Below are positions 1 through 64,000 of a stretch of DNA of 64,000 bases, piece by piece. This DNA is from Synechococcus sp. MU1643 (GTDB lineage: Bacteria; Cyanobacteriota; Cyanobacteriia; PCC-6307; Cyanobiaceae): contig NZ_VTKY01000004.1 of NCBI RefSeq assembly GCF_020514095.1, positions 1-64,000 of the forward strand, given 5' to 3'. Below the pieces are notes generated by a model that did not search any database, had not been told where the DNA came from, and saw nothing but the letters and a program-made list of their open reading frames with translations. The position numbers and the translations under genes are program-made. Positions within the stretch are counted from its first letter, which is position 1. Each line of letters starts with the position of its first letter.

Positions 1-129
1 TTCGAGACCTTCTACACCAAGAACATCCTTCTGAATGAAGGTCTGCGTGCCTGGATGGCACCGGCTGACCAGCCGCACGAAAACTTCGTCTTCCCTGAAG
101 AGGTTCTGCCCCGTGGTAACGCTCTCTAA
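1..129 (+). CDS. psbD: Photosystem II D2 protein, C-terminal end (partial)
   Basis: The first 43 codons of the window, in frame from base 1 and ending with TAA at 127-129, encode the C-terminus of the photosystem II reaction-centre protein D2. The tail ends in ...EVLPRGNAL, typical of D2. D2 pairs with D1 in the thylakoid membrane to bind the primary-charge-separation cofactors. Only the last 42 residues are visible because the gene enters from the left edge. Its 3' end overlaps the psbC start, the usual cyanobacterial and plastid arrangement, so the two are co-transcribed. The identification rests on this tail plus the psbC overlap. Confidence 0.95.
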
Positions 130-1501
130 TCCCGGTCTTGGCGCCACTGGCGGCAAAGACCTTCCATCCACCGGGTATGCCTGGTGGTCTGGCAACGCCC
201 GCCTGATCAACCTGTCCGGCCGTCTGCTTGGTGCCCATGTGGCCCACGCTGGTCTGATGGTGTTCTGGGCCGGCGCAATGATGCTGTTCGAGGTGAGCCA
301 CTTCACCTTCGACAAGCCCATGTATGAGCAGGGCTTCATCTGCATGCCCCACGTTGCCACCCTTGGCTATGGCGTGGGCCCCGGCGGTGAGGTCACTGAT
401 CTCTTCCCGTTCTTCGTGGTCGGTGTTCTGCACCTGATCAGTTCCGCTGTGCTCGGCCTCGGCGGCCTGTATCACGCCCTGCGTGGCCCTGAGATATTGG
501 AGAACTATTCCTCCTTCTTCTCTCAGGACTGGCGTGACAAAAACCAGATGACCAACATCATTGGTTATCACCTCATCCTTCTGGGCGTCGGCTGCCTGCT
601 GCTGGTCTTCAAGGCCATGTTCTTCGGCGGCGTTTACGACACCTGGGCACCCGGCGGCGGTGACGTCCGCATGATCACCAACCCGACCCTCGATCCGGGT
701 GTGATCTTCGGCTACCTGTTCCGCGCTCCCTTCGGTGGAGAGGGTTGGATCATCGGTGTGAACTCCATGGAGGACATTATCGGTGGCCACATCTGGCTGG
801 GTCTGACTCTGATCTTCGGTGGCATCTGGCACGCCATCACCAAGCCCTTCGGCTGGGTGCGTCGCGCCTTCATCTGGAACGGTGAGGCCTACCTGAGCTA
901 CAGCCTTGGCGCTCTGAGCTTCATGAGCTTCATCGCTTCGGCATACATCTGGTTTAACAACACCGCTTATCCCTCCGAGTTCTGGGGCCCCACCAACGCT
1001 GAGGCATCCCAGGCTCAAAGCTTCACCTTCCTGGTGCGTGACCAGCGCCTGGGCGCCAACATCGGTTCCGCCATGGGCCCCACCGGCCTTGGCAAATACC
1101 TGATGCGCTCACCCACAGGTGAAATCATCTTCGGTGGTGAAACCATGCGCTTCTGGGACTTCCGTGGTCCCTGGCTGGAGCCCCTGCGTGGGCCCAACGG
1201 TCTCAGCCTCGACAAGCTGCAGAACGATATTCAGCCCTGGCAAGTGCGCCGTGCGGCTGAGTACATGACCCACGCTCCCAACGCCTCGATCAACTCCGTG
1301 GGCGGCATCATCACCGAGCCCAACTCGGTGAACTACGTGAACCTTCGCCAGTGGCTGGGTGCAACGCAGTTCGTGCTTGCCTTCTTCTTCCTAGTTGGTC
1401 ACCTCTGGCACGCCGGCCGCGCTCGCGCTGCTGCTGCTGGCTTCGAGAAAGGCATCGACCGCAAGGCTGAGCCTGTGCTCGGCATGCCCGACCTCGACTG
1501 A
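113..1501 (+). CDS. psbC: Photosystem II CP43 chlorophyll-binding antenna protein
   Basis: CP43 is an inner antenna protein of photosystem II. It has six transmembrane helices, binds chlorophyll a, and its large lumenal loop helps hold the Mn4CaO5 cluster. The encoded protein is 462 residues, the normal length. Family landmarks are [20 protein letters not shown] near the N-terminus, many histidines in the helices, and the lumenal-loop [14 protein letters not shown] segment containing the conserved Glu and Arg. I chose the GTG at 113, inside psbD, giving a 17-nt overlap. An SD-like GAAGAGG lies about 9 nt upstream. Reading the frame further back to 35 would only re-read psbD out of frame. A strong terminator follows the stop. 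Confidence 0.97.
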
Positions 1502-1532
1502 TCCACCGGTTCAATCCAAGCGATCGTCATCT

Positions 1533-1559
1533 ACCCCCGCCATACGGCGGGGGTTTTTT
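1533..1559 (+). terminator. Rho-independent terminator of psbDC
   Basis: The arms ACCCCCGCC and GGCGGGGGT form a 9-bp GC-rich stem around the loop ATAC, followed directly by a run of six T. It lies 31 nt after the psbC stop and is a textbook intrinsic terminator for the psbD-psbC transcript. Confidence 0.9.
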
Positions 1560-1610
1560 ATTGGGATGGGAGAGGCGATTTCTTAGCCTGTCCGAATCGA
1601 TGGATCGTCC

Positions 1611-2753
1611 GTGAACACAGGTCTGAACACCCGGGTGATCCACCACGGCGACAGTTTTGCGGGAGACACCGGCACGGTGATGCCGCCGATCTTCCCCACC
1701 AGCACCTTTGCCCATGGCAACGCTGGCGGATTCGACTACACCCGCTCCGGCAACCCCAACTTCCGCATCCTTGATGGGGTGCTCGCCTCGGTTGAAGGCT
1801 CCGACCACGCCACCGTGTTTGCCTCCGGCGTCAGCGCCATCACCGCTGTGGTCTCCCAACTGAAACAGGGCGATCTGGTGCTCTGCGAAGAGAACCTCTA
1901 CGGCTGCACCGTGCGTCTGTTCGAGCAGGTGTTCGCCAAATTCGGATTGAAAACCGCTTGGGTGGACTTCACCCAGCCGGCTGCACTGGAGCAGATCCAA
2001 GCCCAGAAGCCAGCGATGGTGTGGCTGGAGAGCCCCACCAACCCACTGCTTAAGGTGATTGACCTGGAGGCGGTCTGCGCCATCACCCAAGCCCTCGGCA
2101 TCCCCGTGGTGGTCGACAACACCTTCGCCACCGCCCTGGTGCAGCGCCCCCTGGATCTGGGCGCCACCCTCTCGCTCACCAGCACCACCAAGTACATCAA
2201 CGGCCACTCCGATGCCCTCGGTGGAGCCGTGTGCACCAACGATCCCGAGTGGCACAAGAAGATGGTGTTCTCCCAGAAGGCCCTGGGACTGCAGCCCTCA
2301 CCCTTTGATTGCTGGCTGATCACGCGAGGCATCAAGACCCTGCCGCTGCGTCTCAAGCAGCAGATGGCCAATGCCGCGGCCCTGGCCGATCAACTGGCGG
2401 GGCACGCCAAAGTGAACTGGGTGCGTTATCCCCACCGCAGTGATCACCCGCAGCATCAGGTGGCGACCCGTCAGATGCGCGCCGGTGGAGCGATCGTGAC
2501 GGTGAGCTTCAACGCCAGCCAGGAGCAGACCTATGCCCTCTGCAAACAATTGCGCTGGTTCACCATGGCCGAAAGCCTGGGTGGCATCGAAAGCCTGATC
2601 TGCCACCCCGCCACCATGACCCACGCCGCGGTGTCAGCCGAGGTAAAAGCCAAGCTGGGCATTGACGACGGCCTGGTGCGCTTCTCGGTGGGCTGCGAAG
2701 ACCTCGCCGATCTGCAGGCCGATCTGGACCAGGCCCTGGAGCTGCTGGCGTGA
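1611..2753 (+). CDS. metB: PLP-dependent trans-sulfuration enzyme (cystathionine gamma-synthase/lyase family)
   Basis: A 380-residue Cys/Met-metabolism PLP enzyme (fold type I). Visible landmarks are YTRSGNPN at about 43-50, which binds the cofactor phosphate, VVVDNTFAT at about 167-175 with the PLP-ring Asp, and STTKYINGHSD with the Schiff-base lysine at Lys194. The length is typical. The start is GTG at 1611; a nearby ATG is out of frame. Cystathionine gamma-synthase, beta-lyase and gamma-lyase are hard to tell apart by eye, so metB is the likeliest rather than a proven name. The next gene, a second PLP enzyme, overlaps by GTGA, and cysK follows. This suggests a local cysteine-to-methionine (or reverse) trans-sulfuration unit. 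Confidence 0.8.
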   Translation: MNTGLNTRVIHHGDSFAGDTGTVMPPIFPTSTFAHGNAGGFDYTRSGNPNFRILDGVLASVEGSDHATVFASGVSAITAVVSQLKQGDLVLCEENLYGCTVRLFEQVFAKFGLKTAWVDFTQPAALEQIQAQKPAMVWLESPTNPLLKVIDLEAVCAITQALGIPVVVDNTFATALVQRPLDLGATLSLTSTTKYINGHSDALGGAVCTNDPEWHKKMVFSQKALGLQPSPFDCWLITRGIKTLPLRLKQQMANAAALADQLAGHAKVNWVRYPHRSDHPQHQVATRQMRAGGAIVTVSFNASQEQTYALCKQLRWFTMAESLGGIESLICHPATMTHAAVSAEVKAKLGIDDGLVRFSVGCEDLADLQADLDQALELLA

Positions 2754-4204
2754 GTCCCCGCAATCTGCTCAGCGATCCGGCCTGGCAGGGCTCTGATCTC
2801 GGCCGTCCCCTGCCCGACTCCCCCCATGCGGTGTCTGTGGCGCTGCCGCGCTGGCGCGATGTGATCGCCTACGAGGAAAAGGATCCGGCCTGCCGCGATG
2901 CCCTGCAGACGGTCTATCCCCGCTTCGGCCAGCATCCGCTAATCCGAGAACTGGTTCAGCCATCAGAGCTTGCAAACACCACTGTCTGGCCCTATCCCAC
3001 CGAAGCCGCTGCCCTGGCGGCCCTGGCCCACTGCCAACGCAAGGCACCGGAGAGCGGCTCGGAGTTGATCGCCATTGCAGGCGTGTCCTGCCTGCGCAGC
3101 GATGCAGCGGCCAGCCCTCATGCCAAAGCGTTCTGGCAGCACACCGGCCTGGGGCTCTCCTCCCGCCAGGCAGCCATCGCCTTGGGGAAAGAGGCGGCCC
3201 CCAGCAGTGAATCCGGCGAAGCGGCCCGCGGGGTTATTCGAGAGCGCCTGGCTGGCATCCATGGCGTCGACGCCCAACAGATCAGCCTGCATCCGGCGGG
3301 AATGGCCGGCCTGCATGCAGCGCTCAGCGCCATCCAAACGCTGCGGCCGAGTCGTCCCACGCTGCAGCTGGGCTTTCCCTACGTGGATGTGCTGAAGCAG
3401 CCGCGCGTGGTGTTTCACGGTGGCGCGCTATTGCAACCGCAGACCCTCACTGAGGTGGAAGCGGCGCTGGATCGGCTCCAGCCGGCGGCGGTGATCGTGG
3501 AGCTGCCGAGCAATCCGCTGCTGCGCTGCATGGACCTACCAGGCGTGTCGGCCTTGGCCCGCAACCGCGGCATTCCGGTGATTGCCGATGACACGATCGG
3601 CACTGGAATCAACCTTAATGCCCTGCCCTATGCCGATCTGATCTTCACCTCTCTCACCAAGAGCTTCGCGGGCCGCGGTGATGTGATGGCCGGCAGTGTT
3701 CTGGTGAGTCCGCAGTCGCCCTGGGCGTCCTCCCTGCTGAAGGCGGTTCCCAGCATCACCCCGCTTAGCGATGCCGATGCCATCGCCCTGGAGATTGCCA
3801 GCCGGGATGTGCTCCAGCGGGTGCCACAACTCGATGCCAACGCTCTGGTACTGGCGGAACGGCTCGAGGCCCACCCAGACGTGCAACGGGTGCTGCATCC
3901 GAAAAGCTGCCCCAACTTCCGCGCTTTGATGCGAAGAGGAGCTGGCCATGGCTGCCTGCTCTCCTTTGAACTGAAGGGAGTCCAAGAGCAGTCCAAGCGG
4001 GTTTACGACGCGCTTCGGATCAGCAAAGGGCCCAGCCTTGGCACCGATTTCAGCCTAGTTTGCCCTTACACCCAGCTCGCCCACTACGACGAACTGAGCT
4101 GGGCAGAACAGTGCGGCGTGCCGGCTCATCTGCTGCGAGTTTCGGTGGGTCTGGAAGACCCCGACGCGCTGTGGATGCGGTTTAAGCAAGCGTTTGCTGA
4201 CTGA
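2750..4204 (+). CDS. Divergent cystathionine gamma-synthase-like PLP enzyme with N-terminal extension
   Basis: A 484-residue protein whose C-terminal two-thirds belongs to the Cys/Met PLP family. It has VIADDTIGTG (PLP-ring Asp) and SLTKSFAGRGD (Schiff-base Lys). It is about 100 residues longer than ordinary family members, and its N-terminal third lacks the YxRxxNP element seen in the preceding gene. The architecture recalls the long fungal-type cystathionine gamma-synthases, but the substrate cannot be assigned by eye. It starts with GTG inside the stop of the upstream gene (GTGA overlap), implying translational coupling. It may work with that enzyme as a synthase/lyase pair feeding methionine synthesis. 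Confidence 0.75.
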   Translation: MSPRNLLSDPAWQGSDLGRPLPDSPHAVSVALPRWRDVIAYEEKDPACRDALQTVYPRFGQHPLIRELVQPSELANTTVWPYPTEAAALAALAHCQRKAPESGSELIAIAGVSCLRSDAAASPHAKAFWQHTGLGLSSRQAAIALGKEAAPSSESGEAARGVIRERLAGIHGVDAQQISLHPAGMAGLHAALSAIQTLRPSRPTLQLGFPYVDVLKQPRVVFHGGALLQPQTLTEVEAALDRLQPAAVIVELPSNPLLRCMDLPGVSALARNRGIPVIADDTIGTGINLNALPYADLIFTSLTKSFAGRGDVMAGSVLVSPQSPWASSLLKAVPSITPLSDADAIALEIASRDVLQRVPQLDANALVLAERLEAHPDVQRVLHPKSCPNFRALMRRGAGHGCLLSFELKGVQEQSKRVYDALRISKGPSLGTDFSLVCPYTQLAHYDELSWAEQCGVPAHLLRVSVGLEDPDALWMRFKQAFAD

Positions 4205-4300
4205 GAGACCGGTAAGACTCTGAAAAAGCCCTTAACAACCGGATGAGCAGAGGCTTTTGATCATTAGTTTGTTTACTTCGGGCCCCTCTACATCAGCTCC

Positions 4301-5287
<987 letters not shown>

Positions 5288-5310
5288 TCGTTTCCAGCAG
5301 TCAGATCTGG

Positions 5311-5336
5311 AGCCCCGTCCTTGACGGGGCTTTTTT
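5311..5336 (+). terminator. Rho-independent terminator after cysK
   Basis: The stem AGCCCCGTC / GACGGGGCT with loop CTT (or a CTTGA-type loop) is followed by six T. It lies 23 nt downstream of the cysK stop and just before the convergent queA 3' end. Confidence 0.88.
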
Positions 5337-5356
5337 ATGGAATCACCGTTCAGGTC

Positions 5357-6457
5357 TCAACGTGCCGGTGGGCGGGCCTGGGGCTGAACCGCCGCTGCAT
5401 CAATCCACATGGCATCGCCATAGGAGAAAAAGCGGTAGCTCCTCTCGATCGCTTCGGTATAGAGCTTCAGCAGAGTTTCCCGGCCGATCAGGGCACTCAC
5501 CAACAGCAGCAGGGAGCTTTTGGGCAGATGAAAGTTGGTGAGCAGGGCTTGAATCACCTTGAACTGATAACCCGGCTGAATCACCAGATCCACCGGCCCC
5601 GTGTAGGGTTTCAGGACACCGCCATGAGCCTGAGCGGCTCCCTCCAGAGCTCGAACACAGGTGGTACCCACCGCAATCACACGGCCTTGGCAAGCCTGCA
5701 CCGCCTTCACCACAGCGGGGCTAACATCAACCCATTCACTGTGCAACTCCAAGGCGGTGAGGTCTTCAGTTTCAACGGGGCGAAAGGTACCGAGGCCCAC
5801 ATGCAGGGTAATCCGGGCCAGCTCCACCCCTTTCTGATGCAACCCCGCCAGTAGTTCATCGCTGAAGTGCAACCCCGCAGTCGGGGCAGCGACCGCACCG
5901 GGGCGATCGGCGTAGCGGGTCTGATAACGCTGGCTGTCGCTGGGATCGTGCCGTTCGATATAGGGCGGTAAAGGAACTTCGCCCACGTCATTCAGCAGGC
6001 CCTCAATGGTTTCGGCATCCCTGCAATCACCGGGAAACTGCACCACCCGTCCACAACTGGCGGGATCTTCCGCGAGCACCTTCAAACTTATCGAGGTGCC
6101 ATCAATCGTGAGGTTGTCGCCGGGCCTCATGCGCTTGGCAGGGCGGGCCAGACACAGCCAGCGGCCCTCCCCCCGTGGCTCCAGCACCAGCAACTCGGAC
6201 AACCCTCCCCCGGAACGACGCACCGCCAGACGGGCCTTCAGCACTCGGGTGTCGTTCACCACCAGCAGATCACCGGGCTGCAACTGCTCCAGCAGATCCC
6301 ACACTTGGCCGTGAGCTGCTTCCGGTGATGGCTCCCCCTGGGGCGGAACCATCAACAACCGAGCGCTGTGCCGGGGCTCGACCGGTGCCTGGGCGATGCG
6401 GTCGGACGGCAGCGGGTAGTCGTAGCTGCTGAGTTGTAGGTCCCTGGGGTCAGGCAC
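5357..6457 (-). CDS. queA: S-adenosylmethionine:tRNA ribosyltransferase-isomerase
   Basis: QueA transfers and isomerises the ribosyl moiety of SAM onto 7-aminomethyl-7-deazaguanine in tRNA, giving epoxyqueuosine. The 366-residue protein begins [20 protein letters not shown], and carries [15 protein letters not shown], a PTAGLHF motif near the middle and GTTCVRALE, all typical of the family. The start is GTG at 6457; no better start lies in frame. It lies 12 nt downstream of the pyruvate dehydrogenase E2 gene on the same strand, so the two may share a transcript. Confidence 0.95.
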
Positions 6458-6469
6458 GCGGGCGACCGA

Positions 6470-7789
6470 TCAGAGCGCCAGGCTTTCAGGACGGCTCTCG
6501 ATCAGGGCGGCGAGATCCTTCAGGAATGCTGCGCCGTCTGCGCCGTAAATCACCCGGTGATCCGCCGTCAGGTTGACCTGCATCTGACGCTTGACGGCGA
6601 TGGACCCGTCCTTGTTCGCCACCACTGTTGGGCGTGATGCGGCGACGGCAAGGATGGCCCCAGTGCCTGGGGGAAGGATCGCATCGAAGCGATCAACACC
6701 GAACATCCCGAGGTTGGAGAGGGTGAAGGTGCCCGTGGAATACTCCTCCGGCTGCAGCTGCTTGCTGCGGGAGCGCTTAACCAGATCACCCCACTGACGC
6801 GACATCTCATAGAGATCGGTGCGGTCGGCATTGCGCAGCACCGGCGTGATCAAGCCACCGTCTTCCATCGCCACCGCGACAGCCACGTTCACATCGGCCG
6901 GGTAGGCCATGCCAGCGGGTGTGGTGGCGGCATTCACCTGGGGGTGACGCGCCAGGGTGACGGCCACAGCCTTGGCAAGCAGCGCCGTCATCGTGACGCC
7001 CTTGGGCTTCACCTGTTTGTAGAAGGCATCCAGCTTGTCGGTGGTGATGGTGTAGCCGACGCGGAAGCAAGGCACCGCCATGCTCGCTTCCATGTTTTTA
7101 TTCACCGCACCTTGCAAGGTGTTGAAGGCCACGGTCTCGCCGGGCCGCCCGAAGCTGTTGCCAGCCGGAGCGGCTGGGGCCGCTGTTGCTGGTGCGCCTG
7201 CCGCAGAAGCTGCGGGGGCTGTTCCTTCCGCCACCCGGGGCACGGAGATGGGCTGCCCAGAGGCTTGCTCAACGTCCTCCGCCTGAATCCGGCCATGGGG
7301 GCCACTGCCGCGCACCGTGGCCAGATCCACTCCCATCTGGGAGGCAAGCTTTTTGGCCCGAGGGCTCGCCACGATGCGGCCGTTGTTCACCACCGCTGCC
7401 GAAGTCGCCAGGACGGCGACAGGAGCCGGCGCAGGGGTCGGGGCTGGGGCCTGGACTGCAGCTGGCGTCGGAGCGGGAGCCGGTGCAGGGGCTGACGCCG
7501 CAGCAGGAGCGCTGGGGGCCTTGGCCTGCGCGTCAGCGATCTCAGCTTCGGTTTCGACAATCAGACCGATGGTTTCACCCACCGGTGCCGTGCTGCCAGC
7601 GGGCATCAAGACCGCAGCGAGGTAGCCGTCCTGGAATGACTCAACGTCCATGTCCGCCTTGTCGGACTCAACGACAAGAACCGACTCCCCCCGAGCCACC
7701 TTGTCGCCGGGCTGTTTCAGCCACTCGACGATCTTCCCCTCCGTCATGGTGGAGCTGAGGGCAGGCATGAAGATGTCTGTGGTCGCCAA
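6470..7789 (-). CDS. pdhC: Pyruvate dehydrogenase E2 (dihydrolipoamide acetyltransferase)
   Basis: This is the core subunit of the pyruvate dehydrogenase complex. It moves the acetyl group from the lipoyl arm to CoA. Domains in order: one lipoyl domain (residues about 1-78) with VESDKADMDVE and lipoylated Lys44; an Ala/Pro-rich hinge (about 90-135); an E3-binding domain (about 137-175, SPRAKKLASQMGVD); a second Ala/Pro-rich linker; and a catalytic acetyltransferase domain from about 215. The active-site motif reads DHRVIYGAD, with Tyr where most bacteria have Asp, as in plastid E2 proteins. The start is TTG at 7789. LipB, needed for its lipoylation, is encoded 2.5 kb upstream on the same strand. 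Confidence 0.95.
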   Translation of the reverse strand: MATTDIFMPALSSTMTEGKIVEWLKQPGDKVARGESVLVVESDKADMDVESFQDGYLAAVLMPAGSTAPVGETIGLIVETEAEIADAQAKAPSAPAAASAPAPAPAPTPAAVQAPAPTPAPAPVAVLATSAAVVNNGRIVASPRAKKLASQMGVDLATVRGSGPHGRIQAEDVEQASGQPISVPRVAEGTAPAASAAGAPATAAPAAPAGNSFGRPGETVAFNTLQGAVNKNMEASMAVPCFRVGYTITTDKLDAFYKQVKPKGVTMTALLAKAVAVTLARHPQVNAATTPAGMAYPADVNVAVAVAMEDGGLITPVLRNADRTDLYEMSRQWGDLVKRSRSKQLQPEEYSTGTFTLSNLGMFGVDRFDAILPPGTGAILAVAASRPTVVANKDGSIAVKRQMQVNLTADHRVIYGADGAAFLKDLAALIESRPESLAL

Positions 7790-7845
7790 AACCGTCTCCG
7801 GGAGGGCAGATCAGGGGAGTTTACGAGTCAGCAGAGGCAAGCCGA

Positions 7846-8289
7846 TCAGGCTTCCTCAATCGACTGCACAACGCCATCTTTCACAACGATGGCCACCTGC
7901 ATCTTCTGCACCAGGTTGTCGCCGACCTTCAGCTCACAGCTGCTCTCGAGCTGACCCTGCTCAACTATCTGGTCCATTTCCAGCTCACGCACCTGGGCCT
8001 GCTGCTGAAGCAGGTTGCGCTTCTGCTCCTCCAGCTCGGCACGCTTGGCCGCCACCTGCTGTTGGATCTGCGCCACCTGATCCTGAACCCTGGGATCAAG
8101 GGGATTAGCGCTCTGACGACGCACCTGGTCGACCACGTCCTGACCTTCCTGTTCCAACTGAGCTAGCTGTTGGTCAGCGGTGGCAATGCCATTGCTGAGT
8201 TCGCGCTCTGCTTCCTCTTTCCAAGTGGGTGTCACCACGGCGCGGACGGTGATCGGACGCTTGATCGTCAGGGAAGTGCCGTCGGACAT
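7846..8289 (-). CDS. YlqD-like coiled-coil protein
   Basis: A 147-residue soluble protein rich in Gln and Glu. It has a long heptad-like central stretch (about residues 25-105) that should form a coiled coil, and short beta-like ends (LTIKRPITVRAVVTP and VKDGVVQSIEEA). This arrangement matches the YlqD family, whose function is unknown. I prefer the ATG at 8289; a TTG seven codons upstream (8310) is also possible. It sits between the acyl-activating enzyme and pdhC on the same strand. Confidence 0.75.
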   Translation of the reverse strand: MSDGTSLTIKRPITVRAVVTPTWKEEAERELSNGIATADQQLAQLEQEGQDVVDQVRRQSANPLDPRVQDQVAQIQQQVAAKRAELEEQKRNLLQQQAQVRELEMDQIVEQGQLESSCELKVGDNLVQKMQVAIVVKDGVVQSIEEA

Positions 8290-8386
8290 GGATTCTTGGG
8301 AGACGTCCAAAGCGTGTCAGCCCTTTTAAGTGGGGTCAATCACCGGGAAACCGACCGCTCCCCGAGCCTCTTCAGCAGCGCCGCGT

Positions 8387-10300
8387 TCAACGTCCGTAAA
8401 GGGCATCGATCAAGTGGTGATCGCGGCTGGTGATGCGATCACGGCGCTGCTTCAAGGTCTGGGTCAGGAGTCCGTTCTCAATGCTGAAGGGATCCACGAG
8501 CACCACCCCGGCCAGCCGTTCATCCCCACGGGAACCAGACCGCTGCTTGAGCAAGTGGTTGCATTCGCGCATCAACAAGCGCAGCAGGGCCGGATCACCG
8601 GGTTGGCCGCCCAGGTCTTGCGCCACGTTGACCCCGGCTTCAGCCGCCCAGGCCACGATCGCCTCCTCCCGGGGAACGATCAGACCACCGAGCTGGCGTT
8701 CGTCCTGGCCCACCAGCATCACCTGCTCGATCAGGGGGCTGGCCACCAGGGCTTCCTCTAGTGGGCCGGGCTCGATGTTCTCGCCACTGCTCAGCACAAT
8801 CGTGTCTTTGGCCCGGCCGGTGAGGGCCACGGAACCATCCGGCAGGAGCATGCCGAGATCGCCAGTGTCAAACCATCCCGCGGCATCGAGAACCTTGGCG
8901 CTGGCCTCGGGTTTGCCGAGGTAGCCCGCCATCACTTGCGGCCCCCGCACCATCACCCGCCCCCGTTGCCGGAAGCCCAGGGGCTGGCCGTTGTCGGGGT
9001 CGACGATCCGGAATTCGGTCTGGGGCATCGGCAGGCCAGAGCTGCCGCGGATGTTGCGCCAGGGCCTTCGGCAGCTCACCACAGGGCTGGTTTCCGTGAG
9101 GCCATAGCCCACCAGCAGTTCAATCCCCACAGCTTCAAAAAAGGCATCGATGTGAGGCGCGATGGCACCACCACCGCTGATGGGATAGGCGAGCTGACCA
9201 CCACTGAGCTGTCGCCGCAGCTTCGGCCAGATCAAGGTCGATGCCAGGGCATGCAGGGGCCAGCGCAGGGAAGCGGAGCCACAAGCACGCAGCCGGCCGG
9301 AGGCTGACACCGGTTCCAGCAGGAGGTTGCGCGCCGTTCGCACGGCTTTGCGCTGGGCAGCACTGTTGGCCAAAGCCGCCCGCAGCAGGCGCTGCCGGGA
9401 CGGAGGGAAGGTCTTGAGAACATCCTCAAATCCAGCCTGAACCGCCTCCCACAGCCGCGGCACGGTGGCCATCGCGATAGGCCGGACCCGCGGCAGATCC
9501 TTCTTCAGTTGCTTGATAGTTGTGTAGGTCTGCGTGCAGCCGCAGGAGAGGAAGTAGTAGCTGGCACTGCGCTCGTAGGCATGCCAGATCGGCAGCACAC
9601 TGAGAACCGGAGCACCGGGCTCGGGATAGGCGACACAGGCCAGCGAGCTCATTTGATGAAGCAGGTTGGCGTGGGTCAACGGGACCCCTTTGGGTTGCCC
9701 GGTTGTGCCCGAGGTGTACAGAACAGTGGCCACGGCGTCTCGCCCCCCTGCCGGGTGAACGGGATCAAGCCCAGCAGCTGACGCCAGAAACGCCTCCCAG
9801 CCGATGCTGCCCTCGGCAGGCTCTCCTTCCAGCTGAAGCACAAAGAGCAGCTGAGCCCGTTGGTCTGGGGAGAGGGCCAGACGATGCCATACCTCAGCGT
9901 TCTGCACCACGAGGGCCGTCGCCTGGCAGTCCATGAGGATGTAGCGAAGCTCCTCCAGAGGGGCAGAGGCTCCGCGCACGGCATCAGCGGCACCTGCACG
10001 CATCAGCCCCTGATCCGCCACGAGCCAGCGGGGGCTGTTCTCGGCAAACAGAGCCACTACATCGCCGTCCTTCACGCCATGGCGCCGAAAGGCGGCGGCA
10101 GCTGTAGCGATCCGCTCAGCCAGTTCGCCGAAATTGAAGCGTTCGGGATGCGCCGCATGGGGCGCATCGACCGCGGCAATCAGCCCGTAGCGGTCGGCGA
10201 GCCAGGGCCACACCGCGTCAACCCTCGACAACCTCTGAACATGGGCATGACGCTGCAAAGCGTCAGTTTCGCGGGTTATCGGGCTCCAGCTGGCCGTCAT
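8387..10300 (-). CDS. aas: Long-chain acyl-CoA/acyl-ACP synthetase (AMP-forming)
   Basis: A 637-residue adenylate-forming enzyme that activates fatty acids. It carries the P-loop-like YTSGTTGQPKGVPLTH, YGLTETSPV (adenine-binding) and WFDTGDLG (ribose-binding Asp), followed by a C-terminal KDTIVLSSGENIEP segment characteristic of the long-chain/FadD15-like branch. Cyanobacteria usually have one such gene. It recycles free fatty acids by attaching them to ACP (Aas), which is why that symbol is offered. CoA versus ACP specificity is not visible in the sequence. The start ATG is at 10300. LipB lies 28 nt upstream on the same strand. Confidence 0.9.
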   Translation of the reverse strand: MTASWSPITRETDALQRHAHVQRLSRVDAVWPWLADRYGLIAAVDAPHAAHPERFNFGELAERIATAAAAFRRHGVKDGDVVALFAENSPRWLVADQGLMRAGAADAVRGASAPLEELRYILMDCQATALVVQNAEVWHRLALSPDQRAQLLFVLQLEGEPAEGSIGWEAFLASAAGLDPVHPAGGRDAVATVLYTSGTTGQPKGVPLTHANLLHQMSSLACVAYPEPGAPVLSVLPIWHAYERSASYYFLSCGCTQTYTTIKQLKKDLPRVRPIAMATVPRLWEAVQAGFEDVLKTFPPSRQRLLRAALANSAAQRKAVRTARNLLLEPVSASGRLRACGSASLRWPLHALASTLIWPKLRRQLSGGQLAYPISGGGAIAPHIDAFFEAVGIELLVGYGLTETSPVVSCRRPWRNIRGSSGLPMPQTEFRIVDPDNGQPLGFRQRGRVMVRGPQVMAGYLGKPEASAKVLDAAGWFDTGDLGMLLPDGSVALTGRAKDTIVLSSGENIEPGPLEEALVASPLIEQVMLVGQDERQLGGLIVPREEAIVAWAAEAGVNVAQDLGGQPGDPALLRLLMRECNHLLKQRSGSRGDERLAGVVLVDPFSIENGLLTQTLKQRRDRITSRDHHLIDALYGR

Positions 10301-10328
10301 CCGAGGCAGGGGTTGAAACAGCTCAGGT

Positions 10329-11027
10329 CTATCTCGCTTCCTCCTCCCAGACCAGACCGAAACGATGGGCCAGGGCTTGCCGCAACAGCGGCTGCACCTC
10401 AGCCGACGTCAGTCCTGGTAACCAGTCGGCAAGCCGCCCGACCGCGCGACCGGCGAGACCACAGGGGGTGACCTGCTCAAACCCCTGCATCGAACAATCA
10501 ACGTTCAGCGCCAGGCCGTGTTGGGTGATCCAGCGGCGACAGCCCACACCGATAGCGGCAACCTTGCGGTTGTCCAACCAGAGGCCGGTCAACCCCGGCA
10601 GACGCTGACCCTCCAAGCCCAACTCCGCCAAAACATCCAGCACGACTTGTTCCAGCTGGCGCAAATACCAGTGCAAATCGGGATTTCGGCGCCGAAGGTC
10701 CAACACCGGATAGGCCACCAGTTGGCCGGGCAGGTGATGGGTCACCTCCCCGCCACGATCAATCCGGTACAGGGGTGCTGGTGGGTCGAGGGGATCGAAA
10801 TGCAGGTGCTCCTCGCTGGCACCGCGGCCGAGGGTGTAGCAAGTCTTGTGCTGCAGGATCCAAACCGCCTCCGGCGCCGATGGATCAGCCAGAAGACTGC
10901 TCTGCCAGCGCTGTTGCGCCGACCAGGCCGCATCGAATCGAACCGGATGACCGGGCTCGAAAAGAAATGCACGCTGGGGGTGGGCCGAATCGTGCGCCGT
11001 ATCTAGCTTGCCGATAACTACCGGCAC
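10329..11027 (-). CDS. lipB: Octanoyltransferase (lipoate biosynthesis)
   Basis: LipB moves octanoate from octanoyl-ACP to lipoyl domains such as that of PDH E2. Landmarks are [21 protein letters not shown] (RGG-x-T-xHGPGQ-type motif), RKVAAIGVG with the catalytic Lys, and VTPCGLAGR with the acyl-accepting Cys. The length of 232 residues is normal. The only usable start is GTG at 11027, which leaves just 11 nt before the divergent hibernation-factor gene. The promoters of the two genes must therefore overlap each other's 5' coding regions. Confidence 0.93.
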
Positions 11028-11038
11028 AGGAGCGAAGC

Positions 11039-11626
11039 ATGAAGTTGCTGATCCATGGTCGCAACCTCGAGATCACGCCGGCGTTGCGGGACTACACCCA
11101 AACCAAATTTGAGCGGGCGACGGCGCACTTCGGTGATGCCGTTCGCGAGGCAGACGTCCATCTCTCAGTGGCCCGCAATCCCCGTGTGCCGCAGCAGACC
11201 GCTGAAGTGACGGTCTTTGCCAACGGCACGGTGATCCGCGCCCAAGAACGCAGTGAAAACCTTTACTCCAGCATCGATCTGGCCGCCGGGAAACTGGCCC
11301 GCCAACTGCGCCGCTGGAAGGAACGCCACAGCGATCACCACCACAGCCACGGCCACAGCGCCAGCCACACCCCCAGCACAGATGTGGTCAACGATGCATC
11401 ACCCGTTGAAGCCTCCCTTCTTCAAGGGCGTGAGGCGGAACTGCCCAATCCGGGTGTACGACGCAAATATTTCTCCATGCCGCCCATGGGCCTGGATGAG
11501 GCGCGCCGTCAACTGGATCTGATCGACCACGACTTCTACCTGTTCCGGGAGAAGGAGAGCAATCAACTGCAGGTGATCTACCGACGCAACCACGGGGGGT
11601 ATGGCGTGATTCAGTCTCGTGACTGA
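11039..11626 (+). CDS. lrtA: Ribosome hibernation promoting factor, long form (LrtA)
   Basis: A 195-residue protein. The N-terminal HPF/RaiA domain (about 1-110, [19 protein letters not shown]...) binds the 30S decoding site. The C-terminal dimerisation domain (about 140-195, [19 protein letters not shown]...) drives formation of 100S ribosome dimers. Between them lies a His-rich linker ([11 protein letters not shown] at about 100-110). In cyanobacteria this gene is the light-repressed lrtA, induced in the dark, which fits the phototrophic lifestyle; I see no diagnostic control element. It starts with ATG and diverges from lipB with an 11-nt gap. Confidence 0.93.
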
Positions 11627-11640
11627 CCTCCCAGCCCGCC

Positions 11641-12321
11641 ATGGCTGATCCAGCCCAAGAGCTCCCCGAACTGCCTCCCCGGCTTGATCAGGCGATCCTC
11701 GACCCCCTGCTGACCCGGGACCAGCTGCAATCCCTCTGCGATTCCGGGATTCAGGAGGGCGTGCGGGCCATCTGCACTACACCGCGTCAGTTGCCGCTGC
11801 TGCGGAAACGCATCGGGACCACCGACGCCGGCCCCCTCTTGGTGGCGGCCATCGGCTTTCCCTTCGGGGCAATTCCCGCTGAACTCAAGCTGGCCGAAGC
11901 GGAGTGGTGTGCCGCCCATGGCGCCCAGGAGCTCGATGTGGTGCCTGATTTCAGCGCCTTGGCCAATGGCGATTCAGGCACTTTTGCCGAGGAACTCGCC
12001 GCTCTATGCGAACTGGGGCTTCCCATTCGGGCCATCCTGGACATGGCACGACTGGAAAGCGAACAACTGGAGCTGGCCGTGGAGGCCGCCATCGATGCTG
12101 GTGCTGCGGGACTGCAGACCGGAAACGGCTTCGGTCCGGCATGTCATGCCGATCAGATCCGCCAGTTGAAACAGCTGATCCGCAACCGCTGCGCCATCAA
12201 GGCGGCCGGGGGCATCCATAGCCTCAGCGATGCGGGGGAGCTTTTGTTAGCGGGGGCCGATCTGCTGGGCACCAGCAGCGCGCCGGCTCTGCTGCAGGCC
12301 CAGCGCCGCCCCGCGGTCTGA
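11641..12321 (+). CDS. deoC: DeoC-family aldolase homologue lacking the Schiff-base lysine
   Basis: A 226-residue TIM-barrel protein of the deoxyribose-phosphate aldolase family. It aligns with DeoC through LDVVPDFSALANGD (Asp99, equivalent to the E. coli catalytic Asp102), the IRAILDMARL strand and CAIKAAGGI (Lys187, equivalent to Lys201). The strand that normally reads IKTSTGF reads LQTGNGFG, so the Schiff-base lysine is Gln159. Ordinary aldolase chemistry is therefore doubtful and another activity or a non-catalytic role is possible. The gene lies 14 nt after lrtA and its TGA abuts the recO ATG, suggesting a lrtA-deoC-recO transcript. Confidence 0.8.
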   Translation: MADPAQELPELPPRLDQAILDPLLTRDQLQSLCDSGIQEGVRAICTTPRQLPLLRKRIGTTDAGPLLVAAIGFPFGAIPAELKLAEAEWCAAHGAQELDVVPDFSALANGDSGTFAEELAALCELGLPIRAILDMARLESEQLELAVEAAIDAGAAGLQTGNGFGPACHADQIRQLKQLIRNRCAIKAAGGIHSLSDAGELLLAGADLLGTSSAPALLQAQRRPAV

Positions 12322-13095
12322 ATGGCAGAACGACGACTCACCGGACTCGCCCTCAAGGTGGGCCCCCTCGGCGAGCACGACCGCCTGCTGAGCCTGCTCA
12401 GTGATGCGGAGGGCGTCAGTCGCTTCGCTGTTCCTGGGGCACGCCGTCCCAAGAGCAGTCTGGCCGCCGCGGCCCCTCTCACCCTGCTGGAACTGCAGGT
12501 GGGAGGACGCAGTGGCCTAGCCCGGGTGCGACAACTGCGGGTGCTGCGCAGTTTTTCAGGCCTCGGACAACAGCTGGAAACCCTGGCTGCGGCGCAGGCC
12601 CTGTGTGATTTGTGCCTTCAACTGGCGGCCCAGGACCCCGTGGAGGGGCTGCTTGCCACGATGCAGCTGCATCTGGAACGCCTGGAGGAGCACCGAGCCG
12701 ACCCGGAGCTGGTGCTGGCCTGCACGGTCCAGGCCTGCATCCATCTGCTCACTCTGGGCGGTTATGGACTGCCGTTGCAGACGTGCTGCATCACGGGCGA
12801 TCGCCTGGACCCACCGCTGGGGCAGTGGGATTGGCGCTGCAGCCTGCTGCCGCAGGACGGGTTTGCGATCGATGAGCAGCCTGGGGCGGCGATCCAGCTG
12901 AATCCCTCCGAAATGGCCCTACTCCAGCGACTGACCAGGGCCGAACTACCCCGTCGCCGGGATGGGGAGCTGATGGGCCCCCCAGCCGTATGGCGCCGAC
13001 TGCTTCGGTTGGTCGAGATTTGGAGCCGGACGCATCTGAACCGACCCAGCAAAGCCCTGGCCATGCTTCGAGAGACGCTGCTGGCAGGCGCGTGA
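12322..13095 (+). CDS. recO: DNA recombination and repair mediator RecO
   Basis: RecO helps load RecA onto SSB-coated single-stranded DNA in the RecF pathway. The 257-residue protein starts RRLTGLALKVGPLGEHDRLL (the OB-fold beginning) and continues into a helical domain with CCITGDRLDPP resembling the family's Cys-containing region. The length is typical. The ATG follows the deoC stop with no spacer, so the two genes are translationally close-coupled. No competing assignment fits. Confidence 0.9.
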   Translation: MAERRLTGLALKVGPLGEHDRLLSLLSDAEGVSRFAVPGARRPKSSLAAAAPLTLLELQVGGRSGLARVRQLRVLRSFSGLGQQLETLAAAQALCDLCLQLAAQDPVEGLLATMQLHLERLEEHRADPELVLACTVQACIHLLTLGGYGLPLQTCCITGDRLDPPLGQWDWRCSLLPQDGFAIDEQPGAAIQLNPSEMALLQRLTRAELPRRRDGELMGPPAVWRRLLRLVEIWSRTHLNRPSKALAMLRETLLAGA

Positions 13096-13123
13096 GCCAT
13101 CATGGCCGCGATGCAATTGCCCC

Positions 13124-14503
13124 TTGAGCGGACCCAGCCTCACCACCCCTGAACCCGCTCTGCCCACCGGCAGCAATCCGGAGGGGAAGCGCGGCTTGGA
13201 AGCCGTGCTTCGCCTCAACGACTTCCGAAAACTCTGGCTCGGCCAGATTTTTTCCCAACTAGCAGACAAGTTTTACATCGTGCTGATGGTCTTCCTGATC
13301 GATCAGCACCTGCTGCTGAAGGGGCAGGGAAGTGGCGTGCTGGCGGAAATGGCGTCCGGTTACGGCCTTGACATCAGCACACGCACCCAGGTGATCACCC
13401 TGCTGGCCACAGGCATCTTTGTGGCGAACACTATCCCGGCCATGCTGCTGGGGACGGTGGCTGGGGTCTGGGCTGACCGCTGGCCCAAGCGTCGGGTGAT
13501 GGTGGCCAGCAATGCCGTACGAGCCCTGCTGGTGGTGTTCGCACCGCTCTGTCTTCTGCCAGGGCCCGTCTGGCTTGGTCTCCCCTGGGGCTACTGGGGG
13601 CTCGTGGGCATGACCTTCCTGGAGTCGATCCTGACGCAGTTTTTTGCCCCCTCGGAACAGGCCACAATTCCTGTGGTGGTGCCGGGAGAACACCTGTTGG
13701 CAGCCAACTCCCTCTACCAAGCCACCAGCATGGGGGCCACGATCCTGGGCTTCGCCCTGGGGGAACCGATTCTTCGCGCCCTGCACAGCAGCCTGGAGAT
13801 CCTCGGCATCGATGGCGGCGAGTTTCTGCTGCTACCGCTCTGCTACGGCCTCGCGGCCCTCAGCCTGTCGCGCCTGAAGCTGCAGGAAGCCCCAAAGCCC
13901 GCCTCCAACACATCGGTGTGGGCGGAGATCGGCGAAGGGTTGCAGGTTCTGCGCCGGGTGCCGTCGGTGCGCGGCGCCATGATTCACCTGGTGCTGCTCT
14001 ACAGCCTGTTGGCGGCGCTCTACGTGTTGGCGCTCCAGCTGGCGGCCCTGATCGACAACCTGGGGGCATCAGGCTTTGGTGCCCTGCTCGCGATGAGTGG
14101 TCTGGGCATGGCGATCGGAGCCGTGGTGATCGCTCAGCTGGGCCATCGGTTCAGCCGCCGCCGACTAACTGCAGCAGGCCTTGGAACCATCACCTGGACC
14201 TTGGTGCTGCTCAGCCAACTGCGGGGATCTCTGCCCTTCACCCTGAGCCTCTGCGGCATCCTCGGCATTGGAGCAGCTCTGGTAGCGATACCAGCGCAGA
14301 CCACGATTCAAGAAGAAACCCCCGAAACCGAGCGCGGCAGGGTGTTCGGGCTTCAGAACAACTTGATCAACATCGCCTTGAGTCTGCCGCTGGTGCTGGC
14401 GGGCACCTTGGTGAGCAGCATTGGTCTTCAACCAGTGCTGTGGCTGCTGGCGGGGTTGGCACTGGTGGCGGCCCTGATCGAGCGACCGTGGCAACGCTGC
14501 TAA
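13124..14503 (+). CDS. MFS transporter
   Basis: A 459-residue integral membrane protein with about 12 hydrophobic segments and MFS-like loop motifs, such as GVWADRWPKRRVMVASN between helices 2 and 3 (the G-x3-D-x2-G-R/K-R signature). It resembles the permease group related to enterobactin or macrolide exporters (MFS_3-like), but the substrate cannot be assigned. No ATG lies in frame near the likely N-terminus. TTG at 13124 is the earliest start; the first 25 residues are polar and could be dispensable. The gap from recO is 28 nt and from the next glycosyltransferase 32 nt, all on the same strand. Confidence 0.85.
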   Translation: MSGPSLTTPEPALPTGSNPEGKRGLEAVLRLNDFRKLWLGQIFSQLADKFYIVLMVFLIDQHLLLKGQGSGVLAEMASGYGLDISTRTQVITLLATGIFVANTIPAMLLGTVAGVWADRWPKRRVMVASNAVRALLVVFAPLCLLPGPVWLGLPWGYWGLVGMTFLESILTQFFAPSEQATIPVVVPGEHLLAANSLYQATSMGATILGFALGEPILRALHSSLEILGIDGGEFLLLPLCYGLAALSLSRLKLQEAPKPASNTSVWAEIGEGLQVLRRVPSVRGAMIHLVLLYSLLAALYVLALQLAALIDNLGASGFGALLAMSGLGMAIGAVVIAQLGHRFSRRRLTAAGLGTITWTLVLLSQLRGSLPFTLSLCGILGIGAALVAIPAQTTIQEETPETERGRVFGLQNNLINIALSLPLVLAGTLVSSIGLQPVLWLLAGLALVAALIERPWQRC

Positions 14504-14535
14504 CTTGCCCTTCCGCCTGAGGAGGCCCAACCCGT

Positions 14536-15705
14536 TTGGCGCAGATTGCGTGGCTCGGCAAGAAGTCTCCCTTCTGCGGGAATGTGTCCTACGGGATCAG
14601 CACCACGGAAGCCCTGCGAAAGCGCGGGCATCAGGTGCACTTCATCCATTTCGATAATCCGCGCAGCCCAGAGCGCGACAACACATCTCTGCTGGCTAAC
14701 GACCCGGACGTCAGCCTGCCTTATCTGGTCAAATCGCAGGTTTATACGATCCCTTCCCCAGGGGCGCAGCGGGAGCTGAGGGAATCCCTGGAGCGGCTGC
14801 AGCCCGACTTGGTGCACGCCAGCCTCACCCTTTCGCCCCTAGATTTCCGCCTGCCGGAGCTCTGCCAGCAATTGGGCGTGCCCCTGGTCGCCACCTTTCA
14901 TCCTCCCTTCGATGCAGGCCTGCGCAACCTGACGGCGGGCACCCAACAGCTCACCTACCAGCTGTACGCACCGGCCCTGGCTCGTTATGAGCGGGTGATC
15001 GTTTTTTCACAGCTTCAAGCGGATTTTCTCGAGCGCCTCGGCGTTCCACCCGATCGTCTGACGGTGATTCCCAATGGTGTGGACACCGACCGCTGGTGCC
15101 CCACTAGCCCCGGCACCCTTTCGCTAATGCATCAACAGGTTCGGCAGCGGCTGGGCCGAGAACGGATCGTGCTTTACATGGGGCGCCTGGCAACGGAGAA
15201 GAACGTTGAAGCTCTGCTGCGGGCCTGGCGTCTGGTCTCACCGGATGGCTGTCGGCTGGTGATCGTCGGCGACGGCCCGCTGCGCAACAGCCTGATGAAC
15301 CAGTTCAACGACGATCGAATCCTCTGGTGGGGCCACGAGCCAGACTTGGACACCCGGGTTGCCCTGCTCCAGTGCGCTGAGGTCTTCATCTTGCCAAGCC
15401 TTGTAGAGGGCCTGTCACTGGCCTTACTGGAGGCGATGGCCACCGGAACAGCATGCGTGGCCACCGATGCCGGTGCCGATGGCGAGGTGCTGGAGCAAGG
15501 GGCGGGAATCGTTCTGAGCACCCAGGGCGTCACCACCCAGTTGCGCACCCTGCTACCGGTGCTCAGGGACCAGCCGGTGCTAACGGCTGAACTGGGCCGC
15601 AAAGCCCGACTCCGCGCCTTAGAGCGCTACACGATTTCAAGCAACATCGACGCCCTCGAACAGCTCTATGCCGACCTGGTGCAAGCCAGCACGGTCGCCG
15701 CCTGA
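14536..15705 (+). CDS. Glycosyltransferase family 4 (group 1)
   Basis: A 389-residue GT-B glycosyltransferase. The N-terminal domain has a GNVSYGI loop typical of GT4 acceptor-site glycines. The C-terminal domain has VLYMGRLATEKNVEALLRAW, VIVGDGPLR and the EGLSLALLEAMATG donor-binding signature with the E-x7-E pattern. The likely role is sugar transfer to a lipid or polysaccharide; donor and acceptor are unknown. The start is TTG at 14536, supported by a strong GAGGAGG Shine-Dalgarno about 10 nt upstream, an informative choice because no ATG fits. It ends 9 nt before a convergent methyltransferase gene. Confidence 0.9.
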   Translation: MAQIAWLGKKSPFCGNVSYGISTTEALRKRGHQVHFIHFDNPRSPERDNTSLLANDPDVSLPYLVKSQVYTIPSPGAQRELRESLERLQPDLVHASLTLSPLDFRLPELCQQLGVPLVATFHPPFDAGLRNLTAGTQQLTYQLYAPALARYERVIVFSQLQADFLERLGVPPDRLTVIPNGVDTDRWCPTSPGTLSLMHQQVRQRLGRERIVLYMGRLATEKNVEALLRAWRLVSPDGCRLVIVGDGPLRNSLMNQFNDDRILWWGHEPDLDTRVALLQCAEVFILPSLVEGLSLALLEAMATGTACVATDAGADGEVLEQGAGIVLSTQGVTTQLRTLLPVLRDQPVLTAELGRKARLRALERYTISSNIDALEQLYADLVQASTVAA

Positions 15706-15714
15706 GCCAGCCAA

Positions 15715-16233
15715 TCAGCGCCAGTCCAATCCAGGAGTCCAGCCCAAAATTGCCGGAGTGACCGCAGCATATTGGCTGTAATTAGGATGCAGCGCCCGTA
15801 ACCCCTGCTCCTCAAAGCGGGCTTTGCCCCGCAGCACAACCGCGAGGCTGACCAACAGCAACAGATGAAGCAGGCTGCCTGTGGCCAGCACCACTCCTGC
15901 GGAACACAGCAACACAGCCCGATACAACGGATGCCGGCAGATGGCATATGTGCCTGTGGCGATCAACTGGTTCGACGGCTTGGGCGCCGGCAGCGGAGAA
16001 AGGCTGGCCCCAAGGCAGCGAAACGCCTCAATGGACCGAAACAGGCCAAAAGCCAACAGCAGCAAGCCCAGCCCAAACAAGGGCTTGGGCCAGATCGTCA
16101 CACCGAAGCTGGCCGGAGCAGGCCAGACCGGCAGCAGATGGGCCGCGATCAGCAGGAGTTGGGCCAGCAGCCACCACTCACCCCGGCGGTTGTCCAACCA
16201 GCCGCCCCAACTGAAGCCCCAATCGGAGAACAT
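15715..16233 (-). CDS. Integral-membrane isoprenylcysteine-methyltransferase-like protein
   Basis: A 172-residue protein with four or five hydrophobic segments. Its C-terminal signature ICRHPLYRA...FEEQGLRALHPNYSQYAA matches the RHPxY and E-x-x-L-x-x-x-xP-x-Y SAM-binding pattern of the ICMT/PEMT membrane methyltransferase superfamily. The substrate is unknown; in bacteria such proteins modify lipids or small molecules rather than prenylated proteins. The start ATG at 16233 abuts the stop of the upstream YkuD-like gene with no gap, so the two are probably co-expressed. Confidence 0.8.
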   Translation of the reverse strand: MFSDWGFSWGGWLDNRRGEWWLLAQLLLIAAHLLPVWPAPASFGVTIWPKPLFGLGLLLLAFGLFRSIEAFRCLGASLSPLPAPKPSNQLIATGTYAICRHPLYRAVLLCSAGVVLATGSLLHLLLLVSLAVVLRGKARFEEQGLRALHPNYSQYAAVTPAILGWTPGLDWR

Positions 16234-16800
16234 TCACTCGCTCACCACCAATGTTCGGACGTTACGGTGCTGCACAAGACCGGCCAGAGTCTGCATGTCG
16301 TCCCAGCAAATCAAGCCGACACGGCCGAGCGTGCCGCTGTTGGCATTGCGGTTGGCACTGGGGTCGAGATGAATGCCCAGGTGGCCTCGGCCCGTAGGGA
16401 ACTGCGGTTCAATTCCGATCCAGATCGGCCCGAGCTCCCGCGGATCGGAGGGACCCAAGGGCTCCATCGGCCCGAGGCGATAGCGACCGGCGGAGAGCGG
16501 CGCGCGGGTGCCAGAACGATTGCGATCTGCGTTCTGACGGTGAGCCCGACTACTCACAGCATCGAAGCGCTGCACGGGCTGACCTGGGGTTTCCAGACGC
16601 AGGCTCCAGATGGGATCGCCCGTACGTACTAGCGATCGAGTGGTGCGGTTCAGCACCAAGACCGACTCATTGGCTGGGATGGAGGTGGATAGCGACGTGG
16701 TTAGCACCGTGGATGCGGAGGCCAGATCCATCTCGGCCGCAGAACAGGGCACTACCAACAGCGCCAGCAGCTTCAACTCGAGACAAGACCGAACGACCAC
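16234..16800 (-). CDS. Secreted L,D-transpeptidase (YkuD)-like protein without the catalytic cysteine
   Basis: A 188-residue protein with an N-terminal hydrophobic segment ending in CSAAEM that looks like a signal peptide. The segment VLVLNRTTRSL resembles the first strand of YkuD domains, and GHLGIHLDPS...NSGTLGRVGL resembles the GIHxD...GTxGCIGL active-site region. The position expected to be the nucleophilic Cys is Arg160; a Cys occurs five residues later at 165. If the family assignment holds, the protein is either inactive or uses a shifted cysteine. The start is GTG at 16800. It abuts the membrane methyltransferase gene downstream. The assignment is by eye and should be treated as moderate. 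Confidence 0.55.
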   Translation of the reverse strand: MVVRSCLELKLLALLVVPCSAAEMDLASASTVLTTSLSTSIPANESVLVLNRTTRSLVRTGDPIWSLRLETPGQPVQRFDAVSSRAHRQNADRNRSGTRAPLSAGRYRLGPMEPLGPSDPRELGPIWIGIEPQFPTGRGHLGIHLDPSANRNANSGTLGRVGLICWDDMQTLAGLVQHRNVRTLVVSE

Positions 16801-16924
16801 AGCAGTCAGGCAAACAGGCCGGAACCCTATGGGCGGTTTTTATTCGCTAAGGAAATAAAAGCCAGCACTCTCATTGTCCCGCTCTGAGACCCAACTCGAG
16901 AAAGGCCCAGAGTTCGTTCTCGGC

Positions 16925-17290
16925 TCACTGCAATGCTTCAGCCTGCTTGGTTGGATCCAGGGCACAGCTGTCATCCAGCAGGCGCTGAAGGCGCGGGCTG
17001 ATAGCAACCACCAGGGGATTCACCAGCATCCGCCGACCGATGCCCAACTCCTCGAGCGAGATCGCCAGGGCTTGCCTGGCCTGGCGGCGCGAAAGACGCC
17101 ACTTCTCCACCTGGCAGTCGCTGCTGGCCTTGGCCATGGCGGCATAGCCGCGAATTCGGCGGACCAGCACCACCACCGCAACCCGCCGCTGAACCTCAAG
17201 TACCAAGGAAGCCTATTCAGCAACAACAGCGATGGGTGCTGCCATGGGCAGACCCAGCAGCAGAGCAGCAAAGGAGCGATGGAGGCGCAT
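16925..17290 (-). pseudogene. Small secreted-protein gene interrupted by an in-frame TAG
   Basis: From ATG at 17290 the frame encodes a clear signal peptide (MRLHRSFAALLLGLPMAAPI followed by AVVAE), then TAG at 17213-17215. It then continues open in the same frame to TGA at 16925-16927, adding a basic, helical 94-codon segment (containing LSRRQARQALAISLEELGIG and PRLQRLLDDSC). The TAG falls exactly at the expected signal-peptidase boundary. The best reading is a nonsense-mutated gene for a periplasmic protein. Readthrough, a sequencing error or a separate downstream gene starting at TTG 17206 cannot be excluded. I do not recognise the mature domain. It lies 21 nt downstream of mtnD. Confidence 0.6.
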
Positions 17291-17311
17291 CAAGATCTCC
17301 TGGAGGCCCAC

Positions 17312-17872
17312 TTAGTCAAGCCTGGGAAAACGCTGGGCGATGCTGCTGCCGGTGTACTGCGCCACCCATCCCTCGGGGTTGTTGAACCAACGCACGGCAC
17401 AAAACCGGGGATGAGAGCCCATGTCAAACCAATGACGGGTCCCGGCAGGGACCCGCATCAGGTCGCCCCGTTCGCACAGCACGCTGAGCACCTCGGCACC
17501 GATGTGCAGCACAAACAAACCGTACCCTTCCACAAAAAAGCGCACTTCGTCTTCGGCGTGGGTGTGCTCCTCAAGGAACTTGCGGCGCAGGAGCTCACGA
17601 TCAGGATGCTCTGGCGTCATCCGAATCGCATCGACCGTTGCGTAACCGCCATCGCCTTGAACCAGGGCAATAGCATCGGCATAGGCCTGAAGGATGGCGG
17701 ACTGATCGGCCCCCTCTGGCAGGCCCTGCTCAGCTGGCCATTGCTCAAAGCCGATGCCTCGGCGGCTGAGCTCCGCCTGAATCTCCGCTGGATCATGGCT
17801 CTCCAGCTCGGGCACTTGCTCATCCGGAGCATGGGCTGCGGTTTCGTCTGGAAAGATGCTGAGACAACTCAT
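17312..17872 (-). CDS. mtnD: Acireductone dioxygenase (methionine salvage)
   Basis: A cupin enzyme that cleaves acireductone with O2. With iron it yields the methionine precursor 4-methylthio-2-oxobutyrate plus formate. The 186-residue protein has the metal ligands His103, His105 and Glu109 in EEHTHAEDEVRFFVEG, and His147 in GTRHWFDMG. The length and the ending RFPRLD are typical. The start ATG is at 17872, divergent from cobI. No other methylthioadenosine-salvage gene is visible in this window, so its partners must lie elsewhere. Confidence 0.94.
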   Translation of the reverse strand: MSCLSIFPDETAAHAPDEQVPELESHDPAEIQAELSRRGIGFEQWPAEQGLPEGADQSAILQAYADAIALVQGDGGYATVDAIRMTPEHPDRELLRRKFLEEHTHAEDEVRFFVEGYGLFVLHIGAEVLSVLCERGDLMRVPAGTRHWFDMGSHPRFCAVRWFNNPEGWVAQYTGSSIAQRFPRLD

Positions 17873-17940
17873 CGTCTGGACCCCAGGCGCATCGACTGCT
17901 GACCATCATCGATCCCACCACGACTGGGGGTCTCACGCTG

Positions 17941-18651
17941 GTGGGAGTCGGCCCCGGTGATCCTTCTCTGCTTACCCTGGCCGCCGTTGAAGCCATCCGC
18001 AAAGCGGAGGTGGTCGCTTACCCGGTGGTCCGTCCGGGGAGCGACAGCATGGCCGCCAAAATCGCCGCCGCCTGGATCCGCAGCGACCATCATCGCCTGC
18101 CGTTGTTGTTCCCGATGGTGGAAGCCGCCGAACCGCGTCGCTCCGCCTGGGGGGCAGCAGCACAGGAGCTGCAGCAGGCTGTCCGTTCCGGCCAACAGGT
18201 GGCGCTGCTCTGCGAAGGAGATGCGTCTCTGTTTGCGAGCTGCAGCTATGCGCTGCTGGCCCTTCGTCGGGCATGGCCCAACTGTCCCATCAGCGTGATT
18301 CCTGGCATCACCTCCTGCTCGGCAGCCGCGGCTGCCGGCCTCTGGCCCCTCGCTCTTCAGCAGGACCAACTGCTGCTGCGCCCCTGCCCCGACACCCCCG
18401 AGGAGCTGGAGCAGGTGCTGGACACCGCCGCGGCGACGGGGCAAGTTCTTGCCCTGCTGAAGCTGGGCCGGCGCTGGAGTTGGGTGCAACCCCTGCTGAA
18501 GCAGCGTGGTCTGCTGCAGCAAGCGCTGTTTGCCGAACGGGTCGGCTGGCCAAACCAGCAGATCTGCTGCGCGGATGCCCTCGCGGCCGAACCCCGCCCC
18601 TACTTCTCGCTGCTGCTGATCCGTCAGGGATGGCCGGAGGTGTTGCCCTAG
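17941..18651 (+). CDS. cobI: Precorrin-2 C20-methyltransferase
   Basis: A SAM-dependent tetrapyrrole methylase that makes precorrin-3 in cobalamin synthesis. The N-terminal VGVGPGDPSLLTLAAVEAI is the family's SAM-binding signature; CEGDASLFASCSY and VIPGITSCSAAAAA follow. From GTG at 17941 the protein is 236 residues, but that start leaves almost nothing before the first glycine loop. The frame stays open upstream (reading TIIDPTTTGGLTL) without an ATG, GTG or TTG, so the true start may be a rare codon such as CTG near 17899. Its TAG shares the palindrome CTAG with the convergent proC stop. Confidence 0.88.
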   Translation: MGVGPGDPSLLTLAAVEAIRKAEVVAYPVVRPGSDSMAAKIAAAWIRSDHHRLPLLFPMVEAAEPRRSAWGAAAQELQQAVRSGQQVALLCEGDASLFASCSYALLALRRAWPNCPISVIPGITSCSAAAAAGLWPLALQQDQLLLRPCPDTPEELEQVLDTAAATGQVLALLKLGRRWSWVQPLLKQRGLLQQALFAERVGWPNQQICCADALAAEPRPYFSLLLIRQGWPEVLP

Positions 18652-19460
18652 GCCAGCTCTCGGCTGCGTTCTGCAGCAGCGACAACCGCTTCGATCAAGG
18701 CGGAGCGCAGACCAATGCGTTCCAGCGCGCGGACGCCGGCAATCGTGGTGCCCCCTGGCGAGGTGACCATGTCCTTGAGCTGGGCAGGGTGCAAATCGCG
18801 ACGGTCCAGCAGCTCAGCCGTTCCAGCCAGGGTGCGATGGCTCAGCCGCAAGGCCAGGTCTCTGGGAAGACCGGCTGCAACAGCACCATCAGCCATGGCT
18901 TCCGCCACCAGGGCCACAAAGGCAGGGCCCGATGAGGTGAGGGCCAGGAAGGCATCGAGCTTGACTTCCGCCAGCTCCAGCACCTCGCCCACATCGGCGA
19001 ACAGCTGCCGCACCTGGTCACGTTGCCCTTCGTCGATCCCTTCCCCCCAGGCCAGAGCTGTCAAACCTGCTCCCACCAGCGCAGGGGTGTTGGGCACCGC
19101 CCGCACACAGCGATGACCGGGAAACAAATGCTGCAAACGCGCCAGAGACACCCCCGCCAACACGGAGATCAGCAGCGGTTGACCCACAACATGTGCCGCA
19201 GCTGCTGCAACAGCATCCAGTTGCTGCGGCTTCACCGCAAGCAGCTGAACCGGGGCCGTCCAGACCTGCTGAGCGAAAGGATCATCAGCGGCAACCAAAC
19301 CGATGCCCGCCGGCAAGGCCCTACTCCGTTGCTCGAGCGAGCCAGATCCTCCAACGACTGCCAACAGCCGATCGGCAGGAATGCGTCCACGCTCCAAAAG
19401 AGGCACCACAAGAGCCTGAGCCATACGACCCAGGCCGATCACACCGAAAGCGGGCTGCAC
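18648..19460 (-). CDS. proC: Pyrroline-5-carboxylate reductase (proline biosynthesis)
   Basis: The enzyme reduces pyrroline-5-carboxylate to proline with NAD(P)H. The 270-residue protein has a Rossmann start FGVIGLGRMAQALVVPLL, LAVKPQQLDAV, VRAVPNTPALVGAGLTAL and, near the C-terminus, LKDMVTSPGGTTIAGVRALE, which is the PROSITE-type P5CR signature. The start is GTG at 19460, 8 nt after the sepF stop on the same strand. The stop TAG overlaps the convergent cobI stop. Confidence 0.96.
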   Translation of the reverse strand: MQPAFGVIGLGRMAQALVVPLLERGRIPADRLLAVVGGSGSLEQRSRALPAGIGLVAADDPFAQQVWTAPVQLLAVKPQQLDAVAAAAAHVVGQPLLISVLAGVSLARLQHLFPGHRCVRAVPNTPALVGAGLTALAWGEGIDEGQRDQVRQLFADVGEVLELAEVKLDAFLALTSSGPAFVALVAEAMADGAVAAGLPRDLALRLSHRTLAGTAELLDRRDLHPAQLKDMVTSPGGTTIAGVRALERIGLRSALIEAVVAAAERSRELA

Positions 19461-19468
19461 GGGGCGCT

Positions 19469-20035
19469 TCAGAGTGCAGCTGCCCCCCAGGCAGGCGAGG
19501 GGGCGCTGGCGGATTCGTCAATATCCGCCACATCGGCCTCACGGCTCACGACCGTTGGAGCTGAGGCTTCGTCTTGACCGGTGTTGGTTACTGTGACGCA
19601 GCTGGGGGCGAACAGGAAGATGCTTTCGCCGACGCGCTCCTGGTGTCCATCGATCGCGAAGGTGCCACCAGCAACGAAATCAACAGCACGCTGCGCCTGA
19701 TCGGGCTCCATCATCGTGAGGTTGAGGATGACGGTCTTGCGTTCCCGCAGAGCCTGAATGGCCCTAGGCATTTCATCAAAGCTGCGGGGCTCCATCACAT
19801 TCACCTCGGACGCAGCATTGCTGATGCCGGGCATGCCGATCACGTTGGATCCAGGCAGATCACCACCGAGATCAAACGGGTTGGAGTCACCAATGGTTGC
19901 TAACGCACCACCATCAGCCTGCAGGGCGCGCTGATCCTGGTCGTCTTGCTCGTCGTCGTAAGCGAAATCATCCAATTCGCCATCGAGATAGTCATCGCCA
20001 GCGACGACGGCACGGAGACGGGAGATCAGCGACAC
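19469..20035 (-). CDS. sepF: Cell division protein SepF
   Basis: SepF (cyanobacterial Cdv2) binds FtsZ and bundles or anchors the Z ring. The 188-residue protein has a short N-terminal amphipathic stretch ([11 protein letters not shown]), an acidic disordered linker (about 14-75), and the conserved SepF domain (about 78-155) with [20 protein letters not shown], the hallmark helix-strand, and [20 protein letters not shown]. The Ala/Ser-rich tail is extra. The start is GTG at 20035. It lies between pipY and proC on one strand, a common cyanobacterial neighbourhood. Confidence 0.94.
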
Positions 20036-20110
20036 CTTGGGATTCCTCTCGGTCTGAATGAGGTTCGAAAACCATGTCCCTGGATACCGTTTTCGCTGCG
20101 GCGGGGCAAG

Positions 20111-20773
20111 TCAATTCGCAGCGTCTGATGACACCAATCTCGGGCCGAACAGTGCCGAACCGATCCTGAGCCAGGTACTGCCCGCTGCAGCCGCCTCTTT
20201 CCAATCCGTGCTCATCCCCATCGAGCACTCCGCCAAAGCAAGCTGATCGGCCAAGGCACGGCAGTCGGAAAACAAGTGCTTGCGCTGCTCCACGGCCATG
20301 TCGAGCGGCGCCATGGTCATCAGACCCGAGACCCGTAAACCCGGCAGAGCCTGAAGGTCTGACCAAATGGTGCTTAGTTCATCGGCCGACAGCCCCCCCT
20401 TGCTGGGATCGGGGCGCAGTTTCACCTGCAGCAGAACGTCAGGCTGACGGGCCTCCTCCACAGCGATGCGCGACACCCGTTCAGCCAGCGACAGGGAATC
20501 CACCGAGTGAATGACATCAAAAGCCTTCACTACCGGCCGCACTTTGTTGCTCTGCAAGCGACCGATGAAATGCCAGCGCAAGTTCAGATCGATCAGCTCC
20601 TCTTGCTTCGGCAGAGCCTCCTGAACGCGGCTTTCCCCGAAATCAAACTGCCCAAGTTCAGCCACGCATCGCACAGCGGCTGCTGGGTGCCCTTTGCTGA
20701 CAGCCAGGAGCCTGGCGGAGGAAGGACGGTCGAGATTGAGCGCCTGCCACCGCGCAGCGAGTGAATCGGTCAA
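20111..20773 (-). CDS. pipY: PLP homeostasis protein PipY (YggS family)
   Basis: A 220-residue PLP-binding alanine-racemase-fold protein without racemase activity that helps balance intracellular PLP and amino acids. RLLAVSKGHPA contains the PLP lysine (Lys27); GESRVQEALPKQ and WHFIGRLQSNKV are the standard YggS motifs, and STWLRIGSALFG closes the site. The start appears to be TTG at 20773. It lies 4 nt after pipX, the operon that gave PipY its name in cyanobacteria, linking PLP control with nitrogen signalling. Confidence 0.94.
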   Translation of the reverse strand: MTDSLAARWQALNLDRPSSARLLAVSKGHPAAAVRCVAELGQFDFGESRVQEALPKQEELIDLNLRWHFIGRLQSNKVRPVVKAFDVIHSVDSLSLAERVSRIAVEEARQPDVLLQVKLRPDPSKGGLSADELSTIWSDLQALPGLRVSGLMTMAPLDMAVEQRKHLFSDCRALADQLALAECSMGMSTDWKEAAAAGSTWLRIGSALFGPRLVSSDAAN

Positions 20774-20777
20774 GGGT

Positions 20778-21044
20778 TCAGATGAACGTCTGATCGAACA
20801 GCTGAGTCCAGGAGTCCAGATCCTCTAACCCATTCCGCCGGCAGCGGCCCAGGTGCACCTCAGCGTGGTGACGCGCGTCTCCGTAGGGAATCACCTCGAA
20901 TTGGGCGCCACGGGGCTGGAGCGTCACCAGGAAGAACATGCGCTGGGCATACAGCGTGGCGTACACGTCACGGCCTTCTCCAGCCGGAGCCACCCTGTAG
21001 AGCATCCCGAAGGTGGGGTGATTCAGATATCGCTCGGACGCCAT
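20778..21044 (-). CDS. pipX: PipX, co-activator of NtcA and partner of PII
   Basis: An 88-residue cyanobacteria-specific protein that swaps between the PII signal protein and the nitrogen regulator NtcA, according to 2-oxoglutarate and ATP/ADP. ERYLNHPTFGMLYRV, TLYAQRMFFLV and the C-terminal two-helix tail ending LFDQTFI match PipX along its whole length. The start ATG is at 21044. It precedes pipY by 4 nt and follows an EcfT-type gene by 14 nt on the same strand. Confidence 0.95.
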   Translation of the reverse strand: MASERYLNHPTFGMLYRVAPAGEGRDVYATLYAQRMFFLVTLQPRGAQFEVIPYGDARHHAEVHLGRCRRNGLEDLDSWTQLFDQTFI

Positions 21045-21058
21045 GCCCTAATCGATTG

Positions 21059-21967
21059 TCACAGAGCACCGTACTGACCCCGAAGCCCGATCACCAACAC
21101 CAGAGCGATTATCGCCAGGCCATTCAGCAGGGGAGCAGGACGATCGGGAGGCATACGGAAGTACGAAGGACCAAGAATTCGACCACCACGGGCGACTAGA
21201 GCATCGGCTCCCTGCTCAGCTCTGAGAAGGATGTTGGCGAGCAGCCGCTCTCCGACGGCCAGCACCAAACCGAAACCGGCCTTGAACCCCAACTGGCGCA
21301 GGTTGACGGCACGGCTGGCGAGGGAACGGAGCAGATTCTGGAGCTCCTCCTGAACCAGAGGCAGGAAACGAAGCGCCAGCAGCAGTTGAAACCCCAGCCG
21401 TTCCACCGGACACCCCAACCACTTCAACGGAGCCAGGTACCAACTGAGGGCCCAGACCAGATCCTCTGGAGGGGTCGTGATCAGCATCAAATTGACGCTG
21501 TGAATCACGGTGAAGATCAAGGTCGACGTTCGCAGCCCCAGCACCGCCGAGGCTCGATCCACCACCAGAGGGCCCAGCTGGAGACCACCCAACTGCAGGG
21601 GGCCGAGACGCAGAAGGTCCCAGGCGGGACCTTCCGTCTCGAGCCCCGGAAGCTCGGCCGGATTGCGCAGAGGGAAGGCCGCAGGGGGATCCACAGCAGG
21701 CAACAACATCGACAACAGGCCCACCACAAGTGCCAAGGCCGTCAACAACAGAACAGACCGCCACCACAGCGAGCGGGCCAGACCACTGCCGAGGGTGATC
21801 AGCACCAGAGCCACCACCAGACCAACGCGCCAAAAAGGTCCTGCCAGTACAGGCGTGAGTAGAAACACAAGGGACCAGGCCAGCTTCAGCCGAGGGTCCA
21901 AGCGCCGAAGCCAACCGGTGGAGCCATCGACGTATTGGCCTATGGGGACCTGGCGCAACCAGTCCAT
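21059..21967 (-). CDS. EcfT/CbiQ-type energy-coupling transporter membrane subunit
   Basis: A 302-residue protein with five or six hydrophobic segments and the two Ala-Arg-Gly-like coupling motifs of EcfT proteins. Its start IGQYVDGSTGWLRRLDPRLKLAWSL is diagnostic for the CbiQ/EcfT family, and ADALVARGG near the C-terminus is one coupling motif. Such proteins join a substrate-binding S component to ATPases. Neither an S component nor an EcfA ATPase is nearby, so the substrate (cobalt, biotin or another vitamin) is unknown. It is 3 nt from der, so they are probably co-transcribed. Confidence 0.88.
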   Translation of the reverse strand: MDWLRQVPIGQYVDGSTGWLRRLDPRLKLAWSLVFLLTPVLAGPFWRVGLVVALVLITLGSGLARSLWWRSVLLLTALALVVGLLSMLLPAVDPPAAFPLRNPAELPGLETEGPAWDLLRLGPLQLGGLQLGPLVVDRASAVLGLRTSTLIFTVIHSVNLMLITTPPEDLVWALSWYLAPLKWLGCPVERLGFQLLLALRFLPLVQEELQNLLRSLASRAVNLRQLGFKAGFGLVLAVGERLLANILLRAEQGADALVARGGRILGPSYFRMPPDRPAPLLNGLAIIALVLVIGLRGQYGAL

Positions 21968-21970
21968 GGC

Positions 21971-23338
21971 TCAGCTTTTGCGACTCTGCTGACGGGCCAG
22001 GTCGCGCTCGGCATCACGCTGCTGCTTGCCCCGCCAGAACAGGCGCAGCGGGCTGCCATCGAAGCCGAGACCCTCGCGGATCTGGCGCTCGACATAGCGC
22101 CGATAGGTCTCTCCGAACAATTTGGGATCGTTGACAAACAGAGTGAAGCTGGGGGGCCGGCTGGCCACCTGGGTGCCGTAGTACAGCTTTCCCTGGCGGC
22201 CACCACGGGTGGTGGGGGGACTGCGCCAACTCAGCGCTTCCTTCAGCACCTCATTCACGACAGATGTCGTAACGCGGCGGCGGTGCTGCTCAACGGCCAA
22301 GGCGGCCAAAGCAAAGATGCTCTCCACACGCTGGCCCGTGAGCGCCGAGGTGAACAGCATCGGGGCCCAATCAAGGAAATAGAGCTTGGAGCGCAGCTCC
22401 TTTTCCATCGCCGTCATGGTGTGGCTGTCTTTTTCCACCGCGTCCCATTTGTTGACGACCACCACGCAGGCACGGCCGTCCTCTTCAATGCGGCCCGCCA
22501 GGCGCTGATCCTGCTCGGTCACCCCATCGAGGGCATCGATTACTAGGACACAGACATCACTGCGTTCAATGGCCTTGAAACTGCGGTTGATGCCGAAGAA
22601 TTCCGGGCCATAGTTGACGCTGCGACGCCTGCGGATACCCGCCGTGTCCACCAGGCGCCAAGGACGATTCTCACGAATAATGCTGGTGTCAATCGTGTCG
22701 CGAGTGGTGCCTCGGATCGGGCTGACAATTGCCCGCTGCTCACCGCAGATGGCATTCAGAAGACTGGATTTCCCGACATTCGGCCGTCCGATGATGGACA
22801 TCTGAATCGGCTCCTCCTCGTCACCTTCCTGATCCTTCGGAGGCAAAAAGGTAAGCACCTGATCTAGCAATTCTCCGGTGCCGGCTCCGTGGATGGCCGA
22901 GATCGGATGGGGTTCACCCAGGCCAAGACCCCAGAATTCACCAGCCATCGCCAGGCCCTGTTCCGGCGACTCACACTTGTTCACCGCCAGAAGCTTGGGA
23001 CAGCGGTGACTGCGCAGAAATTCAGCGATGGATTCGTCAGCGGCCGTGAGCCCCTGCTGACCATCCACGATCACCAGAGCCACACTGGCTTCCTCGAGCG
23101 CAAGAGCCGCCTGCTCCCGGATCTCCGGCAGAAACTCACTGTCGTCGTCGAACACCAGCCCACCGGTGTCAACGACCTTGAATTCGCGATCGCCCCAATA
23201 ACCATCCTGGTAAGTGCGATCACGCGTCACACCAGGCTGATCGTGAACGATGGCTTCGCGGCTGCGGCACAACCGGTTCACCAAGGTCGACTTACCGACA
23301 TTGGGGCGTCCGATGATTGCGACGACGGGACGCGCCAA
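21971..23338 (-). CDS. der: Ribosome assembly GTPase Der (EngA)
   Basis: Der has two tandem GTPase domains and a KH-like C-terminus and assists 50S subunit assembly. The 455-residue protein has a first P-loop [16 protein letters not shown] with DTGG and NKCE, and a second P-loop [16 protein letters not shown] with [11 protein letters not shown] and NKWD. The C-terminal KH-like domain runs from about 355. The start is TTG at 23338. It heads a minus-strand run der-ecfT-pipX-pipY-sepF-proC with tight spacing. Confidence 0.97.
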
Positions 23339-23468
23339 GGGTCTGCTCAGGCCAATCTTTCACCCTACAGAGACGTCATAAACCCACTGCAGATCCGAAA
23401 TTCTTTCGGAGGGAGACAAATGAGTCTCAACTGAGACGACTAGGGCGGGTTCAGTGTGATCCCTCGCC

Positions 23469-23852
23469 ATGCTCGAGCTCGTTGCCAGTCTTGTGGTCGG
23501 CCTTTACGACCAACGCCTGACCGTTTACAACAGCGACCAGGAAGTGGTCCGAGTGATTCCAGTCAGCACCGGCAAGGCCTCAACGCCAACACCAATCTTC
23601 TACAGCAAGGTCTATACGAAGTACCGCTCCAAAACGATGTTTGGACGCACCTACACCGTTCCAGGGGTGCCGTTCACGATGTGCGTCAGTGAGAATGAGG
23701 CCATCTGCCTGCACGCCGCCCCCTGGCAGGAGAACGCGTAGCAACCCTTCGGCGTGCCACGCAGCCATGGCTGTGTACTCATGCCGATGAACCACGCCCG
23801 TTGGTTGTTCCACAACACCCCGAAAGGCACACCCATCACGATTCAGGCCTGA
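23469..23852 (+). pseudogene. L,D-transpeptidase (YkuD) gene interrupted by an in-frame TAG
   Basis: The frame from ATG 23469 runs 90 codons to TAG at 23739-23741. It then stays open in the same frame for 36 codons to TGA at 23850-23852. The first part holds the YkuD start (LYDQRLTVYNSDQEVV...VSTGK) and VPGVPFTMCV. The second part holds the catalytic PRSHGCVLM. The TAG therefore removes the active site. The residue after the catalytic Cys-Val, normally Arg (HGCVR), is Leu here, a second sign of decay. It is best read as a nonsense-disabled L,D-transpeptidase, with readthrough or sequencing error as alternatives. It ends 1 nt before the convergent DUF1823 gene. Confidence 0.75.
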
Positions 23853-23853
23853 G

Positions 23854-24300
23854 TCAGCCCACCGGCAGATCACCGGGGTGCCCCTGCACCGGATCGGCAG
23901 GAGGCGGAAGCTCCGGGCCCAAGGGCCCCTGCTCCGGCAGGGGTTCTCCTAGTTGTGCCAGCCAGGCCAGCAACCAGTTCACCGCCGTGGCTCGCCGGGT
24001 GCGGCGGGGATACAACTCACCGATCCGGTACCCCGCGAAGTTGAGCTGTTGCTTGAGCAGCTGCTTGTGTTCTTTGGGAACCGAGCGGGTCAGACGAACC
24101 GACGCCGGACGCTCGGCGATCAACTCGGGAGCCTGGGGGAAGGCCTCCGCCCAATCCGGTGGTGTGTCGGGGCCGCTGCACCACTGCGGTTCGGCAGGCC
24201 TATAGCCCAAACGTTCCCAAACCCTTTCGCAGACAAAGCGATCGCTGCAGCGGTCTTCGAGGATCTGAATCAGCAACGAACGACTCAGCGGCCAGGGCAT
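23854..24300 (-). CDS. DUF1823 family protein
   Basis: A 148-residue soluble protein restricted to cyanobacteria and plastid lineages, of unknown function. The recognisable core is ASVRLTRSVPKEHKQLLKQQ followed by LNFAGYRIGELYPRRTRRAT and AVNWLL. The tail is rich in Pro and Gly. I place the start at ATG 24300 (MPWPLSRSLL), because homologues begin near that motif; an ATG seven codons upstream (24321) is possible. It diverges from the dus gene with a 27-nt gap. Confidence 0.8.
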   Translation of the reverse strand: MPWPLSRSLLIQILEDRCSDRFVCERVWERLGYRPAEPQWCSGPDTPPDWAEAFPQAPELIAERPASVRLTRSVPKEHKQLLKQQLNFAGYRIGELYPRRTRRATAVNWLLAWLAQLGEPLPEQGPLGPELPPPADPVQGHPGDLPVG

Positions 24301-24327
24301 GTCGATTGCGTTGTGCAGCATGGACCC

Positions 24328-25332
24328 ATGATTGCTTTATCGCCCCTGCAGCTTCCCGGCAACGGAACCGCGCGTGAGCTGCGCTGCCGCGTTCTGCAAT
24401 CACCGCTGGCAGGGGTGAGCGATCGGGTGTTTCGCGGCCTGGTTCGACGTTGGGCGCCTGATGCCCTGCTGTTCACCGAAATGGTGAATGCCACCAGCCT
24501 TGGAATGGGGCATGGGCTCTGCAAGGTGGAGTCGCTCGCCGAAGAATCCGGCCCAATCGGCGTGCAGTTGTTCGACCATCGCCCCCAGGCCATGGCCGAT
24601 GCAGCACGACGGGCTGAAGCCAGTGGTGCCTTTCTGATCGACATCAACATGGGCTGCCCTGTGCGGAAGATTGCCCGCAAAGGGGGCGGTTCCGGGTTGA
24701 TCCGTGATCCCGAACTGGCCATTCAGATCGTGGAAGCGGTGGCGGGTGCCGTGGCAGTGCCCGTCACGGTGAAAACACGCCTGGGTTGGTGTGGCACTGA
24801 TACCGATCCCGTGCACTGGTGCCAACAGCTGGAACAAGCAGGAGCACAACTGCTCACGCTGCATGGACGAACCCGCGAGCAGGGTTTCAAGGGCGCTGCG
24901 GACTGGACCGCAATTACCAAAGTCCGAGAAGCCCTCACGATCCCCCTGATCGCGAACGGCGACATCCACAACCCCGACGAGGCCCTGCGCTGCCTGAATC
25001 AGACTGGCGCAGCAGGGGTGATGGTGGGTCGAGGCACCATGGGAGCCCCATGGCTGGTGGGACAGATCGACGCCGCCCTGGCCGGTCGTGCGATCCCTGC
25101 CACACCCAACCCATCAGCACGGCTTGCACTGGCCCGGGATCAACTGGACGGTCTGGTGGAGGATCGCGGAGACCATGGGCTGCTGATCGCCCGCAAACAC
25201 ATGGGCTGGACATGCACGGGCTTCCCCGGCGCCTCGCGACTGCGTAGTGACCTCATGCGAGCCCCCACGCCCGCCCAGGCCAGGGAGCTGCTGACGCAGC
25301 AGATCGACGCCCTTGCCGCCTCCGCGGAATAA
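24328..25332 (+). CDS. dus: tRNA-dihydrouridine synthase
   Basis: An FMN-dependent enzyme that reduces uridines in the tRNA D-loop. The 334-residue TIM-barrel protein has LQSPLAGVSDRVFRGLVRR at the N-terminus, DINMGCPVRKIARKGGGSGL with the catalytic Cys, TLHGRTREQGFKGAADW, and GVMVGRGTMGAPWL for phosphate binding. The subfamily (DusA, B or C type) is not clear by eye. The start ATG is at 24328; an overlapping ATG 7 nt earlier is in another frame and stops at once. It is followed by 122 nt with a short inverted repeat before rfbA. Confidence 0.93.
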   Translation: MIALSPLQLPGNGTARELRCRVLQSPLAGVSDRVFRGLVRRWAPDALLFTEMVNATSLGMGHGLCKVESLAEESGPIGVQLFDHRPQAMADAARRAEASGAFLIDINMGCPVRKIARKGGGSGLIRDPELAIQIVEAVAGAVAVPVTVKTRLGWCGTDTDPVHWCQQLEQAGAQLLTLHGRTREQGFKGAADWTAITKVREALTIPLIANGDIHNPDEALRCLNQTGAAGVMVGRGTMGAPWLVGQIDAALAGRAIPATPNPSARLALARDQLDGLVEDRGDHGLLIARKHMGWTCTGFPGASRLRSDLMRAPTPAQARELLTQQIDALAASAE

Positions 25333-25454
25333 CAAGTGCAGACCACTCCACAGAGGAGTGATCTGTTATGGCGGCTTTGCTATCGGCTGAAATGAAGTGG
25401 TCGCAAGGGGTCTCATGCTGTAATGGCGCCGACTTCACGCCGGTGAGCCAGCCG

Positions 25455-26393
25455 ATGAGCACCGCATCCAAGCGACGGGGAATCATCCTGGCTGGCGGGA
25501 GTGGCACACGGCTGCATCCGATCACCCAGGCCGTCAGCAAACAGCTGCTACCGGTTTACGACAAGCCGATGGTTTATTACCCGCTCAGCACCCTGATGCT
25601 GGCCGGGATCCGTGAGGTGCTGATCATCACGACCCCTCACGACCGGGAGTCTTTCCAGCGCTTGCTCGGCGACGGCCGCTGCTGGGGCATGACGATCGAG
25701 TACGCCGTGCAGCCGAGCCCGGACGGTTTAGCCCAGGCGTTTCTGATTGGTGCCGACTTCCTGGCGGGCCACCCGGCTGCACTGGTGCTGGGAGACAACC
25801 TGTTCCATGGGCACGATCTGGTGCCCCAGCTGGTGAACAGCAACGCTCAAGCCCAAGGGGCGACGGTGTTTGCCTACCCCGTCAGTGATCCCGAGCGTTA
25901 TGGCGTGGCCGAATTCGATGCTCATGGCCGCGTGCTGAGCCTGGAGGAAAAACCTCAGAAGCCCAAGAGCCGCTACGCCGTTACGGGGCTGTACTTCTAC
26001 GACGACAGCGTCGTGGAACGGGCCCGCCAGGTGAAGCCTTCAGCGCGTGGCGAGCTGGAGATAACCGATCTCAATCAGATGTATCTGAATGAAGGGGTGC
26101 TGCGGGTGGAATTGATGGGTCGTGGCATGGCCTGGCTAGATACCGGCACCTGCGATTCCCTCAACGATGCCGGCAGCTACATCCGCACGCTCGAACATCG
26201 CCAGGGGCTGAAGGTGGGCTGCCCGGAGGAGGTGGCTTGGCGCCAGGGCTGGATCACAGCAGAACAGCTGAGTGAGCTGGCGCAGCCCCTTAAGAAGAGT
26301 GGCTACGGCTCCTATCTCCTGCAAATGCTCGAGGAGAGCGTGAGCGATCACGCGGCCCTGCAATCCAGCCTGGAGGTGAGACATGCAGCTTGA
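25455..26393 (+). CDS. rfbA: Glucose-1-phosphate thymidylyltransferase
   Basis: This is the first step of dTDP-L-rhamnose synthesis, making dTDP-glucose. The 312-residue protein has [21 protein letters not shown] (nucleotide-binding), [18 protein letters not shown], and a [10 protein letters not shown] motif typical of RmlA. I set the start at ATG 25455. The frame is open 29 codons further upstream to 25368, but that extension has no family counterpart. The C-terminal codons overlap rfbC by 11 nt. Together with rfbC, rfbD and rfbB this makes a complete rhamnose pathway for cell-surface polysaccharide. Confidence 0.96.
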
Positions 26394-26973
26394 ACAACTC
26401 AACACACCGTCCGGCGCGGTGATTCAGGGTCCCCTGCTGATCACGCCCCAGGCCTTCGGCGATGACCGTGGCTGGTTTTACGAAAGCTGGAACCAACGCA
26501 AATTCGATGAAGCCGTCGGCGAATCGGTACTGTTCTCCCAAGACAACCACTCCCGCTCGATCCAAGGCGTGCTGCGGGGACTCCACTACCAGCTCGCACC
26601 GGAACCCCAGGCCAAGCTGGTGCATGCCACGGTCGGAGCGATTTACGACGTTGCTGTCGACATCCGACGCAACTCACCAACATTTGGCGCCTGGGTCGGC
26701 ACCGAACTGAGTGCCGAGAACAAATGCCAGCTTTGGATTCCTGAGGGCTTCGCCCACGGCTTCCTCACCCTCAGCGAGGTTGCGGAGGTGCAATACAAGG
26801 CGCGAGGGTTCTGGAACAAATCCTGTGAACGTGCCATCGTCTGGAATGATTCAGATCTGGCCATTGCCTGGCCGATCGATCGGCTGCAGGGCGCCGAGGT
26901 GAACCTCTCGGACAAAGATGCCGAAGCAGCAGGGTTCAAAGCCGCTGAGGTGGCTGGAGACGTTTTCCCATGA
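26383..26973 (+). CDS. rfbC: dTDP-4-dehydrorhamnose 3,5-epimerase
   Basis: The third step of dTDP-rhamnose synthesis. The 196-residue cupin has the active-site [10 protein letters not shown] (catalytic His) and [17 protein letters not shown] and [11 protein letters not shown] motifs. The length is typical (about 180-190). The ATG at 26383 lies inside the 3' end of rfbA (11-nt overlap), and the TGA overlaps the rfbD start as ATGA, indicating translational coupling. Confidence 0.96.
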
Positions 26974-27854
26974 AGGTGCTGCTCACCGGAGCTGGCGGTC
27001 AGCTGGGCCAGGCTCTGATCGCTTCCGCCCCTGAGGGAATCGAGCTGGTGGCCACCAGCCGTCAGCAGCTTGAACTGGCTGACCCTGCAGCCTGCAGCGG
27101 CGCCGTGGAACAGCACCAACCCGACTGGGTGCTCAACGCCGGTGCTTACACAGCAGTGGACAAGGCCGAGTCGGAGCCCAAGCTGGCCCACGCAGTGAAT
27201 GCCGGGGCACCGGAGGCTTTTGCCCGTGCTCTTGATCAACAAGGGGGACGCCTGCTCCAGATCAGCACCGACTTCGTCTTCAACGGAACCCAGGGCACGC
27301 CGTATCATCCCGAGCAGGCCCGTGACCCTCTTGGTGTTTATGGCGCCAGCAAAGCTGCTGGAGAAGCAGCGGTCCAAACGATTTTTGGAGCAAGAGGCCG
27401 GGGCCTGATTCTGCGCACCAGCTGGGTGATCGGGCCCGTGGGCAAGAACTTTGCCCTCACCATGCTCCGCCTCCATCGCGAACGGGATCAACTGGGTGTT
27501 GTCGCCGATCAAGTGGGCTGTCCCACCAGCACCCTCAACCTCGCTCAAGCCTGTTGGCAAACCCTTCAGATCGCTGGTAAGCGCGAGTTGCCAGCTGTTA
27601 TGCACTGGAGTGATGCCGGAGCCGCCAGCTGGTACGACGTGGCGATGGCCGTTGGCCAAATCGGTGCTGACTTGGGGCTCATCGACACTCCCGCAGCCGT
27701 TCAACCGATCACAACAGCGGAATACCCGACGCCTGCTGAACGGCCGGCTTATTCCCTTCTGGACTGCACCGCCACCCGAGAAGCCCTGGACCTCAACGGC
27801 GAGCACTGGCAGCTAGCTCTGCAGGCTGTGTTGCAGCAAGCCAAAACGCCATGA
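26970..27854 (+). CDS. rfbD: dTDP-4-dehydrorhamnose reductase
   Basis: The last step, producing dTDP-L-rhamnose with NAD(P)H. The 294-residue short-chain-dehydrogenase-type protein begins [16 protein letters not shown] (Rossmann loop), carries NAGAYTAVDKAESE, STDFVFNG and the catalytic YGASKAAGE (Tyr-x3-Lys). The ATG at 26970 overlaps the rfbC stop by 4 nt. The tail is ordinary. A 58-nt gap separates it from rfbB. Confidence 0.96.
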   Translation: MKVLLTGAGGQLGQALIASAPEGIELVATSRQQLELADPAACSGAVEQHQPDWVLNAGAYTAVDKAESEPKLAHAVNAGAPEAFARALDQQGGRLLQISTDFVFNGTQGTPYHPEQARDPLGVYGASKAAGEAAVQTIFGARGRGLILRTSWVIGPVGKNFALTMLRLHRERDQLGVVADQVGCPTSTLNLAQACWQTLQIAGKRELPAVMHWSDAGAASWYDVAMAVGQIGADLGLIDTPAAVQPITTAEYPTPAERPAYSLLDCTATREALDLNGEHWQLALQAVLQQAKTP

Positions 27855-27912
27855 AGGGCCACTGAGTTCAACGCGCCAACCCCAAACAACGCCCCACCCC
27901 AAGCTCTCACCA

Positions 27913-29058
27913 ATGGTTTCATCCATGCCTTCCGCCTCCGACCTGCTGGAAGCTCGCCGCAGAGTTCTGGTCACCGGAGGTGCCGGCTTCATTGGCGGCG
28001 CCGTCGTGCGCAGGCTGCTGCGGGAGACCACAGTCACCGTCTTCAATCTCGACAAGATGGGCTATGCCAGCGACCTGTCCTCGATTGAGGAGGTGCTGAG
28101 CGAGCTGGGCGAAGCGGCGAACGATCGGCACAGGCTTCAGCAGGTAGATCTGACAGATGCAGCAGCCGTTGAGGCTGCGGTGCAGGAGGCCGACCCCGAT
28201 CTGGTGATGCACCTGGCAGCAGAAAGCCACGTGGATCGATCCATCTCCCGTCCTGGTGTGTTCGTCGAGAGCAACGTCAACGGCACCTACAACCTCCTTC
28301 AGGCAGTGCGGGGCCACTACGAGGGCTTGAGCGGTGAACGCCGGGACGCTTTCCGAATGCACCACATCAGCACCGATGAAGTCTTTGGTTCACTGGGCTC
28401 CGAGGGGCGCTTTTCGGAAACAACGCCCTACGACCCCCGCAGCCCCTACTCCGCAAGCAAGGCGGCAAGCGATCACCTGGTTCAGGCCTGGCACCACACC
28501 TTTGGGCTTCCCGTGGTGCTCACCAACTGCTCAAACAACTATGGCCCCTGGCAGTTCCCGGAAAAACTGATTCCCGTGGTCACCTTGAAGGCGGCTGAAT
28601 GTGAATCAATTCCTCTTTACGGCGATGGGCTGAATGTGCGGGATTGGTTGTACGTGGAAGACCACGTCGATGCACTGCTTCTGGCGGCCTGCCACGGAAC
28701 GTCGGGCCGCAGTTACTGCGTTGGCGGCCACGGTGAGCGCACCAACAAAGAGGTCGTTCATGCCATCTGCGAGCAGTTGGATCAGAGCTGCCCTTCATCA
28801 GCTCCCCACACGGACTTAATCACACCAGTCACCGACCGCCCAGGCCATGACCGCCGCTACGCGATTGACCCAAGCCGCATTAGCTCCGAACTTGGCTGGA
28901 CCCCTCGCCACGATGTGAAACAGGGTCTAGCGGAGACCGTGCGCTGGTACTTGTCCCACCAGGGGTGGTGCAAGAAAGTTCGCGAGCGGGCGGGATATGA
29001 CGGCAGCAGGTTGGGTATGGGAACGGTGGCAACTCACGGGACAACACCGGACCGTTGA
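27913..29058 (+). CDS. rfbB: dTDP-glucose 4,6-dehydratase
   Basis: The second step of the pathway, converting dTDP-glucose to the 4-keto-6-deoxy sugar with bound NAD+. The 381-residue protein has VLVTGGAGFIGGAVVR, LAAESHVDRSI, HHISTDEVFGSLG, YSASKAASDHLV (catalytic Tyr-x3-Lys) and NCSNNYGPWQFPEKL. The start is ATG 27913, with ATG 27925 an alternative; neither has a strong SD. The last 25 residues exceed most homologues. The gene order A-C-D-B differs from the common enterobacterial B-D-A-C. Confidence 0.95.
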   Translation: MVSSMPSASDLLEARRRVLVTGGAGFIGGAVVRRLLRETTVTVFNLDKMGYASDLSSIEEVLSELGEAANDRHRLQQVDLTDAAAVEAAVQEADPDLVMHLAAESHVDRSISRPGVFVESNVNGTYNLLQAVRGHYEGLSGERRDAFRMHHISTDEVFGSLGSEGRFSETTPYDPRSPYSASKAASDHLVQAWHHTFGLPVVLTNCSNNYGPWQFPEKLIPVVTLKAAECESIPLYGDGLNVRDWLYVEDHVDALLLAACHGTSGRSYCVGGHGERTNKEVVHAICEQLDQSCPSSAPHTDLITPVTDRPGHDRRYAIDPSRISSELGWTPRHDVKQGLAETVRWYLSHQGWCKKVRERAGYDGSRLGMGTVATHGTTPDR

Positions 29059-29132
29059 TTCAGATCGACGCCACGATCAAAGGACAGTGATCACGGATGA
29101 TCGAAGCACCGCTTGATCGCGCCGAGGAACCG

Positions 29133-30530
29133 ATGACGCTGCCGTTCAGGATTGAAACCGACAGCCTGGGTGGCATTGAGGTGGCGTCCGAAGCGCTCTG
29201 GGGAGCCCAGACCCAGCGGTCGCTTCAGAACTTCGCCATAAGCGACGAACGAATCCCACTCGAGATCATCCAGGCCCTGGCATGGATCAAGCGCTCCTGC
29301 GCAACGGTGAACGGCCAGCATGCGCTTCTGAGCCCTCAACAGGTTGACCTGATCTGCACGGCGGCGGATGCCATTGCCTCTGGCCAGCACAACGATCAGT
29401 TCCCGCTTCGGGTCTGGCAGACCGGAAGCGGAACCCAGACCAACATGAACATCAACGAGGTGATCAGCAATCTGGCGTCTCAGGCCTCAGGCACCGCCCT
29501 CGGCAGTCACAGCCCAGTGCACCCGAATGACCACGTCAATCGGTCGCAATCCACCAATGATGTATTTCCCGCAGCCATCCATGTCGCCGCGGCCAAGCAA
29601 CTGAAGGATGGGCTGCTGCCAGCGCTCAATTCCCTGGTTCAGGCCTTGGATGCCAAAGCCCAGGCCTGGATGCCAATCGTCAAGATTGGCCGCACCCATC
29701 TGCAGGATGCGGTGCCCCTGCGTCTTGGCGATGAAGTCGCCGCTTGGCGTGATCAACTCAAACAAGCCCAGGCTTGGCTGGAGGACTGTCTGGCCAGCCT
29801 CGGCGATCTCCCTCTTGGGGGCACCGCGGTGGGCACAGGATTGAACACACCGCCGGGCTTCCGTCATGCCGTGGCGGAGGCGCTGAGCCGGGTCGCTGGC
29901 GTCGAGGTCCGTCCTGCTGACAACCTCTTCGCGGTGATGGCCGGCCATGACGCCCTCGTCCATGCGATGGGCCAACTTCGTCTGCTGGCGGTGGCCCTGC
30001 TCCGCATCGCCAACGACGTGCGTCTGCTCGGGTGTGGCCCCAGGGCGGGTCTAGGGGAGTTGCGGCTTCCCGCCAACGAACCCGGCAGCTCGATCATGCC
30101 GGGGAAAATCAATCCCACCCAGTGCGAAGCCATCGCCATGGTCTGCACCCAGGTGATCGGACTCGATGGAGCCGTGGCAGCAGCCGGCGCCGGCGGCCAT
30201 CTGCAGATGAATGTCTATAAGCCCTTGATCGGCTTCAACCTGCTGCAGTCGATCCGCATGCTCAAGGACGCCATGACCAGCTTCCGCCAGAACTTGGTGG
30301 AGGGCTTGGAGCCGGATCAGGAACAGATTCAGCGGTTCGTTGATCGCTCCTTGATGCTGGTCACCGCTTTGACCCCGAGCATCGGTTACGAGAAGGCCAG
30401 TGCCATCGCTCAGCATGCCCACGATCAGGGGCTGACTCTGAAGCAGGCGGCCTTGGAGCTGGGCCACATCACCCCAGCAGACTTTGATCAGCAGGTGAAT
30501 CCCGGCGCCATGGCCGCTCCGGAAGCCTGA
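29133..30530 (+). CDS. fumC: Fumarate hydratase class II
   Basis: Interconverts fumarate and malate; the iron-independent class II type. The protein has LWGAQTQRSLQNF, TGSGTQTNMNINEVISN, HPNDHVNRSQSTNDVFP, GRTHLQDAVPLRLG and GSSIMPGKINPTQCEA, the last being the signature loop with the catalytic Ser. I choose ATG 29133 because GAGGA lies 6 nt upstream and it gives 465 residues, near the usual 460-470. An upstream ATG at 29097 would add 12 residues. It ends 2 nt before the convergent helicase gene. Confidence 0.96.
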   Translation: MTLPFRIETDSLGGIEVASEALWGAQTQRSLQNFAISDERIPLEIIQALAWIKRSCATVNGQHALLSPQQVDLICTAADAIASGQHNDQFPLRVWQTGSGTQTNMNINEVISNLASQASGTALGSHSPVHPNDHVNRSQSTNDVFPAAIHVAAAKQLKDGLLPALNSLVQALDAKAQAWMPIVKIGRTHLQDAVPLRLGDEVAAWRDQLKQAQAWLEDCLASLGDLPLGGTAVGTGLNTPPGFRHAVAEALSRVAGVEVRPADNLFAVMAGHDALVHAMGQLRLLAVALLRIANDVRLLGCGPRAGLGELRLPANEPGSSIMPGKINPTQCEAIAMVCTQVIGLDGAVAAAGAGGHLQMNVYKPLIGFNLLQSIRMLKDAMTSFRQNLVEGLEPDQEQIQRFVDRSLMLVTALTPSIGYEKASAIAQHAHDQGLTLKQAALELGHITPADFDQQVNPGAMAAPEA

Positions 30531-30532
30531 GC

Positions 30533-33307
30533 TCAGACCGCCCGTTCCGTTGCCGGGTTGAGCGCAGCGGAGGGCGGCACCAGATCCTGGGCCTCTGCCA
30601 CGGGGAAGCGGTTGATCGCTTTCAATGCCGTACGGGCATGGCTGCGCAATTGCTCGCTGATCGCTTCGCAGTAGGGCACCTGGGCCAGAAGATCCACAGT
30701 GCGGCGCATGATCCGCACCACATCACCCTCGTCCAAGGACGTGTTGGCGATGAGATCGCTCCAGGACGTTCCCCGCGCCCAGGCATCCACAAGACCCATG
30801 AGCTCGGGTTCCCACCAGGCCGGCACCACCACACCAGCGCGTTCCTGGGCCCGTAGCAGCTCGCGACGAAGACCCGACAGATCCTGGAGAGCTTCCTCAG
30901 CCGCCGCAGGCGGCGGGAAGCCACTCCACAGGTCGGGGCGGTTGACCTCTGTGCTGATCGCCTCGAACACCGCCGCCAGGTCTGGGGGGGAGAGGTCATC
31001 GAGATGCCCACTCATCAGAGCCAGCCCCAGCCAGAGTTCGTTGTCGCCTCGCAAGGCAGCAACAGTGCGGCCAATCTCTGTGGGATCTAGCTCATCAAGA
31101 CATCCGAAGTGCTGCAGGATCTCCATCAAGGCCAGGAAGGTCTCCCAGTGACGGTTGGCCCGCTGATGCAGCAGCTGCTGCCGTTCGGCAATCTCCAGTT
31201 CCAGATCTTCCATGCGCCGGCGGTGCTTCTTCAGCTGTTTGCGATCTCCCCAGCGATGGGCCGGATGCTGCTCCTGCTCCTGCTCGAGATCCCGCACCAG
31301 CCGGGCCTGCGTCAACACCTCCCCAGCCAGGTCGTATTGCGGGGTGGTCATGTCGTGGCGCCGGGCCATGTGGGCCACGGCTAACGCCAAACCCCCGCTG
31401 GCCTGATCGCCATGGCGCAACTCGCCGGAACGGGACAACTCCGGGATCTCCAGCCCGTCCACCTGCAGACAACTGAGCTCCGCGTGGATGCTCACCACGG
31501 CCTGGCAAGGCAGCAGGATCCAGACATTTTCATCAGTCAGGCAGAGCAGCAGCGGGAACTGACCGGGCCCCTTCACCTTCTCAACGATCACCGCGGGCGC
31601 GACTCGCCCCCGCAGCTGATGCGATTTGAGGCTGACCAGGGTGCCGGTGCTGGCGAACTGCAGGGCCATCGTCAGCTCGTTGGCCAGCGTCTCCTCGGCC
31701 TGCTGCTGAAGAATGCGGAGCAAGCGCCGTTCTTCGCGGAGCCGCCCACGCATTTTTTCGTAGTCCTCAAAGTCTTTCCAGGGGATGTCGCCGGCGACGC
31801 CCTCCATCTGGCTGAGTTGCAACCTCAGCTGGGAGAGGTTCTCCTCATCTTCCACGAGGTCAAGCCCCGCCAGATAGCGGCCAAAACTGCGCTCGACCAG
31901 CTCCCTGGCCTTGGCCAAATCGTGGCGCTGCAGCAGGTTCAGAACCATGCCGTAGCTGGGGGTGAACTGGCTCACCAGGGGGTCGGCAGGACTCGTTGCC
32001 AGCTGACCTGCTTCACGCACACCTTCGAACCTGCTTTGCACTGTCACGACGTAGCCCTGGGTGTCGAGGCCACGCCGCCCGGCCCGACCGGCCATCTGGA
32101 GGAACTCACTGCCCATCAGGGAGCGATGCCCCCGTTCGGTGCGCTTGGAGAGGGCCGCAATCACCGTGCTGCGGGCCGGCATGTTGATGCCCGCCGCCAG
32201 GGTCTCCGTGGCAAAGACCACCTTCACCAACCCCTGCTGGAAGAGCTCCTCGATCAACTCCTTCCAGGCGGGCAGAACACCGGCATGGTGGGCAGCGATG
32301 CCCCGCAGCAGCGCATCAGCGTGAATTCCATCCCGAACGGCCTCGGGGTTGTCATGGCTGTAAGCGGTTAAGCGCTCCTTGATGCGCGCCTGCTCCTCTT
32401 GGGTTACCAGGCACTGCACCCCCAGATCCCGGACCGCCTTGTCACAACCGCGGCGGCTGAAGATGAAATAGATGGCAGGAAGCATCTGCCGCTCGGCCAT
32501 CTGGGCCACAACGAAGCTGATCGGCGGTGGCTCCGGTTGCGGCGGCCTCTGGGAACGCCCTTTGCGCTTGTGCCCCTTGGGGGCGCGCCAGACCTTGCAG
32601 TTGGGATGCAAACCCGTGCCGGCGTCATTCAAAAGCGGGTGCAGACCCTTGGCACTACAGAAGCTGAACTGCAGCGGCACCGGCCGGTGATCACTCATCA
32701 CCAACGTGGTCGGACCATGAACCTTCTCGATCCAGTCGGTCAGCTGCCCGGCATTGGCCACGGTGGCAGAGAGCGCCACCAGCTGCACCTTGGGAAGGCA
32801 GTGAATGATCGACTCCTCCCAGACCGTGCCCCGCTGAGAGTCGTTCATGTAGTGGCACTCATCGAGCACCACCGCTTCCACATCAGCCAGGGGATCGTCG
32901 TGCTCATCCGCCTCGGCGTAGAGCATGTTGCGGAAGATCTCCGTGGTCATCACCACGATGGAGGCCTCGCGATTCACGCTGAGGTCACCTGTCATCAAAC
33001 CCACGTTCTCCGCACCGAACTGATCACGGAAGTCGCGCAGTTTCTGGTTGGAAAGAGCCTTCAGCGGTGTGGTGTAGAAGACCTTCTGGCCGTGGGCTAG
33101 GGCGCGATGAATGGCGTATTCCCCGATCAGCGTTTTGCCGGATCCCGTGGGTGCACTGACCACGACCGAATGTCCTTGGTTGAGGGCATCCATTGCTTCC
33201 AGCTGGAAATCATCCAGCTGGAAAGAAAAGATTTCTGAGGAATTCAGTGGAGCACTGCGATCGACATCGGGCTCTGATCGGGGCGTGGCCGGTGTCGATT
33301 GGGTCAT
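30533..33307 (-). CDS. Ski2-like DEAD/DEAH-box RNA helicase
   Basis: A 924-residue superfamily 2 helicase. Visible motifs: Q-like FQLEAMDALNQGHSVVVSAPTGSGKTLIGE (motif I), TTPLKALSNQKLRDF (Ia), VLDECHYMNDSQRGTVWEE (motif II, DECH), ALSATVAN (III), TETLAAGINMPARSTV (V) and MAGRAGRRG (VI). The C-terminal half (from about 500) resembles the Ski2/Mtr4 helical region and has no nuclease domain. Cyanobacteria usually carry one such gene; an RNA processing or turnover role is inferred. The start is ATG 33307 (preceded by an in-frame TTG at 33310). Confidence 0.93.
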   Translation of the reverse strand: MTQSTPATPRSEPDVDRSAPLNSSEIFSFQLDDFQLEAMDALNQGHSVVVSAPTGSGKTLIGEYAIHRALAHGQKVFYTTPLKALSNQKLRDFRDQFGAENVGLMTGDLSVNREASIVVMTTEIFRNMLYAEADEHDDPLADVEAVVLDECHYMNDSQRGTVWEESIIHCLPKVQLVALSATVANAGQLTDWIEKVHGPTTLVMSDHRPVPLQFSFCSAKGLHPLLNDAGTGLHPNCKVWRAPKGHKRKGRSQRPPQPEPPPISFVVAQMAERQMLPAIYFIFSRRGCDKAVRDLGVQCLVTQEEQARIKERLTAYSHDNPEAVRDGIHADALLRGIAAHHAGVLPAWKELIEELFQQGLVKVVFATETLAAGINMPARSTVIAALSKRTERGHRSLMGSEFLQMAGRAGRRGLDTQGYVVTVQSRFEGVREAGQLATSPADPLVSQFTPSYGMVLNLLQRHDLAKARELVERSFGRYLAGLDLVEDEENLSQLRLQLSQMEGVAGDIPWKDFEDYEKMRGRLREERRLLRILQQQAEETLANELTMALQFASTGTLVSLKSHQLRGRVAPAVIVEKVKGPGQFPLLLCLTDENVWILLPCQAVVSIHAELSCLQVDGLEIPELSRSGELRHGDQASGGLALAVAHMARRHDMTTPQYDLAGEVLTQARLVRDLEQEQEQHPAHRWGDRKQLKKHRRRMEDLELEIAERQQLLHQRANRHWETFLALMEILQHFGCLDELDPTEIGRTVAALRGDNELWLGLALMSGHLDDLSPPDLAAVFEAISTEVNRPDLWSGFPPPAAAEEALQDLSGLRRELLRAQERAGVVVPAWWEPELMGLVDAWARGTSWSDLIANTSLDEGDVVRIMRRTVDLLAQVPYCEAISEQLRSHARTALKAINRFPVAEAQDLVPPSAALNPATERAV

Positions 33308-33454
33308 CAATTGATCTTAAGGAGCCTGGCTGAGCTCTCTTTTCCAACAAGCGATAAGCCACGCCAATGCAATCAATCAGATGCGCCGACCTCCTTTGAC
33401 GAAACCGAGGCAAATCATGAAAAATAATGGGGAGAATGCTTCGAGCCCTGGTGA

Positions 33455-33474
33455 GCCCACCCGGGCTTTTTTTG
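33455..33474 (+). terminator. Terminator-like hairpin upstream of a small ORF
   Basis: AGCCC / GGGCT with loop ACCC is followed by seven T on the plus strand. No plus-strand protein gene ends just before it, since the helicase upstream reads the other way. It may therefore end a short non-coding transcript starting somewhere in 33311-33440. That gap of about 240 nt contains no other convincing feature. Confidence 0.6.
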
Positions 33475-33552
33475 TGCCTGCCTCTGCACAAGAGAAGGGT
33501 GACAGGGGCACTCCGCCAGTGCCATGACAGAGGAGTACAAGCACCACTGCCT

Positions 33553-33783
33553 GTGACCAGCACTCAGCTCACCAAGCCGCGGCCGGCTGAAGACACCCTG
33601 ATAGATGCCCTGCGGGGCTGCCGCGATGTTCAGGAGCTGAAGGCCCTCGAACATCGCCTGGCATCCACCACCGATGCCCCCCCGCTGTTCAACTGGATCT
33701 GTGATCTGCTCGTGGCACGACGCATCTCCCGCGGCCTCGCGGCCCGACTCCTGCTCGAACTCCATGAAGAGGGCTCGATCTAG
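33553..33783 (+). CDS. Hypothetical small protein (76 aa)
   Basis: A 76-residue soluble protein from GTG 33553 to TAG 33781-33783. It has a helical, leucine-rich composition (AEDTLIDALRGCRDVQELKALEHR and FNWICDLLVARR). I do not recognise a family. Upstream in-frame codons to 33427 run through a terminator hairpin and look unlike coding sequence, hence the internal start. It marks the left edge of the small-ORF region. Confidence 0.55.
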   Translation: MTSTQLTKPRPAEDTLIDALRGCRDVQELKALEHRLASTTDAPPLFNWICDLLVARRISRGLAARLLLELHEEGSI

Positions 33784-34126
33784 GGCGACCGACTCCTCCA
33801 GACGGCGGCAAGAGCCGAGGTAAACACCTTGAAAGTGATCGGGGCAGCATCGAGAAATACGGAGGTGCGCCACCCATCAAGGCTGACCGCCTTGCTGTGC
33901 CTGCTTCGACGTGGTGCTGGCCGACAAGCTGGATGCGTTCGTTCTGGTGTGGCGCCGCTCCACCGGAAACCGCTTCAAGGGCCCCCACCATCGACCAGGA
34001 GACCGGCAAATTCAGACAGGATCCTAGAGCGGGTGTCGCCAAACGCCACCTTTACGGGAATGCGCCTGGCGCCGATACAGCAGGCCATCCACCTCAGGCC
34101 GAGGTCTCAGCTAGCTAGCCAATAAG
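33784..34126. other. Gap without a convincing gene
   Basis: About 340 nt with several short open frames on both strands, none with a good start, Shine-Dalgarno or protein-like composition. One frame around 33900-34028 (reading CFDVVLADKLDAFVLVWRR...) looks vaguely protein-like but lacks a start and ends at TAG, so it could be a gene remnant. Confidence 0.4.
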
Positions 34127-34237
34127 TCAAACGATCTCTTTACGGCCAGCCTTGATCTTCTCTTTGGCCGTCATGAGGCCGTAGACGAGCAAGCCGAGAA
34201 GAGCGATGTTCACGCCGATGAAGAACATCATGTCCAT
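34127..34237 (-). CDS. Single-pass membrane microprotein (36 aa)
   Basis: From ATG 34237 to TGA 34127-34129 the frame encodes 36 residues. A hydrophobic segment (MMFFIGVNIALLGLLVYGLM) is followed by a basic tail (TAKEKIKAGRKEIV). This is the layout of small thylakoid or plasma membrane subunits of cyanobacteria, but I do not recognise it as a named photosystem or cytochrome subunit. Two further in-frame ATG codons lie within the first four positions. No operon partner is evident. Confidence 0.6.
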   Translation of the reverse strand: MDMMFFIGVNIALLGLLVYGLMTAKEKIKAGRKEIV

Positions 34238-34284
34238 GGTCTTGTGGCGACTTCGCCCGTGATAGGCGGGAAACGCAAGCCGGC

Positions 34285-34650
34285 CTACCCGTCAGAAGAC
34301 TCATTAATTCTGAGGGGAGGGCAACGGTTGCCGCAATTGGAAAGCAGTGCACCGCATGGGTAGCGGCGAAACGGTGGCGACACGAAGGAGCAGTGGGATG
34401 CGCTCAAGACACGATCCAGCCAGCGAGTCAGCTTCTTAAAAGACGGGCCTTTCCGAGTGGTCTTGGCCTTGGGAACGCACATTGCGTGTACAGCTGAGCC
34501 AGCCGCGTACTTCGCAGCAACTTCAGATAGTTCGATTGTCTTGCCGCACACTCGGCATGGGAGCTTTTTGACCAAGTGGGGATGCCTAACCCTCTTGTTA
34601 GAGGTAGCCCTACAACGATCGAAAAAGCCAGTTGTCGATACCGGCGTCAC
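34285..34650 (-). CDS. Putative small zinc-binding protein
   Basis: The frame from GTG 34650 gives up to 121 residues. The middle (about 28-75) looks genuine: KKLPCRVCGKTIELSEVAAK has a CxxC pair, and SAVHAMCVPK places a His and Cys 26-30 residues later, a pattern fitting a small zinc-binding knuckle. The last 40 residues are low quality (Cys/Pro-rich), so the true protein may be shorter or the 3' end degraded. Start and function are uncertain. Confidence 0.45.
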   Translation of the reverse strand: MTPVSTTGFFDRCRATSNKRVRHPHLVKKLPCRVCGKTIELSEVAAKYAAGSAVHAMCVPKAKTTRKGPSFKKLTRWLDRVLSASHCSFVSPPFRRYPCGALLSNCGNRCPPLRINESSDG

Positions 34651-34677
34651 GAATTGAGTGAATACTGACTTTGTGAC

Positions 34678-34810
34678 TCACTTCGTCGCCAGGTTTTCAA
34701 CCTTGGCCTCAGCCTTTTGACGGCTGCGCCAGCTTGTTGAGATTCAGGGCTTCGAGAGCCACGCCGAAGCTGCAAAAGAAGGCGATCAGGTCTTGGCTGG
34801 TGATGGACAC
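34678..34810 (-). pseudogene. Frameshifted mini-gene (about 43 aa if repaired)
   Basis: From GTG 34810 the frame reads SITSQDLIAFFCSFGVALEA then LNLNKLAQ and, after four more residues, stops at TGA 34709-34711. Removing one C near 34720 (CAGCCGTCAAAAG to CAGCGTCAAAAG) joins it to a second frame reading QKAEAKVENLATK and ending at TGA 34678-34680. Both halves look like protein, with an amphipathic N-terminal helix and a charged C-terminal helix. This suggests a single-base insertion in a small gene. It could also be a sequencing error. Confidence 0.5.
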
Positions 34811-34863
34811 AAAGACCCAAGGATCTCGTTACGGGATGTAACGAATGCTCGTAGCATGGCGGC

Positions 34864-35040
34864 ATGAGTCTTCTTAAAAGAGCTCCAGCAAACCTCGCCT
34901 ATTTGGGCGGCGGCATGATCGTCGCGGTCAGGGCATTGGAAGTTTTTGTTGGCGGCGCCAATGCTGGTGACTACCCTCTCAGCAAATCAACTAAAGCACC
35001 CTCCATACAGGCTCATCAAAAAACTGAAGTCAAGTCCTGA
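34864..35040 (+). CDS. Hypothetical small protein (58 aa)
   Basis: ATG 34864 to TGA 35040, 58 residues. A short basic start (MSLLKRAPANLAYLGGG) leads into a mildly hydrophobic segment (MIVAVRALEVFVGGANAG) and a polar Lys/Ser tail. No family is recognised. The next ORF starts 2 nt after its stop, so the pair is probably one transcription unit ending at the hairpin at 35251-35284. Confidence 0.45.
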   Translation: MSLLKRAPANLAYLGGGMIVAVRALEVFVGGANAGDYPLSKSTKAPSIQAHQKTEVKS

Positions 35041-35042
35041 CG

Positions 35043-35240
35043 ATGTCTATTGATGCCCGATGCCAAGAACAGCAAGCAGCTGCTGATCGCATGTTCATGG
35101 ACTTCAAATACACCCGCCCTGGCTCGAAAGAGCAGCTACAGGCCTTAGCCACTCTGAGCTTTCTCATAGGGATGTGGGCCGATTTCCTCACTGCCGAGGA
35201 GAAGAGAATGGATCAAGTATTAGCCCTAGAAGGCCGCTGA
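35043..35240 (+). CDS. Hypothetical small protein (65 aa)
   Basis: ATG 35043 to TGA 35240, 65 residues, soluble and helical (CQEQQAAADRMFMDFKYTRP, then LQALATLSFLIGMWADFL and a charged end). No family is recognised. It lies 2 nt after the previous ORF and 10 nt before a strong hairpin, which supports it being a real 3'-terminal gene of a small operon. Confidence 0.55.
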   Translation: MSIDARCQEQQAAADRMFMDFKYTRPGSKEQLQALATLSFLIGMWADFLTAEEKRMDQVLALEGR

Positions 35241-35250
35241 TCAGTCGCGA

Positions 35251-35284
35251 GCCAAGCCCCTGCTAATGCAGGGGCTTGGCTTAT
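35251..35284. terminator. Bidirectional terminator-like hairpin with a perfect 13-bp stem
   Basis: GCCAAGCCCCTGC and GCAGGGGCTTGGC pair perfectly around the loop TAAT. It sits between two converging small ORFs, 10 nt after the plus-strand stop and about 8 nt past the minus-strand stop. T-runs are poor on both sides (TTAT on plus), so its strength must come from the stem. Confidence 0.7.
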
Positions 35285-35288
35285 CAGC

Positions 35289-35453
35289 TCAGGCAACAGA
35301 GATGCTGTGAGGTGCAGCGGGATAGCTCGTTGGCATGGGATCTACCTCTCCTTCTGCCATCGCTTTGGCGCGCCGGTACATCTGGCTACTAGTAGCCCCT
35401 TGAGCTCCCATGGCGGCTGCAACAACTGCCCAGTTCTTAGTTTCGGAGGTCAT
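35289..35453 (-). CDS. Hypothetical small protein (54 aa)
   Basis: ATG 35453 to TGA 35289-35291, 54 residues: TSETKNWAVVAAAMGAQGAT then SSQMYRRAKAMAEGEVDPMP and a Pro/Ser tail. The first half could form a short helix-turn-helix-like unit (MGAQGATSSQMYRRAKAM), but that is a guess. Upstream in-frame codons to 35537 look non-coding. It shares the hairpin terminator with the convergent pair. Confidence 0.45.
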   Translation of the reverse strand: MTSETKNWAVVAAAMGAQGATSSQMYRRAKAMAEGEVDPMPTSYPAAPHSISVA

Positions 35454-35632
35454 TGACTTCAGAAAATTCGACCCATGAACCATCGCCAAATAGCTCCTTA
35501 TGCCGTGACGGAGGCATCCGCACAGCAGACCTCTCACAGAAAGAGAAAGCAGTGGCTATGGCGCACCTGTATCAGGCCCTACGTCAAGCAATTTCGAGCA
35601 TCTGTAATAATTCAAAAAGTTGCCTCTGCTGA

Positions 35633-35821
35633 ATGCACGAGGAAATAGTTGCGAGCCTTCACCTTGATTTGCGCTCTCTCAAGCTTGAGTACAAGACAAC
35701 CTGCGATGCGTTGAGAAATTGGCCTGGCGGACCTGCAGAGGAGCAAGAATTTCTCGAGTACAAAAAACAAGAGCTTTTTCGAGCCTTAGTCGAGCACACC
35801 TTCCATGACGAACCTGTCTGA
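35633..35821 (+). CDS. Hypothetical small protein (62 aa)
   Basis: ATG 35633 to TGA 35821, 62 residues, acidic and helical: EEIVASLHLDLRSLKLEYKT then CDALRNWPGGPAEEQEFLEY and a KKQELFRALVEHTF end. The composition is protein-like and the surrounding DNA is visibly AT-richer than the flanks. No family is recognised. Confidence 0.5.
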   Translation: MHEEIVASLHLDLRSLKLEYKTTCDALRNWPGGPAEEQEFLEYKKQELFRALVEHTFHDEPV

Positions 35822-36072
35822 TTGTTTGACAACTCCTGAAGTGTCATAGGCACTGGGCATTCAACTGGCAGAAGGACGTGGGGTGGGCACCAAAAGCGTG
35901 TTATGCCAGCAGGTTTCACCTGGTGATCATGTCTATAGAAGCAAAAGGTTTTTATGGATCGCCGCCGTACTTCTGGAGATTTCATCAAGGCATATCAGGC
36001 AGTTAATTGACACCCAGCAGTAATCAGGTTGCCATCACCGCAGGTTGCACCCAAAACCACTTACGCCTCAGA
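35822..36072. other. AT-richer spacer at the end of the small-ORF region
   Basis: About 250 nt with no convincing gene. Two overlapping tiny frames (from ATG 35928 and ATG 35954, 24 and 18 codons) are too short to support. It separates the small ORFs from the SBF transporter gene. Confidence 0.4.
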
Positions 36073-37005
36073 TCACCTTCTAATGATGCAAGGCTGGCGC
36101 CTCCAAAAGGCCGCAAGGGCGCTGCCGATCAGGCAGTGAATCACTGCAGAGATGGCACCCGGCAACGCCGTCAGGGGACTGGCGAAACCACCACTGCGAG
36201 CGAGCACCACGGCCAGTCCTGAGTTCTGCATGCCCACCTCGATGCTGATGGTCCGCTGGGCCTGCACGCTCTGCCCCGCCAGCCGGGGAATCAGCCAGCC
36301 GAGCAGAAAGCCGCCGCCGTGCAGTAGCAGGCAAGCCAGGATCAGCACGCCCCCCTGCTGACGCAGCACAGCCGTCTGGCTGCCCACGATGCTGGAGACG
36401 ATCATCACGATGGCTATCACCGCAAGGGGAGGCATCACCGGCTCAATCCGCTGGGCCACACCGGGCAGACCACGCTTGAGCACCACCCCAACGGTGACGG
36501 GTAACAACACCACCTGAAGCACTGCCAGGAACAGGGCCCAACCGTCCACCGGAACGTACTGGCTGGCCAATACCTGCGTGAGACGCGGGGTCAACACCAC
36601 CGCCGCCAGGGTGCTGATCGTGGTCATGACCACCGACAGCGCCACATCGCCACGGCCGATCAGAGCCACCACATTGCTGGCGGTCCCCCCTGGGCAGCAG
36701 CCGACAAGAATCAAGCCCACCGCAAGCGGGGCAGACAGGTGCAAAGCCGCCGCAATCACAGCAGCAAGAGCCGGCATCACCAGGAACTGCACCAGCACCC
36801 CCAGCAGCATGGCGCGGGGGCGTTGAGCAACCCGCATGAAATCAGCGGGTGTCAGCCCAACCCCCATACCGAGCATGATGACGCCGAGTCCAAGGGCGAT
36901 CAGTGGCCCCTTAAACCAGATGAATAGCGGGGGATGCAGCAAGGCCAGCAAAGCTCCCAGCAACGTCCAAAGCGGAAAGAGCAGAGTGAAACGCTCCCAG
37001 GTCAT
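36073..37005 (-). CDS. Bile acid:sodium symporter (SBF) family transporter
   Basis: A 310-residue membrane protein with about 9-10 helices. The family hallmarks are PADFMRVAQRPRAMLLGVLVQF, LVGCCPGGTASNVVALIGRGDVALSV (the GGTASN loop) and SIEVGMQNSGLAVVLA (the E-x-G-x-Q-N motif), which form the sodium and substrate sites. In bacteria such proteins take up organic anions or pantoate-like acids; the real substrate is unknown. The start ATG is at 37005; open frame further upstream belongs to the bioF region. It diverges from bioF across 54 nt, which must hold both promoters. Confidence 0.92.
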   Translation of the reverse strand: MTWERFTLLFPLWTLLGALLALLHPPLFIWFKGPLIALGLGVIMLGMGVGLTPADFMRVAQRPRAMLLGVLVQFLVMPALAAVIAAALHLSAPLAVGLILVGCCPGGTASNVVALIGRGDVALSVVMTTISTLAAVVLTPRLTQVLASQYVPVDGWALFLAVLQVVLLPVTVGVVLKRGLPGVAQRIEPVMPPLAVIAIVMIVSSIVGSQTAVLRQQGGVLILACLLLHGGGFLLGWLIPRLAGQSVQAQRTISIEVGMQNSGLAVVLARSGGFASPLTALPGAISAVIHCLIGSALAAFWRRQPCIIRR

Positions 37006-37059
37006 GACGATCAGAGGATTGCGACCATCCTTGTTCAGGGCGGATTCCAGACTGTTGTG

Positions 37060-38199
37060 ATGCGGGACCACGCTTCTCCCATCCCTCCAGCCCGCCGCCG
37101 CCGCCTGCGGAGCTTGAACTCCGGCCAGGAGCCCTGGCAGCTGCAGGATCCCGCCGGAGCCGGCCAGCTCGTTGATCTGGCGAGCAACGACTACCTCGGG
37201 CTCTGCCGTCACCCCGATGTGCTCGCAGCGGCAACGGAGGCCGTGGCCTCCGATGGCGTCGGTGCCGGTGGATCTCGCCTGATCACCGGAACCCGACCAC
37301 GCCATCTGGAACTGGAGGCAGATCTTGCCACCTGGTTGAACCGAGACCGGGTGCTGCTGTTCCCCAGCGGATTTCAAGCCAACATCGCCGCCCTAACGGC
37401 CCTGAGTGACAGGCACACCACCGTGTTGGTGGACCGGCTGATCCACCACTCGCTGCTGGCCGGAGTCCGCACCAGTGGAGCGCGGCTGCAACGCTTTGCC
37501 CACAACGATCTTAAGGATCTCGGCCAGCGGCTGCAGCGGCTCAACCCGGCAACAACACCGCCACTGGTGGTGACCGAAAGCCTCTTCAGCATGGAAGGCA
37601 CCAGCCCCGATCTGCAGCGCATCGCCGACCTGTGCGCCCACCACGGTGCACAACTGCTGGTGGACGAAGCCCACGGCCTGGGAGTGCTGGGGCCAGGAGG
37701 CCGCGGGCTTTGCCATGGACTCCAACAGCCTGTGGCCTTGGTGTGCGGCACCTTCGGTAAGGCCTTCGGCAGCGGAGGTGCATTTCTGGCTGGGGATCAC
37801 AGCACGATGGAACGGCTGCTTCAAACCAGTGGGGCTTTCCGCTACACCACGGCCCTGGCACCATCGCTGGTGGCTGGAGCCCAGGCTGCCCTGCGCTTGA
37901 TCCAAACCAACCCCAATTGGGGAAGCAAGCTGAGCCAGCGCTCGGAACGCTGGAGAACAGCTCTGGCGCACCAGGGCTGGGCAAAACCAGCAGGGCACGG
38001 TCCTGTGCTGCCCTTGCTGGTCGGTGGCGACCAGGACGCGCTCGACCTCCAGCAACAGCTGGAGCAGGCGGGTCTGCTGTCGGTGGCGATCCGGCCGCCC
38101 ACCGTCCCGGAGGGAACCGCCCGTTTGCGCCTGGTGCTGCGGCGGGACCTGCCGGAGGGCACATTGGAGCAACTGCTCGCAGCCCTCGGCTCTCGATGA
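37060..38199 (+). CDS. bioF: 8-amino-7-oxononanoate synthase (biotin)
   Basis: Condenses pimeloyl-ACP or pimeloyl-CoA with alanine to form 7-keto-8-aminopelargonate. The 379-residue PLP enzyme has LASNDYLGLCRHPDV, GAGGSRLITGTRPRHLELE, VDEAHGLGVLGPGGRG and CGTFGKAFGSGGAF with PLP Lys234. The start ATG is at 37060. Its TGA overlaps the next start as ATGA. It opens the operon bioF-bioK/H-bioC-bioD. Confidence 0.96.
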   Translation: MRDHASPIPPARRRRLRSLNSGQEPWQLQDPAGAGQLVDLASNDYLGLCRHPDVLAAATEAVASDGVGAGGSRLITGTRPRHLELEADLATWLNRDRVLLFPSGFQANIAALTALSDRHTTVLVDRLIHHSLLAGVRTSGARLQRFAHNDLKDLGQRLQRLNPATTPPLVVTESLFSMEGTSPDLQRIADLCAHHGAQLLVDEAHGLGVLGPGGRGLCHGLQQPVALVCGTFGKAFGSGGAFLAGDHSTMERLLQTSGAFRYTTALAPSLVAGAQAALRLIQTNPNWGSKLSQRSERWRTALAHQGWAKPAGHGPVLPLLVGGDQDALDLQQQLEQAGLLSVAIRPPTVPEGTARLRLVLRRDLPEGTLEQLLAALGSR

Positions 38200-38885
38200 T
38201 GCAGGTCCTGGCAATGCATGGTTGGGCTGGCCAGGCCGGCACCTGGTCCCACTGGCGTCAACGCTTTGAAGATGGGGGAGCGAGATGGTCAAGCGCAGAC
38301 CGGGGCTACGGCGGCGGTGAGGCCGTTGCTCCGGCATGGCCCCACGGCGCAGGATGCAACCTGTTGATCGTCCACTCCCTGGGGCTGCATCTGCTGCCGG
38401 CAACTGTTCTGGCGCAAGCCGATGCGGTGGTGCTGCTGGGCAGCTTCAGCGCCTTCGTGCCACACGGGCGTGCAGGGCGCGCTGTGGCGGTAGCTCTGCA
38501 GGGGATGCAGGCGGCCCTGGACACCGACCAGGAACTGACGATGCTTGAACGCTTCCTCGACAAAGCCGCCTCACCCCATGCCCGCAGTGCCCTGCCCCCA
38601 GCACCCCTATTGCAAGGTTTGACGAGCCTGGGGCGCCAGCGGCTGCAGCAGGATCTGGAGCTTCTGGCGCACTGCCAGGCCCTGCCGGTGGGATGGCCTG
38701 AAGCAGTACCTGTGCTGGTGGTGCAGGGCGAACGGGACGCTGTGGTGCACGCCGCATCGGCGCTGCAGCTGATCGATGACCTCAGACAGCAGCCGCTGAC
38801 CCTCCATCGGGATCTGAATTGGGGCCACGCACTGATCACACCAACGGTGCTCTCGGTGGTGCAGCAATGGCTGGGGGCCCTGTGA
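38196..38885 (+). CDS. Pimeloyl-ACP methyl ester esterase (BioH/BioK-type alpha/beta hydrolase)
   Basis: A 229-residue alpha/beta-hydrolase. The nucleophile elbow reads LIVHSLGLHLLP (Ser61, His replacing the first Gly of GxSxG), with GERDAVV (acid) and NWGHALI (catalytic His). Located between bioF and bioC, it almost certainly frees pimeloyl-ACP from its methyl ester after BioC-primed synthesis. Picocyanobacteria are known to use a non-homologous-looking enzyme named BioK here; this gene fits that slot but could equally be called BioH-like. The start is ATG 38196 (ATG 38199 also possible), overlapping bioF. It ends with a GTGA overlap into bioC. Confidence 0.85.
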   Translation: MMQVLAMHGWAGQAGTWSHWRQRFEDGGARWSSADRGYGGGEAVAPAWPHGAGCNLLIVHSLGLHLLPATVLAQADAVVLLGSFSAFVPHGRAGRAVAVALQGMQAALDTDQELTMLERFLDKAASPHARSALPPAPLLQGLTSLGRQRLQQDLELLAHCQALPVGWPEAVPVLVVQGERDAVVHAASALQLIDDLRQQPLTLHRDLNWGHALITPTVLSVVQQWLGAL

Positions 38886-39631
38886 TTCGCCCCGACCAGG
38901 TGCTGGAGCGCTTCAGTCGCGCAGCGCCGACCTACGCGGGCGACGCGCAGCTGCAACGGGCCATGGCCTGGCGCTTAGCCCAACTCAGCCGCCACTGCTC
39001 CATCCGGCGCGGCCTTTGGGCAGACCTCGGCAGCGGCACCGGTCATCTGGCCGCAGCCCTGGAAGCCGCTCACCCGGGGCAGCGAGTGATCCGCCTTGAT
39101 GGAAGTGCCGCCATGTTGAACAGCCACCCCCGCGGAACACGCACCCTGCGGCATGACCTGAGCCGCGGGCTACCGGACTGGAGTGAGCCACCGCAACTGC
39201 TGGCCTCCAGCTTTGTTTTGCATTGGTTGCCAGATCCAGTGCAACAGCTTCGGCGTTGGGTGGATGCGCTGCCGAAGGGAGGCTGGCTGGCCCTGGCGGT
39301 GCCGGTGGACGGAAGTTTTCCGCAATGGCAGCACGCCGCCCGCGCAGCAGATCAGGCCTGCACGGCCTTGACCATGCCGGCGCGAGAGCAACTAATAGCG
39401 GCCTTGCCCGATGGCGTGGTGCAACGAGACGAGTGCCTGAGCTTCACCCAACACGCCGCCAATCCACTGCGGCTGCTGCGACCGATGAGCAGCATTGGCG
39501 CCTCCGTCACCAACAGTGGCCGGCTCTCCCCAGGCCAGTGGAAGGCCGTCTTCCGGGCTTGGCCCCAAGCCAACGCATCACCCGGGTTCGCCCTGACCTG
39601 GAGGATGTGGGTTCTCATGGTGAAGCGATGA
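38882..39631 (+). CDS. bioC: Malonyl-ACP O-methyltransferase (biotin)
   Basis: Methylates malonyl-ACP with SAM so that it can enter fatty-acid elongation toward pimelate. The 249-residue protein begins RPDQVLERFSRAAPTY (the BioC start motif) with WADLGSGTGHLAAAL as SAM motif I and LLASSFVLHWLPDP as the following motif. The start is GTG 38882 inside the upstream stop (GTGA). Its end overlaps bioD by ATGA. Confidence 0.93.
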   Translation: MIRPDQVLERFSRAAPTYAGDAQLQRAMAWRLAQLSRHCSIRRGLWADLGSGTGHLAAALEAAHPGQRVIRLDGSAAMLNSHPRGTRTLRHDLSRGLPDWSEPPQLLASSFVLHWLPDPVQQLRRWVDALPKGGWLALAVPVDGSFPQWQHAARAADQACTALTMPAREQLIAALPDGVVQRDECLSFTQHAANPLRLLRPMSSIGASVTNSGRLSPGQWKAVFRAWPQANASPGFALTWRMWVLMVKR

Positions 39632-40287
39632 ACGGCAGCGTCAGTCGCCTGGTGGTGTGTGGAACCGACACGGACGTCGGCAAAACCGTAGTGAGTGCGT
39701 GGCTCGTGCAGGGGCTTCAGGCCAGCTATTGGAAACCGGTTCAGAGCGGACTGGAGGGCGGCGGAGACCGCGAACGGGTGCGGGAGCTGTTGAACCTCCC
39801 GCCGGAACGAATGCTGCCCGAGGCCTATGCCTTCCGAGAACCGGTCTCCCCCCACTGGGCCGCCGAACTGGACGGCACGCCGCTCGACCCATCACAACTC
39901 ACCATTCCCGATCATCAGGGATCGCTGGTGGTGGAGACAGCTGGAGGGTTGATGGTGCCCCTCACCCGCAACTGGCTCCAGATCGATCAACTCGTGAAGT
40001 GGCAGTTGCCAATTGTTCTGGTGGCTCGCAGTGGGCTGGGCACCCTCAACCACACCCTGCTCAGCCTGGAAGCGATAAGACGGCGGAATCTCACGGTGTT
40101 GGGGCTGATCCTCAACGGCCCCCTCCATGCCGACAACCCGGGGACCCTCGAACAGTTCGGTGACGTCCCCGTTCTGGCGCAGCTTCCCCCCCAGGCCTCG
40201 CTATCAGCAACGGTTCTGGAGCGGCTTTGGCGCGAGAAGGATCTCACCACTACATTCCGACGAGTGTTGAAGCGATCGTCCCCGTGA
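39628..40287 (+). CDS. bioD: Dethiobiotin synthetase
   Basis: Closes the ureido ring of dethiobiotin from DAPA, CO2 and ATP. The 219-residue P-loop protein has VVCGTDTDVGKTVVSAWLV (Walker A), YWKPVQSG and VVETAGGLMVPLT. The start ATG at 39628 overlaps the bioC stop by 4 nt; the open frame upstream is a shadow of bioC. A 51-aa membrane protein follows with a GTGA overlap. Confidence 0.95.
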   Translation: MNGSVSRLVVCGTDTDVGKTVVSAWLVQGLQASYWKPVQSGLEGGGDRERVRELLNLPPERMLPEAYAFREPVSPHWAAELDGTPLDPSQLTIPDHQGSLVVETAGGLMVPLTRNWLQIDQLVKWQLPIVLVARSGLGTLNHTLLSLEAIRRRNLTVLGLILNGPLHADNPGTLEQFGDVPVLAQLPPQASLSATVLERLWREKDLTTTFRRVLKRSSP

Positions 40288-40439
40288 ATTCACGTCAAAC
40301 CCTGGCGAGCCTGGCTGTTTCAGCACTCTGCGTTGGAATTCTGGTGCTGTTCACCGATATCGAGGTGCAGCTGGTGCGCTGGGTGAACTGCAGCGCCATT
40401 GCCACAGAGGCGGAAAGGAACAGTGACGTCTGCCGCTGA
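40284..40439 (+). CDS. Small single-pass membrane protein at the end of the biotin operon
   Basis: From GTG 40284, inside the bioD stop (GTGA), to TGA 40439: 51 residues. One hydrophobic segment (LASLAVSALCVGILVLF) is followed by a polar, lumenal or periplasmic tail with two Cys (VNCSAIATEAERNSDVC). The 4-nt overlap argues for co-translation with bioD, but there is no known biotin role. No named family is recognised. Confidence 0.6.
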   Translation: MNSRQTLASLAVSALCVGILVLFTDIEVQLVRWVNCSAIATEAERNSDVCR

Positions 40440-40443
40440 AGAC

Positions 40444-40704
40444 TCAGCCCAGGGCCTTTGAACCGGTGGGGCAGGTGCCCAGTCGCATCGCTGCATGGCG
40501 AACGGCGATCTGCAGCGGCCATCCATGACTGAGTTCAGCCTGGATCAACTCCAGCTGGGACGATGACCAACCCCGCAGTTCGAGATCACTGCGAATCGAC
40601 TGCCAGTCGCCCTCCGGGAGAACGAGACGTCGCTTGGCCGAAGGCTCAGGCTGCCTGGCGGGAACAAAACGCTTGGATTGACGACGGGTGCGTGGGGCAG
40701 CCAT
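40444..40704 (-). CDS. Conserved-looking hypothetical protein (86 aa)
   Basis: From ATG 40704 (GGAG about 9 nt upstream) to TGA 40444-40446: 86 residues. The N-terminus is very basic (AAPRTRRQSKRFVPARQPEP). It is followed by LVLPEGDWQSIRSDLELRGW and a helical segment ending in GTCPTGSKALG. No family is recognised. It is convergent with the biotin operon (4-nt gap) and divergent from bioA (31 or 55 nt). Confidence 0.6.
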   Translation of the reverse strand: MAAPRTRRQSKRFVPARQPEPSAKRRLVLPEGDWQSIRSDLELRGWSSSQLELIQAELSHGWPLQIAVRHAAMRLGTCPTGSKALG

Positions 40705-40759
40705 CCGGGGCATCTCCAACAGCCTCAGATCCAATATGGCAAAACCTGCCGCTGCTGCC

Positions 40760-42034
40760 ATGGAGTCGATCCGCCATCCGAATCTGTGGCCCCCCTTCAC
40801 CCAGATGTCCAGCGCAGCCAACTCCCAACGGGTGATGTCCGGAGACGGGGCTCTGCTGATTCGTGAAAAGGGGGAACCGCTGATCGATGCCATCAGCAGC
40901 TGGTGGGTCACCCTTCACGGCCATGCCCATCCGGTGTTGGCCAAGGCCATTGCCGATCAGGCCGCCCGCCTCGAGCAGGTGATTTTTGCCGACTTCACCC
41001 ATGAGCCTGCGGAACAGCTGGCCGTACGCCTGAGCGGACTCTGCGGGCTGCAACGGCTGTTCTTCTCCGATAACGGTTCCACTGCGGTGGAAGTGGCGCT
41101 CAAGATCGCCTGCCAGTGGTGGGCCAACCGGGGCCAAACGCGCTATCAGATTGTCGCCTTCGACGGGGCATACCACGGCGACACCTTCGGGGCGATGGCC
41201 GTTGGCGAACGCAACCTGTTCAGCGCGCCATTTGAAGACAAGCTCTTTCCCGTTGCCCGGGTTCCCTGGCCGGCTACCTGGTGGGATGACGATGCCGTGG
41301 AGGCCAAGGAATCGGCAGCACTGGAGGTGCTCGAGCGGGTGCTGGAGACACCGACTGCGGCGGTGATCCTCGAGCCCCTGCTGCAGGGGGCCGGCGGCAT
41401 GGCCATGGTGCGGCCCGAGTTTCTGCAACAGGTGGAAACACGCACCCGTCAGGCTGGAGCACTGCTAATTGCCGATGAAGTGCTGACCGGCTTCGGACGC
41501 TGCGGCGACTGGTTCGCCAGCCGGCGGGCGGGCATCCGGCCGGATCTGATGGCGCTGTCCAAAGGCTTGACGGGTGGATGTCTGCCAATGGGCGTGACCA
41601 TGGCCAGCGAAGCGGTGTTCGAAGCCTTCGTCGGTGACGACCCTTGTCTGACCCTCTGGCACGGCCACAGCTTCACGGCCAATCCGCTGGGCTGCGCCGC
41701 GGCCAACGCCAGCCTCGATCTGATGGAGCGCAACCCCGCAGCCTTTCAACAGTTCGAACAACGGCATCGTCCGCACCTCGAACGGTTGGCACGCCATCCG
41801 AGGGTGCAACACCCCCGGCTGACGGGGACGGTTGCCGGCTTCGACCTCGTTGTGGAGGGAACCTCCGGCTACCTCAACCCCGCGGGGCCGAGATTGAAAC
41901 GGCTGGCGATGGAGAACGGCGTCTTCCTCCGCCCCCTAGGCCAAGTCGTCTATCTGCTGCCACCCCTCTGCATCAGCGATGCCCAGCTGGAACGGTGCTA
42001 CTCGGTGCTGGAAATGGCCCTCGACCAGCTCTGA
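40760..42034 (+). CDS. bioA: Adenosylmethionine-8-amino-7-oxononanoate aminotransferase
   Basis: Aminates 7-keto-8-aminopelargonate to DAPA using SAM as amino donor. The protein (424 residues from ATG 40760) has HPNLWPPFTQM (the BioA W-x-P-x-T start), ISSWWVTLHGHAHP, FSDNGSTAVEVALKIACQWW, FDGAYHGDTFGAMAVG and ALSKGLTGGCLPMGV with the PLP Lys. ATG 40736 would add eight residues and cannot be excluded. It is separated from the bioFKCD operon by a small minus-strand gene, so it probably has its own promoter. Confidence 0.95.
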   Translation: MESIRHPNLWPPFTQMSSAANSQRVMSGDGALLIREKGEPLIDAISSWWVTLHGHAHPVLAKAIADQAARLEQVIFADFTHEPAEQLAVRLSGLCGLQRLFFSDNGSTAVEVALKIACQWWANRGQTRYQIVAFDGAYHGDTFGAMAVGERNLFSAPFEDKLFPVARVPWPATWWDDDAVEAKESAALEVLERVLETPTAAVILEPLLQGAGGMAMVRPEFLQQVETRTRQAGALLIADEVLTGFGRCGDWFASRRAGIRPDLMALSKGLTGGCLPMGVTMASEAVFEAFVGDDPCLTLWHGHSFTANPLGCAAANASLDLMERNPAAFQQFEQRHRPHLERLARHPRVQHPRLTGTVAGFDLVVEGTSGYLNPAGPRLKRLAMENGVFLRPLGQVVYLLPPLCISDAQLERCYSVLEMALDQL

Positions 42035-42045
42035 ACGTTATGGCC

Positions 42046-42318
42046 TCAGGGACCCGCCTGAATAGCCGCCTCGACATCGGCCCTGGAGAGGCCATAGGGC
42101 AGCGAACACTGCAGCATCGCTTCCAAAGAACCTGGGTGCCAGACCACTTTGAGGTCCTCCCGTTCTAGCAGCAACAGCGCCCTCCACTCAGAACGCTCCA
42201 GCATCCATTGGCAGGGGTTGTCGTCCATGCGGACGGCACCCAGCTGCTGAAGCCAGGCCTCAAGCGCCGGAAGAGAGTGCTGATTCAGCGGGGTGCTCTC
42301 CGGGGGCAGGGCGGCCAT
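42046..42318 (-). CDS. DUF3143 family protein
   Basis: A 90-residue soluble protein with [20 protein letters not shown] at the start and CSLPYGLSRADVEAAIQAGP at the end, the pattern of the cyanobacterial DUF3143 family. Its function is unknown. I choose ATG 42318 to match family length; ATG 42357 is also in frame. The 5' part overlaps the 3' end of the J-domain gene out of frame by about 59 nt (or 98 nt). The pairing with a J-domain gene is common in cyanobacteria. Confidence 0.78.
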   Translation of the reverse strand: MAALPPESTPLNQHSLPALEAWLQQLGAVRMDDNPCQWMLERSEWRALLLLEREDLKVVWHPGSLEAMLQCSLPYGLSRADVEAAIQAGP

Positions 42319-42799
42319 CAGGTTGCGAACGCAAGGATGTCTTCGAAGTCTGCTCATCCGCCAGCCAACTCGGCGACACCTGCCAGTCGCGGCCTTGGGC
42401 AAGAGCCACGCCCAACCCCAGCACCAGGCTGAGCAACAGCGCGATGCTCAACAGCACCAGCGAGAACCACTCGCCGCCAGAGAGTGGCCTTCGTTGACCG
42501 ATGCCCTGCCAGGCATCCGGGCGGGGCTGACTCTGCAGGGGCAGGGGCGATGACGGCGCCTGTGCACCAAGACCGAGGGTTGCTTGGCTCTGACGCAGCA
42601 GAACGTCGTAGGACTCCTTGAGCTCCTGAAAAGCAATGCTGGCCTGCTCGGGCGGCAGTTGCGTGGTGTCGGGATGGAGGGCCTTGGACTGGCGTCGAAA
42701 GGCCTGGCGCAAGGTTTCAGCGTCAACCCCGGGGCGCACGCCAAGCCGTTCGTGATGGCTGGGGTGGGCTTTGGACACAGGGGACAGCCGGTCCTTCAT
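42260..42799 (-). CDS. J-domain protein with C-terminal membrane segment
   Basis: A 179-residue protein. The N-terminal J domain (about 10-70) carries the HPD motif at His42 (KALHPDTT) within [15 protein letters not shown]. After a Gln/Pro-rich linker comes one transmembrane helix ([20 protein letters not shown]) and a polar tail. It is probably a membrane-anchored DnaK co-chaperone; clients are unknown. The start is taken at ATG 42799 ([10 protein letters not shown]), with other ATGs at 42826 and 42835. Divergent from rsmG; the DUF3143 gene overlaps its 3' end. Confidence 0.82.
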
Positions 42800-42824
42800 C
42801 CTAAGAAGAGTTGTTGGTGCAGCC

Positions 42825-43556
42825 ATGGCCGCCACCGCGCCTGAACCGGCGTTCTGGGACGCCCTGGGATGGCAGCCATCGCAAGGGCAGCGCGACCAGC
42901 TGGTGGAGCTTCAAGGCCTTCTGCAGAGCTGGAATGAACGGGTCAACCTCACGCGCCTGGTGAACGGCGATGATTTCTGGATTGGTCAGGTCTTCGACAG
43001 CCTCTGGCCACTGGCGGGGGAACTCCAATCAGCGAACGAGCCACAGCACTGGATTGATGTGGGGACCGGGGGCGGCTTCCCCGGTCTCGCCGTCGCCATT
43101 GCCCTGCCCCAGTCACAGGTGACCCTGCTGGATTCCGTCGGACGCAAGACCGCCGCCGTGGAAGCCATGGCCAACAGCCTGGGGCTTGCCGATCGGGTGC
43201 GGGTCCGCACCGAGCGGATCGAAACCACCGGGCGCGATCGCAACTTCCGCGGCAGCTTCGATCGAGCCGTGGCCAGGGCTGTGGCGGCAGCTCCTGTAGT
43301 GGCCGAATACCTCGTGCCCTTGCTGAAAACCGACGGCCAGGCCCTGCTGTATCGGGGACAGTGGAATGACGCCGATGCCGTGCCGTTCAACAGAGCCCTG
43401 CACCTGCTGCAGGGCCGTCTGATGGAGGTGCAGCACCGGCAACTGCCCGGTGATCGCGGCACGCGTCATCTTCTGCGGGTGCAGCCGAACGGCCCCTGCC
43501 CCCGCAGCTACCCAAGGGCCGTGGGAACGCCCAGCCGAGATCCCCTCGGGGAATAA
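42825..43556 (+). CDS. rsmG: 16S rRNA (guanine-N7) methyltransferase
   Basis: RsmG methylates G527 of 16S rRNA with SAM. The 243-residue protein has [40 protein letters not shown] (SAM motif I), [16 protein letters not shown] and [10 protein letters not shown], all characteristic. The start is ATG 42825; earlier in-frame codons overlap the divergent J-domain gene. It ends 9 nt before the convergent aldo/keto reductase gene. Confidence 0.95.
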
Positions 43557-43565
43557 AACGAACAC

Positions 43566-44765
43566 TCAGACGCTCGACAAGCGCATCTGGGATTCGCCCT
43601 TGAGCCGGTGCTTGAGGCTGCGCAGGATCTCGGGGATGCGCTGACGCCATGGGCTCCCCTGCAGGACGCTCCGCAGCTCTTCAGCACTGACCTCCCCATC
43701 AAAGCCATCGGCGTTGGCGCCGGCGAACCAGTGCCCGCCGGAGCCCAACAACCCATATCGGGCTTTGGCATAACTCTCGAGGTCCCAGGCCTCCAGAAGG
43801 TTGTACAACCAAAGCAACACCGGCAGGTTGATCCCCCCAGGCGTCGCATGCCAAGGCGGCAGCCCGACGGACCAGGTGGCCATCCAGTCACGACCCAGTG
43901 CTTCATCGGCCGCTTGCCGAAGCCGCTGATCCACCGGCGCAATCAAGGACGCTGCATCAGACAGCAGATGCAACGCCTCCAGGTGAAGCTCGAGATCCTC
44001 CGGCCGGGCCGCTCCCACGCTGATGGTGTGCACCCGCGGATCCTGGAGACAAAACAGGTCGTTAAAGACGATGGGATGCAACGGTGCACAAAGCTCCAAC
44101 AGCCGTTGGGATGGCGTGTGCAGATGGCCGCCTTTGTCAGTGGGGCTAATGATGAACATCCCCATGTCTTGACGGCGGGCCGCATCCAGGGCGGGACTGT
44201 TGTCCTGGCGGATGTAATACCAGTGCAGATTGACGTAATCGAAGGCACCGGAATCGCAGGCCTCTGCGATCAAGGCTGTGGGGCCATGGGTGGAGAAGCC
44301 CACATGACCAATGCGACCCTCCGCCTGCCAGCGGCGCACCACCTCCATGCACCCCCCGGGCTGAAGGGTCTGCTCGAGATGCTCCGGCAGGTTGATGCCA
44401 TGGATAGCCAATAAATCCAGGCGATCACATCCCAGCCGCTCAAAACTGAGCTCCAGTTCCGCTTCGAAGGCGTCGGGATCGGGCCGGGGAGGCACCTTGC
44501 TCTGCAGCAGACGGGAGGGATCGGGTATACGCGGCAGGGCCCAACCCAGCTGACGCTCAGAGCTGCCGTAGTGCCGCGCTGTTTCCACATGATGAAAACC
44601 CAAATCCACAGAGCGCTTCAGGGTCGCCTCGAGCTGAGTCTGCGACGCAGACGTGATTTCATCGGCAGGGAGGTCAGTCCAACTCTGCTGAAAGCGCATC
44701 CCCCCCAGAGACAACAAGGGGATCTCAAGCTCCGTTCGGCCGAATCGGCGGGTGGGCAGCGCCAT
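43566..44765 (-). CDS. Aldo/keto reductase
   Basis: A 399-residue NAD(P)H-dependent oxidoreductase. The TIM-barrel half (1-290) has RRFGRTELEIPLLSLGGMRF, VETARHYGSSERQLGWAL (Asp-to-Glu/Thr variation before the catalytic Tyr), LLQSKV (Lys) and LLAIHGIN (His). The C-terminal 100 residues are an extension seen in the iron-sulfur-associated AKR group, but no CxxC cluster motif is visible here. The start is ATG 44765 (an in-frame TTG precedes). Its ATG overlaps the ferredoxin stop as TGATG, so the two are co-expressed; the ferredoxin might supply electrons. Confidence 0.88.
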   Translation of the reverse strand: MALPTRRFGRTELEIPLLSLGGMRFQQSWTDLPADEITSASQTQLEATLKRSVDLGFHHVETARHYGSSERQLGWALPRIPDPSRLLQSKVPPRPDPDAFEAELELSFERLGCDRLDLLAIHGINLPEHLEQTLQPGGCMEVVRRWQAEGRIGHVGFSTHGPTALIAEACDSGAFDYVNLHWYYIRQDNSPALDAARRQDMGMFIISPTDKGGHLHTPSQRLLELCAPLHPIVFNDLFCLQDPRVHTISVGAARPEDLELHLEALHLLSDAASLIAPVDQRLRQAADEALGRDWMATWSVGLPPWHATPGGINLPVLLWLYNLLEAWDLESYAKARYGLLGSGGHWFAGANADGFDGEVSAEELRSVLQGSPWRQRIPEILRSLKHRLKGESQMRLSSV

Positions 44766-45028
44766 CAACCCTGGGGACGAGGCTGCAGATTCTGGCGAAT
44801 CAGGTTTTGCCGCAACGTTTCCAACGACTCAAAGGGAACCCAGTGGATACAATCCACGGGACAGGTATCGATGGCCTCCTGAATGCATTCAGTGGAGTCG
44901 CCGTCCTGTCGGATAGCTCTGGAACGTCCCAGATTTGGCTCCACAACGAAGGTATTAGCGGCCACGTGTGCGCAGTAGCGACAGCCAATGCAGATGGCTT
45001 CGTCGACCCAGACAGCCTGGTCGCGCAT
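44765..45028 (-). CDS. 4Fe-4S ferredoxin
   Basis: An 87-residue small iron-sulfur protein. Ligands for one 4Fe-4S cluster are CIGCRYC (Cys13, 16, 19) and CPVDC (Cys56); Cys48 and Cys60 are additional. The motif order is that of single-cluster bacterial ferredoxins. The start ATG is at 45028. It overlaps the aldo/keto reductase start by 1 nt (TGATG) and lies 90 nt after Ycf35. Electron transfer to that reductase is an inference from position only. Confidence 0.9.
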   Translation of the reverse strand: MRDQAVWVDEAICIGCRYCAHVAANTFVVEPNLGRSRAIRQDGDSTECIQEAIDTCPVDCIHWVPFESLETLRQNLIRQNLQPRPQG

Positions 45029-45118
45029 GTCACCTCCGAGCAGAGGCTCCCTACCTGTGGATTGCTCCGGCGGCCGGGCTGGAGCAGAAAAAGCGTGTGA
45101 AGAAGGATCAGGCAGGAT

Positions 45119-45511
45119 TCAGGCGTCCCAGCGGGTCACCACGAGTTCAATCGAACCATCTTGGGTTTGGATCTGTTCGGCAACCTGAAAACCTTCCTTA
45201 GTAGTGGCAGCCAGAACCGTGTTCAAGGCGTAGCACTGGGCAAGCTTGGAGAGGAAGCGTTCCACAGGAATCTGTTGCTTCCACAGATCAAGATCGGTGA
45301 CCAACTCGTAGGACTCCGATGCGCTGTTCCAGCGGAAGCCGATATCACCACCGTCCTGCACTGCAATGGCCAGATCAGCCGAAACGGTCTGACCGCGGTA
45401 ACCACGCACAGGGCGTTCACCCTGATCAGGGGCGTAACCCATGTCTTCCAAAGCTTTCACCAGAGGCTCCAGCTGACGCAGTTCGGTTTTGACGGTGCTG
45501 AAATGCGACAT
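45119..45511 (-). CDS. ycf35: Ycf35 (DUF1257) protein
   Basis: A 130-residue soluble protein conserved in cyanobacteria and some plastid genomes. SHFSTVKTELRQLEPLVKAL at the start and RGYRGQTVSADLAIAV in the middle are the family marks. The molecular function is not established. The start ATG is at 45511; TGATG overlaps the stop of the DUF2997 gene by 1 nt, the usual pairing. Confidence 0.93.
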   Translation of the reverse strand: MSHFSTVKTELRQLEPLVKALEDMGYAPDQGERPVRGYRGQTVSADLAIAVQDGGDIGFRWNSASESYELVTDLDLWKQQIPVERFLSKLAQCYALNTVLAATTKEGFQVAEQIQTQDGSIELVVTRWDA

Positions 45512-45714
45512 CAGTTCAGATGAGCTGGGAGAGACTGGGACTGGACCTCAGGCTGCAGAAACGCTTCGGATGTGGACTCCTGACGTTCAACTGTTCCAAG
45601 AGCAGCTTCAACTTCTTCAGTGAGCTGCTGGCACGCCTCGCCTGCAACACCCTCGACCCGTTCTTCCACACGACCATCAGGCCGAATGGTGAAACGAATG
45701 GTCTTTTGGGGCAT
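45511..45714 (-). CDS. DUF2997 family protein
   Basis: A 67-residue protein: KTIRFTIRPDGRVEERVEGV then AGEACQQLTEEVEAALGTVE and a Gln/Ser tail. The beta-hairpin/helix start is the DUF2997 pattern. Such genes nearly always sit next to ycf35, as here, and may encode its partner; the role is unknown. The start ATG is at 45714, 74 nt after the HEAT-repeat gene. Confidence 0.88.
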   Translation of the reverse strand: MPQKTIRFTIRPDGRVEERVEGVAGEACQQLTEEVEAALGTVERQESTSEAFLQPEVQSQSLPAHLN

Positions 45715-45788
45715 TGAAGAAGCGCGATTTGCGTTGCAATCTAGTGGTGGTCTCCCCCGAGTGTTGCCTTCCTCGTTACACAGCCCAG

Positions 45789-46601
45789 TTACAGGATGAA
45801 ACCGTCGTTGATCAAGGCCTGTAGACGTTCTAGGACCAGCGGGTCCTCAAGCTGCTCTAGGGCGGTTCTGGCTTCATCGCGCACAGAAATCTCTCCGTCA
45901 TGGAGCAGGGCACTCACCAAAGACTCAACGATCTCAGCTTGTCGCGGCTGCACCAACTGATCCATCAAACGGCCCAAAGCCCAGATGCAGTTGCTGCGCA
46001 CCACCGCTTCACTGTCGATGCGCAGACTCACCAGCAATTGACCCGCCGCGGGGTCGGCCTTGACCGGTGAACGGCTGCCGGCCTCCGCCAGTGAGCCTGG
46101 ACACCAAAGGCGCACCGCCGCGACATCCGTCTGCAATGCCCGGATCAGCGGATTCAGCACCGGAGCATCTGGGAAATTGCCCAGGCTCCAGGCCGCAGCC
46201 TTACGGACGTAGGCATTGGCATCGAGCTGCAGCAGCTGCAACAGCGGCTCAACAGCCGGAGGAGATGGGTTGCGACCCAAGGCATAGACGGCACTCATCC
46301 GCTCCACCGGACAGAAGTTCTGGAGCAAGGGCAGCAGCAGGGCGATTGCACGTGGATCGCGGTGTTCACAGAACACCTGCAGGCCTTGGAGCCGTTCTCC
46401 ATGGTTGCCACGCAACCAGACAAGACCCTGGTCACAAGACCGGGCAATTTGCAGAGAGGAATCCTGCTCGGCGTCGTCGAGCTGGATCGCATCAAGCGGA
46501 TCAACATCGTCTTCGGCCGCTAGCTCACGCGCCAGCAGATCAGGATCCACGGAAAGGTTGGAAAGCCCCTGGTCCTTCTGTTGGCTGCGATCGTCAGTCA
46601 T
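45789..46601 (-). CDS. HEAT-repeat protein
   Basis: A 270-residue soluble protein. An acidic, disordered start (about 1-55) is followed by about six HEAT-like helical repeats, for example DPRAIALLLPLLQNFCPVER, PAVEPLLQLLQLDANAYVRK AAAWSLGNF and EAVVRSNCIWALGR. PBS-lyase-like HEAT proteins in Synechococcus include phycobilin lyases, but this protein has no recognisable CpcE/CpcF-type signature and no phycobilisome genes nearby, so a general scaffold is safer. The start ATG is at 46601. Confidence 0.83.
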   Translation of the reverse strand: MTDDRSQQKDQGLSNLSVDPDLLARELAAEDDVDPLDAIQLDDAEQDSSLQIARSCDQGLVWLRGNHGERLQGLQVFCEHRDPRAIALLLPLLQNFCPVERMSAVYALGRNPSPPAVEPLLQLLQLDANAYVRKAAAWSLGNFPDAPVLNPLIRALQTDVAAVRLWCPGSLAEAGSRSPVKADPAAGQLLVSLRIDSEAVVRSNCIWALGRLMDQLVQPRQAEIVESLVSALLHDGEISVRDEARTALEQLEDPLVLERLQALINDGFIL

Positions 46602-46631
46602 GCGTGGATGCTACGGGAGCCATTCCAGGGC

Positions 46632-46757
46632 TCAACCCATGGGAGCTGGAGCCAGCATGTCACCGGGAAGCCAGATGCGGGCACTCACGGCCACCAACGC
46701 CAGGGCAAACAGGAGAACAATCAGAGCCGGCAGAAGTGTGGAACGAAAAAACGACAC
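46632..46757 (-). CDS. Single-pass membrane microprotein (41 aa)
   Basis: From GTG 46757 to TGA 46632-46634 the frame encodes 41 residues: a short basic start (SFFRSTL), a long hydrophobic segment (LPALIVLLFALALVAVSARI) and a tail WLPGDMLAPAPMG. It starts 30 nt after the symporter stop on the same strand, so it is probably co-transcribed. No family is recognised. Confidence 0.55.
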   Translation of the reverse strand: MSFFRSTLLPALIVLLFALALVAVSARIWLPGDMLAPAPMG

Positions 46758-46787
46758 CGGAACACGCCAATCAAGGCGCCATTCTGC

Positions 46788-48542
46788 TCAAGACGGCACT
46801 GCATCGACACGCCGCCTCAGCTGCCAGATCGAGAGGATCAGCACCGACAGACCGATCCAACCAGTCCACTGTTGATGCAACAGGAATCCTCCGGTGCCGA
46901 GCAGACCGCCGAACAGCACACCGCAGGCCAGCACAAAGCGCCGCAGCATGGCGGGCAGAGACTCCATCGGCATGACACCGAAGCGCTGGCGCAGGTGTGA
47001 CCAACCGGGGCCCGGAGGACGCACCGTCCGCACAAACCGCTCCAAGACAGCGTCGGATTCCGGAGGTGTGCTCAGCATCACCGCCAACCAGACCAGAGCT
47101 GAGAGGCCGGTGATCACCGCAATACGAACCCCATAATCCTCGATCCGAACCAGGGGCACCACCGAGGTGAACACCCCAACGAAAAACCCGCAGAGCATCG
47201 CCGACAGCTCCGCTGCGGCGTTAACGCGCCACCAGAACCAGCGCAGCACCAGAACCACACCTGGGCCGGACCCGATGGCGATCACCAGCCGAAACACCGT
47301 GCCGATGCTGTCGCTAATCAAAGCGGTGATCACCCCAAGAACAAGCAGCAGAACCGTGGTGAGTTGTCCCACCAACAACAGCTCGCGCGGACCGGCGGAG
47401 GGTCGAACAAAGCGCTGATAGAGGTCGTGAGTGAGGTAGCTGGCTCCCCAGTTCACCGAGGTGCTCACGGTGCTCATGAACGCCGCCACCAGGGAAATCA
47501 CCACCAGGCCAAGCGCCACGGGGGGCAGCAGTTGCACGGCCAGGGTGGGATAGCCGAGCTCCAGATCAGCGCCAGCTGGCAACAGCACCAGGGCCGCCAA
47601 GGCGACCACGATCCAGAGCCAGCTGCGCAGGAGGTAATTCACCACCAGAAACACCCAACCCGCCAGCCTGGCCTGATGCTCATCACGGGTTGCCAGCATC
47701 CGCTGGATGAACTCGCCGCCACCATCGCTACGACGGAAACTCCACCACTGCACAGCGATGTAGGCCGTGAACATCGGGATGCTGATGCCACTGCCCTGCA
47801 ACCAGCGGAAGCCCGAGTCATCCCAGGTCCAGGGCACCAGAGACAGCAGCTCTGGACGCTGCAGCGCCTGCAGTTGCTCCAACAGCGCCGTCATCCCTCC
47901 TGCGGCATGGAGCGCAGCCGCGGCCACGGCCACGGCACCTGCCAACGCCAAGACGAGCTGGACCAGATCGGTCACCACAACAGCCCAGAGCCCACCGGCC
48001 ACGGTGTAACTCATCACGAGCAGGGCCACGACCATCAACAACCAGACCGTGTCCGTCAGTCCCAGTGCAGCGGGTTGACCCGACACCAGACCCAGGGCTT
48101 CCACCACCTTGCGGAGGGCGAGGAAGGCATACCCGATGCCGATGCAGTTCACCGGCACGGCCAACAGGAAAGCCTTGATACCGCGCAACCAAGCCGCCGC
48201 CGCTCCGCCATAGCGCAACTCGGTAAAGGCGGCGTCGGTGAGCACACCGCTGCGGCGCCAGAGGGGTGCGAAGACAACCGCCATCGCCACATGGGCCAAA
48301 CCAAAACTCCACCACTCCCAGTTGCCCGCCAGGCCGCGGGCACCCACCAGGCCGGCGACGTAGAGCGGCGTGTCGATAGAGAAGGTGGTCGCCGCCATCG
48401 AGGCGCCGGCCAACCAACCGTTCAGACGACGGCCAGCCACGAAATAATCCGCTTCGCCGCTGTTGCGGCGGGCCAGCCACAACCCCAACACCAGGGTTAG
48501 AACGAGGTAAGAAGCGAGAAGCAGCCAATCGATTGCTGTCAT
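46788..48542 (-). CDS. Sodium:solute symporter (SSS family)
   Basis: A 584-residue membrane protein with about 13 hydrophobic segments. The start DWLLLASYLVLTLVLGLW then DYFVAGRRLNGWLAGASMAA and GREL-like SAGPRELLLVGQLTT mark the sodium:solute symporter family. The substrate (sugar, proline, urea or another) is not visible. I choose ATG 48542, 10 nt after the rlmN stop; the open frame extends to 48611 but overlaps rlmN. It is transcribed with rlmN. Confidence 0.9.
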   Translation of the reverse strand: MTAIDWLLLASYLVLTLVLGLWLARRNSGEADYFVAGRRLNGWLAGASMAATTFSIDTPLYVAGLVGARGLAGNWEWWSFGLAHVAMAVVFAPLWRRSGVLTDAAFTELRYGGAAAAWLRGIKAFLLAVPVNCIGIGYAFLALRKVVEALGLVSGQPAALGLTDTVWLLMVVALLVMSYTVAGGLWAVVVTDLVQLVLALAGAVAVAAAALHAAGGMTALLEQLQALQRPELLSLVPWTWDDSGFRWLQGSGISIPMFTAYIAVQWWSFRRSDGGGEFIQRMLATRDEHQARLAGWVFLVVNYLLRSWLWIVVALAALVLLPAGADLELGYPTLAVQLLPPVALGLVVISLVAAFMSTVSTSVNWGASYLTHDLYQRFVRPSAGPRELLLVGQLTTVLLLVLGVITALISDSIGTVFRLVIAIGSGPGVVLVLRWFWWRVNAAAELSAMLCGFFVGVFTSVVPLVRIEDYGVRIAVITGLSALVWLAVMLSTPPESDAVLERFVRTVRPPGPGWSHLRQRFGVMPMESLPAMLRRFVLACGVLFGGLLGTGGFLLHQQWTGWIGLSVLILSIWQLRRRVDAVPS

Positions 48543-48552
48543 TCGCAGACCT

Positions 48553-55841
<7,289 letters not shown>

Positions 55842-55883
55842 TTAAGGAAGAAGGAGCGGGGAATCGGTTCGTTCGTTGATCCG

Positions 55884-58800
55884 TCAGTCCTCGTCGTAAT
55901 CCGCGACGCCGAGGGATTCGTAGGTGGGCCTACTGGGGGTGCTGCGACGTGGGTTCACGTCCTGCATCAGGTCCACTTCCTTGCCTTCATCGGTGTAGAC
56001 GGCGATGTCTAGACCCAGGGACTGAAGCTCGCGCATCAGCACCTTGAAGGATTCCGGCGTACCGGGGCGGGGGATCGGCTTGCCTTTGACGATGGCGTTG
56101 AGGGCCTCGTTGCGGCCCTGCATGTCGTCGGACTTGACCGTGAGCAGTTCCTGCAGGGTGTAAGCGGCGCCATAGGCCTCAAGTGCCCACACCTCCATCT
56201 CACCCAGACGCTGACCGCCTTGCTGTGCCTTACCGCCCAGGGGCTGCTGGGTGACCAAGGAGTAGGGGCCAGTGGAACGGGCGTGGATCTTGTCGTCCAC
56301 CAGGTGAACCAGCTTGAGGAAGTGGGAATAGCCCACGGCCACGGGCTGATCGAAGGGCAGACCGGTACGACCATCACGCAACTGCAGCTTGCCGGGATCC
56401 TCAGGGTCGTACACCCAACCCTTGCCGGGCTGCTTGGCGGCTTCCTTGAGGAAGGTCTCGACGGTCTGCTGGGACTTCTCAGCCCCGTACATCTCATCAA
56501 AGGGAACGATGCGCACGCGGCAATCCAGGTTGGACGCCGCCCAACCCATCAGCAACTCGAACACCTGACCCACATTCATCCGGCTCGGCACACCCAGGGG
56601 ATTGAGCACGATGTCGACCGGGGTGCCGTCGGGCAGATAGGGCATGTCCTCCCGGGGAAGGATGCGGCTGATGATGCCTTTGTTGCCGTGGCGGCCGGCC
56701 ATCTTGTCGCCGACCTGGATCTTGCGGCGCTGGGCCACATAAACCCGCACCACCATGTTCGCGCCGGGGGGCAGCTCATCACCCTGTTCACGGGTGTAGA
56801 TGCGCACATCCACAACGCGGCCACGCTCGGTGCCGGGCACACGCAAGGAGTTGTCGCGCACATCGCGGGCCTTCTCACCAAAGATCGCGCGAAGCAGCTT
56901 TTCTTCAGGTGGCTGATCAGATTCGCCCTTGGGCGTCACCTTGCCAACGAGGATGTCGCCGCTTTCAACGAAAGCACCAACGCGGATGATGCCCATCTCG
57001 TCGAGGTTGCCGAGACTTTCCTCAGCGACGTTGGGAATCTCGCGGGTAATTTCCTCGGGTCCGAGCTTGGTCTGACGCGCTTCGATCTCGTACTTCTCGA
57101 TGTGAACCGATGTGTAGAGGTCGTCAGTGACCAGACGCTCGCTGACCAGCAGCGCGTCCTCGTAGTTGTAACCCTCCCAGGGCATGTAAGCGATCAGAAC
57201 GTTCTGACCCAGGGCGATCTCACCGCCTTCACAGGCCGAGCCATCCGCCATCACCTGACCGACGATCACCGGATCGCCACAGCGAACGATCGGGCGCTGG
57301 TTCAGGCAGGTGTCCTGGTTGGAGCGCTGATACTTCTGCAGGAAGTGGGTGTGGTCGTTGCCGTCCTCGTCCTGAACAACGATGGCATTGGCATCCACAT
57401 AGGTGACAGTGCCATTCACCCGGGAAATCGGCACCATGCCGGAGTCGCGGGCCACCTGGGTTTCCAGGCCGGTACCCACCAGGGCACGCTCGGGACGCAG
57501 CAACGGCACAGCCTGACGCTGCATGTTTGAGCCCATCAGGGCGCGGTTGGCGTCGTCGTGCTCCAGGAAGGGGATTAGGGACGTTGCCACGGAAATCACC
57601 TGCACCGGTGAGAGGGCGACGTAGTCGACCTGCTCAGGAGGGACCTTCTCGAAATCCTGGCGGTAACGCACAGGAATCAGATCGGCTGTGATCCTGCCGT
57701 CGTCCTCGGTGGCCACATCACCAGGGGCAACGCGCACTTCGTCTTCCCGGTCTGCAGACAGGTAGATCGGATCGCCATCCTTCAGGACGACACCGTTCTC
57801 GACCTTCCAGAACGGAGTTTCGATGAAGCCGTACTCGTTGACCCGGGCGTGGGTGGCCAGGGAGTTGATCAGACCGGCGTTGGGACCTTCCGGCGTCTCA
57901 ATCGGGCAGAGACGGCCGTAGTGGGAGGGGTGAATGTCACGCACGGCGAAGCCTGCACGCTCACGGGTGAGACCACCAGGTCCAAGAGCCGAGATGCGGC
58001 GCTTGTGGGTGAGCTCAGCCAGAGGGTTCGTCTGGTCCATGAACTGGCTCAGCTGGCTGGAGCCGAAGAACTCCTTGATCGCTGCCACGAGAGGCTTGGG
58101 ATTGACCAACTGTGCTGGGGTCAGCGAATCGGTTTCTCCAACGGTCATCCGTTCCTTGATGATCCTCTCGAGACGGTTCAGACCCACACGAACCTGGTTC
58201 TGCAGGAGTTCACCCACGGAACGCACGCGGCGGTTGCCGAGGTGGTCGATGTCATCGAGGCTGGCGCCGCCGACATCAAGCTCCAGGTTGATCAGGTAAT
58301 CGAGAGTGGAGAGCACGTCCTCATGGGTGAGGGTGCGCACCGTGTCGGGGATGGTGAGACGCAGCTTCTTGTTGATCTTGTAGCGGCCGACCCGACCGAG
58401 GTCGTAGCGCTTGGGATCGAAAAAACGGGTCTGCAGCAGCTGCTGACCACCACTCACTGAGGGGGGTTCACCTGGACGCAGTTTCTTGTAAAGCTCAAGC
58501 AGCGCCTGGTCTTCCGAGCTGATGCCCTCGTCGTTCGCGGCATCAATCGACTTCTTATAAAACTCGGGGTGACGCAGCTTGTCGAGCACGTCGTTGTCAG
58601 ACAGACCCATGGCACGCATGAGCACGTGCGCGTTGATCTTGCGGGTCTTGTCCACACGAACGTGGAGCAAGTCGTTCTTATCTGTCTCAAACTTCAGCCA
58701 GGCACCCCGGTTGGGGATGACGCTGGCGTTGTAGGTGCGCCGACCATTCTTGTCCATTTCATCTTTGAAATAGACACCCGGGCTACGCACGATCTGGTTC

Positions 58801-59177
58801 ACGATCACGCGCTCAGCGCCGTTGATGATGAACGTGCCGCGCTCGGTCATCAGCGGCAATTCGCCGATGAACACCTCCTGCTCCTTGATCTCACCGGTCT
58901 CCTTATTGACCAGGCGGCAGGTCACATACATCTGAGAAGCGAAGGTCGCATCGCGACGCTTGGCCTCTTCCACATCATGGCGGGGGCGCTTTAGCCGGTA
59001 CTCGCTACCGATGAAGTGCAGCTCCAGCTTGCCGGTGTAATCCGTGATCGGAGAGAAGCTTTCCAGCTCCTCGATCAGACCTTGATCCAAAAACCACTTA
59101 AAGCTGGCCCGCTGCACCTCCACCAGATCAGGGAGGTAGGTGGCGGTCTTGGCGACCTGAATCGCGCTGCTGCTCAT
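55884..59177 (-). CDS. rpoB: RNA polymerase beta subunit
   Basis: The 1097-residue beta subunit. Family marks are [15 protein letters not shown] near the N-terminus, the rifampicin-region [60 protein letters not shown] and the C-terminal [14 protein letters not shown]. It opens the operon rpoB-rpoC1-rpoC2-hli-rlmN. The start ATG is at 59177, preceded by a 280-nt leader with a long inverted repeat after tatD. Confidence 0.98.
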
Positions 59178-59258
59178 GCGGGGACCGGCAGAGAGGACGA
59201 AGGGACTGGGGAGGACTGGATTGGCGGCAAAAGCTCACCCGACAAGACGATTCGACAC

Positions 59259-59306
59259 AGCAGCGGCACTGACGGTTTCCAGTACGGAACCGTCAGCGCC
59301 GCTGCT
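59259..59306. promoter_or_regulatory. Long inverted repeat in the rpoB leader
   Basis: AGCAGCGGC and GCCGCTGCT (9 bp) flank an inner CTGACGGTT / AACCGTCAG stem (9 bp), separated by one A:C mismatch, and the loop region carries one bulged T. It lies between tatD (152 nt upstream) and rpoB (82 nt downstream) on the minus strand. No T-run follows in either direction, so it is a candidate RNA leader structure, attenuator or processing site rather than a plain terminator. Confidence 0.6.
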
Positions 59307-59457
59307 GCTGTTCAGAAATCGCGGGTCAGATCAGCTGACGACGACAAATGCACCGGAAGGAAATGGACGCTTCAGGCACCACGCACAAGAGAAATTCCTG
59401 CGCCTGGCCAGCCAATACAACATCTTACATATGGACTCGACTCTCCCGAAACCCCAG

Positions 59458-60246
59458 TTAAGGGAGTCCGAACAAACGCCGGGCGTTGGAGGTGCTACTG
59501 CAGGCCACGCTGTCGAGATCCACGCCGCGGAGCTCGGCCACCCGCGTTGCAACGGAGGCCACAAAGGCCGGCTCGTTGCGCTTGCCGCGGCGGGGCACAG
59601 GGGCCAGAAAAGGGCAATCTGTTTCCACCAGGAAACGATCCTCCGGCACCTGACGGGCACAGTCGTGGGTGGGCTCCGCCTTGGGGAAGGTGACAGTGCC
59701 ACTGAAGCTGATGTAGAAACCGAGATCGAGAAAGTGGTGCATTTCATCAGGGGTGCCGCCCCAGCAGTGCATCACCCCTCCAGGGCAACTGCCCTGCGCC
59801 TTGCGGGCCCGCAGTTCCTCCAGCATCGGCTCGGCTGCATCCCGGCAGTGAATGATCACCGGCAGGTTCAACTCCACCGCTAGATCCAATTGAGGACGCA
59901 GCACAGCAAGCTGCTCCTCCAGATTCTTGTCACGGAACAGATCGAGTCCGAGTTCACCGATAGCGACCACCCGATCGTCCTCGAGGGCCGCCCGACGCAG
60001 CACAGCCACCGTGTCATCCCTCCAATGCTCGGTGTCCAGTGGATGGACGCCGACGGAATAACGCATCTCCGGAAACCGATCAGCCAAGGCGCGGATCGCC
60101 GGAATTTCAGAGGGTTCAACGCAGGCGTGCAGCAGAGCACCAACCCCAGCCTCACGCCAGCGTGAGGCCACCTCATCGAGGTCGTCATCAAAGTTGCGAA
60201 AGACGATGTGACAGTGGCTGTCAATCAACGTCGGGGTGGGGGACAC
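59458..60246 (-). CDS. tatD: TatD-family metal-dependent hydrolase
   Basis: A 262-residue TIM-barrel hydrolase. The metal ligands are visible in LIDSHCHIVF (HxH), a central GELGLDL Glu, NLPVIIHCRDAAEPML, VMHCWGG and LVETDCPFLAP (Asp). Family members are 3'-5' DNases or exonucleases; the in vivo role is not certain. The start is GTG 60246. It lies between rpsT and rpoB on the same strand, a common cyanobacterial order. Confidence 0.94.
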   Translation of the reverse strand: MSPTPTLIDSHCHIVFRNFDDDLDEVASRWREAGVGALLHACVEPSEIPAIRALADRFPEMRYSVGVHPLDTEHWRDDTVAVLRRAALEDDRVVAIGELGLDLFRDKNLEEQLAVLRPQLDLAVELNLPVIIHCRDAAEPMLEELRARKAQGSCPGGVMHCWGGTPDEMHHFLDLGFYISFSGTVTFPKAEPTHDCARQVPEDRFLVETDCPFLAPVPRRGKRNEPAFVASVATRVAELRGVDLDSVACSSTSNARRLFGLP

Positions 60247-60294
60247 AGCTGGGCCGAAACGCGCTTTCGGCCCATTCTGCCGGTTGGAACCGAA

Positions 60295-61998
<1,704 letters not shown>

Positions 61999-62006
<8 letters not shown>

Positions 62007-62718
62007 GGCGCTGCTCCAGGCTGCGGACACCCGCCACGCCATCGGCAATCTCGCCGACCAACACCTCATCGGTAATGTTGACGAACAGGCCGTTCTCCAA
62101 CACACCGGGGATGTTGTTGATGATCTGTTCCAAAGCCACTGGATCGGCAATACCACCTTCAAGTTTGGCATCCAGCACAAGGTTGCCCTGATCGGTAACC
62201 ACAGGACCGGCCTTGCGCTGGGCCATGCGTAGCTCAGCGCTGCATCCGAGGGCTTCCAGCTGCTGCTTCACTTGGCGCCAGGCCCCTGGCAGCACTTCCA
62301 CCGGCAGCAGAAAACCGAGGTTGAGACGGTCCACCAGTTTGGTGGAGTCCACTACCACAACAAAACGATCCGCCCGTGCCGCCACGAGTTTTTCCTGCAC
62401 GTGGCAAGCGCCGCCGCCCTTGATCAATTGGAAGCCAGGGTCGACTTCGTCGGCACCATCGATGGCTAAATCAATCCGGCTGACGGCGTTGAGGCTGAGC
62501 AGTGGGATGTTGAGCTCCGCGGCCAGCACCTCTCCTTGAAAGGAGGTGGTCACACCAACGATGTCTTTAAGTTCGCCGCTGGCGAGCTTGGCCCCTAGGC
62601 CCTGAATCATCAACGCTGCGGTGGAACCTGATCCTAGGCCCAGCACCATGCCGTCCTTGATCTGTTCAACAGCGGCGTCAGCCACCGCCTGTTTCATCTG
62701 GGTCTGAAGATCAGCCAT
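61999..62718 (-). CDS. rpiA: Ribose-5-phosphate isomerase A
   Basis: Interconverts ribose-5-phosphate and ribulose-5-phosphate, needed for the Calvin cycle and pentose phosphate pathway. The 239-residue protein has [40 protein letters not shown] (catalytic Asp/Glu), and [18 protein letters not shown]. The start ATG is at 62718. It runs with the HtrA gene on the minus strand (38-nt gap). Confidence 0.96.
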
Positions 62719-62756
62719 CAGGTCACGTCCTTAGGGGCGCGACCGTAGCAAGGGTT

Positions 62757-63977
<1,221 letters not shown>

Positions 63978-64000
63978 CTAACAAATCAGCAAACGCAGTT

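Follow-up and report, generated by a model that had tools for sequence, protein, structure and literature searches.

The gene at positions 23469-23852 of the window, the 64,000-nucleotide stretch of Synechococcus sp. MU1643 DNA analysed here, is very probably a young pseudogene, descended from the gene for a small L,D-transpeptidase with a YkuD domain, in a marine Synechococcus-type cyanobacterium. An in-frame TAG interrupts the frame, homology to the family lies on both sides of it, selection on this branch has shifted, and the orthologues of four other genomes in the genus carry different lesions.

The interrupted L,D-transpeptidase frame

The frame lies on the plus strand and consists of 127 codons and a TGA, beginning with an ATG at 23469, and encodes a YkuD (L,D-transpeptidase) domain. 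With X placed at the internal stop, the Pfam YkuD profile (PF03734) matches the whole frame over profile positions 4-146 of 146 at E 3.8e-21. It also recognises separately the 90-residue part 5' of the TAG and the 36-residue part 3' of it (Table 1). The catalytic-domain match, in the whole and in each half alone, thus supports descent from a YkuD L,D-transpeptidase. A sequence-only reading of this DNA had placed the TAG at 23739-23741, ahead of the active site of an L,D-transpeptidase, with the YkuD domain continuing in frame beyond it as far as HGCV; both statements agree with our results. The downstream part carries SHGCVLMP, in which HGC occupies codons 100-102 and the catalytic cysteine is codon 102, so that the stop at codon 91 precludes a continuous chain through the catalytic motif. 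As also proposed earlier, the conserved arginine that follows HGC and a hydrophobic residue is replaced by leucine: codon 104 encodes Arg in each of the 15 uninterrupted orthologues found in the genus, where it is preceded by HGCV (ten) or NGCV (five), and the same 15 have Gly at codon 91. The corresponding position is Asn in two aligned solved L,D-transpeptidase chains.

Among solved structures, the intact orthologue of the related genome G010 most resembles L,D-transpeptidases 4jmn (LdtA, E 4.5e-11) and 5e51 (E 4.6e-11), and it shares the SHGC motif of the family. The window frame departs from the family in its break before HGC, in the Leu that replaces Arg after HGCV, and in its minimal 127-residue form with no visible signal peptide. 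The start MLELVASLVVDLS, or a close variant, is common to the 15 uninterrupted orthologues, and the 127-residue reading of the window begins at the first YkuD strand; upstream of this common start the open frames of the orthologues vary, giving lengths of 129-208 residues. Direct reading of the sequences revealed no conserved signal peptide on the window frame, and the earlier description of it as secreted finds no support.

Table 1 Features of the window discussed in the text
Feature	Position	Strand	Basis
YkuD frame, first part, codons 1-90, including CLHAAPW	23469..23738	+	Pfam YkuD (PF03734) E 5.2e-9; orthologues
In-frame TAG, codon 91	23739..23741	+	Gly codon in 15/15 uninterrupted genus orthologues
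YkuD frame, second part, codons 92-127, with SHGC	23742..23849	+	Pfam YkuD (PF03734) E 6.1e-8
TGA, the original stop	23850..23852	+	Read from the frame
der GTPase gene, upstream neighbour, uninterrupted, selection control	21971..23338	-	ORF list, codon comparison
155-aa uncharacterised gene, convergent neighbour, uninterrupted, raised dN/dS on the window branch	23854..24321	-	ORF list, codon model
Second TAG-interrupted frame, decaying	16910..17293	-	TAG 17215-17213, TGA 16927-16925

The gene names der, dus, cobI, proC and rfb used for this region are those we presume from the sequence or take from the sequence-only reading. An opposite-strand gene at the locus was considered and set aside, as the one minus-strand frame that was translated contains three stops; a 97-aa ORF is listed there. 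The only Rfam match in positions 23300-24000, to a snoRNA, scores 24.3 bits where the cut-off is 100, and we regard it as chance.

Relative to both G010 and G046, the window reads GTA in place of AGG at positions 23738-23740. These three adjacent differences comprise the bases that create the TAG and a synonymous change immediately preceding it. Among the neighbouring genes, der contains no such run; the 155-aa gene contains two runs of two and dus three. The AGG to GTA replacement looks like one multi-base event; three adjacent changes are unusual for single-base mutation, and the species is represented by one isolate.

Lesions across the genus

We surveyed the gene in 34 genomes of the genus, including that of the window. 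Fifteen carry an uninterrupted copy over residues 1-127, five a broken copy (the window's genome G000, G001, G014, G039 and G046), and 14 gave no match. In the orthologue alignment every broken copy has its own set of lesions. Beyond the TAG at codon 91 and the Leu at codon 104 of the window, G001 has ATA at the start codon, a TAG upstream of the window's TAG position and a frame change; G014 has a TAA one codon past that position, a late frame change and HGF for HGC; G039 combines a TAA with a frame change; and in G046 a TAA accompanies a frame change and HGC has become HGY. The window gene thus bears a disabling lesion relative to intact orthologues that occupy the same genomic place.

In a tree of der, the window adjoins G046 and then the intact G010, and G001 and G039 each stand beside intact relatives. 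The gene's own tree differs, for there the partner of the window is G010, at support 0.68, instead of G046. Since the window and G046 have no lesion in common, we count the five breaks as separate; constraint could nonetheless have been lost once, in the common ancestor of these two genomes.

Five of the 14 genomes without a match are 98-100% complete (G006, G007, G008, G015 and G044). Absence means little in the other nine because these are 53-83% complete. In four of the five near-complete genomes der adjoins the 155-aa gene, and no remnant was found between them; in the remaining one, G008, no 155-aa gene turned up near der. When the G010 protein is the query, G044, counted here as lacking the gene, gives a single weak match (E 4.2e-4, position not listed), which we take to be a paralogue. 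The five fall into two groups on the der tree (G007 with G044; G008 with G006 and G015); if the gene is ancestral, this grouping suggests two deletions or more. Ancestry is likely, judging from its distribution: of the 271 family genomes that are at least 90% complete, 116 contain matches with an E-value of 0.001 or lower, many of the weak ones being paralogues, and in genus g46 all 22 genomes with a match have a stop-free one over residues 1-126 or 1-127.

Interrupted matches also occur outside the genus. In another genus of the family, G298 has a match with two TAG codons (C66:4074-4436) and G287 one in two pieces, one of them with a TAG (C34:14840-15225). The spacing at the locus varies as well, with about 2.1 kb separating der from the L,D-transpeptidase gene in G021 (L114) and about 130 bases in the window.

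Selection on the gene and its neighbours

We fitted codon models with a script of our own, keeping the FastTree topologies fixed and masking stops and broken codons. A single omega for the YkuD gene (20 sequences) is 0.071. Allowing the five broken branches a separate value gives 0.426 on them against 0.047 elsewhere (LRT 63.67, p 1.5e-15). The window branch on its own has an omega of 0.251, higher than the background (LRT 7.98, p 0.0047). Selection on the window lineage is therefore relaxed (0.251 against 0.047), as in a pseudogene, though its omega is still below 1 (LRT 5.29, p 0.021). A value below 1 implies that constraint acted along part of this branch, as it might if the gene broke only recently or if its product still has a function. 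Under the same division of branches der, analysed as a control (18 sequences, 455 codons), shows no shift (omega 0.0179 versus 0.0172, p 0.91). The 155-aa neighbour (20 sequences) has omegas of 0.083 and 0.143 under that division (p 0.036). Its omega for the window branch reaches 0.67 (p 0.008); relaxation there is thus not unique to the YkuD gene.

Window-specific codon changes were counted only at sites where G010 and G046 agree. The YkuD gene has seven nonsynonymous changes, the stop included, and six synonymous ones, whereas der, over three times as long, has one and 20. The 155-aa gene has six nonsynonymous and five synonymous changes, and dus eight and 22, the latter an alignment count made outside the codon model. 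Three of the six amino acid changes that accompany the stop, D11G, S13Y and R104L, alter residues fixed in all 15 intact orthologues; the other three, T55K, Y58F and A75E, fall at residues that vary among them.

Sequence error, split function and readthrough

That the TAG is a sequencing or assembly error is improbable, but the idea deserves consideration because the stop and the preceding synonymous change form a three-base run of a kind absent from der, because a second nearby frame likewise contains a TAG, and because the assembly (2.07 Mb in 13 contigs) may lack pieces, tRNA-Ile(GAT) and tRNA-Ala(TGC) being absent from the tRNAs typed. Against it, the estimated completeness is 99.99%, the same gene is broken in independent genomes, and the gene carries six amino acid changes besides the TAG where the much longer der has one. 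Poor sequence had been suggested as a cause shared by both interrupted frames, a suggestion that fits neither the 20:1 ratio of synonymous to nonsynonymous codon changes in der on the same branch nor a screen of the region. That screen took 55 G010 ORFs of at least 80 aa over a 64-kb stretch, which matches the window to about 56.5 kb; it is not exhaustive, as the second TAG frame (17293-16910) was not flagged. Forty-nine of the 55 match the window; the screen flagged 13 of them as short or interrupted, and 10 of the 13 were scanned with Pfam. Two of the ten gave Pfam matches, the YkuD gene and an aminotransferase whose domain lies inside an uninterrupted window ORF (36934-38199), leaving the YkuD domain as the only one interrupted. 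The remaining eight, without a Pfam match, are taken as antisense or overlapping ORFs. The three flagged ORFs outside the scan (G010 C3 270267-271640, 281635-282732 and 284521-285348) have coordinates that overlap window ORFs in another frame or strand. In the reverse comparison, five of 49 window ORFs with a match were flagged. Sequence error is accordingly unlikely. It is harder still to believe that the gene has been split, with the 90-residue piece alone, or both pieces together, remaining functional, for instance in non-catalytic peptidoglycan binding. The window branch omega of 0.25, below 1 (p 0.021), would fit such a role, but the catalytic cysteine motif lies past the stop, the conserved arginine is lost, and the catalytic cysteine has also been lost from two other broken copies (G014 and G046), as decay predicts.

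Amber-suppressed or recoded genes have an in-frame TAG with homology on either side, and the window gene resembles them in this respect. On such a reading a tRNA or the local sequence would permit passage through the UAG and a full-length enzyme would be made, a reading to which we give very little credence. The frame past the TAG is open as far as the original TGA and keeps its YkuD match, and a stable hairpin begins about 7 nt past the TAG (-32.4 kcal/mol for 100 nt, z -2.38, with three of 200 shuffles as good). The hairpin is, however, stronger in the intact G010 orthologue, which has no stop there (z -3.80), and against synonymous-codon controls three of the 15 intact orthologues reach 0.05 or less, compared with 0.057 for the window. 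None of the 39 tRNAs typed by ARAGORN, out of 40 Rfam tRNA matches in the window's own genome, has the anticodon CTA; the fortieth match is partial (29.1 bits) and is not called by ARAGORN. A pattern for CTA tRNAs has three matches (two forward, one reverse) against seven for the reversed control (three and four), and the three fall in tRNA-Glu, in tRNA-Arg(TCT) and in a partial copy of tRNA-Arg(TCT). A suppressor may sit in missing sequence, given that tRNA-Ile(GAT) and tRNA-Ala(TGC) are not among the 39. Release factor 1 is neither missing nor altered, its gene matching the prfA model at 479.8 bits (cut-off 423.25) with no inner stop. The relatives' copies are broken by TAA and frame changes, and the window copy has lost the Arg after HGCV. 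Among 13 YkuD matches with an inner stop in the genus, some past a frame change, the stops are TAG in five, TAA in four and TGA in four. Unlike amber-suppressed genes, then, the window gene has no suppressor among the typed tRNAs, has RF1 present, and belongs to a family whose stops are not biased to TAG. Together with the stronger G010 hairpin, these results make suppression very unlikely, and with it the earlier proposal that suppression is the common cause of the two interrupted frames; decay remains the preferred reading. As a separate observation, about 3.4 kb from the tRNA-Arg(TCT) gene at C3:238068-238141 of the window's genome lies a weak tRNA match (C3:241573-241620) that has a 28-base stretch in common with it, a pattern that an integrated element could produce.

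Gene content also differs between the window and the G010 stretch. Four window ORFs, from 33829 to 35988, have no match in that stretch, and six G010 ORFs (C3:262251-269239 and 272876-274708), one of them 1162 aa long, have none in the window.

A second interrupted frame and the YkuD paralogues

The sequence-only reading had noted a second secreted, TAG-interrupted frame within 7 kb. We take this to be the minus-strand frame from 17293 to about 16910. In addition to the TAG it contains a TGA, and its first residues, read directly, are signal-peptide-like. It is matched in 30 of the 34 genus genomes, and its orthologue is also interrupted in G039 (TGA) and G014 (TAG and TAA). The TGA beside the TAG, and the interrupted orthologues, indicate that this frame too is decaying. 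The most likely common cause of the two interruptions is thus gene decay in the lineage and not the reading of UAG. Of the earlier interpretation, decay stands, being borne out by the different lesions in four other genomes, the raised dN/dS and the change of Arg to Leu after HGCV; amber suppression and low-quality sequence as shared causes do not. The observation that the cobI (17941-18651) and proC (18648-19460, minus) ORFs end in TAG is correct, and the amber-suppressor tRNA that had been proposed as a check did not appear among the 39 typed, none having CTA.

The window gene is one of several YkuD genes in its genome. G010 has six YkuD matches, whose counterparts in the window's genome were compared one by one. 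Those at C1:649709 and C8:35773 (with the less usual TGGCIN) are uninterrupted. A third, at C1:96375-96716 (L139), keeps the YkuD core, and its 5' part, signal-peptide-like in the G010 counterpart, has been replaced by unrelated sequence. A fourth, at C3 about 144637-145018 (L160), has decayed where it stands: its DNA still aligns at 85% identity with the intact gene of G010, but a TGA, a frame change and a TAG interrupt it. We rejected the alternative that this YkuD sequence (C3:144639) is a 38-aa remnant of a deletion, as the alignment shows decay in place; the difference of 916 against 90 bases lies upstream of it. The fifth counterpart is the TAG copy of the window itself. The sixth G010 YkuD gene (C2:271022) has no counterpart among the matches in the window's genome.

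Among 19 near-complete genomes, the ten in which the gene studied here is intact have 2-6 other uninterrupted YkuD matches, the four with a broken copy have 1-3 and the five without it have 0-4. This count covers neither G014 (87% complete) nor other partial genomes, and it includes the 5'-truncated copy at C1:96375 in the window's genome among the uninterrupted ones. Intact and broken groups differ by an exact Mann-Whitney test that ignores phylogeny (p 0.014), which suggests attrition of the YkuD family in some lineages. Inner stops or frame changes are also seen in other YkuD paralogues of the genus, namely G009 C1:2560486, G042 C1:894676, G003 C1:1579103, G001 C1:1181121, G039 C1:1055812, G046 C20:220044, G013 C9:49643 and G017 C61:1583.

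Discussion

The history best supported by these comparisons is as follows. Relatives keep the gene under strong purifying selection, and on the lineage leading to the window this constraint was relaxed. A three-base change turned the Gly codon at position 91 into TAG, the Arg after HGCV gave way to Leu, and two more residues fixed in the 15 intact orthologues were altered. Translation ends at the TAG, and because the stop precedes HGC the 90-residue product should not be a working transpeptidase. Judged from the sequence, the enzyme activity has probably been lost; a permissive cause, such as redundancy with the YkuD paralogues that remain in the same genome, may have made this tolerable. In an annotation of this region the TAG is best entered as a disabling lesion; it should not be taken to indicate recoding.

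Gene loss in free-living marine cyanobacteria has a precedent in Prochlorococcus, where the text of Sun and Blanchard (2014; PMC3940434) describes early loss. The loss described here differs from that case in being recent, repeated and within a Synechococcus-type genus; the words 'peptidoglycan' and 'cell wall' do not occur in the main text of that paper. In what we could find of open-licence papers there is no report on the decay of L,D-transpeptidase or YkuD genes in marine picocyanobacteria, and the repeated loss of L,D-transpeptidase paralogues within the genus is perhaps new.

A single pseudogene is ordinary. Repeated loss of a gene, and perhaps of a family, within one genus is worth following, and here an otherwise strongly constrained gene has been broken in five different ways and was probably deleted at least twice. 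The affected genomes offer natural knock-outs for testing the role of L,D-transpeptidases in marine cyanobacteria. As a more speculative extension, which we consider doubtful, L,D-transpeptidases might be discarded repeatedly in the genus because in the sea their loss brings an advantage, or at least no cost. Were this true, the window's genome would have been caught in the middle of that loss, with one copy carrying a TAG, a second decayed, a third truncated at its 5' end and a fourth not found, and the genus would provide a natural series in which to study the purpose of 3-3 cross-links.
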